Source: Alteromonas sp. IB21 (GTDB lineage Bacteria; Pseudomonadota; Gammaproteobacteria; Enterobacterales; Alteromonadaceae). From it: DNA of 64,000 bases. Under the pieces are notes generated by a model. It did not search any database. It saw nothing but the letters and a program-made list of their open reading frames with translations, and was not told the DNA's origin. The stretch covers positions 124,001 to 188,000 of the forward strand of contig NZ_JAEFCD010000002.1 in NCBI RefSeq assembly GCF_016405965.1. Direction: 5' to 3'. Below are positions 1 to 64,000 of this stretch, in pieces (positions within the stretch are counted from its first letter, which is position 1; the number at the start of each line of letters is the position of its first letter). The position numbers were made by a program, and so were the translations under genes.

Positions 1-1154
1 TTCATTACGATGAAGGCGCTTAAAATACCGATCGGCAAACTGATTAGCGCGACCATAGAAGAACGTAGATGAAACAAGAATACAGCACATACCAACCCGA
101 CAACGAGCAGCTCTTCTACCAACTTACTAGCAAGTGTATCCACCGACTTATCGATAAGGGTTGAGCGGTCGTAAACCGGAACAATATTCACGCCTTCCGG
201 CAAACCTGCTTTTAATGCATTTAACTTTTCTTTGACGGCGTCGATAGTGGCTTTCGCGTTTTCACCATAGCGCATGACAATAATGCCACCTACGGTTTCA
301 CCTTTCCCGTTGAGCTCTGCGACACCACGGCGCATCAGCGGGCTTTCTACTACTTGCGCCACATCGTCGATGGTTATGCTAACGCCATTTTGAATAACGC
401 CTGTAGGTAACGCGAGTATGTCATCTATTCCCTGAATATAGCTTTGCGCCGTCACCATATATTCTGCTTCGGACATTTCGATAACTGAAGCACCCGTGCC
501 ACGATTACCGCGCTTAAGGGCAATGTCAATCACAGAAGGCTGAATGTTATACGCGCGCAATTTCTCCGGGTCGACAATGACTTGATACTGCTTAACCATA
601 CCCCCCACAGATGCGACTTCTGATACGCCTTCCACTGACTGCAATTCAAACTTCAAAAACCAATCTTGCAATGCCCGTAATTCACCGGCATCAAGCGCAT
701 TGGGCTGGTTTGCATCGCTTTCCAAGGCATAGATGTATACCCAGCCTACACCCGTAGCATCGGGCCCCAGTTGAGGTGTGACGCCCTCGGGGAGCTGTGA
801 AGCCGCTTGGCTTAAATATTCTAAAACTCGGCTTCGCGCCCAATACATGTCCGTGTCGTCATCAAAGATTATGTACACGTAAGCATCGCCAAAAAATGAA
901 TAGCCTCGCACAGTTTGTGCACCAGGCACCGACATTAACGCTGATGTTAGGGGAAACGTCACCTGATCTTCGACCACTTGTGGAGACTGGCCCGGATAGC
1001 TTACTTTCACAATAACCTGGACATCAGATAAATCAGGGATCGCATCAATAGGCGTGTTTTTTACTGCCCACACACCGGCAACACTGAGCACAAGAGCGCT
1101 CAGCAATACCAATATTCTGTTATTTACCGACCAGCGAATTACCGAATCAATCAT
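1..1154 (-). CDS. cusA: CusA/CzcA-family heavy-metal RND efflux pump, 5' part only
   Basis: Inner-membrane proton-driven pump of a tripartite Cu(I)/Ag(I) efflux complex. The reading frame runs off the left edge, so only about 384 N-terminal residues are present. The protein begins MIDSVIRWSVNNRILVLL, the first membrane helix, and contains IPDLSDVQVIVKVSYPGQSP and VTFPLTSALMSVPGAQTVRG, which are typical of the HME-RND porter family. The ATG overlaps the end of cusB by 8 bases, so translation is probably coupled. Identity as CusA rather than CzcA rests on the neighbouring CusB with CusF-like domain; the Met/Cys ligands in the missing half cannot be seen. Confidence 0.93.
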   Translation of the reverse strand, partial: MIDSVIRWSVNNRILVLLSALVLSVAGVWAVKNTPIDAIPDLSDVQVIVKVSYPGQSPQVVEDQVTFPLTSALMSVPGAQTVRGYSFFGDAYVYIIFDDDTDMYWARSRVLEYLSQAASQLPEGVTPQLGPDATGVGWVYIYALESDANQPNALDAGELRALQDWFLKFELQSVEGVSEVASVGGMVKQYQVIVDPEKLRAYNIQPSVIDIALKRGNRGTGASVIEMSEAEYMVTAQSYIQGIDDILALPTGVIQNGVSITIDDVAQVVESPLMRRGVAELNGKGETVGGIIVMRYGENAKATIDAVKEKLNALKAGLPEGVNIVPVYDRSTLIDKSVDTLASKLVEELLVVGLVCAVFLFHLRSSMVALISLPIGILSAFIVM

Positions 1155-2916
1155 GGTGCATGTGCTCCTTGTGATTCATCGACTCGTAGGCTTTATCCTT
1201 TTCTTGGTGGTCTTTGTGTTCGTTTTTGTCGCCACTGTTATTGTCATGCCCCATTTCGTTGTGAGCCCCCTCTCCTATCTCATTCTCCAGAGCGTTAGAG
1301 TGTGAAACATCATCAATAGGGGTAGGATGCACATGGCCACTGTGTTCCGAGCCTTGAAGCATATCGCTATGCATAGCATGCTCGATTTGTTTACGCATAT
1401 CGATAACCGTAAATTCTTCGCCGGTTACGAAGGTAAACGTAACCTTGTCGCCCTCTTCAAACTGAGATAAATCAATGTGCTTTGAAACTGCAAATGACAT
1501 CACTGCCGGGCCCCGCCCCCATTTCTCTATTGGCCCGCGTGCTATAACCACTTCTGCATTGCCGCCAGCCTCATTGCCTTCGTCATTTGCCGGGAAAGTA
1601 ATTGCCTCAATGGTTCCCGTCGTTGTTGCCTGATGATCTGGTGCTTTCATCCTGTTAAAGTCACTGCTTTTCGATGACTCAGAATCAATCAAAAATTGTG
1701 CTGATACCACAACCTCATCTCCTGGTAACAAGCCGTCTACCACTTCAAAATGTGAGCGGTCACTTTGACCTAGCTTCACGTTCACTGATTTAAAGTTCCC
1801 CTTCCCATCGCTCACCACAACTCTGGCCCCTTGGGAGAAGCGAATGACCGCACTGCGAGGCACAAGCAATGCAGCAACGCGCTTAGATGGTTTTATCGAA
1901 ACATGGGTGAACATATTGGGCTTAAGGGTATGATGGTTATTGCTAAGTGGGATACGTACTTTCAATGTTCGCGTAACGTCAGACATAGAAGGATAAATGT
2001 ATTCAATATGACTTTTCCAATTAGCATCTGAGGTATGAGCAAGTGCATCAAGGCTTACTAAAGCCGTATCGTGCAGGGCTATGTTTTGCGCGTACTTCTC
2101 AGGAAACTCGGCAATGATCCACACCGTATCTAGCTGGGCAATACTCATCAGTGTCATGCCTGGCTGAATATAGAACCCTTCACGAATATTCAGCGCTTCC
2201 ACAACACCGCCTTGCGGTGCGTTAAACGTAACCGTTTGAGAAATGCGTCTACTTTCTGTCAGGCTATCGAGGACCTTCTGTGACAGCCCCAGCGTTTTAA
2301 GTCGCTCGGCGGCTCCTTCAATTAAGCGGGAGTCTCCTCGTTTAAGGGCAAGAATGTATTCCTCTTGTGCAGTCACCAACTCCGGTGAGTATAACGAGTA
2401 AAGTGCCTGTCCTTTTTCAACTTGCTCTCCCTGAGATTTAATAAAAAGCGTGTCTACCCATCCCGATACTCGGGGATGGATGTGAACAATACTCTCTTCA
2501 TCGTAGGCTACGTTGCCTAACGCTGTTACGGTTTGTTCCAAAGAACCAATGCTAACGGGGGCAACTTTCACCCCCATATTATGTTGCACATTGGAGGGGA
2601 TCATGACCGTTCCAGGCGTGCGCGCATTCCCTTGTTCAGAGCGTGTATCAGCAGTGGCATAAACCGGCACTAAATCCATTCCCATCGGTGACTTGCCTGG
2701 CTTATCTCGGCGATAGCTATCATCCATTGGGGCGACCCAATATAATGGCACGTTTTCGTCGCTTTGTGCGTCGCTTTGCCCATTGCTCTCGCTCTTTCCA
2801 CTGCTGGACGAGTCTGACGTTGATAGTGTAGATAGCCCTAGAGCTAATAATGCGCCAATCACAACGCCTAAAAGTAACCCTTTTGTGGTTGGACTCATGT
2901 TTATTGAAGGTGTCAT
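1147..2916 (-). CDS. cusB: CusB-type efflux periplasmic adaptor with fused CusF-like domain and His-rich tail
   Basis: Membrane fusion protein linking the RND pump to the outer-membrane channel. An N-terminal membrane segment (about residues 13-30) is followed by a heavy-metal-binding region (58-86, ending KSPMGMDLVPVY), then barrel-sandwich/lipoyl and beta-barrel parts (about 120-410). Residues 432-508 resemble CusF (GTIEAI...PIEKWGRGPAVMSF...GDKVTFTF), which in E. coli is a separate chaperone. The His and Trp that bind Cu in CusF are not at the expected places (R460 and G469 stand there). Residues 513-589 hold 14 His in an acidic tail. The stop lies within cusA; cusC ends 5 bases upstream of the ATG, so this is one operon. 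Confidence 0.93.
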   Translation of the reverse strand: MTPSINMSPTTKGLLLGVVIGALLALGLSTLSTSDSSSSGKSESNGQSDAQSDENVPLYWVAPMDDSYRRDKPGKSPMGMDLVPVYATADTRSEQGNARTPGTVMIPSNVQHNMGVKVAPVSIGSLEQTVTALGNVAYDEESIVHIHPRVSGWVDTLFIKSQGEQVEKGQALYSLYSPELVTAQEEYILALKRGDSRLIEGAAERLKTLGLSQKVLDSLTESRRISQTVTFNAPQGGVVEALNIREGFYIQPGMTLMSIAQLDTVWIIAEFPEKYAQNIALHDTALVSLDALAHTSDANWKSHIEYIYPSMSDVTRTLKVRIPLSNNHHTLKPNMFTHVSIKPSKRVAALLVPRSAVIRFSQGARVVVSDGKGNFKSVNVKLGQSDRSHFEVVDGLLPGDEVVVSAQFLIDSESSKSSDFNRMKAPDHQATTTGTIEAITFPANDEGNEAGGNAEVVIARGPIEKWGRGPAVMSFAVSKHIDLSQFEEGDKVTFTFVTGEEFTVIDMRKQIEHAMHSDMLQGSEHSGHVHPTPIDDVSHSNALENEIGEGAHNEMGHDNNSGDKNEHKDHQEKDKAYESMNHKEHMHHD

Positions 2917-2921
2917 GATAA

Positions 2922-4313
2922 CTACTCTTTACTCGATAGATTAATGTGAGATGGCAAATATAAATAGGCAAGTTCAGCAAACGTTTTGGCGCGCTCAACA
3001 TCAATGTTTAATAGGTCGTCCTGCACTTTTACTAACATAAGATTCGCATTTACTACGTCAGTGATATCTGCCGTGTCACTGGTGTAAGCCGTAAGCTCAG
3101 CCTCTGAAAGTTGTTCCGTTTCGCCAATAAGCGCGCTTTCATAAAGTGTTTTTCGCTCACTTAATCCGGATAATCGCGTCTTAAGAACGTCGGCTTTCGA
3201 AGCTAGCTCATTTACCTTTAATCGAAAGTCAGTTTCTGACGCACTCATCTTAGAAGCCGCCGCCGAAATAGAAGCGTCTTGACGAGATTGATTAAAAAAC
3301 GGAAGGTCCACTTGGACGCCAAAAGAAACAAAATCTGCGCGACTCACGCCATTTTCGTCATCCTGCCTATACCCGTAGCTTGCTTCAAACGCCCACCGTG
3401 ATTTAGTTTGCTCACGAGCAATATTCACATTTTGTGCTTCGATTTGGGTTTGAAATTTAAGCAAAATGGCTTCAGGGTGATGCTGTAGTATTGTAAAAGG
3501 CTCGGCACTATCTATAACATTTAAAAAAGCAGATAGGTTGCCATTATGGTTTTGCAAAATAGCACTAAGGTCTATCGTCGACGGTACACTTAACGATTCT
3601 TCTAGCGGTGCACCATACCATTTTGACAGTGCTGCTTTCGCTTCACTTTGTTGCTGATAAGCCTGTACATACTTGTCGTCAAGGGATAGGAGCGCCAAAC
3701 GGACTTTTAGTATATCTTGCTGAACGGTTGAGCTCGCACCTTGGCTGTAGCTAGAATTGGTAAAATCGAGTAGTTGGGTAAGCAAAGCCTTTTCTTTGTC
3801 TAACAGCGTAATGCGACGTGAGGCATAAAACCAGTTTAACCAAGTGAGAGTGACTTCTTTTTTAAGCCAGGCTTTTCTTGCTTGATTTTCAATCGACACG
3901 CTTTTACCCATGACCTTGTATTTTTGTTGGGTATAGACATTTTCGTCGCCTCGCGGCAGTTGCTGTTTCAGCCCCACTTTGAATTGAGTCATAGGCTCTT
4001 GGTCAACGGCAAAACCATCGGTTGGAATATTTTGAACCGACGCCGAAATCTGAGGGTTTTCCCAGTATGCCGCTGCATCGGACTGGGCGTTGAACCCTTG
4101 CTCTCGATAAGCGTTCCCTTTTAATTGTGGATCATGTTGAATCGCTAATTGAAGTGCTTGTTCAAGGCTAAGGACTTGTCCGTACCCCTTCAAAGGAAAT
4201 AAAGAATACAGCAAAAACAAAGGTAAAACGGTGAACAAAGCACGAGATTTTCGATATACCGCAACGCACTCGTTCACTTTTTGAAAAACCGTAAAATAAC
4301 GCATCAATGACAT
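2922..4313 (-). CDS. cusC: TolC/CusC-family outer-membrane efflux protein
   Basis: Outer-membrane channel of the metal efflux complex. After a long N-terminal stretch and a hydrophobic export segment (around residues 28-46, ending GYGQ) comes LSLEQALQLAIQHDPQLKGN, the usual opening of CzcC/TolC proteins. The rest is alternating coiled-coil and barrel repeats, about 463 residues. The start is uncertain: GTG at 4316, ATG at 4313 and ATG at 4304 are all in frame and none has a clear ribosome site. No lipobox cysteine is seen, unlike E. coli CusC. The gene is followed at 5 bases by cusB. Confidence 0.9.
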   Translation of the reverse strand: MSLMRYFTVFQKVNECVAVYRKSRALFTVLPLFLLYSLFPLKGYGQVLSLEQALQLAIQHDPQLKGNAYREQGFNAQSDAAAYWENPQISASVQNIPTDGFAVDQEPMTQFKVGLKQQLPRGDENVYTQQKYKVMGKSVSIENQARKAWLKKEVTLTWLNWFYASRRITLLDKEKALLTQLLDFTNSSYSQGASSTVQQDILKVRLALLSLDDKYVQAYQQQSEAKAALSKWYGAPLEESLSVPSTIDLSAILQNHNGNLSAFLNVIDSAEPFTILQHHPEAILLKFQTQIEAQNVNIAREQTKSRWAFEASYGYRQDDENGVSRADFVSFGVQVDLPFFNQSRQDASISAAASKMSASETDFRLKVNELASKADVLKTRLSGLSERKTLYESALIGETEQLSEAELTAYTSDTADITDVVNANLMLVKVQDDLLNIDVERAKTFAELAYLYLPSHINLSSKE

Positions 4314-4519
4314 CACTTTTTAGAAGCAGTACGTGTCTCTTGGGCTGTTTTTATTGAACTCGCCAACGCTAGTGTCGACTAGAGAAGTAGCCACGTACCA
4401 CATAGATAAACAGAATTAAATCGGGCATTATTTCGAAGTTGTGCTTCGGTAAATAAAACCGAGTTAACATGCAAGCGCGATTCGCCAATAAACCTGCGAC
4501 GCAAACTCGCTAGATAGAT

Positions 4520-5122
4520 CTATGCTGTGAAAAGGGACTTAGGTGGGCGAAATTGCCCAAAGCGAAGGGTTGGATATTGCCCCAAGACAGGTGCAATTGC
4601 TGCCATATTGGTCACCCAAACGTGGGTTTCCATTATTGGCTGTAAAAGCGCGGTAGCACTGGTATTAAAACAATGGTCAGTGGAGCATTGGCACTCATCT
4701 TTACAGCAAGCCATACCGGCTTTTGACCCCATATCAGCACTAGACGTCGCTTCATTATTTTGAAAGGTGTCGGCATTTTGCGATGCCATGCCGTGCTGCT
4801 GACAATGGGTACTGGCAAGCTCAGGAGATACCGCAGTTTTATCTAAATAGGCGGCGTGATGAATGTCATGTGTTATTTTGCTAGCTTGAATATATTGTGC
4901 ATCGTGAGGTAAAGCGTTATTTACCGCTGTATCAGATACTAAGTGAGCATGTTCATAAGACACAGCGTTGCCTGACGACACAAGGGACGCCATCAAAAAC
5001 AGTATAAGCATTAACGAACACGGGTTAGCTGGCTTATACCACCTTGGTATTAAACAATGCTGTAAATTGCTCACGGTTTCTACGTTAAAAGGTTTACTTT
5101 TTCTATTAGTACTGTGAATCAT
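4520..5122 (-). CDS. Exported Cys/His-rich protein, CopL-like, heading the copper operon
   Basis: A protein of 200 residues with a hydrophobic export segment near residues 35-52 (LMLILFLMASLVSSGNA), a His-containing linker and a cysteine cluster ACCKDECQCSTDHC. It ends in FRPPKSLF, close to the RPPI-type tail of the CopL-like proteins that precede copper genes in Xanthomonas and relatives. The function is not established; a copper-binding or sensing role in the periplasm is inferred from the cysteines and from its position 200 bases upstream of cusC. The start at 5122 lacks a good ribosome site, so the N-terminus may be shorter. Confidence 0.7.
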   Translation of the reverse strand: MIHSTNRKSKPFNVETVSNLQHCLIPRWYKPANPCSLMLILFLMASLVSSGNAVSYEHAHLVSDTAVNNALPHDAQYIQASKITHDIHHAAYLDKTAVSPELASTHCQQHGMASQNADTFQNNEATSSADMGSKAGMACCKDECQCSTDHCFNTSATALLQPIMETHVWVTNMAAIAPVLGQYPTLRFGQFRPPKSLFTA

Positions 5123-5178
5123 AGCTCGTTAGTCTTTGGCAGTAAAGCTAAAGGCTAACGGCTGCTGACGCTAATTTA

Positions 5179-6219
5179 TTAAAACTGCGATAGATAATCA
5201 CGCAACATCAATTCCATAGTCGAGAACAACGGATTTTCTTTTGGTACAGCACATTCTTCTTGCTGGTTAACCATAATCGCATTGAAATTCATCTGGCTCA
5301 GTAAACGTGTGTTAACCACTAAATCGGCGTGACAAAGTGAATACGACTCATCAATAACGAAAAAGGTGTTCGGGCCTTTGCTGGCGTCCATTAATTGCTC
5401 AATGCCGCGAATAGGTGTTGTCACGTCAGCTTGAGAGTGCGCAGCGAATAGCGGCACTTCGATTAACTGCCCTTCGCTCACTTTCTCGCGAATAGTGTTA
5501 ATTAAGTCCATCAACTCCAAACCGGCAAATCCTGCGACATTTGGATATTTATAAGGATTCGGGCCGTGAGTCTCATAACTACCGTCAATCATTTGCGCTA
5601 GAAGCTTAATACCCCAAATTCGAGACATGCCCTCAGCGTTATCAGAAAGCGCAAGTGCACCGGAAAAGAGCATTAGGCCGTCAATATTTTCAGCGCTATC
5701 TAAGTAATGCTCTACCGCAAGAGCGCCGCCTGTAGAAAAACCGCCCACGAGCAAGGTGTCGCCCATGCTATTCGCTAAGTTGATAACATCGTCAATGTGT
5801 TGTTGCCAGCGCTCTGCTAAATCCCAATCAGACATATCGTCATCGGCGTCCCGTTTACCGTGACCTGGAAGCAGCGGCACAACAACGGTAAATCCTTGTT
5901 CGAAAAGGATATTGGCGATTTCGCGCATGAAAAAAGGTGAATCACTGAGGCCGTGGATTAACACAGCGACATTATCGCTTTCTTTGTTAGTGAGTATAAA
6001 AGGCGCATTGCCTTCATTGCGCAATACGTTGCTGCACACGGAATAACGGTTAAGGCTAGTTTCTTTGCAGGGCTGGGTTTGTCCCCATTCTTTCTCGTAA
6101 AACCCTTTAAACTGCGCTTTGTGCTCTTTTATTTCATTGTTTTCAGCTACAGCATTATTTGCAGCTATTAATACAACACAACACGTCAGCGTTTTTACAA
6201 AAGACTTCAACGACACCAT
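5179..6219 (-). CDS. Exported alpha/beta hydrolase (carboxylesterase-like)
   Basis: A 346-residue serine hydrolase with a cleavable-looking signal peptide (MVSLKSFVKTLTCCVVLIAA..., cleavage after AVA). The nucleophile elbow is GGFSTGG with Ser162, the oxyanion region is LIHGLSDSPFF near residue 88, and likely partners are Asp265 (QADVTTP) and His297 (LCHADL). The LLPGHGKRD motif resembles bacterial monoglyceride lipase/carboxylesterase proteins. The substrate is unknown. A GGAGAAGA ribosome site precedes the ATG. It lies downstream of the peroxiredoxin gene, separated by a terminator, so it is probably a single transcription unit. Confidence 0.88.
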   Translation of the reverse strand: MVSLKSFVKTLTCCVVLIAANNAVAENNEIKEHKAQFKGFYEKEWGQTQPCKETSLNRYSVCSNVLRNEGNAPFILTNKESDNVAVLIHGLSDSPFFMREIANILFEQGFTVVVPLLPGHGKRDADDDMSDWDLAERWQQHIDDVINLANSMGDTLLVGGFSTGGALAVEHYLDSAENIDGLMLFSGALALSDNAEGMSRIWGIKLLAQMIDGSYETHGPNPYKYPNVAGFAGLELMDLINTIREKVSEGQLIEVPLFAAHSQADVTTPIRGIEQLMDASKGPNTFFVIDESYSLCHADLVVNTRLLSQMNFNAIMVNQQEECAVPKENPLFSTMELMLRDYLSQF

Positions 6220-6243
6220 TCTTCTCCGCTATGGATGACTAAT

Positions 6244-6279
6244 AAAAAACGGGAGCATAGTAACATGCCCCCGCTTTTG
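6244..6279 (-). terminator. Intrinsic terminator of the peroxiredoxin gene
   Basis: On the minus strand a stem formed by 6265-6272 and 6251-6258 (ATGCTCCC in the second arm, loop of six bases) is followed by six T residues. It sits directly after the peroxiredoxin-glutaredoxin stop. Confidence 0.75.
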
Positions 6280-6302
6280 TGACGATTCAAACAAAAATTG
6301 TA

Positions 6303-7043
6303 TTAGCTGAAATAAGCCTCTAGGTCGTCTGAACCACCAATGTGCTTTCCGCCGATAAAGACTTGCGGTACTGTTTCTCGACCACTAATTGCTGTCAGGC
6401 TTGTAAGCGTAGCGCCTTTACCAAGCACAATTTCTTCATACTCAAAGCCTTTCTCATCAAGCAACGCTTTAGCTTTTGAACAAAAAGGACACCCTGGTTT
6501 CGTAATGATAGAAACCGGCGCGTTAGTTTCTTCCTCCGGTGCAATATAGGCAAGCATGGTATCCGCATCAGACACTTCAAAGGGGTCGCCAGCCACATCT
6601 GGCTCGATGAACATCTTGTCCACCACACCATCTTTTACCAACATTGAGTAGCGCCAGCTGCGCTTACCAAAGCCTAAGTCCGCTTTATCAACTAACATTC
6701 CCATGCCATCAGTAAATTCGCCATTCCCGTCAGGAATTACGGTAATATTTTCTGCTTCTTGGTCCGCAGCCCAGGCATTCATCACGAAAGTATCGTTCAC
6801 CGACATACAAATGATGTCATCAACGCCATGCTTAGCGAATTTTTTTGCTAACGCATTATAACGAGGTAAGTGTGTAGAAGAGCAGGTTGGCGTGAATGCG
6901 CCCGGAAGCGAGAACACAACGACTGTTTTGCCAGAAAATAACTCATCGGTGGTTTTGGTTACCCAAGCCTCGCCATCTCGGCATTGAAATGAAACACTCG
7001 GAACTTTTTGCCCCTCTTTTGACGTAAAGCGACTTTCTGACAT
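6303..7043 (-). CDS. Hybrid peroxiredoxin-glutaredoxin (Prx5 type)
   Basis: A cytosolic glutathione-dependent peroxidase that reduces hydrogen peroxide and alkyl hydroperoxides. Residues 1-165 are a Prx5 domain with the peroxidatic Cys54 in [16 protein letters not shown]. Residues 175-246 are a glutaredoxin domain with the C185-P-F-C188 redox pair and the TVPQVFI and GG..DL glutathione-site motifs. The fusion is the same architecture as Haemophilus influenzae Prx5 and several Vibrio/Alteromonadales proteins, and the length of 246 matches. The 236-base region upstream, shared with the divergent parA gene, shows no OxyR site I can defend. Confidence 0.95.
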
Positions 7044-7279
7044 AACAACCTCTTATCGATAATTTTGAAAATAAACACATCACTACGCTTAGAAGCCTAG
7101 AGCGAGTTCGCACACAAATCAATAGGTATTGCCTTACATTCGTTAATATCGATTTTGATGCTGAATTAAACGCCTGCACTGCCTATCCTTTCTAGCACAG
7201 ACAGGTACGGCCGTAAGATTATTTATGGTCGGACTTACTTGCAAATTTTAATGTAAAGCGACATTCGAGGGTTAGCACC

Positions 7280-7975
7280 ATGATTATTTTAGTTGGTGGA
7301 GAAAAAGGCGGTAGTGGCAAAAGCTGCTTAGCACAAAATATAGCCGTATACCTTCGCACCGAAAAGGGTGCAAAGGTGCTGATGGTAGACTGCGATCCAC
7401 AGCGAACGACCTCGGACTGGATCCAGGAACGTAAGGCTAACCCTCGCCTGGCTGAAATAAATTGCGTTCAGTTATACGGAAAAATACGCAATGAGTTATT
7501 GAGCCTCCGCCAATATTATGACTACGTTGTTATCGACTGTGGAGGGCAGGACAACTTAGCGTTGCGCTCATCAATGGCAGTGGCCGACCACATTTTAATT
7601 CCATTACGTCCTAAAAGACGGGATTTGAAGACAGTCCCCCATATGGAAGATATTTTATCTACCTGTAAGATGGTAAACCCTAAGATGAACGCGGCATTCG
7701 TTATCACGCAGTGTCCTTCCCTGCCGAGTCTTGCTAGTCGTATCTTAGAAGCAAAAGAAGTGTGTCGCTCTTTTGGCATTCCGGTTCTAAACTCAGTAAC
7801 GTTCAGCCGTAATATGTATGACGATTCAGAGGAATCAGGTCAATCTGTTATTGAAAGCGAACCAGAAGGCAAAGCCGCTACAGAAATTAGAGCGTTATTT
7901 GAAGAGCTACTTGCTGGCAAAATGGAGGATGCTTATGAGTTTGCTCAACCTCAAAAAGTCGAAGCCATTAGCTAA
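7280..7975 (+). CDS. ParA/MinD-family P-loop ATPase
   Basis: A 231-residue partition-type ATPase that begins directly with the ATPase core and has no N-terminal helix-turn-helix. The deviant Walker A is K9-GGSGKS, followed by VDCDPQRTTSDW (Walker A' region) and VIDCGGQD (Walker B). This short architecture is like plasmid ParF/class Ib proteins. The next gene, starting inside this one, encodes a ribbon-helix-helix protein, again as in ParF-ParG. No plasmid replication gene is nearby, so it is either a chromosomal orphan or a relic of an integrated plasmid. A GAGGG ribosome site precedes the ATG. Confidence 0.9.
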   Translation: MIILVGGEKGGSGKSCLAQNIAVYLRTEKGAKVLMVDCDPQRTTSDWIQERKANPRLAEINCVQLYGKIRNELLSLRQYYDYVVIDCGGQDNLALRSSMAVADHILIPLRPKRRDLKTVPHMEDILSTCKMVNPKMNAAFVITQCPSLPSLASRILEAKEVCRSFGIPVLNSVTFSRNMYDDSEESGQSVIESEPEGKAATEIRALFEELLAGKMEDAYEFAQPQKVEAIS

Positions 7976-8288
7976 GCCCAACCTCCGCACTGTTGAAGAT
8001 TTCATTGATGATGCACTGCACTACGCTCAGGGGAAAGTAAATGCGCGAGATCAAGTTAGTGTTGTGGATCAGCGGTTAGCCAAAGAAAAGAGTGTTAAAC
8101 CTTGCGCGTCGCTGCCAGATCGTGTGGTATCGATTAACAATACGGTTGACAGGCCGGTCAAAGAAGGTATGCGTCATGCTACTTTTACGCTAACTCCACA
8201 ATGTATCGATAAGCTAGCAGATATTTCAGAGAAAACAGGTAAAGCCAAATCTGCCTTAATTCGGGAATGGATAAACGCGCACAGCTAA
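7935..8288 (+). CDS. Ribbon-helix-helix DNA-binding partner of the ParA ATPase
   Basis: I chose the ATG at 7935 because GGAGG stands six bases upstream; the frame could be extended further into parA but without a ribosome site. The product has 117 residues. Residues 81-115 (HATFTLTPQCIDKLADIS... then SALIREWI) fit a ribbon-helix-helix fold: a beta strand, helix, turn and second helix. Residues 1-75 are basic and probably flexible, a place where ParG-type proteins contact their ATPase. It overlaps parA by 41 bases, implying coupled expression. Centromere-binding and repression are inferred, not shown. Confidence 0.75.
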   Translation: MSLLNLKKSKPLAKPNLRTVEDFIDDALHYAQGKVNARDQVSVVDQRLAKEKSVKPCASLPDRVVSINNTVDRPVKEGMRHATFTLTPQCIDKLADISEKTGKAKSALIREWINAHS

Positions 8289-8452
8289 AAATAGACAAAA
8301 GTATAAACCTAAATACAGACTTTATTCGTTTAATCCTTCACAATGTAACAGCGTTCCGCTTATATGTTTGGGCTGAAGAACCGGCTGCTTTAAAAGCCTG
8401 ACTAAACTTTTACACAACGCGAATACCGTCAGTATATAGGAGATAAGAGCGA

Positions 8453-10582
8453 ATGGGCTCAAGGAGACGTAGCACTTTGCGTGTGCTGGGGTGTGCCCTT
8501 CTTATTACTCTGCAACTTGCCTATATCAAAATGGCTGCTGCAGACACCATTTTGGGCACTGAAATCGCAAACATTGAAAGGCTTCTTGATGCCGAACGAT
8601 ATGCTGATGCCGACAGCAAAGCACTGCTTGTAATAGAGCAAGCCTATCAACAAAACCAAGTACCCGCGGACGACTTTCTGAAACTTGGTGTACTTTTCCT
8701 AAATGCATCTCGTTTTGAAGTGTCTAAAGTAGTATTTAGTGCCGCATTGGAACGCTACACATCTACAGGTGCACTTAGCAAAATGGCACTGACACTGCTT
8801 CACCTTGCTATTTCCGAAAGGCATCTTTCCAACTACGATTCCGCCCTTACCTATGTGCATCGTGCTATGTCGATTGCACAAATAGAGAGAAACGATACCT
8901 TAAAAGCCAGGCTAAATTTAGAACTCGGAACTATTCAGCAGCAGCAAGGCAAAATCGGGATTGCACTCGAACCACTCAAACAAGCATTAGGTTTCTTCCG
9001 AGATAATGATATGCCCAGCGAGATGAGCCTTTCCTTGCTGCATATTGGCGACTTATACAGCACACTTAATCAGACTTCACTTGCTCATACCTATTATCGT
9101 GACGCATTAGAAAGTATAGAAAAAACGAATGACAGTCGCTTGCTTGGTATTATTAAAACTCGCTTGGGTGCACTTTTGCTTAAAACGAGTACACCTATAC
9201 AAGCTATTGAAAGCATTGAAAACGGGCTTAAGCATTTAGACGCTACTGACGACGTGGGCGCTATCGCCGAAGCGAAAATGTTGTTGGGTAGCGCGCTTGT
9301 AGAACACGGTGATACACAAAATGGGCGTGAATTGCTGCAAGAAGCCATGGCGTTTGCTCAATCATCCGGACAATTAAAACTTATGCAGGAAGGGCGGCTT
9401 GCCCTCGCTCGCGCCTACATGAAGGAGCAGAGTTTCGAGCTGGCGTTAGCTGAGGCGCGCACCGGAACTGTTGAGGCTAGAAAACATCGTGACCTTCGCG
9501 AACAAATAAGCTTTTTATCTTTACAGCTCAATGCTTTCGTATCCGTGGGAGAGTTTAAAAAGGCGTTGGACATTCAATCGGTAATACAGCAGTTGCGCGA
9601 GGCATTACTGGACTCTGAAAACAAATCTGCTATTGAAGGCCTTCAAGCTGAAATTGAAGTTATCCGACAATCTCACACTCTTGAAAAGCTAGAGGAATCA
9701 AAACAGCTAGCCCTTGCCCAGGCAGAGCAGGAAAAGCTACAGACAACCCTAGTTTGGAGCATCTCGTTGGCAGCGTTGCTGTTTACGTTTCTAATATGGA
9801 GCCGATACAAACAGCGCCAGCAAACCATCATTTTGCGCCGTGAGGTTCGTCAGCAAACATTGACGCTTCAAGAGAAGAACGAAGAATTACAAGCCGCCTA
9901 TAGAACCCTTGAAGAAGTCAGCTTACGAGATTCTTTAACGAGTTTATACAACAGACACTACCTTGAGTCTCAGCTTCCCGGAGAAATAAGGCGAAGCCAG
10001 TTTTCATCTAATCAAAGCACTGATACGAATAAGTCAAAGCAAGATTTACTTTGTCTACTTATTGATATTGACCATTTCAAACGAATTAACGACGATTACG
10101 GCCACATTGCAGGCGACAAGGTGTTGACATCGTTTGCGCAAGTTTTAAAGCACGTTTTTAGGCTTACCGATTTAATAATTCGATGGGGAGGCGAAGAATT
10201 TTTAGTCGTTTGTCGCCAGTCTAATCGCGAGGAGCTTCCGGAGCTTGCTGAACGTTGTCGCGAAATGGTTGCAAGTACCCCTTTTGATATTGGGTTAGAA
10301 AAACCGATAAATATAACCTGCAGCATAGGTTTCTCGTTACTGCCGCCAGACAAAAAAGACAATTTTGACATGGCTTGGGAGCGTACGTTTGCTGTCGTTG
10401 ATTATGCGCTCTACGCTGCAAAGCTCTCAGGAAGAAACGGCTGGGTAGGCGTTATTGAAACGCTCAATAACAATGAAAATAAGCGCACGCCAATAGATCA
10501 CAAATTTAATTTTACTGGTTCAAGAATTGCGACATCATTCAATAACGTTGCAAGTATAAAATGGCCAGATAACCTCGATTAA
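8453..10582 (+). CDS. TPR-repeat membrane diguanylate cyclase (GGEEF)
   Basis: A 709-residue protein predicted to make cyclic di-GMP. A signal segment (residues 8-30) exports a sensor region of tetratricopeptide repeats (about 35-390), a helix at about 433-452 crosses the membrane, a coiled coil follows, and the GGDEF domain occupies about 490-665. The active motif is GGEEF at 579-583. Upstream, RLTD five residues before it matches the inhibitory I-site RxxD, so product feedback is expected. The TPR domain would face the periplasm and bind an unknown partner. The gene stands alone between the parA pair and the GFA-like gene. Confidence 0.92.
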   Translation: MGSRRRSTLRVLGCALLITLQLAYIKMAAADTILGTEIANIERLLDAERYADADSKALLVIEQAYQQNQVPADDFLKLGVLFLNASRFEVSKVVFSAALERYTSTGALSKMALTLLHLAISERHLSNYDSALTYVHRAMSIAQIERNDTLKARLNLELGTIQQQQGKIGIALEPLKQALGFFRDNDMPSEMSLSLLHIGDLYSTLNQTSLAHTYYRDALESIEKTNDSRLLGIIKTRLGALLLKTSTPIQAIESIENGLKHLDATDDVGAIAEAKMLLGSALVEHGDTQNGRELLQEAMAFAQSSGQLKLMQEGRLALARAYMKEQSFELALAEARTGTVEARKHRDLREQISFLSLQLNAFVSVGEFKKALDIQSVIQQLREALLDSENKSAIEGLQAEIEVIRQSHTLEKLEESKQLALAQAEQEKLQTTLVWSISLAALLFTFLIWSRYKQRQQTIILRREVRQQTLTLQEKNEELQAAYRTLEEVSLRDSLTSLYNRHYLESQLPGEIRRSQFSSNQSTDTNKSKQDLLCLLIDIDHFKRINDDYGHIAGDKVLTSFAQVLKHVFRLTDLIIRWGGEEFLVVCRQSNREELPELAERCREMVASTPFDIGLEKPINITCSIGFSLLPPDKKDNFDMAWERTFAVVDYALYAAKLSGRNGWVGVIETLNNNENKRTPIDHKFNFTGSRIATSFNNVASIKWPDNLD

Positions 10583-10603
10583 AAGCAGTAGAGGAATAGC
10601 GGT

Positions 10604-10921
10604 ATGTATAGAGGAAGTTGTAGTTGCCAAGCTATTCAGTATGAAGTTGACCATATTGGTGAACTTGAAGCTGATAATGAGACATTGTCACAGGCTGATG
10701 CCTGCGCATTTCGGGTAAACATAACCAAAGAGCAACTGGTCATTGACTGCGCACCTTCAACGCTGGCTGCACTGCATGAGTCAAATGGAGAAACGCATCA
10801 CGTATGCAACCTTTGTGGCAGCGTCGTTTATATTGAGGATAGCGCGAAAAATATTGTGGTAGAGGTTAATTACAGCGGCCATGATGTGTTAGCTGAGACA
10901 CACTGCCAGTTCATTCTCTAG
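10604..10921 (+). CDS. Short GFA-domain (CENP-V/Gfa-like) zinc protein
   Basis: A 105-residue protein with the C6-S-C8 pair near the N-terminus and C68-N-L-C71-G near the end, the layout of the glutathione-dependent formaldehyde-activating enzyme family. Family members usually have 120-190 residues and an additional central CxCxxC cluster; here only Cys34 remains in that area (ADACAFRVN). It probably binds one structural zinc but may have lost the glutathione-binding role. It starts 21 bases after the cyclase gene and may be read through from it. The substrate is unknown. Confidence 0.75.
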   Translation: MYRGSCSCQAIQYEVDHIGELEADNETLSQADACAFRVNITKEQLVIDCAPSTLAALHESNGETHHVCNLCGSVVYIEDSAKNIVVEVNYSGHDVLAETHCQFIL

Positions 10922-10960
10922 CGGAATGTTGTGATGCTCACGACGCGCTATTTATTCTTG

Positions 10961-10992
10961 TATGGTGGCAAGCAAAGGCACTTACCACCATA
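10961..10992. terminator. Stem-loop between convergent genes
   Basis: TATGGTGG at 10961-10968 pairs with CCACCATA at 10985-10992, extended inward by AAG/CTT. It lies between the GFA-like gene (plus) and prsR (minus). No strong T run follows on either strand, so termination is only a guess. Confidence 0.4.
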
Positions 10993-11004
10993 TTGTGCGA
11001 TAAG

Positions 11005-12366
11005 TTAATCGCTGCTTTTAATGTCTTCCATGTGATATTTATCGATAAGTGAGTAAAGGGTTGGTCTAGTTACACCAAGAAGCTCGGCCGTTCTCGACAT
11101 ATTCTTTTCCGCTTTTTGATACGCCCGACGAATTGCACGGCTTTCGGCTATTTCTCGCACCTCTCGCAAATTCAGCGTTTCAGGCTCATCTTGAGCATCA
11201 ACAGGCATTAACCCAAGATCGTCAGGCTGAATAACCGTGCCCTCTGCCATAATTACCGCTGACTTCAATTTGTTCTGCATTTCGCGAATGTTGCCCGGCC
11301 ATTTATGTGCAAGCATGGCATTAACCGCTGACTCAGAAAAACTTTTGGCTTTGGCTTTAAACTCTTCACGATAAATATTGAGGAAAGTTCGGGCAAGCAG
11401 AATAATATCTTGATCCCGGTCGCGCAGCGGCGGGATCATAATAGGCATCTCACCTACTCTATAATATAAATCTTCTCTGAAGGTTTCTTGCGCAACCATA
11501 CTTTGTAAATCTCGGTGGGTTGCGCAAATGACTCGGATATCTACTGGAATTTCATTTCGACCACCGACTCGCTCAATAACACGCTCTTGCAAGAAACGAA
11601 GCATTTTAGCCTGAAGTCCAATAGGCATGTCTCCAATTTCATCTAAGAACAGCGTTCCTCCTTGAGCGGTCTCTATTTTGCCCACGGTCGTTTTATTCGC
11701 GCCGGTAAACGCGCCTTTTTCATATCCGAACAGCTCGCTTTCTAACAAGTTTTCAGGAATAGAGGCGCAGTTAATCGCCACGAAAGGCTTATCTCTTCTA
11801 GGGCTGTGCTCGTGAATACTACGAGCAAAAACTTCTTTACCTGTGCCACTTTCACCCAATAACAAAGTACTTATATCTGTATTGGCAATTTTCTCAGCGC
11901 GGCGTACTACTTTTTGAATCGCCTCGCTATTACCCACAATACGCGACATACCCGAACGAGAGCGGGCTAATATGCTGTTTTCGTGTTCTAGCTTAGAAAG
12001 ATTGAGTGCGCGGTGGACAAGCAACTTTATGGTGTCAGAGTCTATTGGCTTTTGATAAAAATCGTAGGCTCCGAAGTCTATAGCCTTCAACGCATTTTGC
12101 TTGTCATTGTTTCCTGTAACAACTATGACTTTAGTTCGAGGCGCAAGAGAGATGATATCATGGAGAATACGAAGCCCCTCTGAGGCATTCGCTGGATCGG
12201 GAGGCAGTCCTAAATCAAGAGTCACAACTTTTGGCTCAAACCGACGCAGTTGAGCGATGGCTGAAGTATGATCGTCAGCGAACACAACATTGTAATCCGT
12301 AAGACTCCATTTAAGCTGCTTTTGAATACCTAAATCATCGTCTACTACCAAAATGGTATCAGTCAT
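11005..12366 (-). CDS. prsR: PrsR-type sigma-54-dependent response regulator
   Basis: A 453-residue NtrC-class regulator: receiver domain (1-120, phospho-acceptor Asp51 in TLDLGLPPDPAN), AAA+ domain with Walker A GESGTGKE at 171-178, the sigma-54 contact loop GAFTGA at 218-223, Walker B LFLDEIGD, and a Fis-type HTH at the C-terminus (SRTAELLGVTRPTLYSLIDK). The receiver insert DPANASEG and the pairing with the next gene fit PrsR, the PEP-CTERM-system regulator that acts with sigma-54. It is read from the same strand just after prsK (79 bases between). Confidence 0.88.
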   Translation of the reverse strand: MTDTILVVDDDLGIQKQLKWSLTDYNVVFADDHTSAIAQLRRFEPKVVTLDLGLPPDPANASEGLRILHDIISLAPRTKVIVVTGNNDKQNALKAIDFGAYDFYQKPIDSDTIKLLVHRALNLSKLEHENSILARSRSGMSRIVGNSEAIQKVVRRAEKIANTDISTLLLGESGTGKEVFARSIHEHSPRRDKPFVAINCASIPENLLESELFGYEKGAFTGANKTTVGKIETAQGGTLFLDEIGDMPIGLQAKMLRFLQERVIERVGGRNEIPVDIRVICATHRDLQSMVAQETFREDLYYRVGEMPIMIPPLRDRDQDIILLARTFLNIYREEFKAKAKSFSESAVNAMLAHKWPGNIREMQNKLKSAVIMAEGTVIQPDDLGLMPVDAQDEPETLNLREVREIAESRAIRRAYQKAEKNMSRTAELLGVTRPTLYSLIDKYHMEDIKSSD

Positions 12367-12445
12367 CTTGTCATCCTATTATTATACTTCATCCATTGAG
12401 AGCGCGTGGCTTTATGCGTTTTTTCACACTTATTCAGAGCACACC

Positions 12446-14476
12446 CTATCCTATCGGAAAATACAGCGTAAAACAGCTTCCACGACCAGGTTCGCTTTGA
12501 ACGGTAAGCTTACCGCCAAGTGACTCAATGTAGGTTTTGGCGTCATAAGCACCAATGCCCATACCCGCATTCCCTTTAGTCGTATCAAAGGGCTTGAATA
12601 GTCGCTCATCAATAAACGCTTTATCCATGCCTGTACCGGTATCTTCTATCATTACAAGCTGTGTATTATTATCTGAATTATGGGTAATAACCACATCTAC
12701 TTCACCATCATCTGCCGTAGCTTGCTGCGCATTACTTATGAGATGGTAGAGTACGTTTGCAACTTTTTCTCTATCTACCAACACGGGTGTTTCTCGCACA
12801 AGATGCAAAGATGGTAAAGGACGTAGTACTGAACATCGCTTCTCAACCACATCTTTCACAATGTCTGAAAGAAGAAATTCAGAATTCACGCCCTCTTCTA
12901 CCGCTTTTTTATCGGTAAGTTGTTTGAGCATTTTTTCCATTCTGGCTTTGGTATGCTCTAAGGTCTCAAAGGTGTCATCGATGAACTCCGGATTGTGCTT
13001 ATGCTGCTGAGCATTGGCCAAGATCAAATCGACTTGCGCTAGAACATTTTTCAAATCATGCAATACGAACGCTGACATTCGATTAAATGCAGCAAACTGA
13101 GCATTTTCAGCTACGACTTGGGCAGCTTCGTGATGCTGCATATATGTGCCTACTTGCTCAGATACGGCGGTTAGGTAATCTTTCACTTCCCAATTAAGGC
13201 TGATTTTTTCGTTCTCCCCTGCCGCGAGCACAGCAAAGCCCCACAAACCATCATCTTTCAGAAAAGGAACAAAAAGTTGGTACCCCCACTGCTTTAACGC
13301 GTCTCTATCTAGCTTCAACCCTTCGTAATCAAAGGGCTTTACCAGGTAAGCATCGGTGTCGATAATCCAACCATTTTTGTCACTATAAAGTGCGAGCGCA
13401 TCAAGGGTTGTGCACTTGTGCGCCTTGTCGTTTGAAATTGGAGACGCTTCAGCAACACACTCATACCCGTTCGACGTGACTTTAAATAGCAAGCCAGATT
13501 CGTACTGGATAGCGTTAAGCATGCCGGTTAAACCCGCATAGTACACATCTGAACTCGACTCTCCGGCTTTCGTCAGCCATTTCGTCAGCTTTACCCATTC
13601 GACGCGATAATCAAACTGGTTGGCAAAAAAGTGCTTCGTAATAAATACTTTTATCTTGGTTCGAAAACCATTCGATAAGAATACCGTGGCAAGCAAAGCA
13701 AAGGACATGACGACTAAAATTATTTGAACGGTCGCGCCCCAACTCCCCCCCATATAGTTTATCGCGTACCCAACTACCGCCATTACAAAAAGGTAGCCAC
13801 CTGCCACTAAAAGCAACGAGCTATGCAATACAACATCACGGGAGATAAATATATCAATGCCCCAATGATGGATTCGCCGGATGGAAATAACGAGCAGGGG
13901 CATTAACATGAAGTAGATAAAACCGCGGGCAGCTATGTAGCCAACCTCTACTTGGTTGACCATGGTTGCATTCGCGTAGGTAACAAATTCAAATAAATTT
14001 GTTGCCCCTAGATAAATAATAAGTGGCTTAAAGGCCCATTGCTCTCGACCTGCTTGTCTATAGACCACTTCTAGTAAAACCAGTACTTCCAAAGACAATA
14101 CAATGAGTACAAGAAAACTCCACGCTGGATTGACCGCCAATAAATAAGGCGCAAGCAATGCAATTAACGCAGGTGCTAAAATAATAAGCGTAACGGGCCG
14201 CTTCAACACATCAACAATATTGTTAAAACTGGTTTGCAGGCAGCCCGCTAGAAATAACAACCACGCAAGCTGTTTGAGAACGTCTGCACTAAGTAACCAG
14301 CTCAGTGAGACAGGACCAAACAGTGTAGTAACTAAACTAGTCGACCACAAAAATGTAGCAGCCGTGGCCAACACTAATAGATTTTTGGCCACACCCGGTT
14401 TGCGTACTGTCAGTAACAACAATAAAAGGGCTAAATGCGCCAGACTATTTAACACATAGCCTACATCTGAAATCAT
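12446..14476 (-). CDS. prsK: PrsK-type membrane histidine kinase
   Basis: A 676-residue sensor kinase. The first 270 residues hold about eight or nine hydrophobic helices, followed by a GAF-like region (about 290-440), an H-box with His473 in FVLHDLKN, and a HATPase domain (LISNAQQA, IEDTGTGM, GMGIGAYDAK). This multi-helix N-terminus plus GAF plus kinase is the PrsK architecture. PrsK phosphorylates PrsR, encoded next. In other genomes the pair accompanies exosortase XrtA, exopolysaccharide genes and PEP-CTERM substrates; none of these is in this window. A GGTGAG ribosome site precedes the ATG. Confidence 0.88.
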   Translation of the reverse strand: MISDVGYVLNSLAHLALLLLLLTVRKPGVAKNLLVLATAATFLWSTSLVTTLFGPVSLSWLLSADVLKQLAWLLFLAGCLQTSFNNIVDVLKRPVTLIILAPALIALLAPYLLAVNPAWSFLVLIVLSLEVLVLLEVVYRQAGREQWAFKPLIIYLGATNLFEFVTYANATMVNQVEVGYIAARGFIYFMLMPLLVISIRRIHHWGIDIFISRDVVLHSSLLLVAGGYLFVMAVVGYAINYMGGSWGATVQIILVVMSFALLATVFLSNGFRTKIKVFITKHFFANQFDYRVEWVKLTKWLTKAGESSSDVYYAGLTGMLNAIQYESGLLFKVTSNGYECVAEASPISNDKAHKCTTLDALALYSDKNGWIIDTDAYLVKPFDYEGLKLDRDALKQWGYQLFVPFLKDDGLWGFAVLAAGENEKISLNWEVKDYLTAVSEQVGTYMQHHEAAQVVAENAQFAAFNRMSAFVLHDLKNVLAQVDLILANAQQHKHNPEFIDDTFETLEHTKARMEKMLKQLTDKKAVEEGVNSEFLLSDIVKDVVEKRCSVLRPLPSLHLVRETPVLVDREKVANVLYHLISNAQQATADDGEVDVVITHNSDNNTQLVMIEDTGTGMDKAFIDERLFKPFDTTKGNAGMGIGAYDAKTYIESLGGKLTVQSEPGRGSCFTLYFPIG

Positions 14477-14602
14477 CCTTTTATCTCACCCTTATTGTCG
14501 TTTCTAAGAAATGTACTATCAGAGAACGCGTGTAAGCACGACATCCCTATCCTAAAGACACTATGCTTACACAGCTCAGTGCCTTCATAAGTTAATAAAG
14601 CA

Positions 14603-15727
14603 CTATCTCTTACGTATAACCAGAGATCCAATTGAATAACCCGCCCCAAATGAGCAAAGTACGCCAACGTCGCCCGCAACAAGATCTTCATGGTTAAGGC
14701 CAAAGGCAATCACAGAGCCTGCAGAAGCGGTATTGGCAAATTCATCCAGCACGATTGGCGCTTCTGTACGATCTGCATCTCGTCCAAGCAATCGCTTACA
14801 AATGAGGGTGTTCATATTGATATTTGCCTGATGCAGCCACCAGCGTTTGACGCCTTCAGGTTTTATGTCGTGAGTGGCTAAGTGCTCCTCAATATGCGCA
14901 GCAGCCAGGGGGCAAACTTCTTTGAACACTTTTCTCCCAGCCTGATGGAACAATTTATCAGGTCCATAGGGATCAACATCTTCTGCACGGGTCATATAAC
15001 CAAAGTTCGAGCGAATGTTATTGGAGAACTTTGTCAGCGCCTTAGTACTAAGCACGTCATAAACATGCTTACTCTGTGCGGTTTCAGCCATCTCCAACAC
15101 GGTAGCAGTTGCCACATCACCAAAAATAAAATGGCTGTCGCGGTCGGCGTAGTTAATTTGTGGAGAAACCAACTCGGGGTTTATTACCAATACGCGCGTT
15201 GCGTTTTTCGCACACAGCATCTCATAAGCGCGATGCATACCAAAAGTTGCCGCCGAGCAAGCCACCAACATATCGAAACCGAAACCTTCAATATTGAGTG
15301 CTTCTTGCACTTCAATGGCTATTGCCGGATAGGCACGTTGTGTATAGGCACATGAGACGATAACAGCGTCAATGTCTTTGCTATCAAGGTTAGCTGATGC
15401 CAGGGCAAGTTTTGCCGCTTCAACGGCTATTTCAGCTTGATGGGAGAGTTCATCATCACCACGAGGCGCAATTTTCGGTTTCATCCGAGTGATATCGAGC
15501 GCACCTTCTTTCTGATAGATATAGCGGCTTTTGATGCCTGATGCTTTTTCGATGAACTCGGCGCTTGAATAAGGCATGGCGTTAACGTCGCCCGCTTCTA
15601 TCTGCGTTTTATTTTCTTCATTGAAAGCGTCAACATAGGCATTATAGCTATTAACCAGTTCTTCATTTGTAATACTGTCTTTAGGGTGCCATACACCTAC
15701 ACCACTAATCACAACTTGCTGAGACAT
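14603..15727 (-). CDS. Beta-ketoacyl-ACP synthase III-like thiolase-fold enzyme
   Basis: A FabH-type condensing enzyme of 374 residues, longer than FabH (about 317). The triad is visible: Cys157 in VACSAATF, His299 in WLHQANINMN, and Asn332 in EFANTASAGS. The enlarged N-terminal half, with an insertion before SGIKSRYIY, is like the Pseudomonas FabH-like enzymes that feed beta-oxidation acyl-CoAs into fatty-acid synthesis; that role here is only an analogy. The second in-frame ATG (15727) is preferred because GAG stands at a proper distance, whereas it abuts the first ATG (15733). prsK follows 126 bases later. Confidence 0.88.
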   Translation of the reverse strand: MSQQVVISGVGVWHPKDSITNEELVNSYNAYVDAFNEENKTQIEAGDVNAMPYSSAEFIEKASGIKSRYIYQKEGALDITRMKPKIAPRGDDELSHQAEIAVEAAKLALASANLDSKDIDAVIVSCAYTQRAYPAIAIEVQEALNIEGFGFDMLVACSAATFGMHRAYEMLCAKNATRVLVINPELVSPQINYADRDSHFIFGDVATATVLEMAETAQSKHVYDVLSTKALTKFSNNIRSNFGYMTRAEDVDPYGPDKLFHQAGRKVFKEVCPLAAAHIEEHLATHDIKPEGVKRWWLHQANINMNTLICKRLLGRDADRTEAPIVLDEFANTASAGSVIAFGLNHEDLVAGDVGVLCSFGAGYSIGSLVIRKR

Positions 15728-16194
15728 AAGCATTCTCTATTTTTTAATTAACACCACAAACGTATTATGCACAGCGTTGCGACGTGCCCTTTACACGATA
15801 GGCGGCGTGTCCTGAACGCATTAATACGTGTGCAATTTAATGTCACCGACACCCACTTTAGTGTGCCGAGCGCATTTCGTGCATATAGCTTACCTCAATC
15901 CGCTTTCGGTGTAACTATAGGGAATGTGACCAATCGTGTTTGCGCTGGTAATCAACCGCTCTGACTCAATAAATAACAGTCCGCATAGATTGAAAAAGGC
16001 TAGTGAATTGAACTAGTGGAAAAATACCTTTGCGAGATATCTGTGTTAGTGAAGCTCTTAGCGCGCTTAGTATCTATGCCGATTGCATTCAGAACCGCTT
16101 ACTTGGTACTTCTAATGACAGCTTTGACACTCGTCTTATGCCAATAAAAAACCCGCTTTTAAAGGCGGGTTTTCATAGAGTGTTTCGTAAATAA
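15728..16194. other. Intergenic region with one terminator
   Basis: Between the starts/ends of two minus-strand genes. Apart from the terminator at 16146-16173 and the presumed promoter of the FabH-like gene, I see no supported gene; the small frames here lack ribosome sites. Confidence 0.5.
16146..16173 (-). terminator. Intrinsic terminator of the choice-of-anchor-I gene
   Basis: A stem AAAACCCGC / GCGGGTTTT with loop TTTTAAAG lies 22 bases after the stop of the lipoprotein gene and could work in both directions. Confidence 0.75.
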
Positions 16195-17997
16195 TTAAAG
16201 CTGGTTGATTTGCCAAACGGTCACTGTACCGCTTACTTCGCTACCTACAACCAGAAGAGGAACACCACTTGGGCTATCTTCAGCGCTTACAAATACTAAG
16301 CTCTCTGGCGCTAGATCACCAATAACATCGTTAGCGGTTAATCCTTCGGTAAGGTCACGGTTAATGATGTATTCAGCAAACTGTACATCGTATGGGTTTG
16401 TTACGTCGTAAACAAAAATACCGCCCATGCGCTCCGTACCAATAAAGGCGTAAGTCCGATCGCCTACTTGACCTACCGTTAATGCTTCTGGCTCAGGCCC
16501 TTTATTCTCTGAACGAGAGTCGCCTTCGTTTTCGTCATCGCCGTTATTAAATTGTGCACCATGAATCGAAGCAGTAATACGCTCAAAGTCGTCTCCTGAG
16601 TCATAAACCACTAAACCGTTTTGGTCCCAGATAGTGAATGAGCGCGCGCCATATGCATAAGCAGCATCGTACTCACCGTCACCATCAGCATCACCCATTG
16701 CTGAAGTTACGCGTAGATCGTCAGCTTCACCGGTTGCCTGCAACATGGCTAATTCAGAGTTTGCGGCAGCAGTCAGGTCTTCTACTTTAACTTCATCGGT
16801 ATACGCCAGACAGCCATCGTCTTCATCAAATGATAGACCGCCGGCAGCAGTACATGCGGCCTCGTCAGCAGCTTCAAAGAAGTATTCACGGGCATCACCT
16901 TCGTTCGCTGTAACAATGAAAGTCGCATCTTTCCACGTAAAGTTAGCGATGGTATCAGGCTGGTACACACCATATAGTCCTGTGTACTGACCAAAGCTCA
17001 CGGCCCCGTCTTCTTGTATATCAATGTTAAGACCAGCCCACGACTTAGTGCCTAAGCCAACAACATCAACTGTTAACTCTTCTAAGTCTAAAATAGCCAG
17101 GCCGTTGTTTTCCTGAAGACTTACGTAAGCAACATCGTTGGTGGCTGTGATATATTCTGGCTCTAAATCTTTTGCAACAGACGACGTGATTGCAGTGCCG
17201 TTAATTGTTCGTCCTGCTGGGTTAGGGAACATCATTCCCTGTGCCATCAAATCAGCTTCAGTGCCATTAAGTGCGCTAAAGCCAACGGTAGTCCCTGTTT
17301 CTTCAGGTTCACCACTGGCTAGAATATTGATAACCGTAATCGACCCTTCAGGGTCAATAGTGTAATCATCAGAAGGCTCACCTTCGTTTGCTACCAATAC
17401 TTTGCCGCCATCTGGTGTAAAGGTAACCATATCAGGTAGCGCGCCTACTTCTACCGAATCTAAAAATGCGGGCGCTGAGCTATCCAGACCGTTATAAAAC
17501 AGTACATAACCATTGTCTGTTTTAACGTCAGCCGGCATTGCAACGGCCATAAGGTCACCGCTTATTGCTATGCTTGTTACGCTACCCAGCGTAACGCCGT
17601 TAATATCAGCAGGCAGTGCGATAGTGGTTGGGGTTAGTGAAGTCGTGTTGATGGGATCTGGCATAGTAGCCGTATTCACGCTAGAAGCATCAATAACCGC
17701 AATGGTGTTGGTTTCACCATTTGTTGCGTAAATTGTGCTAGTCCCAGCGTGGAATTGAACAATTTCAGCGGCCGTTTGATTACCTAGGAAGGCACGACCG
17801 ACAACGTCCATAGCAATGCCGATTGATGCATCGGTACCATCGCTTCCATCTGCGCCAGACTCACCTTGTTCACCTTGTGGGCCCTGCGCACCCGTTTCAC
17901 CTTGTGCCCCGTCGTCGCCATCAAGGCCACATCCAGAGAGCGCAGCAGACACTAAAAATGCGAGTAATCCATATTTAAACTTATTACGCACTGCCAT
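16195..17997 (-). CDS. Choice-of-anchor-I lipoprotein with collagen-like linker
   Basis: A 600-residue predicted lipoprotein: signal peptide with lipobox ALSGC (Cys23), then a collagen-like Gly-X-X run (about residues 28-56), then a beta-propeller-like domain of about 530 residues. The family is often annotated as alkaline-phosphatase-like or choice-of-anchor I; motifs include ANEGEPSDDY, VTANEGDAREY and KGPEPEALTVG. A loop DADGDGEYD resembles a calcium-binding site. No catalytic activity is established for the family. It is probably surface-attached. The gene is monocistronic, ending at a strong terminator. Confidence 0.85.
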   Translation of the reverse strand: MAVRNKFKYGLLAFLVSAALSGCGLDGDDGAQGETGAQGPQGEQGESGADGSDGTDASIGIAMDVVGRAFLGNQTAAEIVQFHAGTSTIYATNGETNTIAVIDASSVNTATMPDPINTTSLTPTTIALPADINGVTLGSVTSIAISGDLMAVAMPADVKTDNGYVLFYNGLDSSAPAFLDSVEVGALPDMVTFTPDGGKVLVANEGEPSDDYTIDPEGSITVINILASGEPEETGTTVGFSALNGTEADLMAQGMMFPNPAGRTINGTAITSSVAKDLEPEYITATNDVAYVSLQENNGLAILDLEELTVDVVGLGTKSWAGLNIDIQEDGAVSFGQYTGLYGVYQPDTIANFTWKDATFIVTANEGDAREYFFEAADEAACTAAGGLSFDEDDGCLAYTDEVKVEDLTAAANSELAMLQATGEADDLRVTSAMGDADGDGEYDAAYAYGARSFTIWDQNGLVVYDSGDDFERITASIHGAQFNNGDDENEGDSRSENKGPEPEALTVGQVGDRTYAFIGTERMGGIFVYDVTNPYDVQFAEYIINRDLTEGLTANDVIGDLAPESLVFVSAEDSPSGVPLLVVGSEVSGTVTVWQINQL

Positions 17998-18384
17998 CTT
18001 ATTTCCTTTTTATTTGTATTTTTGTCGTACGTTATGAGGCCCTAGAAATCTCAGACCTTTTACTTTCGCCCGCGAGAGTAAAAAGAGAAACAAGGACTTC
18101 TTGCCTTAGTACACCAGAAAATTTATGTAACTTCTATGTATAAATTAGAATCAGTTTATGACACAAATATTAAATAGGCAAAGGGGAGTAACTTTTCTAT
18201 AACAAAGATAAGAAATCCGTGGGTTTAGCACATCGATGACTCTATAAGGCAAACAGCTAGTTTTATTTAAAGCCACTATCTGATACTAATATTCCCAATA
18301 TTATGTATAAACTTAATGAAATTGGAATAGCTCGTTGTTGAAGTGAGTGGTTCCGACGCTCTTAGGTTTTTAAAAGGATTAGTC
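17998..18384. other. Divergent intergenic region with a 12-base inverted repeat
   Basis: Promoter region for the lipoprotein gene (minus) and the M48 gene (plus). Positions 18058-18069 and 18072-18083 form an almost perfect inverted repeat (TTTTACTTTCGC / GCGAGAGTAAAA, one wobble). It is not followed by a T run, so it may be an operator or a 5' mRNA hairpin. No gene seen. Confidence 0.5.
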
Positions 18385-19182
18385 ATGAAATTGAAATTCA
18401 CAGCGTCAGCATTGATTGCAGCGACGCTTACGCTAACTGCTTGTGCAACCTCACCAACAGGCAGAAATCAAGTATTGCTCTTTTCTGAGAGTCAGTTAGC
18501 TCAAATGGGTGACCAAGCTTTCACAGGAATGAAAGAGGAGCTCAAAATTTCGAACAAGTCTGTTCAGAATTCTTACGTAGAATGTGTCGCAAACGCGATT
18601 ACTGCCCAAGTACCTTCTAGCGTTTTCAATGGTCAGTGGGAAGTGGTGGTGTTTGACGATGAACAGGTAAATGCGTTTGCCCTGCCAGGCGGAAAGATTG
18701 GCGTATATACAGGGCTTCTTAACGTTGCAGAAAACCAGCATCAGCTTGCCGCTGTTATCGGTCATGAAGTGGGGCATGTTATTGCAGAGCACGGTAACGA
18801 ACGGATGTCTCAATCAACATTGATAAATATGGGAAGTCAAGCGGTTGGTCAGGTGTTAGCAGCGAACGAAGTGCCTCAATCAGGGCCGATTATGGCTGCC
18901 ATAGGTTTAGGTGTTCAGGTGGGTGTTCAGCTTCCCTTCAGCAGAACTCACGAATCTGAAGCCGATGTTATAGGTCTTCAGCTCATGGCGAAGTCTGGAT
19001 TTGACCCTAGACAATCAGTTAACTTATGGCAAAACATGGATGCAGCGAGTGGTGGCAACCGTCCAATGGAACTGTTATCAACTCACCCTGCTCCACAAAC
19101 CAGAATTGATAACTTGCAAGCTAATATGCCCGACGCCTATGCAGACTATCAAGCCACTGCCTATCGTCCTAACTGCAGATAA
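18385..19182 (+). CDS. M48-family metalloprotease lipoprotein (LoiP-like)
   Basis: A 265-residue zinc endopeptidase anchored as a lipoprotein (LTLTAC, Cys20). The zinc site is HEVGH at residues 127-131, with the third ligand in SEADVIGLQLM. It likely degrades misfolded outer-membrane or periplasmic proteins, as E. coli LoiP does. I place the start at 18385, where AAGGA stands nine bases upstream and the signal peptide begins immediately; the frame extends 14 codons further but without such a site. A strong terminator follows at 19264. Confidence 0.92.
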   Translation: MKLKFTASALIAATLTLTACATSPTGRNQVLLFSESQLAQMGDQAFTGMKEELKISNKSVQNSYVECVANAITAQVPSSVFNGQWEVVVFDDEQVNAFALPGGKIGVYTGLLNVAENQHQLAAVIGHEVGHVIAEHGNERMSQSTLINMGSQAVGQVLAANEVPQSGPIMAAIGLGVQVGVQLPFSRTHESEADVIGLQLMAKSGFDPRQSVNLWQNMDAASGGNRPMELLSTHPAPQTRIDNLQANMPDAYADYQATAYRPNCR

Positions 19183-19263
19183 AATATGGGCGCCAAAATC
19201 GACGTTTTTTGGCTACTAATAAGGCTACAGTAAAAGGCACCAGTATTCCCTTTCCTTAAAGCA

Positions 19264-19294
19264 AAAAAACGCTGCAACATTGCAGCGTTTTTTT
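19264..19294. terminator. Bidirectional intrinsic terminator
   Basis: A long stem (ACGCTGCAA / TTGCAGCGT) flanked by A and T runs on either side lies between the convergent M48 and mscS genes and should stop transcription from both. Confidence 0.9.
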
Positions 19295-19311
19295 GTTTTC
19301 AAAGCTAGTGA

Positions 19312-20154
19312 CTATTCGCCATCTTGCTTGTGAAGATGAACATCCATTTGTGGGAATGGAATAGAAATACCTTCTTTGTCGAAACGAAGTTTGACTTGCT
19401 CAGTAAAATCGAACTTAACCGCCCAGAAATCTGCAGCTTTTACCCAAGGGCGTACTACAAAGTTAACGCTGCTATCTGCTAGTTCAGAAACTGCAACAGT
19501 CGGTGCTGGCTCTGCCAAAATACGCTCATCAGCAGCAACCATTTCTTGCAATACCTGCTTAGCTTTTAACAAGTCGGCGTCGTAACCGATACCAACAACC
19601 ATGTCTACGCGACGAGTATCTTTTGCAGAATAGTTGGTGATGTTACCGCCATAAATATTACCATTTGGTACAATAATCTCTTTATTGTCTGGTGTATTCA
19701 TTGTGGTTGTGAAGATACCAATCTTCTTAATAGAACCCGCCGTACCAGCAGCTTCAACAAAATCGCCTGCTTTAAATGGCTTAAATACTAGAAGCATTAC
19801 ACCAGCCGCGAAATTCTTCAGTGAATCTTGCAGTGATAGGCCAATTGCAAGACCGGCAGCACCCAGTATTGCGACGAGAGACGTAGTGTCTACACCTAGC
19901 TGGTCGAGTGACGCTACAATAACAAACAGCATCAGAATTGCGCTAAGTATGGCTTCTAGGAAGTCTACTAACATGTCATCGTATTTAGATTTAGCCATTA
20001 GGCGTCTAAAAACAGAAAGGATGAGTCCAACTACGATTTTACCGATTACATAAATTGCAATCGCCATTAATATATTGATACCCCAAGGAATGGCGTATTC
20101 GTTTATATATCTTTCAACATCGCTTGCTGAAAAAAGCGAGAGTTTCTCTTCCAT
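19312..20154 (-). CDS. mscS: Small mechanosensitive channel, MscS family
   Basis: A 280-residue inner-membrane channel that releases solutes at hypo-osmotic shock. Three N-terminal helices are followed by the pore helix region (LGAAGLAIGLSLQDSLKNFAAGVMLL) in the standard pattern of alternating Gly/Ala and then the beta domain starting PFKAGDFVEAAG. The length matches E. coli MscS (286). The ATG at 20154 is preferred because AAGGACC precedes it; the longer frame to 20223 has no ribosome site and starts with non-homologous residues. Confidence 0.93.
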   Translation of the reverse strand: MEEKLSLFSASDVERYINEYAIPWGINILMAIAIYVIGKIVVGLILSVFRRLMAKSKYDDMLVDFLEAILSAILMLFVIVASLDQLGVDTTSLVAILGAAGLAIGLSLQDSLKNFAAGVMLLVFKPFKAGDFVEAAGTAGSIKKIGIFTTTMNTPDNKEIIVPNGNIYGGNITNYSAKDTRRVDMVVGIGYDADLLKAKQVLQEMVAADERILAEPAPTVAVSELADSSVNFVVRPWVKAADFWAVKFDFTEQVKLRFDKEGISIPFPQMDVHLHKQDGE

Positions 20155-20606
20155 AATATGGTCCTTGTCATGGTTAGTTGTGATCAACGCAAATACGTTA
20201 GCAGCTATTCGTATTAACACCAATACATAATAGGTTCAAACAGTATAAATTTGCTCTAAAGTCTAAGCTAGATAGGCTATTGATAAAGCGAGACTTATCC
20301 TAAAGTAGCGGTCTGAAGCGTCATTTTTAATAATCTTATAGACTAAAGTTTGAGTATCTTTTTGAATAATTGTCACACACCTGTCACTCATCAAAAGCAT
20401 GATGTTAGTCGAAGCTAAAATGCGCTTTGTTATCTTTCATAAAGATGGAAGTTACCGAGTTTTAAGACAATTTTTTTGATGATTTTTTAGCCACAACGTT
20501 TTAGACTAAAGTCTCATGAAAGTTGGACGTGTTACACTTCTATTTGTAGCCGGCTAACTTTACATGAACGAGCTTTAGCAAACTATGTCACTTAAAGGAT
20601 TAACGC
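20155..20606. other. Divergent intergenic region with repeated ACTAAAGT motifs
   Basis: No gene seen. It contains AGACTAAAGT at 20340-20349 and 20503-20512 (the second extended to the palindrome-like AGACTAAAGTCT) and a related CTCTAAAGTCTAAG near 20254, all in the same orientation. These look like repeated binding sites for one regulator. Confidence 0.45.
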
Positions 20607-20786
20607 ATGTTGCTTCTCACTACCTTATTTTCGGTTGTATTGTGTTTGTTTTTATATTCACTACGCACTGATAAGGGAAAACATACTAAGTACGCAAGAG
20701 CGGATTACCGCCCAGCACCGCAATCGAAGCGAACAACCTCTGTGTTGAAATCGTCTTCTAACGACTCTTCGCCAACGGCAGCGTAG
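20607..20786 (+). CDS. Small single-span membrane protein, unannotated type
   Basis: A 59-residue ORF with AAAGGA seven bases before its ATG. It opens with one hydrophobic helix (LLLTTLFSVVLCLFLYSL), followed by a basic, Ser/Thr/Pro-rich tail of about 38 residues. I recognise no family. The clear ribosome site, membrane segment and the operator-like motifs upstream support a real small gene. The tail should be cytoplasmic by the positive-inside rule (RTDKGKHTKYAR follows the helix). Confidence 0.55.
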   Translation: MLLLTTLFSVVLCLFLYSLRTDKGKHTKYARADYRPAPQSKRTTSVLKSSSNDSSPTAA

Positions 20787-20950
20787 AGTAAAACCGAGTC
20801 AGCGAGTATTAAAAGGCCGCGTGCTGTTGTTGGTGTTATCTGTTATTGAGGTAAATTTGGCCTTAATGTATACACGAAGTCTTCAACAGCATTGCAACCT
20901 GTATCTCCACACACGTATTATACGCGGTAAAACCATACACTTGATTTACT

Positions 20951-21679
20951 ATGCGTATACCTAGAGTCTATTACCCCTACCCTATTTCTTTAGAACAAGA
21001 GTTCGAGTTAACCGAAGATGCAGGGCATCATATCGCCACTGTTTTGCGTATCAAGCCTAATCGCCCAATAGTGCTTTTTAACGGTGATGGCAATGAATAC
21101 AGCGCCCAAATCATCAGCATTCAAAGAAAAAAAGTCATTGTGGAAGCCGATGCTTGCCTTTCATTGGCAAAAGAATCGCCACTTCACCTTCATTTAGGTC
21201 AGGGCGTTTCAAAGGGCGATAGAATGGACACTGTGTTACAAAAGGGTGTGGAACTTGGGGTGTCTGAAATTACACCTATCATCACCGAGCGCTGCACCGT
21301 CAAGCTCGACGAGTCGCGCTGGGAAAAGAAAATTCAGCAATGGGAAAAGATCATTATCGGCGCGTGTGAACAAAGCGGCCGCAACGTTATTCCAACGCTT
21401 AATGCGCCAGTAAGGCTAAACCAGTGGCTGTCATCATCGACAAGCACAACTAGGCTTGTACTTGCTCCAGGGGCAGAGCAAAGCCTAGCCAGACAACCCT
21501 ACAACACCCAGGGTTTTCGTTTATTGATCGGTCCTGAAGGCGGTTTATCCGAATCAGAAATACATATTGCAAATGAAAACGGCTATCAGTCGGTAAGCTT
21601 GGGTCCTCGGATATTGCGAACGGAAACCGCAGCAATTACCAGCCTAAGTATACTTCAAGCGCAGCATGGCGATTTTTAG
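20951..21679 (+). CDS. rsmE: 16S rRNA m3U1498 methyltransferase
   Basis: A SPOUT-class enzyme of 242 residues that methylates N3 of U1498 in 16S rRNA with S-adenosylmethionine. An N-terminal PUA-like domain (MRIPRVYYPYPISLEQEFEL) binds RNA. The C-terminal knot shows LLIGPEGGLSESEI and LGPRILRTETA, the cofactor-binding loops. It is followed by gshB, a conserved order in gammaproteobacteria. Confidence 0.96.
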   Translation: MRIPRVYYPYPISLEQEFELTEDAGHHIATVLRIKPNRPIVLFNGDGNEYSAQIISIQRKKVIVEADACLSLAKESPLHLHLGQGVSKGDRMDTVLQKGVELGVSEITPIITERCTVKLDESRWEKKIQQWEKIIIGACEQSGRNVIPTLNAPVRLNQWLSSSTSTTRLVLAPGAEQSLARQPYNTQGFRLLIGPEGGLSESEIHIANENGYQSVSLGPRILRTETAAITSLSILQAQHGDF

Positions 21680-21794
21680 CGCCGCTACCTTAAAACGTGG
21701 TTAGCTTGAAGAATTTAAGCTGTGCCCCAATATAACGCGATAAGAAGATAATCCATCTTTGATGGGATGTTAAAATTATTCAAGGTGAGAAACT

Positions 21795-22745
21795 ATGCAA
21801 TATACCGTTGGCGTAATCATGGACCCCATTGAGAGCATTAAGCCACATAAAGACACAAGCTTTGCAATGATGCTTGAAGCTCAGCGCCGCGGTGCAAAAG
21901 TTGTCTATTTTGAGCTAAAAGACTTGTACTTGGATAACGGTAAGCCTATGGGGCTAGGTAAGACCGTATCAGTAAAAGATCAAGCAACAGAATTTTATAC
22001 TGTTGAGGATGAATTTACTGTTCACTTAGGGGATATCGATGTATTGCTAATGCGCAAAGACCCTCCTTTTGACAGTGAGTTTCTCTATGCCACTCAAATA
22101 CTTTCGCTCGCTCAAGATGAAGGCGCGCTCGTGGTTAATAATCCGCAGGCGCTGCGTGATTACAACGAAAAGCTATTTACGTCCTACTTTCCAGAACATA
22201 TTCCTCATACATTGGTTTCAAACAATCAAACCTTGATCCGCGAGTTTCACGCTAAGCACCAGGATATTATCTGTAAGCCATTGGACGGTATGGGCGGTGC
22301 CTCTATCTTCAGAATTAAACCTGACGGCAACAATTTGGGCGTTGTCATTGAAACGTTAACCAAGTTGGGCACGCGCTACATGATGGTCCAAGAGTATTTG
22401 CCAGAAATAAAAGATGGCGATAAGCGTGTACTAATTGTTGATGGCGAGGTCATGCCCTATTGCTTGGCACGCCTACCAACTAAAGGCGAGACCCGAGGTA
22501 ATTTGGCTGCCGGAGGTACAGGTCGCCCGCAGCCTATTTCAGCGTCTGACAGAGCGCTCGCTGAGGCCATAGCGCCTACGCTAAAAGAAAACAATATTCT
22601 TTTTGTGGGTCTTGATGTTATTGGGAATAAAATTACCGAAATAAACATTACCAGCCCAACGTGCGTAAGAGAAATAGAGGCGGCTTACGACATTAATATA
22701 ATTGGTGCGCTGTTTGATGCGATTGAAAAGCGCCTCACGAAGTAA
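21795..22745 (+). CDS. gshB: Glutathione synthetase
   Basis: An ATP-grasp ligase of 316 residues that adds glycine to gamma-glutamylcysteine. The N-terminus MQYTVGVIMDPIESIKPHKD and the motifs KPLDGMGGASIFR, RVLIVDGEVMPYCLAR and INITSPTCVREIE are those of GshB. The product is the cofactor of the glutaredoxin fusion and formaldehyde dehydrogenase elsewhere in this window. AAGGTGAG precedes the ATG. Confidence 0.97.
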   Translation: MQYTVGVIMDPIESIKPHKDTSFAMMLEAQRRGAKVVYFELKDLYLDNGKPMGLGKTVSVKDQATEFYTVEDEFTVHLGDIDVLLMRKDPPFDSEFLYATQILSLAQDEGALVVNNPQALRDYNEKLFTSYFPEHIPHTLVSNNQTLIREFHAKHQDIICKPLDGMGGASIFRIKPDGNNLGVVIETLTKLGTRYMMVQEYLPEIKDGDKRVLIVDGEVMPYCLARLPTKGETRGNLAAGGTGRPQPISASDRALAEAIAPTLKENNILFVGLDVIGNKITEINITSPTCVREIEAAYDINIIGALFDAIEKRLTK

Positions 22746-22752
22746 TGATCAA

Positions 22753-22775
22753 AAGGCTCAACACCATTGAGCCTT
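22753..22775 (+). other. Stem-loop after gshB
   Basis: AAGGCTCAA pairs with TTGAGCCTT around loop CACCA. There is no T run, so it may stabilise the gshB mRNA end or pause transcription rather than terminate it. Confidence 0.45.
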
Positions 22776-22857
22776 ACACTGACTATACAATGAATAATGA
22801 GTTAGATAAGGCCTGCACACCATCAACTCGCAGTCCAATAGAAGTGAAAGAAAACCT

Positions 22858-23424
22858 ATGACGGAATTGAAAAGCTTACAGAACCACTTTTTAGTCGCAA
22901 TGCCGAGTTTGGACGATCCGTACTTTTCCCGATCACTCATTTATGTTTGTGAGCATAATGCTGACGGTGCAATGGGTATTGTAGTAAATCAGCCTTCCAC
23001 AATGAACGTAAAGCAACTTTTAGAACAGACTGATAAAGACCTCAATGTGTCTGACGATAAAGCCGAGCAGATAGTGCTAGCTGGCGGTCCGGTCAGTCAA
23101 GAGCGCGGATTTGTGCTGCATTCGTCGCAAAAAGCATGGGCGTCGAGTCTCAAGCTTGCACCCGGCATAATGGTTACCACATCGAAAGATATACTTACTG
23201 CAATTGCCAATGACGAAGGGCCAACGGACGTGCTTATCGCCCTGGGCTATGCAGGTTGGACAGCAGGACAGCTTGAAAAAGAAATGCAAGCGAACGCGTG
23301 GCTGACATTCGAGGCCGATGAAGACATTTTGTTTAACACGCCCATGCACAAAAAGTGGCAGGCGACGGTTAATAAACTCGGGGTTGACGTTTGGCAGCTT
23401 GCACCAGGGGCCGGACATGCCTGA
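22858..23424 (+). CDS. yqgE: YqgE/AlgH family protein
   Basis: A 188-residue member of the UPF0301/DUF179 family, recognised by [33 protein letters not shown] and the [13 protein letters not shown] segment. The molecular function remains unclear; Pseudomonas AlgH has been linked to alginate regulation. The stop codon overlaps the start of ruvX by 8 bases, as in many gammaproteobacteria. Confidence 0.94.
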
Positions 23425-23848
23425 ACTAGGTAGTCGTACAGTACTTGCATTTGATTTTGGTACTAAAAGCATTGGCGTGGCGGTAGGGCAAGAAATTACC
23501 GGCACCGCTTCTCCTTTAGCCGCGTTGAAAGCCCGAGACGGCATTCCAGACTGGACGGTTATTGAGAAACTCTACGAGGAATGGCAGCCTGATGTTGTCG
23601 TAGTGGGATTACCGCTTAATATGGATGGGACCGAGCAAGAAATGACCCAGCGAGCGCGCAAGTTTGCCAACCGATTGCATGGGCGATTTCGTGTTGCGGT
23701 AGAGACCTGTGATGAGCGCCTTACTACCACCGATGCCAAATCCATGCTATTTGAGCTAGGCGGCTATAAGAAATTGACCAAAGATAAGGTAGATAGTGTG
23801 TCTGCTTGTGTTATTTTTGCCAGTTGGAGTGAAAGCCAGTATGGCTAA
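23417..23848 (+). CDS. ruvX: YqgF/RuvX pre-16S rRNA nuclease
   Basis: A 143-residue RNase H-fold protein also called YqgF, involved in 5' processing of pre-16S rRNA and earlier proposed as a Holliday junction resolvase. Catalytic acidic positions occur in [15 protein letters not shown] and CDERLTT, with [13 protein letters not shown] between. I use the ATG at 23417, which overlaps yqgE; the longer frame starting at 23318 lies fully inside yqgE and lacks family similarity. Confidence 0.94.
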
Positions 23849-23927
23849 GGCTATTGAGAAAGTTGTGCCTTTTCTTCGACCCAGCATAACAACGTGGCAC
23901 TTCACATAAAAAATTATTGAGCTAACG

Positions 23928-24254
23928 TTATTCTGGGCGGTTTCCTTCGTTACACTGCCAACATAGCTCAAATGCGCTACCGTTTTCCTCTCCACACTGC
24001 GTGCAAAGCCAGTCTTCTCTGGCACTCGCTGCTTTATTTGCGTTGTTTATTAACGCTTCAACCACTTGAGAGGCTCTGCCATACCAACTCTCATCAACAA
24101 GCCATACTTCTTGTTGTGAGTCTTGCCAGGGCAACTCACCAATGGCGCCGCTAGCGAACTCGTTTTTTACCATATAAGGTATCGTTAGGGCGTCTAATTC
24201 ACTGCGAACGGCTTGCATTTCAAAGGCATCTTGCGAAGTGAAAAGTTTTTTCAA
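23928..24254 (-). CDS. DUF2007-type protein with C-terminal zinc ribbon
   Basis: A 108-residue cytosolic protein. Residues 1-70 (MKKLFTSQDAFEMQAVRSEL...) fit the DUF2007 putative signal-transducing fold, similar to PII-like ferredoxin folds. Residues 84-102 (CTQCGEENGSAFELCWQC) form a CxxC-x11-CxxC zinc ribbon. No function is known. It is convergent with ruvX and lies downstream of the pilTU terminator. Confidence 0.75.
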   Translation of the reverse strand: MKKLFTSQDAFEMQAVRSELDALTIPYMVKNEFASGAIGELPWQDSQQEVWLVDESWYGRASQVVEALINNANKAASAREDWLCTQCGEENGSAFELCWQCNEGNRPE

Positions 24255-24275
24255 AAGCTATCCTTATTCAGATCC

Positions 24276-24301
24276 AAAAGCAGCCACTGTGGGCTGCTTT
24301 T
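24276..24301 (-). terminator. Probable terminator after pilU
   Basis: AAAAGCAGCC and GGCTGCTTTT pair around ACTGTG; on the minus strand the stem ends in four T residues. It lies 80 bases after the pilU stop. Confidence 0.65.
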
Positions 24302-24382
24302 GTCATCTATCCTGTCTACTGAAATTAACAGACCACAAAAAATAAAGACCTGCAATATGTCTAAATTCAACTAAATCGCTTT

Positions 24383-25495
24383 CTAATCGTCCATATCAAT
24401 GGACACGTTAGACAACGTGCCCAAACTAGATCCATCGCTAGTATCAAGCTTAATCATTAAGCGTAAGTCGTTAGGCGAGTCAGCATGGTGTAGCGCTTGA
24501 TCCATATCGATCTTGCCCGCTTTGTAAAGATCATAAAGGGCCATATCAAAGCTCTGCATGCCCTGCTCTTTGCCCTTCTTCATCGCTTCTTTTAACGCAC
24601 CAATTTCATTTCGCTGAATGAGGTCGCGCACTAGTGGTGAATTTAACAGTATTTCAATTGCAGCTACCCGGCCTTTACCATCCGGAGTAGGAACAAGCTG
24701 CTGGGCAACAATAGCCCGAATGTTTAGGCTTAAATCGAAGCGCAGCTTGTCGTGCTGATCTTTAGGCGCTAAATGCATAATACGTTCTATGGCTTGGTTT
24801 GCATTGTTAGCGTGCAATGTTGCCACACACAAATGCCCCGTATCGGCAAACGACATGGCGTATTCCATGGTTTCCATAGAACGAATCTCACCAATGAGAA
24901 TGACATCTGGCGCCTGACGTAGCGAGCTCTTGAGAGCATCGTCAAAAGATTGAGTATCAATACCCACTTCACGCTGAGTAATAACGCAGTTTTTGTGCTC
25001 ATGCACAAATTCAATAGGGTCTTCGATAGTTAATATATGACCATGAGAGTTTTCATTTCTATGACCAATAAGCGCAGCAAGCGAGGTTGATTTACCCGTT
25101 CCGGTTCCACCCACAAAAAGAACCAGACCGCGTTTGGACATAATGATTTCTTTCAATACTCGCGGCAGACCTAAATCATCCGCTTTGGGTATCTGAGTAA
25201 CAATTCGACGAATGACCATGCCCGCTTGGTCTCGCTGCCAAAACGCCGAGCAACGAAAGCGGCCAATTCCCTCTCGCACTATCGCGAAGTTACATTCCTT
25301 CGAGGTATGGAATTCATTTTGCTGCTTTTCGGTCATGGCTTCATGAACAAGCGCTAATGAGGCGTCCTCAGAAGTCGCAGTTTCAGTGACAGGCGTAAGC
25401 TTACCGTTTATCTTGGCGCTAACAGGAAACCCTGCGGTAATGAACAAGTCCGACGCATTGGTGTCGACCATTTTTTGTAATAGTGAATCTAACAT
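24383..25495 (-). CDS. pilU: Type IV pilus twitching ATPase PilU
   Basis: A hexameric AAA+ retraction ATPase of 370 residues that works with PilT in pilus retraction. Walker A is GGTGTGKST, followed by the Asp box DPIEFVHE, Walker B and the His-box region TGHLCVATLHANNANQ. The C-terminal extension beyond PilT length (DMDQALHHADSPNDLRLMIK) is typical of PilU. It starts 8 bases after pilT ends, so both form one operon. Confidence 0.96.
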   Translation of the reverse strand: MLDSLLQKMVDTNASDLFITAGFPVSAKINGKLTPVTETATSEDASLALVHEAMTEKQQNEFHTSKECNFAIVREGIGRFRCSAFWQRDQAGMVIRRIVTQIPKADDLGLPRVLKEIIMSKRGLVLFVGGTGTGKSTSLAALIGHRNENSHGHILTIEDPIEFVHEHKNCVITQREVGIDTQSFDDALKSSLRQAPDVILIGEIRSMETMEYAMSFADTGHLCVATLHANNANQAIERIMHLAPKDQHDKLRFDLSLNIRAIVAQQLVPTPDGKGRVAAIEILLNSPLVRDLIQRNEIGALKEAMKKGKEQGMQSFDMALYDLYKAGKIDMDQALHHADSPNDLRLMIKLDTSDGSSLGTLSNVSIDMDD

Positions 25496-25503
25496 ATCGG
25501 CCT

Positions 25504-26547
25504 CTAAAAGTTGTTCATCGACTGTTTATCCACCGACTTAGCCGCCGCATCTTGTTTAGTAATCACCCCCATGGCCACTAAACGCTGTAAGCACTGATCC
25601 ATCGTTTGCATACCATGTGCCTGACCCGTTTGAATGACAGAGTACATTTGCGGCACCTTATCTTCACGAATAAGATTACGAATAGCTGGGATACCTACCA
25701 TAATCTCATGGGCTGCTATTCGACCTCCCCCGACTTTCTTCAGCAGGGTTTGAGATATTACTGCGCGCAGCGACTCTGAGAGCATGGAGCGCACCATGGC
25801 CTTTTCTTCGGCTGGGAATACATCGATAATACGGTCGATAGTCTTTGGCGCAGAGTTAGTGTGAAGCGTTCCAAACACCAAGTGACCGGTTTCCGCAGCT
25901 GAAATAGCAAGGCGTATAGTTTCGAGGTCACGTAGCTCGCCCACTAGAATAACATCAGGGTCTTCACGAAGTGCAGAGCGCAACGCATTGTTAAACGAAT
26001 GGGTATCGCGGTGCACCTCGCGCTGGTTTACCAAGCAAAGCTTGTTTTCATGAACGAATTCGATGGGATCTTCAATGGTGAGAATGTGCTCACGCTTGTG
26101 CGTGTTGATATGATCGACCATTGCTGCAAGCGTGGTACTTTTACCCGAGCCTGTTGCTCCCGTTACCAGTACAATTCCCGTAGGTTGGTTTATTATATCT
26201 TTAAAAATTTCAGGTGCGCCTAAATCGTCTAGCGTCAATACCTTGCTGGGAATGGTACGCAGTACAGCGGCAGCACCGCGATTTTGAACGAATGCATTTA
26301 CACGAAAGCGCGACAGACCATTTACTTCGAAAGAAAAATCGGTTTCTAGATTTTCTTCGTATTCTTTGCGCTGCATGTCATTCATAATCTCATAAATGAG
26401 ACTGTGCACTTGCTTGTGGTCGAGAGCAGGCACATTCAGTTTACGCATCTCGCCATCTACACGAATAATTGGTGGTAAGCCTGCTGATAAGTGTAAATCT
26501 GAGGCGTTATTCTTAACACTGAAAGCCAAAAGTTCGGTAATATCCAC
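25504..26547 (-). CDS. pilT: Type IV pilus retraction ATPase PilT
   Basis: The main retraction motor of type IV pili, 347 residues. It contains NNASDLHLSAGLPP, Walker A GATGSGKST, EDPIEFVHE and TGHLVFGTLHTNSA. I set the start at a GTG (26547), with GGAGAA eight bases upstream, because the protein then begins MDITELLAFS as PilT does elsewhere; the frame runs 11 codons further without homology. Its start lies only 27 bases from the divergent yggS start. Confidence 0.96.
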   Translation of the reverse strand: MDITELLAFSVKNNASDLHLSAGLPPIIRVDGEMRKLNVPALDHKQVHSLIYEIMNDMQRKEYEENLETDFSFEVNGLSRFRVNAFVQNRGAAAVLRTIPSKVLTLDDLGAPEIFKDIINQPTGIVLVTGATGSGKSTTLAAMVDHINTHKREHILTIEDPIEFVHENKLCLVNQREVHRDTHSFNNALRSALREDPDVILVGELRDLETIRLAISAAETGHLVFGTLHTNSAPKTIDRIIDVFPAEEKAMVRSMLSESLRAVISQTLLKKVGGGRIAAHEIMVGIPAIRNLIREDKVPQMYSVIQTGQAHGMQTMDQCLQRLVAMGVITKQDAAAKSVDKQSMNNF

Positions 26548-26574
26548 AACCACTTCTCCAAAACAAGGTGAATA

Positions 26575-27261
26575 ATGCAAACAATAGCAGAAAGACTAAA
26601 TTCCGCACTAAAAGGAATAGACCAAGCCGCTACCAGTGCACATCGTCCACCAAATTCCGTTAAATTGCTAGCGGTTAGCAAAACAAAACCCGTATCAGAT
26701 ATCATGGAAGCGTATGAAGCGGGACAACGAATGTTCGGTGAAAACTACGTACAGGAAGGTGTTGAAAAGGTTCAAGAACTTTCGCATCTCAGTGATCTGG
26801 AATGGCATATGATTGGCCCAATTCAATCAAACAAAACTAAAATCGTTGCTGAGCATTTCGATTGGGTTCAGTCCGTCGACAGAGAAAAAATTGCCCGTCG
26901 CTTAAATGACCAACGACCTGATACAATGCCGCCGCTCAATGTGTGTATTCAGGTGAATATTGATGATGAAGACAGCAAATCAGGGGTCGCATTAAGCGAA
27001 TTAGACGCACTCGTAACGCTCATAGAATCGCAGGAACGCCTAATTTTGCGTGGATTGATGGCCATTCCCAAAGCCAACCCGAGTGAAGAGCAGCAGCATA
27101 AGTCGCTTGCCAAACTTAAAGAATTATTCGACCACTACCATACATCACTGAGCAATTTTGATACCCTATCCGTAGGAATGAGTAGTGATATGGCAGAAGC
27201 GATTCAGCACGGGTCGACGATGGTGCGCGTAGGTACCGCTATTTTCGGCAAACGAAATTAG
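26575..27261 (+). CDS. yggS: YggS-family pyridoxal-phosphate homeostasis protein
   Basis: A 228-residue PLP carrier with a TIM-barrel fold like the N-terminal domain of alanine racemase. PLP Lys is in LLAVSKTKPVSDI; other family motifs are FGENYVQEGVEK, WHMIGPIQSNKTK and LSVGMSSDMAEAIQHGSTMVRVG. Divergent from pilT and followed by proC and yggT, the order found across gammaproteobacteria. AAGGTG precedes the ATG. Confidence 0.96.
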   Translation: MQTIAERLNSALKGIDQAATSAHRPPNSVKLLAVSKTKPVSDIMEAYEAGQRMFGENYVQEGVEKVQELSHLSDLEWHMIGPIQSNKTKIVAEHFDWVQSVDREKIARRLNDQRPDTMPPLNVCIQVNIDDEDSKSGVALSELDALVTLIESQERLILRGLMAIPKANPSEEQQHKSLAKLKELFDHYHTSLSNFDTLSVGMSSDMAEAIQHGSTMVRVGTAIFGKRN

Positions 27262-27311
27262 GTCGACACCTCACTACACAGACTTAAACGAAACTAATTA
27301 ATAGGATTTAC

Positions 27312-28133
27312 ATGCAACAGAAAAAATTAGCATTTATTGGCGCGGGTAACATGAGCCGCAGCATCATCAGTGGTCTTATCAAATCTGGTTACGCCAAAGA
27401 AAATATCTTGGCGGCAAACCCTTCCACACCCAAGTTAGACGGCCTGAAAGCCGAGTTTGGTATTCACACCACACAATCTAATGATGAAGCTTGCCAATTC
27501 GCTGATGCCATCGTGCTTGCGGTAAAACCACAAATAATGGGCGATATGTGCGCCGAGTTACAAAAGAACAATGACCTATCTGGCAAGTTGTTTATGAGTA
27601 TTGCTGCCGGTCTACCCGTTGCTCGGCTTCAAGAAATGCTAGGTGGTGAATACCCTGTTGTTCGCATTATGCCAAACACCCCAAGCTTGTTAGGTAAGGG
27701 TATGTCGGGCATGTATGCCGACGACACGGTTTCAGAATCTGACAGGCAATACGTTGACGATGTAATGAACAGCGTGGGCGAAACCGTATGGGTAGATAAA
27801 GAAGAGGGTATAAACGGTGTTATCGCTGCAGCGGGCAGCAGCCCTGCTTATTTCTTCTTGTTCCTGCAAAATATGCAGGAAGAAGCCATGAACATGGGCT
27901 TTGATAAAGCGCAATCGCGCTTAATGGTTCAGCAGGCCATGTTAGGCGCTGCCGAAATGGTTTGTAACAACCCTGATCTTGAATTAAGCGAGCTTCGTGC
28001 CCAAGTTACGTCTAAAGGCGGCACGACAGCAGAAGCCGTAAATACTTTCATTAATGAAGGTTTACAAGACATTGTCAGCAAGTCGATGCGCGCAGCCGTA
28101 GCACGTGCTGAAGAAATGGCAAAACAGCTATAA
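27312..28133 (+). CDS. proC: Pyrroline-5-carboxylate reductase
   Basis: A 273-residue NAD(P)H-dependent enzyme making the last step of proline synthesis. The Rossmann motif is FIGAGNMSRSIISGL, followed by AVKPQIMGDM, VRIMPNTPSLLGKGMSG and the C-terminal VTSKGGTTAEAVN. It is probably co-transcribed with yggS and yggT (gaps of 50 and 20 bases). Confidence 0.97.
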   Translation: MQQKKLAFIGAGNMSRSIISGLIKSGYAKENILAANPSTPKLDGLKAEFGIHTTQSNDEACQFADAIVLAVKPQIMGDMCAELQKNNDLSGKLFMSIAAGLPVARLQEMLGGEYPVVRIMPNTPSLLGKGMSGMYADDTVSESDRQYVDDVMNSVGETVWVDKEEGINGVIAAAGSSPAYFFLFLQNMQEEAMNMGFDKAQSRLMVQQAMLGAAEMVCNNPDLELSELRAQVTSKGGTTAEAVNTFINEGLQDIVSKSMRAAVARAEEMAKQL

Positions 28134-28153
28134 CGTATTAGGAAAAGCACAAC

Positions 28154-28690
28154 ATGAATGCAACGGTATTTTTGGTTGATACCTTATTTAGCCTTTATTT
28201 GATGGTGGTTATTCTGCGCCTTTGGTTACAAGTGGTTCAAGCAGATTTCTATAATCCACTTAGTCAGTTTGTTGTAAAAGCAACCCACCCTATCGTGGGG
28301 CCGTTGCGCCGTGTCATCCCGTCAATCGGCAGATTCGACACCGCTACCTTTGTGTTAGCGGTGGCCGTGTGTGCCCTCAAACTAATTACATTAGGGCTCA
28401 TGTTTGGCGGTAGCCTTAACCCCGTCGGCATTGCTATTCTGTCATTGATTGGCGTGGTAAAAGAAACCTTGTCGCTGATGTTTTGGGTATTACTATTACG
28501 GGCTATTTTAAGCTGGGTATCGCAAGGTCAATCTCCTGTTGACTACGTTTTATATCAGCTTACCGAACCGTTTTTAGCGCCTATTCGTAAAGTGATCCCT
28601 CCGTTAGGCGGCTTGGACTTATCGGTGCTTATTGCCATCATTGCATTACAGTTTTTACAGCTACTGATCCAAGATACTTTCCCTATGTAA
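28154..28690 (+). CDS. yggT: YggT-family membrane protein
   Basis: A 178-residue integral membrane protein with two tandem YggT repeats, each two helices with the conserved LRAILSWVSQG / LRLWLQVVQAD and FLAPIRKVIPPLGGLDLS / IVGPLRRVIPSIGRFDTA segments. The family is linked to osmotic or ion homeostasis, but the mechanism is not known. Confidence 0.94.
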   Translation: MNATVFLVDTLFSLYLMVVILRLWLQVVQADFYNPLSQFVVKATHPIVGPLRRVIPSIGRFDTATFVLAVAVCALKLITLGLMFGGSLNPVGIAILSLIGVVKETLSLMFWVLLLRAILSWVSQGQSPVDYVLYQLTEPFLAPIRKVIPPLGGLDLSVLIAIIALQFLQLLIQDTFPM

Positions 28691-28802
28691 TTAATGTCTA
28701 CATACCGACATATCAATAGGAATCTACGGTTCAAGCAATGAAGTCTGTTGCATCGTGAGCGGAAAAACATAAGTAAAAATGAAGGCAACGATAAGGTCTA
28801 TC

Positions 28803-29252
28803 ATGAATAAATTAAACCGAATTAAAAAAGGCTATTTGGCATTTCTTGCAATAGCGATGGCTTGCTTAAGCATTTCTGTTTTTGCCGAGCAAAAGCAAAC
28901 GCTGGGTGAATGGGATGTACATTATATGGTGGTCGGCACCCCATTTTTAACGCCCGAAGTAGCTGCTAGCTATGGCATCGTAAGAAGCAAGTTTAATGCG
29001 CTGGTGAACATTTCTGTACTCGACAAAGTTTCTGGCGAAGCGCAACGTGCAGACGTCACAGGTACAGCAAAGAACCTCTTAGGTAACACCCGCAAGCTCA
29101 CCTTCAAAAAAGTTGAAGATGGCGACGCAATTTATTATTTAGCTGTTTTACCGTTTCGCGATCAGGAAACCTTTAGGTTTGATATTGATGTACAAAAAGG
29201 TGCGAGTAAACAAACGTTGAAGTTCCAGCAAAAAATGTATGTTGATGAATAG
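28803..29252 (+). CDS. DUF4426 exported protein
   Basis: A 149-residue periplasmic protein of the DUF4426 family that follows yggT in Alteromonas and Vibrio relatives. Signal peptide at the N-terminus (GYLAFLAIAMACLSISVFAE), then EWDVHYMVVGTPFLTPEVA and YGIVRSKFNALVNISVLD. I prefer the ATG at 28803 with AAGG upstream over 28779. No function is known; the beta-rich pattern suggests an immunoglobulin-like domain. A terminator follows at 29345. Confidence 0.85.
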   Translation: MNKLNRIKKGYLAFLAIAMACLSISVFAEQKQTLGEWDVHYMVVGTPFLTPEVAASYGIVRSKFNALVNISVLDKVSGEAQRADVTGTAKNLLGNTRKLTFKKVEDGDAIYYLAVLPFRDQETFRFDIDVQKGASKQTLKFQQKMYVDE

Positions 29253-29344
29253 ATAGCGATATATTTAAGCACTTACGCCAAATATAAGCGTAACAGTTAG
29301 CTCATGCGTTGCACCAAGTCATGGTTAATAAATTTAACCTATTC

Positions 29345-29382
29345 AAAGCGAGATTTCCGTTTAACGGGTATCTCGCTTTTTT
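29345..29382 (+). terminator. Intrinsic terminator of the yggS-DUF4426 operon
   Basis: AAAGCGAGAT pairs with ATCTCGCTTT around a 15-base loop and is followed by a T-rich tail. Confidence 0.85.
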
Positions 29383-29444
29383 ATTATTATAAAAACTTGA
29401 TGACTCTCCTTTACCAATTGCATGCAGTGGTAAATAATCAGAAC

Positions 29445-29461
29445 AACTGGTCGGTCAAGCT
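29445..29461 (+). promoter_or_regulatory. Candidate FadR operator upstream of fadH
   Basis: AACTGGTCGGTCAAGCT matches the E. coli FadR consensus (ANCTGGTCNGACNNGTT) at 11 of 13 fixed positions, with the left half AACTGGTC intact. It lies 84 bases before fadH, a fatty-acid degradation gene, so repression by FadR relieved by acyl-CoA is a reasonable inference. Confidence 0.6.
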
Positions 29462-29504
29462 AAGGTTTATACGTTGTGCGGTAAACCTTAGCGCGTAAAC
29501 CTTA
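29461..29504. repeat. Inverted plus direct repeat of TAAACCTTA before fadH
   Basis: TAAGGTTTA (29461-29469) is inverted relative to TAAACCTTA at 29482-29490, which is repeated directly at 29496-29504. The array overlaps the edge of the FadR-like site and lies in the fadH promoter area; a second regulator or an mRNA hairpin is possible. Confidence 0.55.
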
Positions 29505-29529
29505 CACCAGTCGCCTTCATAGCATATAA

Positions 29530-31916
<2,387 letters not shown>

Positions 31917-32005
31917 CTTCCGCTTCCTTATAAGTCGTAAATAATGATTAATTACTACTCTAGTGAAGCTACTTACCAATATCACTGCCATTGGTCGCAA
32001 AAACG

Positions 32006-32041
32006 AAAAAAGCCAGCAAGGCTTTAAACTTGCTGGCTTTA
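32006..32041 (-). terminator. Intrinsic terminator of the DUF885 gene
   Basis: AAAGCCAGCAAG (32009-32020) pairs with CTTGCTGGCTTT (32029-32040); on the minus strand six T residues end the stem. Confidence 0.85.
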
Positions 32042-32077
32042 ATATGTTTTAACGTCTACCTAGTGTGTAGATGCTAT

Positions 32078-33922
32078 CTAACTTTTCTGGCTCGCAATCC
32101 AGCGGTCAATTTTCTGTTCAAGTATGGCCAATGGTATACCACCTGTATTTAACACCTGTGCATGAAATTCACGGATATCAAAATTATCACCTAACGCTTT
32201 TTCAGCGCGAGTACGCAATTCCTGAATTTTTAGCGCGCCAACTTTGTAAGACAGGGCTTGGGAAGGAATAGCGATATAACGCTCTACCTCAGCCACAACT
32301 TCTGTACGTGTCATACCTGAATTATCAAGCATAAAGTCGATAGCTTGTTCTCGGGTCCACCCTTTGGCATGAATACCTGTATCTACCACCAAACGCATGG
32401 CGCGCAGTTGTTCATCTTGAAGCGTACCATAGCGATTCCATGGGTCATCGAAGAAGCCCATTTCGTAGCCTAACGTTTCAGAATACAGCGCCCAACCTTC
32501 ACCGAAGGCAGGAAGGAAGCTAAAGCGCATAAATGAAGGTAGCGCTTCATTTTCTTGCGCTAGACTCACTTGGAAATGGTGACCCGGCGCGCCTTCGTGT
32601 AGGTACAAGGTAACGTTCCCTGTGGTTAAGCGACTAGGAAGGTCATACGCGTTAAAGTAGAAAGTACCTGGGCGTGAACCATCAGGCGTGCCCGGCTGAT
32701 AAGAACCACCCGCGCTAAATTGCTCAATGGCGGGATCATACGGTTTTATTTCTAGTTCAGACTTTGGCAATAAAGAAAAGTATTGGTCAATTTTCTCGTC
32801 AACTTCGCGGCCAATATCGTAATAGCTTTGCGTTAGCGCCTCGCGACTTTCAGGCTTAAACTTAGGGTCGGTGCGCACATAGTCGAAGAACTCGTTTAGC
32901 GTCCCTTCAAACTTCACTTCATCCTTAATTTCAAGCATGTCAGTTTTGATACGCTTCACTTCTTTCAAGCCCAGTTTGTGAAGTTCATCTGGCGTCATCG
33001 GCAACGTTGTAGAGCCTTCCACCATAAGCTGATAAAGCTTCGCGCCGCCTTTCATATCGCTAAGGCCAATAGTTTCACGAGCAACGGGAAGGTACTCGTC
33101 GCGAAGGAAGTCACGCATACGTGTAGTTGCATCGTAAATATCTTGCGTCGCTTTTTCGTAATCAGCAGTTAAACGAGCTTTTTCTTCATCAGAAAAGCTC
33201 TCTGGGAGCATGTTGATTGGCCCCCAATATTGTGACTCTTTAATTGGGATAGCCAACTGGGTATCAAACTGCTTAATTACGCGGTCAATAGTAAGCTTGG
33301 TTTCAAGCACGCCACTTTCCATGCCTTCTCGAAACTTATCGATAGCGCGGTCAGAAATCGCAATGTAATCTTCATGGCGAGATAGGTTATTTTGGTAATC
33401 CTCTACCGTTTTAAATGGCGCTGCGCCCTTTCCGCTCGCAAAGGTTGGATAGAAGGTGTGAAACCCGCTGAAGTGGTTAACAGGACGAACTTCAGTTAGC
33501 GCTTCAATCTCGTCTGTCGACATTTTCAGCGAGCGCTCTTGGTTGTATTTAAATACATCGTAGGCAAGCTTGTCTGTATCGCTTAATTGACTACGGTCAA
33601 TTTGTTTAAGCTCTGACAAGTTTAGCAGTGTGGCCGTTTTGCCAGCTAATGCATGGGAGTCTGTTAAGAAATCTCCCATTCTATCTGCATAACGCATATC
33701 GCCACGGAAAATAGCCATAATAGGGTTTAGCTCTATATTGCGCTGATCAGCAGCCGCAAATAGTGTAAAAAGCTTATCGTGCTCAGACGCGTCTTTTGCT
33801 GCCGACACACTTGGTTTATCGTTTTGCTGCTTTGCGTGATTATGAGCAAACGCCACCGTAGCGCTGAAGCCTAAAGCCATAGTAACTGCGCTACTAACCA
33901 GTAGTGTTTTAAATGCTTTCAT
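32078..33922 (-). CDS. DUF885 exported putative peptidase
   Basis: A 614-residue exported protein (signal peptide MKAFKTLLVSSAVTMALGF, cleavage after AFA). The motif LHEGAPGHHFQVSLAQE is a HExxH-like metal site (HEGAPGHH) characteristic of DUF885, and FGEGWALYSETLGYE supplies further acidic residues. Related proteins behave as zinc carboxypeptidase-like or dipeptidase enzymes; activity here is inferred. The ATG at 33922 has AAGGAA upstream, whereas the longer frame runs through a tandem repeat. Confidence 0.9.
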   Translation of the reverse strand: MKAFKTLLVSSAVTMALGFSATVAFAHNHAKQQNDKPSVSAAKDASEHDKLFTLFAAADQRNIELNPIMAIFRGDMRYADRMGDFLTDSHALAGKTATLLNLSELKQIDRSQLSDTDKLAYDVFKYNQERSLKMSTDEIEALTEVRPVNHFSGFHTFYPTFASGKGAAPFKTVEDYQNNLSRHEDYIAISDRAIDKFREGMESGVLETKLTIDRVIKQFDTQLAIPIKESQYWGPINMLPESFSDEEKARLTADYEKATQDIYDATTRMRDFLRDEYLPVARETIGLSDMKGGAKLYQLMVEGSTTLPMTPDELHKLGLKEVKRIKTDMLEIKDEVKFEGTLNEFFDYVRTDPKFKPESREALTQSYYDIGREVDEKIDQYFSLLPKSELEIKPYDPAIEQFSAGGSYQPGTPDGSRPGTFYFNAYDLPSRLTTGNVTLYLHEGAPGHHFQVSLAQENEALPSFMRFSFLPAFGEGWALYSETLGYEMGFFDDPWNRYGTLQDEQLRAMRLVVDTGIHAKGWTREQAIDFMLDNSGMTRTEVVAEVERYIAIPSQALSYKVGALKIQELRTRAEKALGDNFDIREFHAQVLNTGGIPLAILEQKIDRWIASQKS

Positions 33923-33948
33923 ATTTGTTCCTTGTTTTATCGCCGCTA

Positions 33949-34002
33949 TTTTGCAGCTATTTCGCCGCCGTTTTGCAGCTATTTCGCCGCCGTTTTGCAA
34001 CG
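33949..34002. repeat. 22-base tandem repeat upstream of the DUF885 gene
   Basis: Two identical 22-base units (33949-33970 and 33971-33992, starting TTTTGCAGCTATTTCG) plus a partial third unit. The unit is not a multiple of three, and it lies upstream of the ribosome site, so it is untranslated. Copy number may vary between strains. Confidence 0.8.
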
Positions 34003-34178
34003 AGGGCGCTGTCGTGTTTAATTCGTTATAATTTTAAGTGCTATATCGCTTAGCGGATGCGCGGAGCCACCAGACGTTATTTAAACTTCGTATGCTGCAT
34101 TTCTATTAAAAGCCTCAAGGTCAGATTCTTTTAAGAGAAGCTTTATAAGTCTCATCTTGAGAACATGCATATGCGCTA

Positions 34179-34823
34179 TTAGTTTTCGGCTATCTGAGCC
34201 ATTTCTTTTCGCCACGCTCTCTCATGCGCTTCTCGACTTAATACGCGCTGCGCGTAAACCGAAACATTTTCTAAATTTCCATCTAATGTTAAGTCTAATC
34301 TACTTCCTTTCGCCCATGCCAAAATATGACCTGCTATAACGTCAGCCATGGTAAACATGCTGCCGCACACAAATTCGTTGTCGCCAAGCATGGACGAAAA
34401 TACGGGAAGAGCTCGTTTAAACTCCCATACTGCCACATCTCGCATTTGCTCAAGCCTTTGCTCTTTAGGCAACGCGAAGGTGTGCTTCGCTAAGTTCCAG
34501 ATGGGCTGTTCTAACTCGTTAGTAAGAAACAGCATCATCTCTTCATATTTGGCTCTTTCAAAACTACCGGGTGCAGGAATAAACTCATGCATACCGTGTC
34601 TTTCAGCCAAAAAAGTGACAATAGCTGCTGATTCAGTCAAGGTACCTTCAGGTGTTGTAAGTACTGGGATTTTGGCGGCGGGGCTAATTGCCTTGTATTC
34701 ATCGGACAGATGCTCGCCTGCCTTTAAATCAATAACCTTGTAGTCGTAAGGTAAACCAATTTCTTCCAACGCCCATGCTATTCGTACCGAGCGCGTTTTC
34801 GGGTAGCCGTAAAGCGTATACAT
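34179..34823 (-). CDS. Glutathione S-transferase
   Basis: A 214-residue protein with an N-terminal thioredoxin fold (MYTLYGYPKTRSVRIAWALE, IPVLTTPEGTLTESAAIV with the cis-Pro and Glu-Ser glutathione site) and an all-helical C-terminal domain (GSMFTMADVIAGHILAWA). The Ser/Arg pair near residue 12 (TRSVR) suggests a beta- or theta-like class. Substrate unknown. GGGCGGG precedes the ATG. Confidence 0.92.
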   Translation of the reverse strand: MYTLYGYPKTRSVRIAWALEEIGLPYDYKVIDLKAGEHLSDEYKAISPAAKIPVLTTPEGTLTESAAIVTFLAERHGMHEFIPAPGSFERAKYEEMMLFLTNELEQPIWNLAKHTFALPKEQRLEQMRDVAVWEFKRALPVFSSMLGDNEFVCGSMFTMADVIAGHILAWAKGSRLDLTLDGNLENVSVYAQRVLSREAHERAWRKEMAQIAEN

Positions 34824-35254
34824 ATCCCGCCCTTATCAAGTTAATGTGTATTCACTTTAAGTCTAATGCGCTAAGAGTGCTAGCGACATATTGTAACTGA
34901 GTTTTAAGGGTGTAATTAAAGGTTTACCAAACCACGGGACTTCAATTTTATGGCGTGCATTACATACGACTTGCACATTAAAGGTGCTTCTGACTTCAAA
35001 TGTCGGCTTTTTTCCCCATTAATTCGTTCATCTTTCCTTTCTATAAACCTATAACCACGCAGGCGGCGACTATTATTCCGATTCACCTAAAAAGCTGGGC
35101 GGCGGTGGTGAGCGCGTCGCTTGTGGTGTAATTGGGAAATAAGCCCTGGAAAGTTTATTTAGAACTCAAATGAACTCATTAAATTCCAAAATCAAGAAAA
35201 GCGGCCAATGCCGCTTTTCTCTCATCTGTTTGAAAAAAGGTTTTTGCTGTTTTC
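34824..35254. other. Intergenic region with the osmC terminator
   Basis: Holds the gst promoter and a terminator at 35195-35222. I see no supported gene; the one short frame starting with ATG near 34950 lacks a ribosome site. Confidence 0.5.
35195..35222 (-). terminator. Intrinsic terminator of the osmC gene
   Basis: AGAAAAGCGGC and GCCGCTTTTCT pair around CAAT; the minus strand stem ends in TTTTCTTG. Confidence 0.75.
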
Positions 35255-35689
35255 TCAGCTTTTGTTCAGTTTGTATTCCAACGTAATATTAGCGTTTAGA
35301 AGTTGAGATACGGGGCAATTCTCTTTCGCGTCCTGTGCAATTTTTTCGAACTCATCTTCGGTAATACCTTCAACATTGGCATCCAGGCTTAGCGCTGATT
35401 GAGTAATTTCAAAACCGTCATCGCTCTTCTCTAAAGTAATTTTAGCCGTCGTATTTAACTCGCCATCGTCATAGCCAGCGTCTGATAGTGCAAATGAAAG
35501 CGCCATTGTGAAGCAACTTGCGTGAGCAGCACCAATTAGCTCTTCAGGGTTAGTCCCTTTTCCGTCTTCAAATCGTGTATTAAAACCATAGGGCTGATTA
35601 GACAATGCACCTGTTTCTGTAGAGATACTCCCCTTCCCTTTTTTGCCAAGTGGTTTGTACGCTGCACTACCTGATTTTACTATCGACAT
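35255..35689 (-). CDS. osmC: OsmC-family organic hydroperoxide reductase
   Basis: A 144-residue thiol peroxidase acting on organic hydroperoxides. The first reactive cysteine is in GAAHASCFTMALS and the second in DAKENCPVSQLL. I use the ATG at 35689, eight bases after AAGGA, giving MSIVKSGSAAYK like E. coli OsmC; the ATG at 35698 abuts the ribosome site. It belongs with the msrA gene and GST to an oxidative-damage group in this part of the window. Confidence 0.93.
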   Translation of the reverse strand: MSIVKSGSAAYKPLGKKGKGSISTETGALSNQPYGFNTRFEDGKGTNPEELIGAAHASCFTMALSFALSDAGYDDGELNTTAKITLEKSDDGFEITQSALSLDANVEGITEDEFEKIAQDAKENCPVSQLLNANITLEYKLNKS

Positions 35690-36197
35690 ATCATTCATCC
35701 TTACATTTTTGACTGAACTAACTTCTCGCTAAACGTTTTGACTGCTACGAACATATTCAAACTCTAACTGAACTGCTTTAAACAGAGCTTTTAGCAATAA
35801 GCGGGTTAAAGCCAACCTGCGGTCAAACAAATCGGCTTTTATGTAACTTCAATAATGCAAACGCTTTGCCGACATCACAATTTAGCGCTCCCCCTTGTTA
35901 TGCCTGGCCTTAGGAAAGAGCAGGTTTATATGTAAGGTAAGCTAATGACTAAAAACATAGTCAGACTACAGACTAAAGTGAAAATTTTACGTGCTGGCTT
36001 GCTACATTTTTTTGAAAGAAGTTATCTAAAAAGGTGGAGAAACAGCAGAAGACGAATACTGCGATGAAATATTTCGCGCACTTAAACGTTCTCTATTGGT
36101 GTGGCGTATATGATTAGGAAGTAGGTCAATAGTTTTGCACCATTTCGACATTTCTAATTATTAGCGCAGAATTCGTTATCACGACAGAAGGTAAAAA
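35690..36197. other. Divergent osmC-msrA intergenic region
   Basis: About 500 bases with the two promoters, one AGACTAAAGT motif (35970-35979) like those near 20340, and a possible 40-codon ORF listed separately. Confidence 0.45.
35945..36067 (+). CDS. Possible 40-residue basic peptide
   Basis: An ATG preceded by AAGG at seven bases opens a frame of 40 codons rich in Arg and Lys (for example KRWRNSRRR near the end). No homology is recognised. The composition and lack of context make it doubtful; it could be a spurious frame. Confidence 0.2.
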   Translation: MTKNIVRLQTKVKILRAGLLHFFERSYLKRWRNSRRRILR

Positions 36198-36809
36198 ATG
36201 AAATCAACTTTCTCTACATTACTTCTAAGCGCTGTGCTTAGTACCGCTATTTTTTTACCAGCATCTTATGCAGACGAAGCCGTTTTAGCGGGTGGCTGCT
36301 TTTGGTGTATGGAATCTGATTTTGAAAAGCTAGAGGGGGTAACCGATGTAGTCTCTGGCTTCACCGGTGGAAGTGCGCCAAATCCAACCTACAACGGCAA
36401 TCACAAAGGGCACTATGAAGCGGTCAAAATAACCTATGATGGATCAAAACTTTCATACCGAGATATTCTTGATCATTTTTGGGTAAACATAGATCCCTTC
36501 GACAGCCGCGGACAGTTTTGTGACAAAGGCCCAAGCTATTTAAGCGCCATATTTGTTGCTAACGATAAAGAGCGGGCGATTGCAGAAAAAACGAAAGCGG
36601 CAGTAATAGCCCAGTTTCCGAATAAAGAGATTGTTACACCTATTTTCGACGCCTCTACTTTTTATCCAATAAAGGGCGATGAAATTGGTCATCAAGATTT
36701 CTACAAAAAAAGTCCTGTTCGCTACAAATTCTATCGATGGAACTGCGGTCGCGACCAGCGTTTAAAAGAAATTTGGGGGGACAAGGCATTGGGAAAGAAA
36801 GATTCTTAA
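36198..36809 (+). CDS. msrA: Exported peptide-methionine (S)-S-oxide reductase
   Basis: A 203-residue MsrA that reduces methionine-S-sulfoxide. The catalytic motif GGCFWCME follows directly after a signal peptide (MKSTFSTLLLSAVLSTAIFL, cleavage near SYA-DEA), so the enzyme should act in the periplasm rather than the cytosol. GHYEAVKITYD and DQRLKEIWG are family motifs; the C-terminal CGRDQR may provide the resolving cysteine. It meets azlD tail-to-tail, sharing TTAA. Confidence 0.94.
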   Translation: MKSTFSTLLLSAVLSTAIFLPASYADEAVLAGGCFWCMESDFEKLEGVTDVVSGFTGGSAPNPTYNGNHKGHYEAVKITYDGSKLSYRDILDHFWVNIDPFDSRGQFCDKGPSYLSAIFVANDKERAIAEKTKAAVIAQFPNKEIVTPIFDASTFYPIKGDEIGHQDFYKKSPVRYKFYRWNCGRDQRLKEIWGDKALGKKDS

Positions 36810-37144
36810 CCCAGCAGTACGAACGCTAGACCAAATGATACAACACCGCAAAAAACGGGCAGCCCTAAACTTCTGTATTTACGCCATGTAAGTGTAGTTA
36901 TAAAAACGCCAATAGCAGTTGCGGCCCAGCTTTCTGCTGATGGCGCTTTTGGAATAAGCGATGCTCCCAACATGGCCGCTATCATCAATGGGCCAAGTAC
37001 ACTCAACCAAGTAGGCAAACGTGCTTGGGTGTTGTTGGCCTTGTGTTTATTAAAGTGACGCTGTGTCCACAACAAGGGCCCTACACGCAAAGCATATGTA
37101 CCTACTGCGGCTACTATAATTGCTACCCAAGTATCAATTGGCAT
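36806..37144 (-). CDS. azlD: AzlD-family branched-chain amino-acid exporter subunit
   Basis: A 112-residue membrane protein with four predicted helices and the AzlD pattern TYALRVGPLLW and LPTWLSVLGPLMIAAMLGASL. It partners AzlC in exporting branched-chain amino acids or analogues. The ATG at 37144 overlaps the end of azlC by 11 bases and has AGGA upstream; the longer frame has none. Confidence 0.9.
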   Translation of the reverse strand: MPIDTWVAIIVAAVGTYALRVGPLLWTQRHFNKHKANNTQARLPTWLSVLGPLMIAAMLGASLIPKAPSAESWAATAIGVFITTLTWRKYRSLGLPVFCGVVSFGLAFVLLG

Positions 37145-37856
37145 TGAACTGCTTCCTATCGACATGTGACGTAAGTACGTAAAAAGTTAGTGCACCGCAT
37201 AGTGCGGCGAATGGAATAGCTGCGTTTTTAAAGCTACCAAGTGCAATAACTAACGCAGCCGCGATGGTTACAAGTAGAGTAGTACTCCATAGTTTACTTG
37301 AAAACTTGGGGGCTAATAACACGAGAAAAAGCGCTGGTAACGCGAAGGGCATTACACTATCAAGCACTGGCCACTGCTGTGTGAGCGACTCACCAGCAAT
37401 GCCACCCAGCGCAGTGCCCAAAATCCAACTTAGCCATGCAACCATCGAAACGCCCTTAAACCAATCTACCTTTCTGGAATCTTCTAGTATCGGTAAGCGA
37501 GCGTGTGCAAGCGCAAATATTTGATCTGTTAGACCATGCATTAAAAAGGGCCATGCCTTACTTTGCGGCAAATATGGCACTAAATTTGGGGCATATACTA
37601 CATGGCGAACGTTTACCAATAATGTCATACATACCGCGAGCCAGAGCGACGAACCTGCCGCCACCATAGCAACTAACAGAAACTGCGAGGCCCCTGCGTA
37701 AATAAATACAGAAATCAGCGTGGCCTCTAGTGTGGAAAAACCCGCTTGAACCGCAATAACACCAAATGAAATGGCAACCGGAATGTAACCACCCAGCAGA
37801 GGCAGCCCGTCTATAACACCCTGTATTAGTCCACTTCGCATTGCAGTCGTGCTCAT
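37134..37856 (-). CDS. azlC: AzlC-family amino-acid exporter
   Basis: A 240-residue integral membrane protein of the AzlC/YgaZ family (GLPLLGGYIPVAISFGVIAVQAGFS, SVFIYAGASQFLLVAMVAAGSS, NVRHVVYAPNL). With AzlD it forms a two-component exporter; YgaZH of E. coli exports valine. The start at 37856 (AAGAGA upstream) is preferred over 37904. Confidence 0.92.
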   Translation of the reverse strand: MSTTAMRSGLIQGVIDGLPLLGGYIPVAISFGVIAVQAGFSTLEATLISVFIYAGASQFLLVAMVAAGSSLWLAVCMTLLVNVRHVVYAPNLVPYLPQSKAWPFLMHGLTDQIFALAHARLPILEDSRKVDWFKGVSMVAWLSWILGTALGGIAGESLTQQWPVLDSVMPFALPALFLVLLAPKFSSKLWSTTLLVTIAAALVIALGSFKNAAIPFAALCGALTFYVLTSHVDRKQFNAN

Positions 37857-38422
37857 TGCTTTGTCTCTTTTTAATAAACGATAGCGATCAGGCATTTCGC
37901 CCAATCGTCTTGTATTTCATGTACGTGAGTTAAATCAGCGCTGCAAGCCACAATTTGACCCCGACAATATGTTACCGTAAATGTGAATCGTTACTTGATT
38001 TATATTTCATAGAAGCACATGTTTTTTGCCTAAAAGTCAGAGGCATCATTTTGCAATTACCTTTTAACCATTCTTGAAAAAACACGCCAAGCCCTTTCCC
38101 TTAACATAAAGGTAACAATCAAGTCGTTGAATACACTAATAAATCTTATCAGCTACCGTTACGTTGCTAACTTGATGATGTTACGATCTTTCCTAGTCGA
38201 CGGATAGGTGGAAGATCAAGCCACGTGCTGCTTATCTTCAATGGGAAAGCGTCATTTGAGGTTTACCGCTTTTATTCGCAGAGCCGTTACACATTGCAAA
38301 AATCGGCAGTCTCACTGCTTGTCCGATTTTGCATGTGTGGGCGTTTTGTTATGTCGGCTAAATGCAAAACGTTAGTGTCCAGCTTAATGGGAAACAAAAA
38401 CTGAAGGAACAAAAGGTCGTTT
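37857..38422. other. Divergent region with a possibly structured MFS leader
   Basis: No gene seen in about 560 bases. Upstream of the MFS gene three stems can be drawn: GATCTT-TCCTA with TAGG-GGAAGATC (38185-38217), AAAGCG with CGCTTT (38246-38272), and TGCAAAAATCGG with CCGATTTTGCA (38295-38333). No known riboswitch consensus was recognised. Confidence 0.4.
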
Positions 38423-39667
38423 ATGGCAAACCAAACTGACGAGGTGGCGTCTAATCCTGCGGATCACAACCATACTCCTGGAAAAGGAGAATATTCACTC
38501 GCCACTATTACATTCTGGTTGGCTTTCGGTACCTTCGTTATAGGATGTAGCGAATTTGCTGCTATGGGTCTATTACCTTACTTTGCAGATGACTTCGGCA
38601 TTACCGAACATGTCGCGGGCTACGCAATCAGCGCCTACGCCGTCGGGGTGGTTGTGGGTGCGCCGCTTATAACCATATTCTTTTCTCGGCTTGCCCGCCG
38701 CACCATGCTTATTTCAATGATGGTGTTTTATGCAGTTGGAAACCTGCTTACAGCACTGGCATGGTCAGAATGGACAATGAATATTGCTCGTTTCATTGCC
38801 GGCCTGCCCCACGGCGCCTATTTCGGTATTGCCATGCTATTCGCCGCTGATATCGCAGGAAAAAATAAACGTGCGCAAGCGGTTAGTAACGTCATTCTAG
38901 GCTTGGCCATTGCCAATATTATTGGTGTGCCGTCAATTAGTGGCATAGGGCAAATGTTTGGTTGGAGAACCGGATTCTTCATGATTTCGGCTTTCGCTAT
39001 AGTGACTGCCCTCATGGTGTGGAAAACGGCACCGTATCGAGGGCCCAACCCAGATGCCAAACCGCTCACTGAGCTTAAAGCCCTTAAAAATAAAGACGTT
39101 TTGCTAGTGCTGCTAATGGGCGCAATTGGCTTTGGTGGTATGTTTTCGGTGTACTCCTACTTCAGTGCCTCGTACCTGAGTACCACAACAGCCCCAGAAT
39201 GGGGAATATCTGCAACCTTATTGATTTACGGCATTGGCGTAACGCTGGGTAACATTATTGCCGGACGGTATTCTGAAGGCCGTCTGCTCACTTCAGCCAT
39301 AATGTTTCAACTACTGCTAGGCTTATCGGCAGCAGCTTACGCAGCTTCTATGGGCAACCCTTACCTAATGGCAATATCACTATTTTTCATAGGTATCGGG
39401 GGCGGCATGGTCGTTCCGCTACAAACTAGGTTAATGGATGTGGCAGGCGACGCACAAACACTGGCTGGTGCGATGAATCATGCGGCGTTTAACACAGCCA
39501 ACGCATTAGGGCCTTGGCTGGCGGGTATGGCTTTATCTGCTGGCTATGGCTATTCTTCAACGGGCTGGGTAGGTATTGCTCTTGCTGTGGGCGGTGTGCT
39601 GGTTTGGCTGGCGATCGTGATGTCGGCGCGCAATACCAAAGCTCAGACAGCAACGGTATCCGATTAA
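38423..39667 (+). CDS. Major facilitator superfamily exporter (AraJ/DHA1-like)
   Basis: A 414-residue protein with twelve predicted helices. Motifs include GCSEFAAMGLLPYFADDFGI, SAYAVGVVVGAPLI and the loop FFSRLARRTMLI typical of DHA1 efflux permeases such as AraJ and PbuE. The substrate (sugar, nucleoside or drug) is unknown. AAGG precedes the ATG by 8 bases. The long leader suggests post-transcriptional control. Confidence 0.9.
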   Translation: MANQTDEVASNPADHNHTPGKGEYSLATITFWLAFGTFVIGCSEFAAMGLLPYFADDFGITEHVAGYAISAYAVGVVVGAPLITIFFSRLARRTMLISMMVFYAVGNLLTALAWSEWTMNIARFIAGLPHGAYFGIAMLFAADIAGKNKRAQAVSNVILGLAIANIIGVPSISGIGQMFGWRTGFFMISAFAIVTALMVWKTAPYRGPNPDAKPLTELKALKNKDVLLVLLMGAIGFGGMFSVYSYFSASYLSTTTAPEWGISATLLIYGIGVTLGNIIAGRYSEGRLLTSAIMFQLLLGLSAAAYAASMGNPYLMAISLFFIGIGGGMVVPLQTRLMDVAGDAQTLAGAMNHAAFNTANALGPWLAGMALSAGYGYSSTGWVGIALAVGGVLVWLAIVMSARNTKAQTATVSD

Positions 39668-40077
39668 GCTGCTGATTTGTGCTGGCGGATACAATTGCCA
39701 GCACATCTTCTTAGGGTGATACCATATCTTGCTGCCATTCCTCTCAAAGCCTTGGCGCCGCCCTTCTTTCCCCAACCAGAACCGATAGAACGACGTAAGT
39801 GTCTGTTCAACAATACCCTCTTTTACTAAACCTCGAAGAACGTTGGCTAACGGAAGCGACACCTGATGCTTTATCACCCCCACCATTATCGACATCCTCA
39901 TTATTAATAAGTCCCACCATAGTTAACATTAAATTAACGATACATTTTCTTTCAATTTAAAAATTTTTGTCTATAACTTACAGTTGGGTGCTCACACGAC
40001 GCTTAATAAAACAACTACAAAGCGTTAAACGTGTACATGAGTATTCACTACCTGTCCTGTTAATAAGAGAAAGATAC
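39668..40077. other. Intergenic region before the beta-glucan locus
   Basis: Begins with a stem-loop at 39678-39705 (TGTGCTGGC / GCCAGCACA) that may terminate the MFS transcript. The rest should hold the GH16 promoter in an AT-rich stretch (39905-39975). No convincing gene. Confidence 0.5.
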
Positions 40078-43000
40078 ATGAGCAGACCAACACTCGTATT
40101 AAGTTTAGCGTCAATTGTAAGCGCTTCCATACTTTTAAGTGGCTGTCAGAATGATGACGAAGCGATAGGCGGCCAGCTTGAAAATCCACCTCCTCCTACC
40201 TCAGCAAATTTTGAACTTGTTTGGGCTGATGAATTCGACGGCTCTGCTGTAGATACGAGCAAGTGGGAAATACAAGTCGGAGACGGCACATCAGTGGGAT
40301 TACCACCGGGATGGGGTAACAACGAATTACAATATTACACGGCTGACAACATAACGGTGGAAGACGGAACATTAATCATCGAAGCACGTGTTGGTGACTC
40401 TCCTGACCCTAATTTCGCTTACACCTCCGGTCGTATGCGAACTCAGGGCTTATTCGATTTTACTTACGGTCGAATAGAGGCGAGCATTCAAGTTCCCGAG
40501 GGTGTTGGACTTTGGGCCGCTTTTTGGACCCTTGGCAGCGATCCATCTCCATTTGGAGAGTGGGCGGCGCGTGGTGAGATAGACGTAATGGAAAGCTTCG
40601 GTCAGGCTACGCCATTTGTCGCAGGTACTGCGCACTTCGGTCAGCGATTTCCTCTAAATGTTAGCGAGTCTAAAACCTACGATATCGACCCTACAGATGG
40701 TTTTCACCAATACGCGGTTGAATGGGACTCGCAGCGCATTCGTTGGTTTATAGACGGTGATCACTATTTTACAATCAGCAGAGATACCTACTGGAATTAT
40801 TATTTCAAAAACCAAATGGAAGGGTTTCTCTCTGGTGAGAACGATGCGCCTTTCAATGAAGATCAGCATCTCATTGTTAACCTAGCCGTTGGAGGCAATC
40901 CTGCAGGTGTACCCAACCCCAATGACGCAGACGTATTTCCCGGGCAGCTTTTGGTCGACTACATTCGCGTTTATCAATGCCCTCTACCACCTTTAGGCGA
41001 CGGTCTTGGGTGCGAAAATAGCATAGATGAGGTAGACCCGTTTGTTATCACTCAAGGAGGCGACGGTACGCCGCCCCCACAAGATGTAGTCGTAAATACG
41101 TTCCCTTTGTATGACAACGCTCCGGGCGTGTTATTTAGCGGCACTAACAGCGAAAGACCTTTGGGCATTGGTGTATTCGACAATGACGGTGCGCTAACCG
41201 TTGCTGAAGTAGAGTCAAGTGACACGACGAGAGGTACGGTAATCGAAGTCACTACAAGTGGTGGCGGAAATATCCAAATAAATGATCCAGAAGGCAACAC
41301 CTTTGAATTATTTGGAATGGGTAGAGCCGACAACAACGAGTTTTATGGCGGCGAATTAAAATTTGACGTGTACATCGACAGTGCTGCCACACAAGCGACC
41401 GCGCTGCAAGTAGGCGTTGACAGCGGTTTCCCAAATATTGGATTTACCCAGGTGCCGCTTGCTAACCTTCCTACTGACGAGTGGACATCAGTATCTCTAG
41501 CACTAAGTGACGTTATCCAGAGCAATATTGGTGCGTTTGGCGGCGGCCCAATGAATGTCGAGGAAGTCGTAAACCTCATTGTACTTGAACCAGTAGGTGG
41601 CGCTGCGAAAATGCGGTTCGACAATATACGGCTGGTGTGCGGAACGCCACAATCTGAGCCGTGCGGTATTGTTCGAATTACTACCGTGCCGCAAAACGTA
41701 TTCATTGATGAGGTTGACCCCTTCTGGACCTTTGGCATAGGCGCAGTCGATAGCGGATCTGGCTTTGAAACCTACACCGATGGAAGCAATCCCGATGGTG
41801 TTAACAAAATAGAATGGGAAATTGTCACCAGCGACGATGCATTACGAGACCAAGTTATCGATATCACCTTCAATGGCGATGGAGAAAACGGCGTATGGTT
41901 TATCGCAACGGACCCTCAGAATTTAGCAGGATACAATAATGGCGCAGTGGTGTTTGATTTGTTTGTGTCAGACTTTGGTAGTGAAACAAACACCATTACT
42001 ATGCAAATAGACTGTGTATTCCCTTGCACAAGCGGTCCACAAGACTTAGGTCGACCGGCTGATGGCGAGTGGCAGGAAATTGAAATTCCTCTCAATCAAC
42101 TTATCAACGCCGGGCTAAACACCACGACAGTCAGTGCTGGTTTGGTGCTTTCAGTTACGGATGTTAACGCCACCACTTCGTTCACTATCGATAACGTTCG
42201 TTGGGAACCGTTTACCGATATCGTGGAAGAAGAAGTACTACCGCTAAGTTTTTACGCAGACTTTGAAGGCGTTGACCCTCAAGCCACTGCACTGGGTAAC
42301 AACTGGATGAGTTTTGGTACGGCTTTTACTGCTGACGGAAGCTTTGTTTACAATTATGGCGCACCATTTGGTACCCCACTCAACTCTAATAGCTTTGCTA
42401 ATATTGCCGTGGGACAAGGCGATGCTGCGCAGGGCTCACAACAGTTGGTGTTGTTCAACGATTACAACAATGCCGACCATGGTAATGGCTTATTTATAGA
42501 AGCGGCGACATTCCAACAGTTTAATTTGGTTGCTGAAGACACCGGTACTTACACCTTTACCTTCGATGCAAGGGCACCAAGCGAAGGCGCAATTGCTGAC
42601 CCTACAACAGCCACCGCCTACGTACAGACCTTAGATCCCAGCAATGGATTTTCAACCACCGCACGGGTAGAAATTGATCTGTCGGCGATATCAGGTAGCG
42701 ACTGGCAAACTTATAGCGTCAACTTTGATATCACCGACGCTATGGCTGGCCAATTACTAGAGTTTGGTTTCACCTCTAGGACAACCAACTTTGCGCCTTC
42801 AGCCATCATTGTCGATAACGTTGACTTTGATAAAGCACAACCGGGTGTGTTCTACGAAACAGATTTCGAATCAGGTAACGCTGGTGCAGGAGAAATTGGT
42901 GATGGATGGCTAAGCTTTGCAGCGGTATTTGCTGACGGCAACTTTGCCTATAGTTACGGTCCATTCCCCTCCCCTAACAACACGGGCGGGTTCACAAGTT

Positions 43001-43440
43001 ATGCCACTGGCGAAGCTGGTGAAGCGCAAGGTACTCAGTACTTAAACGTATTCAGTGATTACAATAATGGCGACCATGCTAATGGCTTGGTGATTGAAGC
43101 CGCTAGTTTCCAAGAGACCGTGTTCAGCGCGTCTGACGCCGGTAGCTACGTGTTCTCATTTGACGCTAAAGCACCGTTTGAAGGGGGGATTGCCCCACCC
43201 ACCACAGCGTATGCCTACATCAGAGTACTCGATCCTAACAACGGTTTTGCATCTAGTGTGGACGTGAGAGTGGATTTGAGTGCGGTAAGTAATACGGAAT
43301 GGGCTCGCTACAATGTTGAGGCGACACTAGACGAGAGTTTAGACGGTCAAATCCTTCAGTTTGGTTTTTCAAATTCAGCTACTGACTATAACCCCAGCGG
43401 TGTCTTCTACGACAACGTTAATTTTTCAATAGTTGAATAG
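40078..43440 (+). CDS. GH16 endo-beta-1,3-glucanase (laminarinase) lipoprotein with four accessory domains
   Basis: A 1120-residue surface lipoprotein (lipobox LLSGC). Residues 40-300 are a GH16 domain; the catalytic motif GEIDVMES places the nucleophile at Glu167 and the acid/base at Glu172. Two similar beta-sandwich domains follow (about 334-525 and 540-715, each ending in FDNIR/IDNVRWEP). Then come two tandem-duplicated domains (721-922 and 923-1120) sharing YADFEG/YETDFESG, FNDYNNADHGNGL and VDNVDF. These resemble carbohydrate-binding modules. Start chosen at 40078 because the signal peptide begins there. Twelve bases separate it from the TonB receptor. Confidence 0.93.
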   Translation: MSRPTLVLSLASIVSASILLSGCQNDDEAIGGQLENPPPPTSANFELVWADEFDGSAVDTSKWEIQVGDGTSVGLPPGWGNNELQYYTADNITVEDGTLIIEARVGDSPDPNFAYTSGRMRTQGLFDFTYGRIEASIQVPEGVGLWAAFWTLGSDPSPFGEWAARGEIDVMESFGQATPFVAGTAHFGQRFPLNVSESKTYDIDPTDGFHQYAVEWDSQRIRWFIDGDHYFTISRDTYWNYYFKNQMEGFLSGENDAPFNEDQHLIVNLAVGGNPAGVPNPNDADVFPGQLLVDYIRVYQCPLPPLGDGLGCENSIDEVDPFVITQGGDGTPPPQDVVVNTFPLYDNAPGVLFSGTNSERPLGIGVFDNDGALTVAEVESSDTTRGTVIEVTTSGGGNIQINDPEGNTFELFGMGRADNNEFYGGELKFDVYIDSAATQATALQVGVDSGFPNIGFTQVPLANLPTDEWTSVSLALSDVIQSNIGAFGGGPMNVEEVVNLIVLEPVGGAAKMRFDNIRLVCGTPQSEPCGIVRITTVPQNVFIDEVDPFWTFGIGAVDSGSGFETYTDGSNPDGVNKIEWEIVTSDDALRDQVIDITFNGDGENGVWFIATDPQNLAGYNNGAVVFDLFVSDFGSETNTITMQIDCVFPCTSGPQDLGRPADGEWQEIEIPLNQLINAGLNTTTVSAGLVLSVTDVNATTSFTIDNVRWEPFTDIVEEEVLPLSFYADFEGVDPQATALGNNWMSFGTAFTADGSFVYNYGAPFGTPLNSNSFANIAVGQGDAAQGSQQLVLFNDYNNADHGNGLFIEAATFQQFNLVAEDTGTYTFTFDARAPSEGAIADPTTATAYVQTLDPSNGFSTTARVEIDLSAISGSDWQTYSVNFDITDAMAGQLLEFGFTSRTTNFAPSAIIVDNVDFDKAQPGVFYETDFESGNAGAGEIGDGWLSFAAVFADGNFAYSYGPFPSPNNTGGFTSYATGEAGEAQGTQYLNVFSDYNNGDHANGLVIEAASFQETVFSASDAGSYVFSFDAKAPFEGGIAPPTTAYAYIRVLDPNNGFASSVDVRVDLSAVSNTEWARYNVEATLDESLDGQILQFGFSNSATDYNPSGVFYDNVNFSIVE

Positions 43441-43452
43441 GGAGGGTCAAAA

Positions 43453-46200
43453 ATGAAATGTTTTAATCGAGATTTTAATGACATGCCAACAATTACAACA
43501 TCGGTCGGTGCGGGAAACCTTATGAAATTATTCGGACACTGTATCTTGGCCTCTTCCATTGTCTTTAGTGTCGCATCGGCGGTTGCACAAGAAGTAGAAA
43601 AAACCGAGGAAGAAAAGGAAGCAGACTTAGAACGCATAGTGGTAACCGTAGAACGTCGCTCTCAAGATATTCAAGATTTAGGAGGAACAGCGTTTGCGTT
43701 TTCTGGCGAAGACCTAAAGGCACAAGGTATTCAAGATATCACCGATATTTCTGAGTCCATTCCCGGTTTAGAAATCGGTAATAATCAAGGTAACGTAGAG
43801 GTATGGATCCGCGGTATAGGCAGCTCTAACAATACTGAGCTTGGCGACCCGGCGGCGGCGACGCATTTAGACGGCGTATATATACCGCGCCCCTCTGGTA
43901 TCGGTTCAGCATTTTTCGATATATCTCGCGTTGAAGTAAACGTTGGTCCTCAAGGTACCCTCCGCGGAAGAAATGCGACCGCTGGCTCTGTCAACATCAT
44001 CCCTTGGCGCCCAGCTATTGGTCAGTGGAATGGCAGTGCCGAAGTTGAGTTCGGTAATTACAATCACCGGACTATCACAGGCGCTTTAAATATTCCCGTC
44101 AATGACGTCTTGGCCTTTCGTGTTGCCGGTATCAAAACCGACCATGACTCGTATTACAACGATGTTGGTCCGCTCGATCTTGAACTGGCGGAAGCCGCTG
44201 ATAATCTAGGCTTAAGATTTCAAGCGCTTTACGAGCCTAATGACGACTTAAGCATTTACATGTCTTACGACTTTGCGAGAGAACAGGGCACTGGTTACAC
44301 GGGCACGAACTACGCCTTGCCACTTGGTCTTGGCATAGACCCTGACACCATTGAAGACCCTCGTGACGTGGTAGGCCGCGGTTTTTCTCCCATCCAAGAC
44401 ACTATTCACGATGGCTTCAAGCTTGAGATAACCTATGACTTGGGTAATGTTAAGCTGGAATATAATGGAAGCTATCGCGACCTAATATACGACTATCAAG
44501 CCGCAACGCCATTGTCACCAGACTTCCCTGGCGTTTTCGACGCCCTAGCCCCGTTAGACCAAGCACTTGATGATTTCTCTCGTTTCCAGTTTTTAACTGA
44601 CTCTGAGTCAATCATTCACGAGCTACGTTTGTTGTCTGACGACGATGCAAGTCGACTCACCTACACTGCTGGCATCTTTTTGTTTGACGAACGTCAGCAA
44701 ACATTTTTGGCATCGGCAGGTGATCGCGGCGGCTTTTTTCAGGGTGCTGAATTTAACCAGCCAAACACCGATACAGATTCATTTTCAATATATGGTGACG
44801 CGACCTACGAGTTCAGTGCGGATACACGCCTAACGCTTGGCTTACGTTACACCAAAGATACTAAGACACGACAAGGTGTGAATGCACGCTATGCTTTTGC
44901 ACTCGGCGGCTTCGATGTTAATACCGGTAACCCATTTGGTTGCTGTATGGGCGCCAGAGTGGGCACAGAAGGCTTCCAGTTCGCTGGATTTGGGCGCTCT
45001 ATTTACGACCCAGATCAAAATGGAGATGGTAATGTTTCTGATGACGAATTCTTAGCATTCTACTTCGACGGTATTGCTCAGTTTGGTGACAGAGACACCC
45101 TTGACGATATCTTTGCTAATGGCGTTACCCAAGGCGGCGCAGAAAACCGCCCTGCCTGCTCAGACAGTGATGTGACGGATGGACTTATCTGTAATGAAGA
45201 TGGTACTCACTCATTCGCAGTACCTATCTCGCCAAACAACTCAATAACCGTGCAGGATGGTCGTATAGACAATGAGTTTGTGGACTGGCGTATCAGACTC
45301 GAACATGACTTAAACAACGACCAATTGTTGTATGGTCTGATTGCTACAGGTCACAAATCAGGTGGATTTAACGATACGTTTAGCGACCCTACAACTGGGT
45401 TAACGTTGGCACCAACTTATCAAGAAGAAAGCGTAACATTGTTCGAGGTTGGTTCGAAGAACGAGTTCGATCTTGGTGATATTCCTACCACCTTTAACTT
45501 CTCGGCGTTTTACAATGATTATCGCGACCAAGTGTTTACAAACCTTCTGTCGGTTGAACAAGCCCTTGAGTTCAACTCTGGCGCACCTGTTGACCCACTT
45601 GATGCAACGCCAGGAGCACTGGTAGTGTCATTTAGCTTTAACGCTGCAGACTCAGCAATTTATGGTATGCAGTTCGATGGTAAGTTTGAGCTACCTTACG
45701 ACATTAACTTCAACTGGACCGCACTGTGGCTAGAGGCGGAAATTGAGAATAGTCAGGAAATACAAGATTCCCGTTTTCAGGCCGACGTAGCGCCAGATGA
45801 AGCCGTATTCCAGTCTATTGACGGTAATCGTCTGCCCCGCACACCGCGCTTCCAGCTTAATGCTTCATTAAGTCAAATTTTTGATATAGGTAGCGGCACC
45901 CTCGATTATGTTATTTCTACAGGGTGGCGCGACTCTCAATTCTTGACCATATTCAACAGCATTGATTATCAAAACCCTGATAATCCTCGTCGCCGACTAG
46001 ACGATTCTGTAGATACGTATTGGACAGTGGATGCGGGTATGGGCTATACCCATGGCGATGGTGCACTTCGTGTAGAAGCTTTCGCAAACAATCTTTTTGA
46101 TGAAGTGCGCACCGCTGCAACAATTATTACCCAGTTTGACAACACACGCTTTTTTACACGTCCAAGAACGTTTGGCGTGCGCGTAAGGTACACCTACTAA
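43453..46200 (+). CDS. TonB-dependent receptor for glucan oligosaccharides
   Basis: A 915-residue outer-membrane transporter. A signal segment lies at residues 24-46 (MKLFGHCILASSIVFSVASA); a TonB-box-like ERIVVTVERR follows, then a plug domain (about 65-190, VWIRGIGSSN, VGPQGTLRGRNATAGSVNI) and a 22-strand barrel ending in VRVRYTY. Residues 521-532 (DQNGDGNVSDDE) form a textbook EF-hand loop inside an external loop. Substrate is inferred from the flanking glycosidases. GGGAGG seven bases before the first ATG supports this start even though the signal peptide begins 23 residues later. Confidence 0.93.
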   Translation: MKCFNRDFNDMPTITTSVGAGNLMKLFGHCILASSIVFSVASAVAQEVEKTEEEKEADLERIVVTVERRSQDIQDLGGTAFAFSGEDLKAQGIQDITDISESIPGLEIGNNQGNVEVWIRGIGSSNNTELGDPAAATHLDGVYIPRPSGIGSAFFDISRVEVNVGPQGTLRGRNATAGSVNIIPWRPAIGQWNGSAEVEFGNYNHRTITGALNIPVNDVLAFRVAGIKTDHDSYYNDVGPLDLELAEAADNLGLRFQALYEPNDDLSIYMSYDFAREQGTGYTGTNYALPLGLGIDPDTIEDPRDVVGRGFSPIQDTIHDGFKLEITYDLGNVKLEYNGSYRDLIYDYQAATPLSPDFPGVFDALAPLDQALDDFSRFQFLTDSESIIHELRLLSDDDASRLTYTAGIFLFDERQQTFLASAGDRGGFFQGAEFNQPNTDTDSFSIYGDATYEFSADTRLTLGLRYTKDTKTRQGVNARYAFALGGFDVNTGNPFGCCMGARVGTEGFQFAGFGRSIYDPDQNGDGNVSDDEFLAFYFDGIAQFGDRDTLDDIFANGVTQGGAENRPACSDSDVTDGLICNEDGTHSFAVPISPNNSITVQDGRIDNEFVDWRIRLEHDLNNDQLLYGLIATGHKSGGFNDTFSDPTTGLTLAPTYQEESVTLFEVGSKNEFDLGDIPTTFNFSAFYNDYRDQVFTNLLSVEQALEFNSGAPVDPLDATPGALVVSFSFNAADSAIYGMQFDGKFELPYDINFNWTALWLEAEIENSQEIQDSRFQADVAPDEAVFQSIDGNRLPRTPRFQLNASLSQIFDIGSGTLDYVISTGWRDSQFLTIFNSIDYQNPDNPRRRLDDSVDTYWTVDAGMGYTHGDGALRVEAFANNLFDEVRTAATIITQFDNTRFFTRPRTFGVRVRYTY

Positions 46201-46252
46201 TGTAACTGTTGAACAGCAGCGAAAAACGCTAAGTTTTTAACTAAGCAAAACC

Positions 46253-46292
46253 AACGCGCATATAAACCGAAAGGAGTATGCGCGTTATTTTT
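46253..46292 (+). terminator. Intrinsic terminator after the TonB receptor
   Basis: AACGCGCAT pairs with ATGCGCGTT, followed by ATTTTTT. It separates the GH16-receptor unit from the next hydrolase gene. Confidence 0.8.
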
Positions 46293-46356
46293 TATTACTC
46301 TTAAACATCGTCATTCTGCTGTATTTTCGACGTAAATATGATTAAAGGAGAATAAT

Positions 46357-47655
46357 GTGCAACGTTTCCCTATCATTGGAGGTCTGCTATTTCTATTCAC
46401 TATGTTATCAGGTGGCGAAATAGCCGCGAAGCCAGTGCACGTAGAAGTAAGTAAGCTTCCTGATGGCAGTTACATCTTGCTACGTGACGGTAAACCGTAT
46501 CAAGTCAAAGGTGCTGGCGTAGATGGTGCCGACCTTGCCACTTTGGCTGCATACGGTGCCAATTCAGTTCGAACATGGTCGATAGATGGTGGAGCAATGC
46601 CTGCCCAAGCTTTATTAGATAAAGCCCATGAGCTTGGAATGACCGTCTCTTTAGGCATTGACTTCGCTCGTGAACGACATGGCTTTGACTATAATGATGA
46701 ACAAGCTGTCGCTGCACAGCTTGAGAAGGTAAAAGCCAGCGTACTGGCTCACAAAGACCATCCTGCCCTACTTACTTGGTTCATTGGAAATGAGCTGAAT
46801 TTTGATTTCACTAACCCCAAAGTATACGACGCGGTTAATGAGGCTGCGGAATTGATCAAGTCAATTGACCCGCATCACCCAACCACAACCACCATTGCCG
46901 GGTTTGACAAAAAAGCCATGGACGCAATTATGCGTCGTGCTCAGTCACTCGATTTCGTCAGTTTTCAGCTTTATGCTGACGTGGTCAATCTTCCTAAATA
47001 TATTGAAAAGTATGGCTATGAAGGGCCTTATATGATCACTGAATGGGGCGCAGTGGGTCACTGGGAAGTATATGAAACTAAATGGGGTGCCCCCGTTGAA
47101 ACTACCAGTTCAGAAAAGGCCAGTAACTATGCGAAAAGCTTTGTAAGGGCAATTGAACCGGAAAAGAAACAACTTATTGGCAACTATGTTTTTCTTTGGG
47201 GGCAAAAGCAAGAACGCACAAGCACGTGGTACGGAATGTTTTTGGACTCAGGAGAGCGCACCGAAGCTATAGATGTAATGCACTATATATGGAAAGGAAA
47301 GTGGCCTGAAAACCGTACACCTAGGGTAAGCCCCATTGGTTTAGATGATAAGGTAGCGTTTGATAACGTTTTTCTCTTTTCCGGCGACAGTTATGAGGCA
47401 ACGCTCAACGCAGTGGATCCCGATGGCGATCCGTTGCTATTTAGATGGGAAGTGAGAAAAGAGTCTACAGCCACAGAAGTGGGTGGCGACCGTGAAGTAG
47501 TGCCAGAGGAAGTATTAGGGCTGATAAAGAACTCTGAAGCACAGAAAATAACATTGAAAGCGCCAGAATCTCCGGGGGCTTATCGGTTGTATGCGTTTGT
47601 TTATGATGGAAAAGGTAATGCCGCACATGCGAACTTTCCCTTTTTCGTGAAATAG
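46357..47655 (+). CDS. Exported clan GH-A (GH2/GH5-like TIM barrel) glycosidase
   Basis: A 432-residue exported enzyme with a short signal peptide and a TIM barrel (LRDGKPYQVKGAGVDGADL). The acid/base is Glu146 in IGNELN and the nucleophile Glu229 in MITEWGA, the clan GH-A arrangement. Residues 325-432 form a beta-sandwich domain (VDPDGDPLLFRWEV, polycystic-kidney-like). The exact family is not certain; in this locus it should cleave beta-glucan oligosaccharides in the periplasm. GTG start with AAAGGAGA upstream. Confidence 0.85.
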   Translation: MQRFPIIGGLLFLFTMLSGGEIAAKPVHVEVSKLPDGSYILLRDGKPYQVKGAGVDGADLATLAAYGANSVRTWSIDGGAMPAQALLDKAHELGMTVSLGIDFARERHGFDYNDEQAVAAQLEKVKASVLAHKDHPALLTWFIGNELNFDFTNPKVYDAVNEAAELIKSIDPHHPTTTTIAGFDKKAMDAIMRRAQSLDFVSFQLYADVVNLPKYIEKYGYEGPYMITEWGAVGHWEVYETKWGAPVETTSSEKASNYAKSFVRAIEPEKKQLIGNYVFLWGQKQERTSTWYGMFLDSGERTEAIDVMHYIWKGKWPENRTPRVSPIGLDDKVAFDNVFLFSGDSYEATLNAVDPDGDPLLFRWEVRKESTATEVGGDREVVPEEVLGLIKNSEAQKITLKAPESPGAYRLYAFVYDGKGNAAHANFPFFVK

Positions 47656-47680
47656 AAAAAGCGCTAGCGCGTTTTTATCT
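47656..47680 (+). terminator. Probable terminator of the beta-glucan locus
   Basis: AAAAAGCGC TA GCGCGTTTTTAT directly follows the stop codon: a short GC stem with a T run. Confidence 0.6.
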
Positions 47681-47824
47681 CTACAGGGTAACTACGCGCT
47701 GGCGCTGCAATTAAATAAAGTTTCTCTTACTTTATCGATCTCGTTTTGCAGGCGTTTTTTGCCCGGCAACATTTGAGAAAATAACAACGATTCGTCGTAA
47801 CACTAACCATCGAACTTTAAGCAA

Positions 47825-48226
47825 TTATTCTGACTCGCTTTTATGCTTATCATTGGTGCTAGCAGCACTTCCCCACACGTTTTCAGGTATATCTCTAGGT
47901 GCTGCAGGAGCAAGCTCTTCCGCGGCGGCCTGCTTTTTCTCTTGATTTGACCATTTAACGCGAATTTTTTTCCCGTCAATAATCTTTGCGTTTAGCGCTT
48001 TAATGGCATTGTCGGTTTCATCTTGCGTGCTCATTTCAACAAAGCCAAAGCCTTTAGATAAGCCTGTTGCATCGTCCATCACCATGTCACATGACACAAT
48101 GGAACCAAACTCAAAGAACAGATCTTCAAGACTTTCTTGGGTAAATGATTTAGGTAAATTGCGAACTAGTATGCTCAAGGTATGACTCAACTCAGTTGAT
48201 AATAATGGTAAGGTATATTGTAGCAT
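47825..48226 (-). CDS. RRM RNA-binding protein
   Basis: A small RNA-recognition-motif protein: RNP2 is ILVRNLPKSF and RNP1 is KGFGFVEM; a basic linker and an Ala-rich, Lys/Asp-rich tail follow. The start is uncertain: ATG at 48226 gives 133 residues, while a TTG at 48178 would give MSILVRNLP as in many bacterial RRM proteins. A role in RNA chaperoning, perhaps in cold adaptation, is typical of the family but not shown. Confidence 0.85.
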   Translation of the reverse strand: MLQYTLPLLSTELSHTLSILVRNLPKSFTQESLEDLFFEFGSIVSCDMVMDDATGLSKGFGFVEMSTQDETDNAIKALNAKIIDGKKIRVKWSNQEKKQAAAEELAPAAPRDIPENVWGSAASTNDKHKSESE

Positions 48227-48310
48227 GTGATCACGCACCGTTTCTTTACCGCTCTTAAGGTAACGCCGAATAATACCAGTCCGCATAGATAAGTACCCAG
48301 AGAGGGGGGC

Positions 48311-49087
48311 TTATCCCTCTTGGTTACGAAGAAATACAAGTTCCGTCGATGAACTTTGTTCTTCGCTAAACTGATAGCCGTCTACGTCGAAGTTTTTTAA
48401 ACCTTCAACGTCTTCTACACGGTTTTCAAGAATATAACGTGCCATCAAGCCACGGGCTTTCTTCGCAAAGAAGCTAATAATCTTATACTGGCCGTTTTTG
48501 CAATCTTTAAAGGTGGGCGTGATGATCATGCCATCAAGAGATTTCTTTTGAACCGCTTTAAAATATTCATTTGAAGCAAGGTTAATTAACACATTATCAC
48601 CCTGTGCTTCCAGTGCTTTATTAAGCATATAGGTAATGCGATCGTCCCAAAACGCATATAGGTCTTTGCCTGCAGAGTTTGCTAACTTAGTGCCCATCTC
48701 TAGACGATAGGCCTGCATTAAATCTAGTGGTCTAAGCAGTCCGTATAGGCCCGACAGAATACGAAGGTGCTTCTGGGCGTATTCTACTGTTTCACTGTCT
48801 AGCGAATAAGCATCAAGCCCAGTATAAACATCACCATTAAATGCATACATAGCCTGACGTGCGTTATCTGGCGTAAACGGTGTAGAAAATTCTGCAAAGC
48901 GATTAGCGTTTAAGGTAGCTAATTTGTCACTGATTTTCATTAGCGATGACAGGTCAGCGGGAGATAACGTGCGGCATACTTTCATTAACCGTTCAGTATC
49001 TTCAAGCATGGCAGGCTGAGTAAACTGACTCACTGGAATGTCGCTTTCAAAATCTAGATTTTTCGCTGGGGATACTACAACTAACAT
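48311..49087 (-). CDS. yaaA: YaaA-family peroxide stress protein
   Basis: A 258-residue protein of the DUF328/UPF0246 family, which limits free iron and DNA damage under peroxide stress in E. coli. Opens [15 protein letters not shown] and contains [34 protein letters not shown] and [17 protein letters not shown] precedes the ATG. It fits with other oxidative-stress genes in the window. Confidence 0.95.
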
Positions 49088-49471
49088 TTCGACTCCTTAA
49101 ATTTTACGCCTTTATTGTACCACTTCATACGCGCTGAGAAGCCAAATGGCATAAGAAAGAAGCAAATTGGCTTAACAGACTAATCCGATTAGCCATTTTG
49201 TCATTATCTTCTGTATGAATTGTCACACGGGTTTGATATAAATAGCGTTACAAATAATTATTCAAACTATAAATCAGATGCATCCTCTAGATATGTGTCT
49301 TGATGACCAAAGCGCTAAATTTATTTTTGCCTCCTTCCTTGATGGAAGAAGCATTTTGCAAAAAGAAAACGCAGGCGCAAGACCCTACATACGCGCAAGC
49401 GAACCGTTTTATTCAATTGGCTTTTCTAGCGAGTTGTCCAAATTTATTATTAATAAAGAATAGAGAGAATT
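49088..49471. other. Divergent yaaA-tal intergenic region
   Basis: No convincing gene. A partial CRP-like site TGTAT-N6-TCACA (8 of 10 half-site bases) lies at 49212-49227. A 61-codon frame starting at 49278 runs almost to tal but has no ribosome site. Confidence 0.4.
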
Positions 49472-50431
49472 ATGAGCAATCAGTTAGCTTCATTACGTGA
49501 TATCACTACCGTAGTTGCCGACACGGGCGACATTGATGCCATTAAAAAGTATCAACCAGTCGATGCCACTACCAACCCGTCGCTACTTTTAAAAGCGGCT
49601 GGTCTTCCTCAATATGCAAGCCTAATTGATGATGCTGTAGCATGGGCAAAACTTCAGTCTAACGACGCCGACCAGCAATTAACTGATGCTTCAGACAAGT
49701 TAGCAGTTGCCATTGGTAAAGAAATATCTGCAACTATCCCAGGCCGAATCTCTACCGAAGTTGATGCTCGCCTATCGTTTGATACCGCTGCAACCATCGA
49801 AAAAGCAGAGCGCTTAGTTCAGCTTTATGAAGACGCTGGCATCGACAAGTCACGTATCTTAATTAAAATTGCATCAACGTGGGAAGGTATTCAAGCGGCA
49901 GAAGTACTAGAGAAAAAAGGTATTCAATGCAACCTTACTTTGCTATTTAGCTTTGCCCAAGCTCAAGCGTGTGCCGAAGCGGGCGTATACCTTATTTCGC
50001 CTTTCGTAGGCCGTATTTTAGACTGGTACAAGAAAGCAACCGGTACCGAATCTTACGCACCAGATGAAGATCCGGGTGTAGTATCTGTAACGAAAATCTA
50101 CAACTACTACAAAGAACATGGTTATAAAACGGTAGTTATGGGCGCAAGCTTCCGTAACATTGGCGAAATTCAGGCGCTAGCGGGCTGCGATCGCTTAACC
50201 ATCAGCCCAGCTCTTCTTGAAGAACTGGCTAACGAGCCTGGCGACTTGGAAGTGAAGCTTAAAGACAATGGCGCAACGAAAACACCGGGTGACCGTTTAA
50301 CAGAAAGCGAATTCCGCTGGGCAATGAACGAAGATGCGATGGCAACTGAAAAGCTATCTGAAGGCATTCGCAACTTTGCTGCCGATCAGGAAAAACTTGA
50401 AGCTACGCTTCGCGAAAAACTAAGCGCATAA
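49472..50431 (+). CDS. tal: Transaldolase
   Basis: A 319-residue pentose-phosphate enzyme transferring dihydroxyacetone units from sedoheptulose-7-phosphate. The Schiff-base Lys is in [25 protein letters not shown] and [16 protein letters not shown] are family signatures. The length matches E. coli TalB. It is followed by pgi at 14 bases, linking the two sugar-phosphate steps in one operon. Confidence 0.97.
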
Positions 50432-50445
50432 GGGCTATTGAAACA

Positions 50446-52095
50446 ATGAGTGTTTTAACTTCTCTTCCTGAATGGAAAAATTTATCTGACATTGCCGCAT
50501 CAGTGAAAAGTGCGCATATGCGCGACTGGTTTGCACAAGATGCAAGCCGCGCAGATAAGATGCAGCTTGAAGCTTGCGGTATTTTTTTAGACTACTCGAA
50601 AAACCGCGTAAACGAAGACGCGTTAAAAGGCCTATTTGATCTTGCTCGTGCCTGTAAGTTAGAAACCCTTCGCGACGCGATGTTTTCTGGTGAGCAAATC
50701 AACTCAACAGAAGGTCGCGCTGTGCTTCACACGGCGCTTCGTAACTTCTCTGACCGCAAAGTGTTGGTAGACGGCGAAGACGTAATGCCTGAAGTATATG
50801 CAACGCTTGAAAAAATTGAAGCGTTTACCGCGTCTATTCACAGCGGCGAGCATAAAGGGTACACCGGCAAGCCTATTAAGCACATAGTGGCAATTGGTAT
50901 TGGTGGCTCGTTCCTCGGGCCTAAAATAATGACCGAGGCGCTTAAACCCCATACGGTTGACGCTGTGAAAGTACACTTCGTTGCCAACGTTGACGGCTGT
51001 CATATTCACGACGTGCTATCTAGCGTTGATTTTGAAGAGACCTTGGTGGTGATGTCATCGAAGTCTTTCTCTACTCAGGAAACACTTCAAAATACCATTA
51101 CCGCAAAAGAGTGGTTCTTAAAATCTGGCGGTACCCAGGAAGATATCGCAAAACATTTTGTAGCAGTGTCTTCAAATGTAAAAGCAGCGACCGACTTCGG
51201 TATTAGCGCAGACAACATCTTCCCAATGTGGGACTGGGTGGGCGGTCGTTACTCTCTGTGGTCAGCTATCGGTTTACCTATCTCGCTTGCCCTTGGTTTT
51301 GAAAACTTTAAAGGCTTGCTTGAAGGTGCGTTTGATATGGATACCCATTTCACTACTGCACCTTTAGAAGAAAACATGCCTGTATTGCTTGGCCTTTTGG
51401 GTATTTGGTACAGAAACTTTTTCGATGCGCAGTCTCACGTATTACTGCCTTATTACCATTACCTGCGCGGTCTACCTGCCTACATACAGCAGCTAGATAT
51501 GGAAAGTAACGGTAAAGAAGTAACCCAAGAAGGTGAAAGCGTAGACTACCCTACCGGCCCAATTATTTGGGGTAGTGAAGGGACAAACGGTCAGCATAGC
51601 TTCCACCAGCTTATTCACCAAGGTTCAGGCGTTATTCCAGCTGATTTCATGCTGCCGCTTAAAGTGCCAAACCAAGATGACACGCACCACGCTATGCTCG
51701 CGTCTAACTGCTTTGGTCAAACTCAGGCACTGATGCAGGGTAAAACCTTTGAAGAGTGTTATGCGGACTTAGATGGCAGGGGCCTAGACGACGCAGAACG
51801 TAAGCGTTTAGCGGCTCACAAAACCATGCCGGGTAACAAGCCAAGCAACACCTTCTTATTTGATTCACTCACGCCTAAAACACTTGGCGCGTTGGTTGCA
51901 ATGTATGAGCATAAGGTATTCGTTCAGGGTGTTATCTGGAACCTTAACTCATTCGACCAATGGGGCGTAGAGTTAGGTAAAGTACTAGGAAACCAAGTAC
52001 TTGCTGGCATTCAAGGCGAAGCAGACAAAGATAATTTCGACGCTTCAACACAACAATTGATCGCCAAATTCAGAGCAGCGAATGCACCAAAATAA
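50446..52095 (+). CDS. pgi: Glucose-6-phosphate isomerase
   Basis: A 549-residue cytosolic enzyme interconverting glucose- and fructose-6-phosphate. Signatures include [46 protein letters not shown] and [15 protein letters not shown]. With the upstream transaldolase and the glucan locus nearby it would handle glucose derived from polysaccharide, though no regulatory link is visible. Confidence 0.98.
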
Positions 52096-52144
52096 GGAAT
52101 GAGAGGTGATGTAAAATCACCCACTTGGTGCAAATAACAAACTG

Positions 52145-52178
52145 AACGGCCAGCTTTTTCGAAAGCTGGCCGTTTTTA
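52145..52178 (+). terminator. Intrinsic terminator of tal-pgi
   Basis: ACGGCCAGCTTT pairs with AAAGCTGGCCGT around TTCG, followed by T residues. Confidence 0.92.
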
Positions 52179-52459
52179 GTTGCGGTATTCATCTGCTATA
52201 CGCTAGACACTTTTTGACATCCGTAACACTATGCATCTGGTCACTAATAAAACAAATAGTATCATATACATACAGCTTTTGTTTACGCGTTGAACACACT
52301 GGACATTCCTTACCGTTGTCATCATATCGTCACAATTTGTTAATAAAAAGTAAACTAAACTATTTTATTTTAGTGGCGGCTGTGATACAAAATCGTACAG
52401 AGGGAATTTAAAAACAAAAAACTCTGTATTAGTTGTAGTGGTATAAAAAGGAGATCCCA

Positions 52460-52636
52460 GTGGATAAGTCAGATCTATTTGCCATGTTAGACATCGAAGC
52501 AAGCCCAGCAAGAACCAAAAGTAAAAAACGTAAGTGGAGAGAAATCGAAGCGCTACAAGATCGCTACAAATTAGAAAAAGAACTCGCTGAACTCGACTGT
52601 GGTTTCGAGTACGAGCTAGAAACACTGGAAAGATAA
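52460..52636 (+). CDS. DUF3545-family small protein
   Basis: A GTG-started ORF of 58 residues with AAGGAG six bases upstream. It begins MDKSDLFAMLDIEASP and has a basic-then-acidic helix (KKRKWREIEALQDRYKLEKE) ending in an acidic tail, the pattern of DUF3545, a family of small cytosolic proteins in Vibrio and Alteromonadales. Function unknown. A strong terminator follows at 52640. The region from 52179 to 52459 should hold its promoter. Confidence 0.8.
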   Translation: MDKSDLFAMLDIEASPARTKSKKRKWREIEALQDRYKLEKELAELDCGFEYELETLER

Positions 52637-52639
52637 ATC

Positions 52640-52671
52640 AAAGGCCGCCTGTTACACAGGCGGCCTTTTTA
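52640..52671 (+). terminator. Intrinsic terminator of the DUF3545 gene
   Basis: AAAGGCCGCCTGT and ACAGGCGGCCTTT form a long stem with a T run. Confidence 0.92.
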
Positions 52672-52715
52672 CTTTCCAGTATGCTTTATTTAGGTGCTTA
52701 GCCTAAAAGCTAATG

Positions 52716-53387
52716 CTATACCTGCCAATTGATGGGGTCTTTACCCTTGGCAACAAGGTATTGGTTAGTTTGACTGAAGTGTTTACAACCTAAAAAACCT
52801 CTGTGTGCTGAGAGTGGCGACGGATGAGGCGCATGTAAGACTTGGTGTTTTTCACGGTCTATGTGCTTACCTTTCTTCTGCGCGTGACTCCCCCACAAAA
52901 GAAACACTACGTTTTTGCAGTGTTCATTGACGGCATCAATAACTTTATCTGTGAAAGTTTCCCACCCCCACTTTGCATGACTATGTGCCTTGCCCTGCTC
53001 GACAGTGAGAACAGTATTTAGCAACAACACACCTTGCTCTGCCCATGACGTGAGCGTACCGTGATTAGGTTCGACAAAGACGTCGATGTCGGTCAATAAC
53101 TCTTTGTACATGTTTTTAAGTGATGGCGGTGTTTTAACGCCTGCTTTTACCGAAAAACAGAGACCGTGGGCTTGATTAGGTCCATGATAAGGATCTTGCC
53201 CTAATATCACGACTTTAACCTGGTCGAGCGGCGTGTATTTAAGTGCGTTAAATACATCAGGCTGAGGCGGGTATATGACGCATCCCGCCTCTCGCGCATG
53301 CTTCACGCGCTCAAGCAATTCAACAAAATAGTCTTTTTGCTTTTCTTCACCAAGCGCGCTCTGCCATGTTGAAACCAATGATGTCAT
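52716..53387 (-). CDS. ung: Uracil-DNA glycosylase
   Basis: A 223-residue base-excision repair enzyme removing uracil from DNA. The water-activating loop is [18 protein letters not shown] and the Leu intercalation loop [14 protein letters not shown]. The ATG overlaps the thrC stop by one base (TAATG), so ung is at least partly translated from the threonine operon transcript. Confidence 0.97.
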
Positions 53388-54670
53388 TACTTCAATAAGT
53401 CCATCATATGCTGTTTAAGTGCATCGTAAGACGCTGGTAAGTCTACGGCTAAACTATCTTCACCTGCCACGTCGGCCAACGGCTTAGGTAAGCTGATAGG
53501 GTTACCTAACACGTTTTCTACGGTTTCTCTAAACTTGGCTGGATGTGCAGTGCCCAAGAACAAACCAATTTCACCGGCTTCTAAGTCATGATTTACCGCG
53601 CGGTAGGCAATGGCGGCATGTGGTTCACTGGTATAGCCTTGTTGCGCTAATTGACGCATAGCAAGCTGAGTATACTCTTCATCGACCATCTCACCTTTAA
53701 GGCACGCTTTGTCAATGTAACCACGCTCAATAAGGGCCTCAATACGGGGCCAGTTATTTGGCTGGCTCACATCCATGGCATTAGACATTGTCGCTACGGT
53801 CGCCTTAGGGTCCCACTCACCGGTTTTAAGGTAGCGAGGCACGGTGTCGTTCAAGTTAGTCGCTGCAATAAAGCGCTTAATTGGTAGGCCTAACGATTTA
53901 GCAATCATACCTGCCGTAAGGTTACCAAAGTTTCCGCTAGGTACCGAGACAACAACTTGGTCGCGCTTTTCTTTAGGCAGTTGGCTAACCGCTTCAAAGT
54001 AGTAGCAAACCTGGGCTAATAAACGGCTAATGTTGATTGAATTTGCTGAGTTTAGGTGAAGGCCTTCACGTACGTCAGGATCATCAAACGCGGTTTTCAC
54101 CAACGATTGACACGCATCAAAGTCAGACTCTATTGCCACGGTATGGATGTTACCGCCTAGCGTGGTGAATAGCTTTTCCTGTAGCGCACTGATTTTGCCC
54201 TTGGGGAACAAGATAACCACGTTGATATTTTCAATACCGTGGAATGCATGAGCGACAGCAGCGCCTGTATCGCCTGACGTTGCGGTTAAGATAGTCACTG
54301 GCTTGCCTTCGCTGATGCGCGAAAGGGTTTGCGCCATAAAGCGGCCGCCGAAGTCTTTAAACGCCAGCGTTGGACCGTGGAAAAGCTCTAAGCAGTACAC
54401 GTTGTCATTCACTTGCTCAACTGGCGCACCAAAAGCAAACGCAGCCTGTACAATTTCTTCTAGCTCGCCATTGCCTAGTTCATCACCAATCAGCGCACGA
54501 AGTACGTCAATGCTGCGCTCGACAAACGGTTTTTCCAACAGTTCATCAATATTGTCTAGAGTAGGAATATGCTCTGGAAAATAAAGCCCTTGGTTTTTGC
54601 CTAAGCCGCGCTTTACCGCGTCAGCAAAATTCGCTGTGTCCGATGAATCTTTTAAATTTACCAATTCCAC
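53387..54670 (-). CDS. thrC: Threonine synthase
   Basis: A 427-residue PLP enzyme converting O-phosphohomoserine to threonine. The PLP Lys is in [16 protein letters not shown] and the phosphate loop is [16 protein letters not shown] start with AAGGT upstream. It lies 160 bases after thrB and is directly followed by ung. Confidence 0.97.
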
Positions 54671-54831
54671 TTGCTGTTACCTTTTTTATTGGGCGAGTAC
54701 ACTGCCCTTTCAAACTCTTAAATTGTTTGTATGCTTGCTCGCCTTGCCCGCGTTATTCGCATTGGCTTTCAAGCATTGCCCTGCCCAGTTTTCTATGTAG
54801 TGAAATTAGGCAGATTTAGTTATTGCGTCAA

Positions 54832-55779
54832 TTATTCAGAAATTAGCGTGCCCTGGCTAGGGATTTGGCACACATGACTAAAACCGTCTTCGTTCTGAAT
54901 GTAGTTCTCAGTTAAATAGGCTGCGACCTTTTCTGCCTGCGCTTTCGATGAGCAAACCGCAAACACCGTTGGGCCTGAGCCGGAAATACCGAACGCCAGC
55001 GCGCCGGTTTCTTCGCTAAACGCGCGGGCTTCATCGAAGCCTGGCAGTAGCGACTTTCTGTAGGGCTCGGCGATAACATCTTTCATGACCGACGCAGCTA
55101 AGTCAAAGTTGCCTGCATGTAACGCGTGTACAAATACGCCAAGCTGGCGGCCAAAGGTTAGCGCCGTCGCCATATCCACTTGCTTAGGCAATATATCTCG
55201 TGCAGCCGCTGTCGACACGCTAATGCCCGAATAACAAATGGCGTAGTACCAGTCGTCGTTCAGAGGTAATGACAGTGTGACAGGCGCGTCGCTCCCCGTC
55301 ATTAGCGTCATGCCGCCCAAATAACACGGTGCTACGTTGTCATAGTGAACGCTACCGCTAATTTGACCTTCTAGCTCGCCCATCATGATAAGTAACGTAT
55401 CTTGGTCAAACGGCGTATCGAAGTAAGCATTTAGCGCTGCGAACGCCGCCACTATTGAACTGGCGCTTGAACCTAAGCCGCTACCAATAGGCAAGTTTTT
55501 GTGAAGCGTTAGGGCTACCGGAGAAGTCGGTTTTCCAACCTTTTCCATTTGCTCACAAAAATAGTGATAGCACTTGGTGACAATATTGCTATCTGCATCA
55601 CCTGGAAGCTTATGGGCAAAGCGCCCTACTGTTTCTAACGAAAATGATTGAGCTGCTTTTATTTCAACTTCATCACCTAGCTTAGTGCCGTCAACAGGCG
55701 CAAGCGCCGCGCCAAGTACGTCAAAGCCTAAGCTTACATTTCCAATTGATGCCGGCGCAAAGGCCTTGAGTGCTTTCAT
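54832..55779 (-). CDS. thrB: Homoserine kinase
   Basis: A 315-residue GHMP kinase phosphorylating homoserine. Motif 2 is NLPIGSGLGSSASSIVAAFAAL and motif 3 GISGSGPTVFAVCSS. It lies between thrA (135 bases upstream) and thrC, the usual order of the threonine operon. Confidence 0.97.
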   Translation of the reverse strand: MKALKAFAPASIGNVSLGFDVLGAALAPVDGTKLGDEVEIKAAQSFSLETVGRFAHKLPGDADSNIVTKCYHYFCEQMEKVGKPTSPVALTLHKNLPIGSGLGSSASSIVAAFAALNAYFDTPFDQDTLLIMMGELEGQISGSVHYDNVAPCYLGGMTLMTGSDAPVTLSLPLNDDWYYAICYSGISVSTAAARDILPKQVDMATALTFGRQLGVFVHALHAGNFDLAASVMKDVIAEPYRKSLLPGFDEARAFSEETGALAFGISGSGPTVFAVCSSKAQAEKVAAYLTENYIQNEDGFSHVCQIPSQGTLISE

Positions 55780-55914
55780 ATTATTTCTCTTACTTCGCTT
55801 GCGACCCAGCGCCGTAAATCAATGCCATAACATTACTGGCCTAAGTCGCACCTTCGAATCTCTTATTTTAAGCGCTTATTCACTGCGTTAAGCATACCAA
55901 GCGTTAGTTAGCCA

Positions 55915-58380
55915 TTAATGGGCCATTTGTTTCCACGGCATAGTACGCAGAATGTCAGCAAACACCCCTGCAGCCGTTACCGTACCGCCTGCACCATAAC
56001 CCCTGATTACATAAGGGATTGGGCTGTAGTAATCGCTGTTGATAGCCAGTGCATTTTCGCCATCTTTTACCTGTGAAAGCGGGTTGCTCGCCGGCACTGC
56101 TTGAATACTTACTTTACATTTACCGTCTTCTATACTGCCAATATAACGAAGCACTTTGCCTTCTGCTTTGGCTGCTTCCACTTTTTCATTTATTGCAGCA
56201 TCGAGCTCTGGGAGCTGGTGCATAAATTCGTCAATGGAACAATCTTCAGCAAAACCTGCTGGCAATACTGACTCAATCTCTATATCGGAAAGTTCAAGTT
56301 CCAAGTCGGCTTCTCGGGCCATAATAAGCAGCTTACGCGCCACATCCATGCCGCTTAAGTCGTCACGTGGGTCAGGCTCAGTGAAACCGTTATCTTTTGC
56401 TGTTTGTGTCGCTTGCGACAAGCTCATGCCTTCTTCAAGTTTCCCAAACACATAAGACAAGCTGCCTGACAAAATCCCTTCAAAGCGATGCAGAACGTCA
56501 CCTGCGCTAAACAGCTTTTGCAGGTTATCAATAACCGGAAGGCCTGCGCCCACTGTCGTCTCATAAAGGTATTGGCGGTTAGTAGAAAGTGCCGTTTTGC
56601 GCAGCTTACGGTAATAAGCCATGGCACTGGTATTCGCCTTTTTGTTCGGCGTCACTACGTGGAAACCACTTTCCATCATATCAACGTACTGATTGGCAAT
56701 AGCTTCATGGCTGGTGCAGTCAACAATAACCGGGTTTACCAAGCTATTGTCGTTCGCAAACTGGTGTAAGCGCTCTACGCTTAATCCTTCGCTTGCTGAC
56801 TCAAGGGCTGCTTTCCAATCACCGCTAAGCTCAATGCCCTGGCTGTTTAACAGCAGCTTGCGGCTATTGGCAATGCCGTAAACTCGCAGCTGTATATTGC
56901 GCTTTAACAATGCTGGCTGTTGCTTTTCAATCTGCCCTAGCAGTTCAGTGCCAACGTTGCCACACCCCACTAGGAACACGTCTATGGTATGGCGGTCAGA
57001 GAAAAAATTCTGGTGAATAACTTTTACTGCTTTTTTAGCGCGCTTGCTTTCAATAACCGTAGAGATTGAGCGCTCAGAAGAGCCCTGTGCGATGGCTACG
57101 TTGTTAACTCGCGCTTGCGCTAGCGAGTTAAAGAAACGGGCTGCCAAGCCTTTGGTTTGACGCATACCGTCACCTACTAAGGTAACAATGGCCAAGTCGT
57201 GACGCACTTCGATAGGATCAAGAAGCTGATTTTGAAGCTCAAGCGCAAATGCATCTTCAAGTAGGGTCAACGCGCGATTAGCATCTTTGCTTTGAATACA
57301 AAAACTGATTGAATATTCTGAAGAAGACTGGGTAATCAAGCTGATAGAGATATTCGCATTCGACATGACCTCAAACACGCGACTTGCCATGCCTACCATG
57401 CCTTTAAGACCAGGGCCTGCAACGTTAAACATAGTTACATTGTCGAGCTGAGAAATACCTTTAACCGACGTCCATACTTCACTTTTCTCGTTACTAATAA
57501 GCGTACCCGGCGCCGCAGGATTGAGCGTATTACGGATCAAACAAGGGATATGATGTTGGGCAATAGGGCCAATGGTTTTCGGGTGAAGTACTTTAGCACC
57601 AAAATAAGACAGCTCCATAGCTTCTTGATAAGTCAATTTATCAAGCAGTACCGCACCTTCTACTTGGTTCGGGTCAGCATTATACACACCGTCTACGTCG
57701 GTCCAGATTTCACAGCAGCTTGCATCGATACAGGCCGCTAAAATGGCCGCAGAATAGTCTGAACCGTTGCGTCCCAGCGTTACTTTTTCGCCCGCTTCGT
57801 TTGCGGCAACGAAGCCCGGCATAACTAAGAATTCGCTGCCATCGCAAGGCACATCTGAAAAACGCGCTTTGCTGAGTGACACATCGGCAATACTGTCTAG
57901 GTAGTCACCTTCAGCAAGCACATACTTAACCGGGTCGATAACGCGATTAGTTATTCCCTTGGCGGATAGCATAGCGCTAAACAGGGTGACCGAGATATAT
58001 TCACCGATACTTAGGATACCCGCAGCTACATTATCAGGCGCCACACCTAAAAGTTTGATGCCTTCAAGGTGCTGCTTTAATACACTGAGGTGACTATTGA
58101 TAAAATCTACCACGCTTGCGTGGGCAAAGCCGTCGAGTTCTTCGTTAAGGTTGTTGGCAATGCCGGTAACCGTGTCGTTCAGTTTAGTTAATAACGGTTG
58201 GAAATCTTCACCCGCGGCTGCTTGTTCACACAATAGTGAAAGCGCGTTCGTTACCCCCTTAGGGGCAGAGAGTACAACCGCAGCACCGTCGGTTTGGTGG
58301 GTTGCCGTGCTAATTTCCATAACGCGCATGTATCGCGGTGCATCGGCTAGAGAAGAACCCCCAAACTTTAAGACTTTCAT
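55915..58380 (-). CDS. thrA: Bifunctional aspartokinase I/homoserine dehydrogenase I
   Basis: An 821-residue enzyme for the first and third steps of the threonine branch. The aspartokinase half starts MKVLKFGGSSLADAPRYM; two ACT domains lie around 320-450 (threonine feedback site); the dehydrogenase half has VFLVGCGNVGTELLGQ and PNKKANTSAMAYYRKL. I set the start at 58380 with AAGGAG upstream; a frame of 8 more codons has none. Expression is governed by the leader peptide and attenuator described below. Confidence 0.97.
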   Translation of the reverse strand: MKVLKFGGSSLADAPRYMRVMEISTATHQTDGAAVVLSAPKGVTNALSLLCEQAAAGEDFQPLLTKLNDTVTGIANNLNEELDGFAHASVVDFINSHLSVLKQHLEGIKLLGVAPDNVAAGILSIGEYISVTLFSAMLSAKGITNRVIDPVKYVLAEGDYLDSIADVSLSKARFSDVPCDGSEFLVMPGFVAANEAGEKVTLGRNGSDYSAAILAACIDASCCEIWTDVDGVYNADPNQVEGAVLLDKLTYQEAMELSYFGAKVLHPKTIGPIAQHHIPCLIRNTLNPAAPGTLISNEKSEVWTSVKGISQLDNVTMFNVAGPGLKGMVGMASRVFEVMSNANISISLITQSSSEYSISFCIQSKDANRALTLLEDAFALELQNQLLDPIEVRHDLAIVTLVGDGMRQTKGLAARFFNSLAQARVNNVAIAQGSSERSISTVIESKRAKKAVKVIHQNFFSDRHTIDVFLVGCGNVGTELLGQIEKQQPALLKRNIQLRVYGIANSRKLLLNSQGIELSGDWKAALESASEGLSVERLHQFANDNSLVNPVIVDCTSHEAIANQYVDMMESGFHVVTPNKKANTSAMAYYRKLRKTALSTNRQYLYETTVGAGLPVIDNLQKLFSAGDVLHRFEGILSGSLSYVFGKLEEGMSLSQATQTAKDNGFTEPDPRDDLSGMDVARKLLIMAREADLELELSDIEIESVLPAGFAEDCSIDEFMHQLPELDAAINEKVEAAKAEGKVLRYIGSIEDGKCKVSIQAVPASNPLSQVKDGENALAINSDYYSPIPYVIRGYGAGGTVTAAGVFADILRTMPWKQMAH

Positions 58381-58418
58381 ATGCTGCTCCTTAAGGTTAC
58401 GCATGCTAAAACGTGTGT

Positions 58419-58451
58419 AAAAAAAAGCCCGCTCTGTGTTAGGCGGGCTTT
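58419..58451 (-). terminator. Threonine operon attenuator
   Basis: On the minus strand AAAGCCCGC pairs with GCGGGCTTT around a 10-base loop and runs into eight T residues. It lies between the leader peptide stop and the thrA start, as expected of a transcription attenuator controlled by leader translation. Confidence 0.9.
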
Positions 58452-58473
58452 CGTTGTCTTTTGCTTACTTGCA

Positions 58474-58545
58474 CTAGCCAGCGACCGCCCTTTTTAAGGT
58501 GGTAATCGACATCATGGTGGTGCGAGTAAGTAGAATCTTTTTCAT
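58474..58545 (-). CDS. thrL: Threonine operon leader peptide
   Basis: A 23-residue ORF with five Thr (positions 7, 9, 10, 15, 16) and two Ile codons (4, 14), beginning MKKILLTRTT. It ends 23 bases before the attenuator stem. Stalling on Thr or Ile codons would prevent the terminator and allow thrA transcription, as in E. coli where ThrL has eight Thr and four Ile. The ribosome site is weak. The presence of both amino acids identifies it as a thr leader rather than chance. Confidence 0.8.
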   Translation of the reverse strand: MKKILLTRTTMMSITTLKRAVAG

Positions 58546-58560
58546 ACAAGCAATTTGCCG

Positions 58561-58574
58561 TATAGACGTCTATA
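58561..58574. promoter_or_regulatory. Palindrome containing a perfect MetJ box before the thr leader
   Basis: TATAGACGTCTATA is a perfect 14-base palindrome whose core AGACGTCT (58564-58571) equals the MetJ consensus half-site. The flanking 8-mers (TGACTTAT and ATACGGCA on the minus strand) each match 5 of 8, so two or three adjacent boxes are possible. It overlaps a -35-like TTGACT and lies 16 bases from the leader ATG. Confidence 0.55.
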
Positions 58575-58792
58575 AGTCAACCGCAGTTTTCACCACACTG
58601 TATTGCAAAAAGTGAAACACTCTTTCAAAAACATTTCTTTTTAAGGTACAAACCCGTTTTACCTCACTACGCCGTTTAAGTGTGATACTACACATTGGCT
58701 TCTCAAAGCCGTATTGCACGGTGCTTGCTGCTATGACAAAGGTACGTCATGCAAAATGAGTAAACAAATGAGCGACCGGCGGCCTTTGCCGA

Positions 58793-61297
58793 CTAATTTA
58801 TTTTGCAAGCTTGCTTCAAAAAGGGCGCAGTTGCGCTTTCCTTATTTTTCGCAACGTCTTTTGGTGTGCCCCACGCCACGATTTGTCCACCGTCCTCGCC
58901 AGCTCCTGGCCCCATATCAATAATGTGGTCACTAGCGGCGGCCACTTGCATATTATGCTCAACCATCACCACGGTATTACCGCTATCCACAAGCGTACTT
59001 AAGTGCTCCAAAAGCAGTGCAGTATCTGAAAGGTGCAAACCTGTGGTCGGTTCGTCCAGCACATAAAGGGTGTTATTGTTTTGCGCACGCTTAAGTTCAG
59101 AGGCCAACTTAATACGCTGGGCCTCCCCTCCTGATAGCTCGGTGGCACTTTGCCCCAGTGTAAGATAACCAAGGCCAACGTTAATTAATGTTTTAAGCCC
59201 TCGCAAAACTACGCTGTTATCCTCAAATACATCCTGCGCCTCGTTTACTGTAAGAGATAAAATATCGGCAATAGAGTATTTTTTATAGTGAATATCTAAA
59301 ACCTCATCCTTAAACCGTGAACCATTACAGGCCGAGCAAGGTGAATACACACTTGGCATAAATAGTAATTCTACCGACACAACACCTAGTCCTTCACAGT
59401 TGGGGCATCGGCCTTTGGTCACATTAAAAGAAAAATGACCGGCATCATACTCACGGCTTTTGGCGTCGTCAGTGTTAGCAAATAAGCGTCTGATTTGGTC
59501 GAACATACCCGTGTAGGTTGCGAGCGTCGAGCGTGGCGTTCTGCCTATAGGAGACTGATCTACAACCACTAAGCGACTAATATTCTCTAATCCGCTGGCG
59601 ATAAAGCCCTCTTGGGTAACCTTATCTTCGGCTGAAAGTAACGCGACCTCGTTAACTTCACCGTCAGTTTTATCTCTAACGCTACCCAATCCCTCTTTCA
59701 CTAGCTCTACCAATGCTTGGCTAATAAGACTCGACTTTCCAGAGCCTGAAACGCCAGTAACCGTTGTCATAACGCCAAGGGGAATATCAATATCAATGTT
59801 GTTTACATTGTTTCTGCTCACGTTTTTAAGACTTAGCGTCAATAATGAGTTGCATTTTTCTCTTGATACGAGGGGTTTGTCATTGAAAACAAATTCTGAG
59901 GTTGGCGAGGTCTCTATGTTCGCGAGTTCATCAACTGGCCCACTGAATATGAGCTCACCACCCTCTTTACCGGCACTAGGGCCAATATCTACTACCCAGT
60001 TAGCCCCTTTAATCACATAGGGGTTATGCTCAACAACCAACAGAGAATTACCCGCTTTAGTAATATCATGAAGCGCATTAACCAAGGACTCGACGTCGCG
60101 AGGGTGCAACCCAGCCGAAGGTTCATCCATAACAAAAACCACGCCGAATAAATTGGATTTTAGCTGAGTAGCGAGGCGCAGTCGCTGTAACTCGCCAACC
60201 GAAATAGTAGTAGTGCTTCTATCTAATGAAAGGTAATGCAGACCTAGCGCGATAATAGGCTTAATTCTATCGATCACATCGTCCGCTATGTTTCTTATGA
60301 CTTGTGCCCTTTCTGAAGTATCACCTGCTACTGAACCCCGCAGCTTATTCATTTTTTCATTAACCTCGCGCAGCGGTAGCCTTGAAAAGTCAATAATATC
60401 GACACCGTCTACCGTAACGTTAAGGGCTTTTTTCTTAAGCTTTTTACCATGACAACGGGGGCACGGTGTAACGGAGAGGAAACGGGAAATACGCTGCTTA
60501 ACTTTTTCTTTTTGTGAGGTTGTAAAGGTATCTAAAACGTGACGCCTAGCGCTTATAAACTTTCCCTTATAGCTAGCAGGTTCGCCCTCTGCTAGCGCTT
60601 TGCGCGTTTGTTCTAGGTTGTAATTTCGATAGACAGGCACCTGTGGCGCCTCGTCTGTATATAAGATCCAATCGCGCGTCGCTTTCGGCAATTCACGCCA
60701 CGGCACATCCACGTCAATATCAAGAGACAGCAGCACCCGGACAAGATTTTTACCTTGCCACGCACCGGGCCAAGCCGCCACAGCCCCTTCTCGAATGGTT
60801 AGGGTATCGTCAGGCACTAAAAGCTGAGCTTGAGTATCAAACACTTTACCGATACCGTCGCACCGCTCGCATGCGCCTTGAGGCGTGTTGGGTGAAAAGC
60901 CGTCTGCATATATAATAGCTTGGCCTTCTGGGTAATCCCCTGCTCGGGAATAAAGCATACGCAGGCTGTTAGAAAGGGTAGTTATACTGCCAATAGATGA
61001 ACGCACTGACGGCGCTTGGCGACGCTGATGTAAGCCAACGGCTGGCGGTAATCCCTCCAAGGCATCAACTTCTGGCTTTTCGACTTGTTCTATTAGACGC
61101 CGGGCGTAGGGCGATATGGAATCTAAATAACGATGCTGCGCCTCGGCGTACAGCGTACCAAACGCCAACGAGGACTTGCCTGAGCCAGATACGCCGGTAA
61201 AAACTACAACGCAATCTCGAGGTATATCAACGTTGATATTCTTTAAGTTATGTACGCGAGCACCGCGTATCTGAATTTGCCCTTCATCCTTATGCAC
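58793..61297 (-). CDS. Class II UvrA-like ABC ATPase (UvrA2)
   Basis: An 834-residue UvrA paralogue with two ABC ATPase cassettes (Walker A GVSGSGKSSLAFGTLYAEA and GVSGSGKSSLISQAL; signatures VGELQRLRLA and LSGGEAQRIKLA) and zinc-finger pairs (CERCDG, CPRCHG, CPNCEG, CSACNG). It is about 100 residues shorter than canonical UvrA, and the region that binds UvrB is reduced, which defines class II. These proteins are associated with tolerance to DNA-damaging agents and some antibiotics. GTG start with AGGTG upstream. Confidence 0.9.
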   Translation of the reverse strand: MHKDEGQIQIRGARVHNLKNINVDIPRDCVVVFTGVSGSGKSSLAFGTLYAEAQHRYLDSISPYARRLIEQVEKPEVDALEGLPPAVGLHQRRQAPSVRSSIGSITTLSNSLRMLYSRAGDYPEGQAIIYADGFSPNTPQGACERCDGIGKVFDTQAQLLVPDDTLTIREGAVAAWPGAWQGKNLVRVLLSLDIDVDVPWRELPKATRDWILYTDEAPQVPVYRNYNLEQTRKALAEGEPASYKGKFISARRHVLDTFTTSQKEKVKQRISRFLSVTPCPRCHGKKLKKKALNVTVDGVDIIDFSRLPLREVNEKMNKLRGSVAGDTSERAQVIRNIADDVIDRIKPIIALGLHYLSLDRSTTTISVGELQRLRLATQLKSNLFGVVFVMDEPSAGLHPRDVESLVNALHDITKAGNSLLVVEHNPYVIKGANWVVDIGPSAGKEGGELIFSGPVDELANIETSPTSEFVFNDKPLVSREKCNSLLTLSLKNVSRNNVNNIDIDIPLGVMTTVTGVSGSGKSSLISQALVELVKEGLGSVRDKTDGEVNEVALLSAEDKVTQEGFIASGLENISRLVVVDQSPIGRTPRSTLATYTGMFDQIRRLFANTDDAKSREYDAGHFSFNVTKGRCPNCEGLGVVSVELLFMPSVYSPCSACNGSRFKDEVLDIHYKKYSIADILSLTVNEAQDVFEDNSVVLRGLKTLINVGLGYLTLGQSATELSGGEAQRIKLASELKRAQNNNTLYVLDEPTTGLHLSDTALLLEHLSTLVDSGNTVVMVEHNMQVAAASDHIIDMGPGAGEDGGQIVAWGTPKDVAKNKESATAPFLKQACKIN

Positions 61298-61418
61298 CTA
61301 TTCACCTATATCGTTATTTGCACTGAAACTGCGGCCCTTTTTAACAATGTAAAGGCCGACAGACGTTATAGTGTGTAGAGATTTTGGCTTTTTTTCGATC
61401 AGTAAATCAGGCAGCCTG

Positions 61419-62297
61419 CTAACTATCTGAGACGATATGTTGAGCCAGAAAATCCACTAATAATCTAATTTTAGGCGCGACATTACGGTTTGAAGGGAAC
61501 ACCGCCCATATCGCTTCTTGCTTATCTTTGTACTCAGGAAACACTTCGATGAGCTCGCCAGAAGCCAAAGCATCTCGCACATAAAAGCCTGGCAACTGGG
61601 CTAGCCCCAACCCGGCAATAGCTGCGCTGTATAAAGCATTACCGCTGTTATAGCGAGCCCGACCTTGCACACCAACAGACTGAATTTTGTTGTTCACCAT
61701 AAATCGCCAATAAGGTTGTGAACCTACCAATAAGGAGTGATTTTTTAACTCGTCGATAGTTTGAGGTTGACCGTGCTCTTCAAAATACGCTTTACTGCCA
61801 CAAACAAAAAGATGACGTGTTGCTAGCTTTTTGGCCACCAGCGTCGAGTTTTCAAGTTTTCCAATTCGAATGGCTAAGTCGAGGCCCATATCCACGATAT
61901 CGAGCTTTTCATTCGAGAAAATGCACTGCACGCTAATGCCTGAATACTTCTGCATAAATGCATTGAGTAGCGGTGCTATAAATGCTTCGCCAAATGCTAC
62001 AGGCGCTGTGAGTTTAATTAAACCCTGCGGTGAGTTTTGCAATGCGCTTACTGATAGCTGTGCATCTTCAAGCGCTTTTAATGCTGGCAGTGCTTGTTCA
62101 CAATATAAAGTACCGGCTTCGGTGAGTGAAACGCTTCGCGTAGTACGATGCAGTAATTTTACGCCAAGCTGCTTTTCTAAAGACGCCACTTTTCGGCTTA
62201 TTTGTGCCACCGACGTATCAAGCTTATTAGCTGCGCCGGTGAAATTACCTACCTCAGCAACGGCGCAAAACTCTGCTATGCCCTCTAAATATTTCAT
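61419..62297 (-). CDS. LysR-family transcriptional regulator
   Basis: A 292-residue regulator of the LysR family (CrgA/AaeR-like): winged HTH NFTGAANKLDTSVAQISRKVASLE and a periplasmic-binding-like effector domain. Start at the ATG 62297, one codon inside a TTG, with GAG eight bases upstream. It is divergent from the formaldehyde dehydrogenase gene over 191 bases and likely controls it in response to formaldehyde or a related signal; no T-N11-A palindrome could be singled out. Confidence 0.92.
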   Translation of the reverse strand: MKYLEGIAEFCAVAEVGNFTGAANKLDTSVAQISRKVASLEKQLGVKLLHRTTRSVSLTEAGTLYCEQALPALKALEDAQLSVSALQNSPQGLIKLTAPVAFGEAFIAPLLNAFMQKYSGISVQCIFSNEKLDIVDMGLDLAIRIGKLENSTLVAKKLATRHLFVCGSKAYFEEHGQPQTIDELKNHSLLVGSQPYWRFMVNNKIQSVGVQGRARYNSGNALYSAAIAGLGLAQLPGFYVRDALASGELIEVFPEYKDKQEAIWAVFPSNRNVAPKIRLLVDFLAQHIVSDS

Positions 62298-62476
62298 CAA
62301 TGCTACTCGTAAATTCGTCAGCTATTAACACGCACGTTGCGCTCCATTCCCCCGATACTAGTCATCTTTCGCCATTATTACAAATATGCAAAAGTGATTT
62401 ACTAAAAGTGTATTTATCAATAGTAATTTGTCTCCTATACTTTGGCTTATAAAGCGTTATCAAATAATTGATATAA

Positions 62477-63646
<1,170 letters not shown>

Positions 63647-63668
63647 TACGAACCATTGAAAAACATCT

Positions 63669-63694
63669 AAGGAGAGGAGCCCCTCTCCTTTTAA
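63669..63694 (+). terminator. Intrinsic terminator of frmA
   Basis: AAGGAGAGG pairs with CCTCTCCTT around AGCCC and ends in TTTT. Confidence 0.85.
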
Positions 63695-63701
63695 ACCTAT
63701 G

Positions 63702-63770
63702 CTATATCACTCCCTGCTCTAACGCCTTGAGCACGGCTCTGGTTCTATCTCTCACACCGAGCTTGGCTCT
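63702..63770 (-). pseudogene. Remnant of a LuxR-family HTH gene
   Basis: On the minus strand the frame reads AKLGVRDRTRAVLKALEQGV before a TAG stop, the exact end of a LuxR/NarL-type GerE domain. A TGA stands two codons upstream of this segment and nothing similar continues in other frames, so only about 22 terminal residues survive. It is a truncated, non-functional gene fragment. Confidence 0.8.
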
Positions 63771-63927
63771 TCATTAGACTAGATCAGGAACTTCCCAAGA
63801 CTAAACCTAGTTCCTAATGTAAACGCTATTGTTTAAGACTTATTCACAGCTTTTACTACTTGGACAATAGGTAGCAAGCGTGTAACGTAGCAATCATAAT
63901 CACATCGGTGTCAACAGTGAGCTCTGA

Positions 63928-64000
63928 ATGATGAAAAAGACCCAACCAGCAGTACTTGCAAAAATGAAAAATACACCATCGCTTCAAAAGTCTACGTTAC
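63928..64000 (+). CDS. Start of an unidentified ORF cut by the right edge
   Basis: An ATGATG start opens a frame (MMKKTQPAVLAKMKNTPSLQ) that runs off the window. The ribosome site is weak. Only 24 residues are visible and no family is recognised. Confidence 0.35.
   Translation, partial: MMKKTQPAVLAKMKNTPSLQKSTL

Follow-up and report, generated by a model that had tools for sequence, protein, structure and literature searches.

Does the methionine repressor MetJ act on the threonine operon of Alteromonas? The question is raised by a perfect 14-bp palindrome, TATAGACGTCTATA, which we read directly at positions 58,561-58,574 (minus strand) of the DNA analyzed here, a 64-kb stretch of Alteromonas sp. 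IB21 that we call the window. ThrA is the source of homoserine for threonine and methionine both. As described for E. coli, a dedicated enzyme, MetL, serves the methionine branch there; it is encoded in an operon with metB and is under MetJ (PMC3228920, PMC4239095). The palindrome encloses an exact copy, at 58,564-58,571, of the 8-bp metbox consensus AGACGTCT (PMC4239095), and this copy sits within the spacer of the proposed thrABC promoter. An earlier note on this DNA had pointed to the palindrome in the thrA promoter and read it as a MetJ site; the sequence confirms the former, and the presence of metJ together with conservation of the box upstream of thrA supports the latter. Judging from sequence comparison, we put at about 84% the probability that this palindrome serves MetJ as an operator within the spacer of the thrABC promoter, repressing with S-adenosylmethionine.

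The link itself is already predicted in print, which the earlier note did not mention. For Alteromonadales, Leyn et al. (2014) name both thrABC and serA as new targets predicted for MetJ, the thrABC prediction taking up one sentence of the paper (PMC4239095). Our proposal concerns the same regulator, operon and order, and a serA box is found here too. The present analysis contributes the position in the promoter, the comparison with promoters whose spacer is free, the box at a second register and the counts of homoserine dehydrogenase domains described below. We found no experimental test of MetJ control of thrABC in the literature searched, which took in few subscription journals; thrA is absent from Table 2 of metbox genes in the main text of Liu et al. 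(2011) (PMC3228920), and the part of PMC5343134 consulted mentions neither thrA nor threonine. For E. coli, the earlier note had held that such control is not part of the scheme. Consistent with this, no octamer in the 336 bases preceding E. coli thrA comes closer to AGACGTCT than 6/8.

To place the palindrome, we considered the anatomy of the operon, which lies on the minus strand. The genes are thrA, for the bifunctional aspartokinase I/homoserine dehydrogenase I (55,915-58,380; NF006959, 1200.8 bits, cut-off 726; query 55,915-58,377, with the first codon missing), thrB, for homoserine kinase (54,832-55,779; TIGR00191, 294.5 bits, cut-off 168.25), and thrC, for threonine synthase (53,387-54,670; TIGR00260, 367.9 bits, cut-off 167.1). 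Among the best 80 named loci, from which records of the genome studied here may be missing, the closest ThrA is that of A. abrolhosensis, at 98% identity. Read along the minus strand from 58,580 to 58,474, the order upstream is TTGACT, TATAGACGTCTATA, CGG, CAAATT, six bases and then a leader that begins with ATG at 58,545. The arrangement suggests a promoter with TTGACT (58,575-58,580) as its -35, 17 nt of spacer and CAAATT (58,552-58,557) as its -10, with the palindrome filling the spacer from the base next to the -35. This differs from the earlier placement of the palindrome over the -35, since TTGACT occupies 58,580-58,575 and the palindrome follows it directly, in the interval from the -35 to the -10. 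That the palindrome precedes the leader stands, with its distance corrected to a thr leader peptide starting at 58,545. The -35 reads TTGACA in 50 of 58 genus members, TTGAC is kept where the box is absent, and its GAC is also part of a weak flanking metbox (5/8). The putative -10 is assigned from spacing and conservation; it matches TATAAT at 3 of 6 positions, a consensus scan made no -10 call there, and members without the box carry a GGCATTTT-like sequence in its place.

The leader follows at once. We assign to thrL a 23-residue peptide, MKKILLTRTTMMSITTLKRAVAG (58,474-58,545, minus strand), which has 5 Thr and 2 Ile codons and whose ATG lies 6 nt past the -10, about where the transcript is expected to start; a shorter leader beginning MMSITT was dropped in its favor. 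A terminator stem-loop with a U run lies at 58,424-58,451 (minus strand; the stem is listed on the plus strand, and the minus-strand fold shows the U run). By this anatomy, a Thr/Ile leader peptide followed by a terminator, the region works like a Thr attenuator. Its match to the Rfam Thr_leader model (RF00506) scored 31.8 bits, below the gathering score of 55, so the model does not place it in the family; a Trp_leader match on the same stretch (36.3 bits, gathering score 41) was put down to a shape common to attenuators. The E. coli thrL attenuator likewise has a Thr/Ile-codon leader peptide and then a terminator, with 8 Thr and 4 Ile codons, so that the Alteromonas leader is the poorer in both. 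E. coli thrL also lies further from its promoter, in contrast to the Alteromonas thrL, which starts about at the expected transcription start.

The distance from TTGAC to the thrL ATG hardly varies in this family. In the Alteromonas group, defined by a ThrA identity to the query of 69% or more, it is 35-36 bases in 84 of 87 promoters; it is 36-37 in 17 of 18 promoters of a second operator-bearing group described below, and 35-36 in 42 of 44 of the remaining family. G225 is included in these counts and in those of the promoter skeleton. A start codon held at this distance suggests that the thr leader mRNA would be leaderless or nearly so, and thrL translation may begin about at the transcription start. 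Ten leaderless transcripts are mentioned in the transcription start map of A. macleodii Te101, whose main text does not contain the words threonine or thrA (PMC5864184).

The metbox by itself carries little weight. The window has one copy. Its dinucleotide shuffles gave a mean of 0.44 copies and at least one copy in 34 of 100 cases, in line with the earlier view that a single such 8-mer is no surprise by chance. Genome-wide there are 33 copies of AGACGTCT in 4.54 Mb, compared with 65 of the reversed control word, and the box is thus not over-represented. The case rests on position and conservation, not on the word.

Conservation within the genus is strict. ThrA is present in all 59 genus genomes, and 57 fetched upstream regions plus the window gave a set of 58 (G057 was left out, its contig beginning inside thrA). 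All 58 have the exact box four bases after TTGAC, at 180 to 229 bases before thrA, and the 10-mer TAGACGTCTA is identical and in the same place in every one. The full palindrome, whose conservation the earlier note had proposed to check, is less uniform than this core: TATAGACGTCTATA is found in 34 of the 58, GATAGACGTCTATA in 21 and GTTAGACGTCTATA in 3, and the outer base is G in the 24 members that lack the perfect 14-mer. A block of 20 columns (58,572-58,553) has 99.7% identity to the window, compared with 55.6% over the 420 aligned upstream columns. The 10-mer has thus gone unsubstituted in all 58 regions within upstream DNA of 55.6% mean identity, which argues for lasting selection.

The site is also found beyond the genus. 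We scored 79 of the best 80 named loci by ThrA, one (L104) having no upstream sequence. Among 52 loci from Alteromonas, Glaciecola, Paraglaciecola, Aestuariibacter, Bowmanella, Lacimicrobium and others, TTGACn4AGACGTCT lies within 1200 bases of thrA in 50; the other two (L119 and L141) have a decayed box but still show TTGACA and CAAATT at unchanged spacing. At one locus, L114, the box is at -686 from thrA. None of the 27 Vibrio, Aliivibrio, Shewanella, Zobellella and Oceanisphaera loci among the same best 80 has AGACGTCT within 1200 bases. We also fetched 100 further upstream regions from the family. For Alteromonas-group genomes outside the genus, 29 regions were fetched of 57, a set that partly overlaps the named loci, and 26 of the 29 have the exact box; of the rest, G081 and G198 keep 7/8 and G101 has none. 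AGACGTCT was absent from the fetched upstream DNA of 44 family genomes outside both operator-bearing groups, and likewise from that of nine genomes of g50, g49 and g35.

These box-free promoters allow us to ask whether the conserved bases simply reflect a promoter, or chance, with no regulator reading them. The site does lie wholly within the promoter, the 8-mer is unremarkable for a window of this size, and promoters that have no box still conserve TTGAC and the sequence surrounding the -10. TTGAC followed 35-39 bases on by the ATG of a Thr/Ile-rich leader is found in 43 of the 44 box-free promoters and in 8 of the nine from g50, g49 and g35, and conservation in those 43 covers positions 0-4 and about 21-29 (GGCATTTTA), though it is weaker at a few of them. 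However, spacer positions 6-17 are nearly free in the same 43 promoters, at 0.1-0.6 bit, which is strong counter-evidence. In the Alteromonas-group promoters (85 of 87 fitted), positions 8-20 hold 1.5-2.0 bits, values inflated by relatedness, as 58 of the 87 come from one genus and the box-free group spans more genera. A spacer that is constrained with the box and nearly free without it indicates that the palindrome is an added, selected element.

The same exact 8-mer is also found at a second register. In a second group of genera (g18, g42, g45), the sequence TTGACAGACGTCTA is found in 17 of 18 promoters. It places the box 4 bases nearer the -35, so that the exact box follows TTGAC as TTGACAGACGTCT (loci L235, L237, L238, L242, L251 and L253-L264). 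The next octamer in these 17 matches the consensus at 6/8 in nine, 5/8 in two and 4/8 in six. The shifted box may be an independent gain. With the exact word at two registers in two groups, we give chance or pure promoter constraint next to no probability.

If a regulator reads the site, MetJ is the candidate that the word itself names. Its gene, which the earlier note had suggested looking for, is present once in this genome; 58 of the 59 genomes of the genus have it, as do 194 of 196 in the family. As metJ also occurs in family genomes without the box, its presence does not discriminate within the family. In a comparison with the E. coli system, the 8-bp consensus is common to both, and 77 of 100 aligned residues are identical between the two MetJ proteins, with the TVSIP stretch kept. 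The sole genus genome in which no metJ was found, G049 (thrA upstream region L042), has the operator; it is a draft of about 180 contigs, and the missing gene is possibly an assembly gap.

The other copies of the box point in the same direction. Both adjacent octamers match at 5/8 or better at only 4 of the 33 genomic copies: the thr site, the copies before metA and before metK, and one at locus L006. The copy upstream of serA and the one that separates metF from metJ each have a strong neighbor on one side. In the genus, a box of 7-8/8 with an in-register neighbor of at least 6 precedes metJ in 28 of 30 loci and metA in 30 of 30 (30 sampled of 58 and of 59 genomes with a match, respectively).

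Some individual copies may be recorded here. The one before serA, the gene for phosphoglycerate dehydrogenase, is a perfect box with a 7/8 neighbor about 190 bases upstream of the gene (L020, 2033-2040). The one at L006 (1922-1929) has neighbors of 5, 5 and 6 of 8 and lies just behind a gene with a weak deacetylase-model match, before two small ORFs and dusC. At L022 (2013-2020) a perfect box lies some 83 bases upstream of a gltB-like gene; it lacks supporting neighbors and is perhaps there by chance.

The site could instead serve a different regulator, for example the MerR-type LiuR. MerR-family sites lie in promoter spacers, and the conserved block is, like them, palindromic and in the spacer. 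LiuR control of thrABC has moreover been predicted in Shewanella (PMC3223726). Against such a regulator, the core matches the MetJ consensus exactly, this word recurs with supporting neighbors before metA and metK and between metF and metJ, and part of the second group has a second in-register box of MetJ type. We therefore consider a LiuR-type operator unlikely, and MetJ the probable binder.

The design of the proposed MetJ operator is unusual. MetJ operators are described as usually made of two or more tandem boxes (PMC4239095). Here the perfect box is flanked in 8-bp register by octamers that match at 5/8 on each side, and the mean octamer match over 102 windows is 4.84 at -8 and 5.01 at +8; part of this match is promoter sequence that is also kept in genomes without the box. 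Outside the genus, 5 of 46 distinct windows have an additional box of 6-7/8, in register and 16 bp upstream. A reading as three full tandem boxes was dropped, because the right GGCA and the left GAC are conserved in box-free promoters too. E. coli MetJ operators include those of metB/J, metF and metC, among others, and compared with their two or more tandem boxes the thr site offers one perfect box with weak neighbors.

Such a site might be bound weakly by MetJ and be a minor element with negligible effect on thrABC. Flanks of only 5/8 that overlap promoter sequence would fit this, as would the two named relatives that lost the box and kept the promoter. Yet TAGACGTCTA is without a single substitution across the genus regions despite their mean upstream identity, and we judge a negligible effect quite unlikely. 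The site is real and selected, and its most likely role is that of a MetJ operator for thrABC, with an unusual one-box form.

What might make MetJ control of thrA useful is suggested by the homoserine dehydrogenase domains. This genome has one, in ThrA, so that MetJ at thrA would act on a shared source of homoserine. In the family sample, 64 of 65 Alteromonas-group genomes have one such domain and G124 has two; in the named set, G249, G262 and G271 (L133; apparently the same genome as G124) of the Alteromonas group have an extra domain in a short frame, that of G271 being 349 aa and not 800 aa. Eighteen genomes of Vibrio/Shewanella type have two or three domains, and in each of these genomes one domain lies in its own frame, 798-820 aa long, a size expected of MetL, a name that was not assigned by a model.

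We considered whether the operator tracks the loss of MetL. This holds only partly: the second operator-bearing group has two homoserine dehydrogenase domains in 18 of 18 sampled genomes, and the nine genomes of g50, g49 and g35 and six others have one domain and no AGACGTCT in the fetched upstream DNA. With two-domain genomes that carry the operator and one-domain genomes that do not, MetL loss is neither required nor sufficient.

In the proposed mechanism, a good supply of S-adenosylmethionine would lead MetJ-SAM to occupy the promoter between -35 and -10 and block RNA polymerase, and less ThrA would be made. Threonine and isoleucine would act later, via the thrL attenuator. Initiation, carrying the methionine signal, and read-through, carrying the threonine/isoleucine signal, would then multiply. 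As to origin, MetJ may have taken over the thr operon via the free spacer where MetL was missing, and likewise in the second group at another register with the second homoserine dehydrogenase domain kept; together with a leaderless thrL, this would make a compact two-signal gate. We offer this as a tentative scenario, to which we would give somewhat less than even chances.

With ThrA the sole homoserine dehydrogenase found and a MetJ-type site on its gene, a branch-point pathway would have been rewired at a promoter. The reading predicts that excess methionine lowers thrABC expression, and threonine limitation could follow. The related promoters with and without the operator also form a useful set for studying how a regulator site originates in a promoter spacer.

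Upstream of the thr promoter, the window encodes a UvrA-like protein of 834 aa (58,793-61,297). Its alignment to UvrA models runs mainly from model position 265 onward, and it scores over the cut-off of TIGR00630 and under that of another UvrA model (880.5 vs 1147). It may be a shorter UvrA paralogue.
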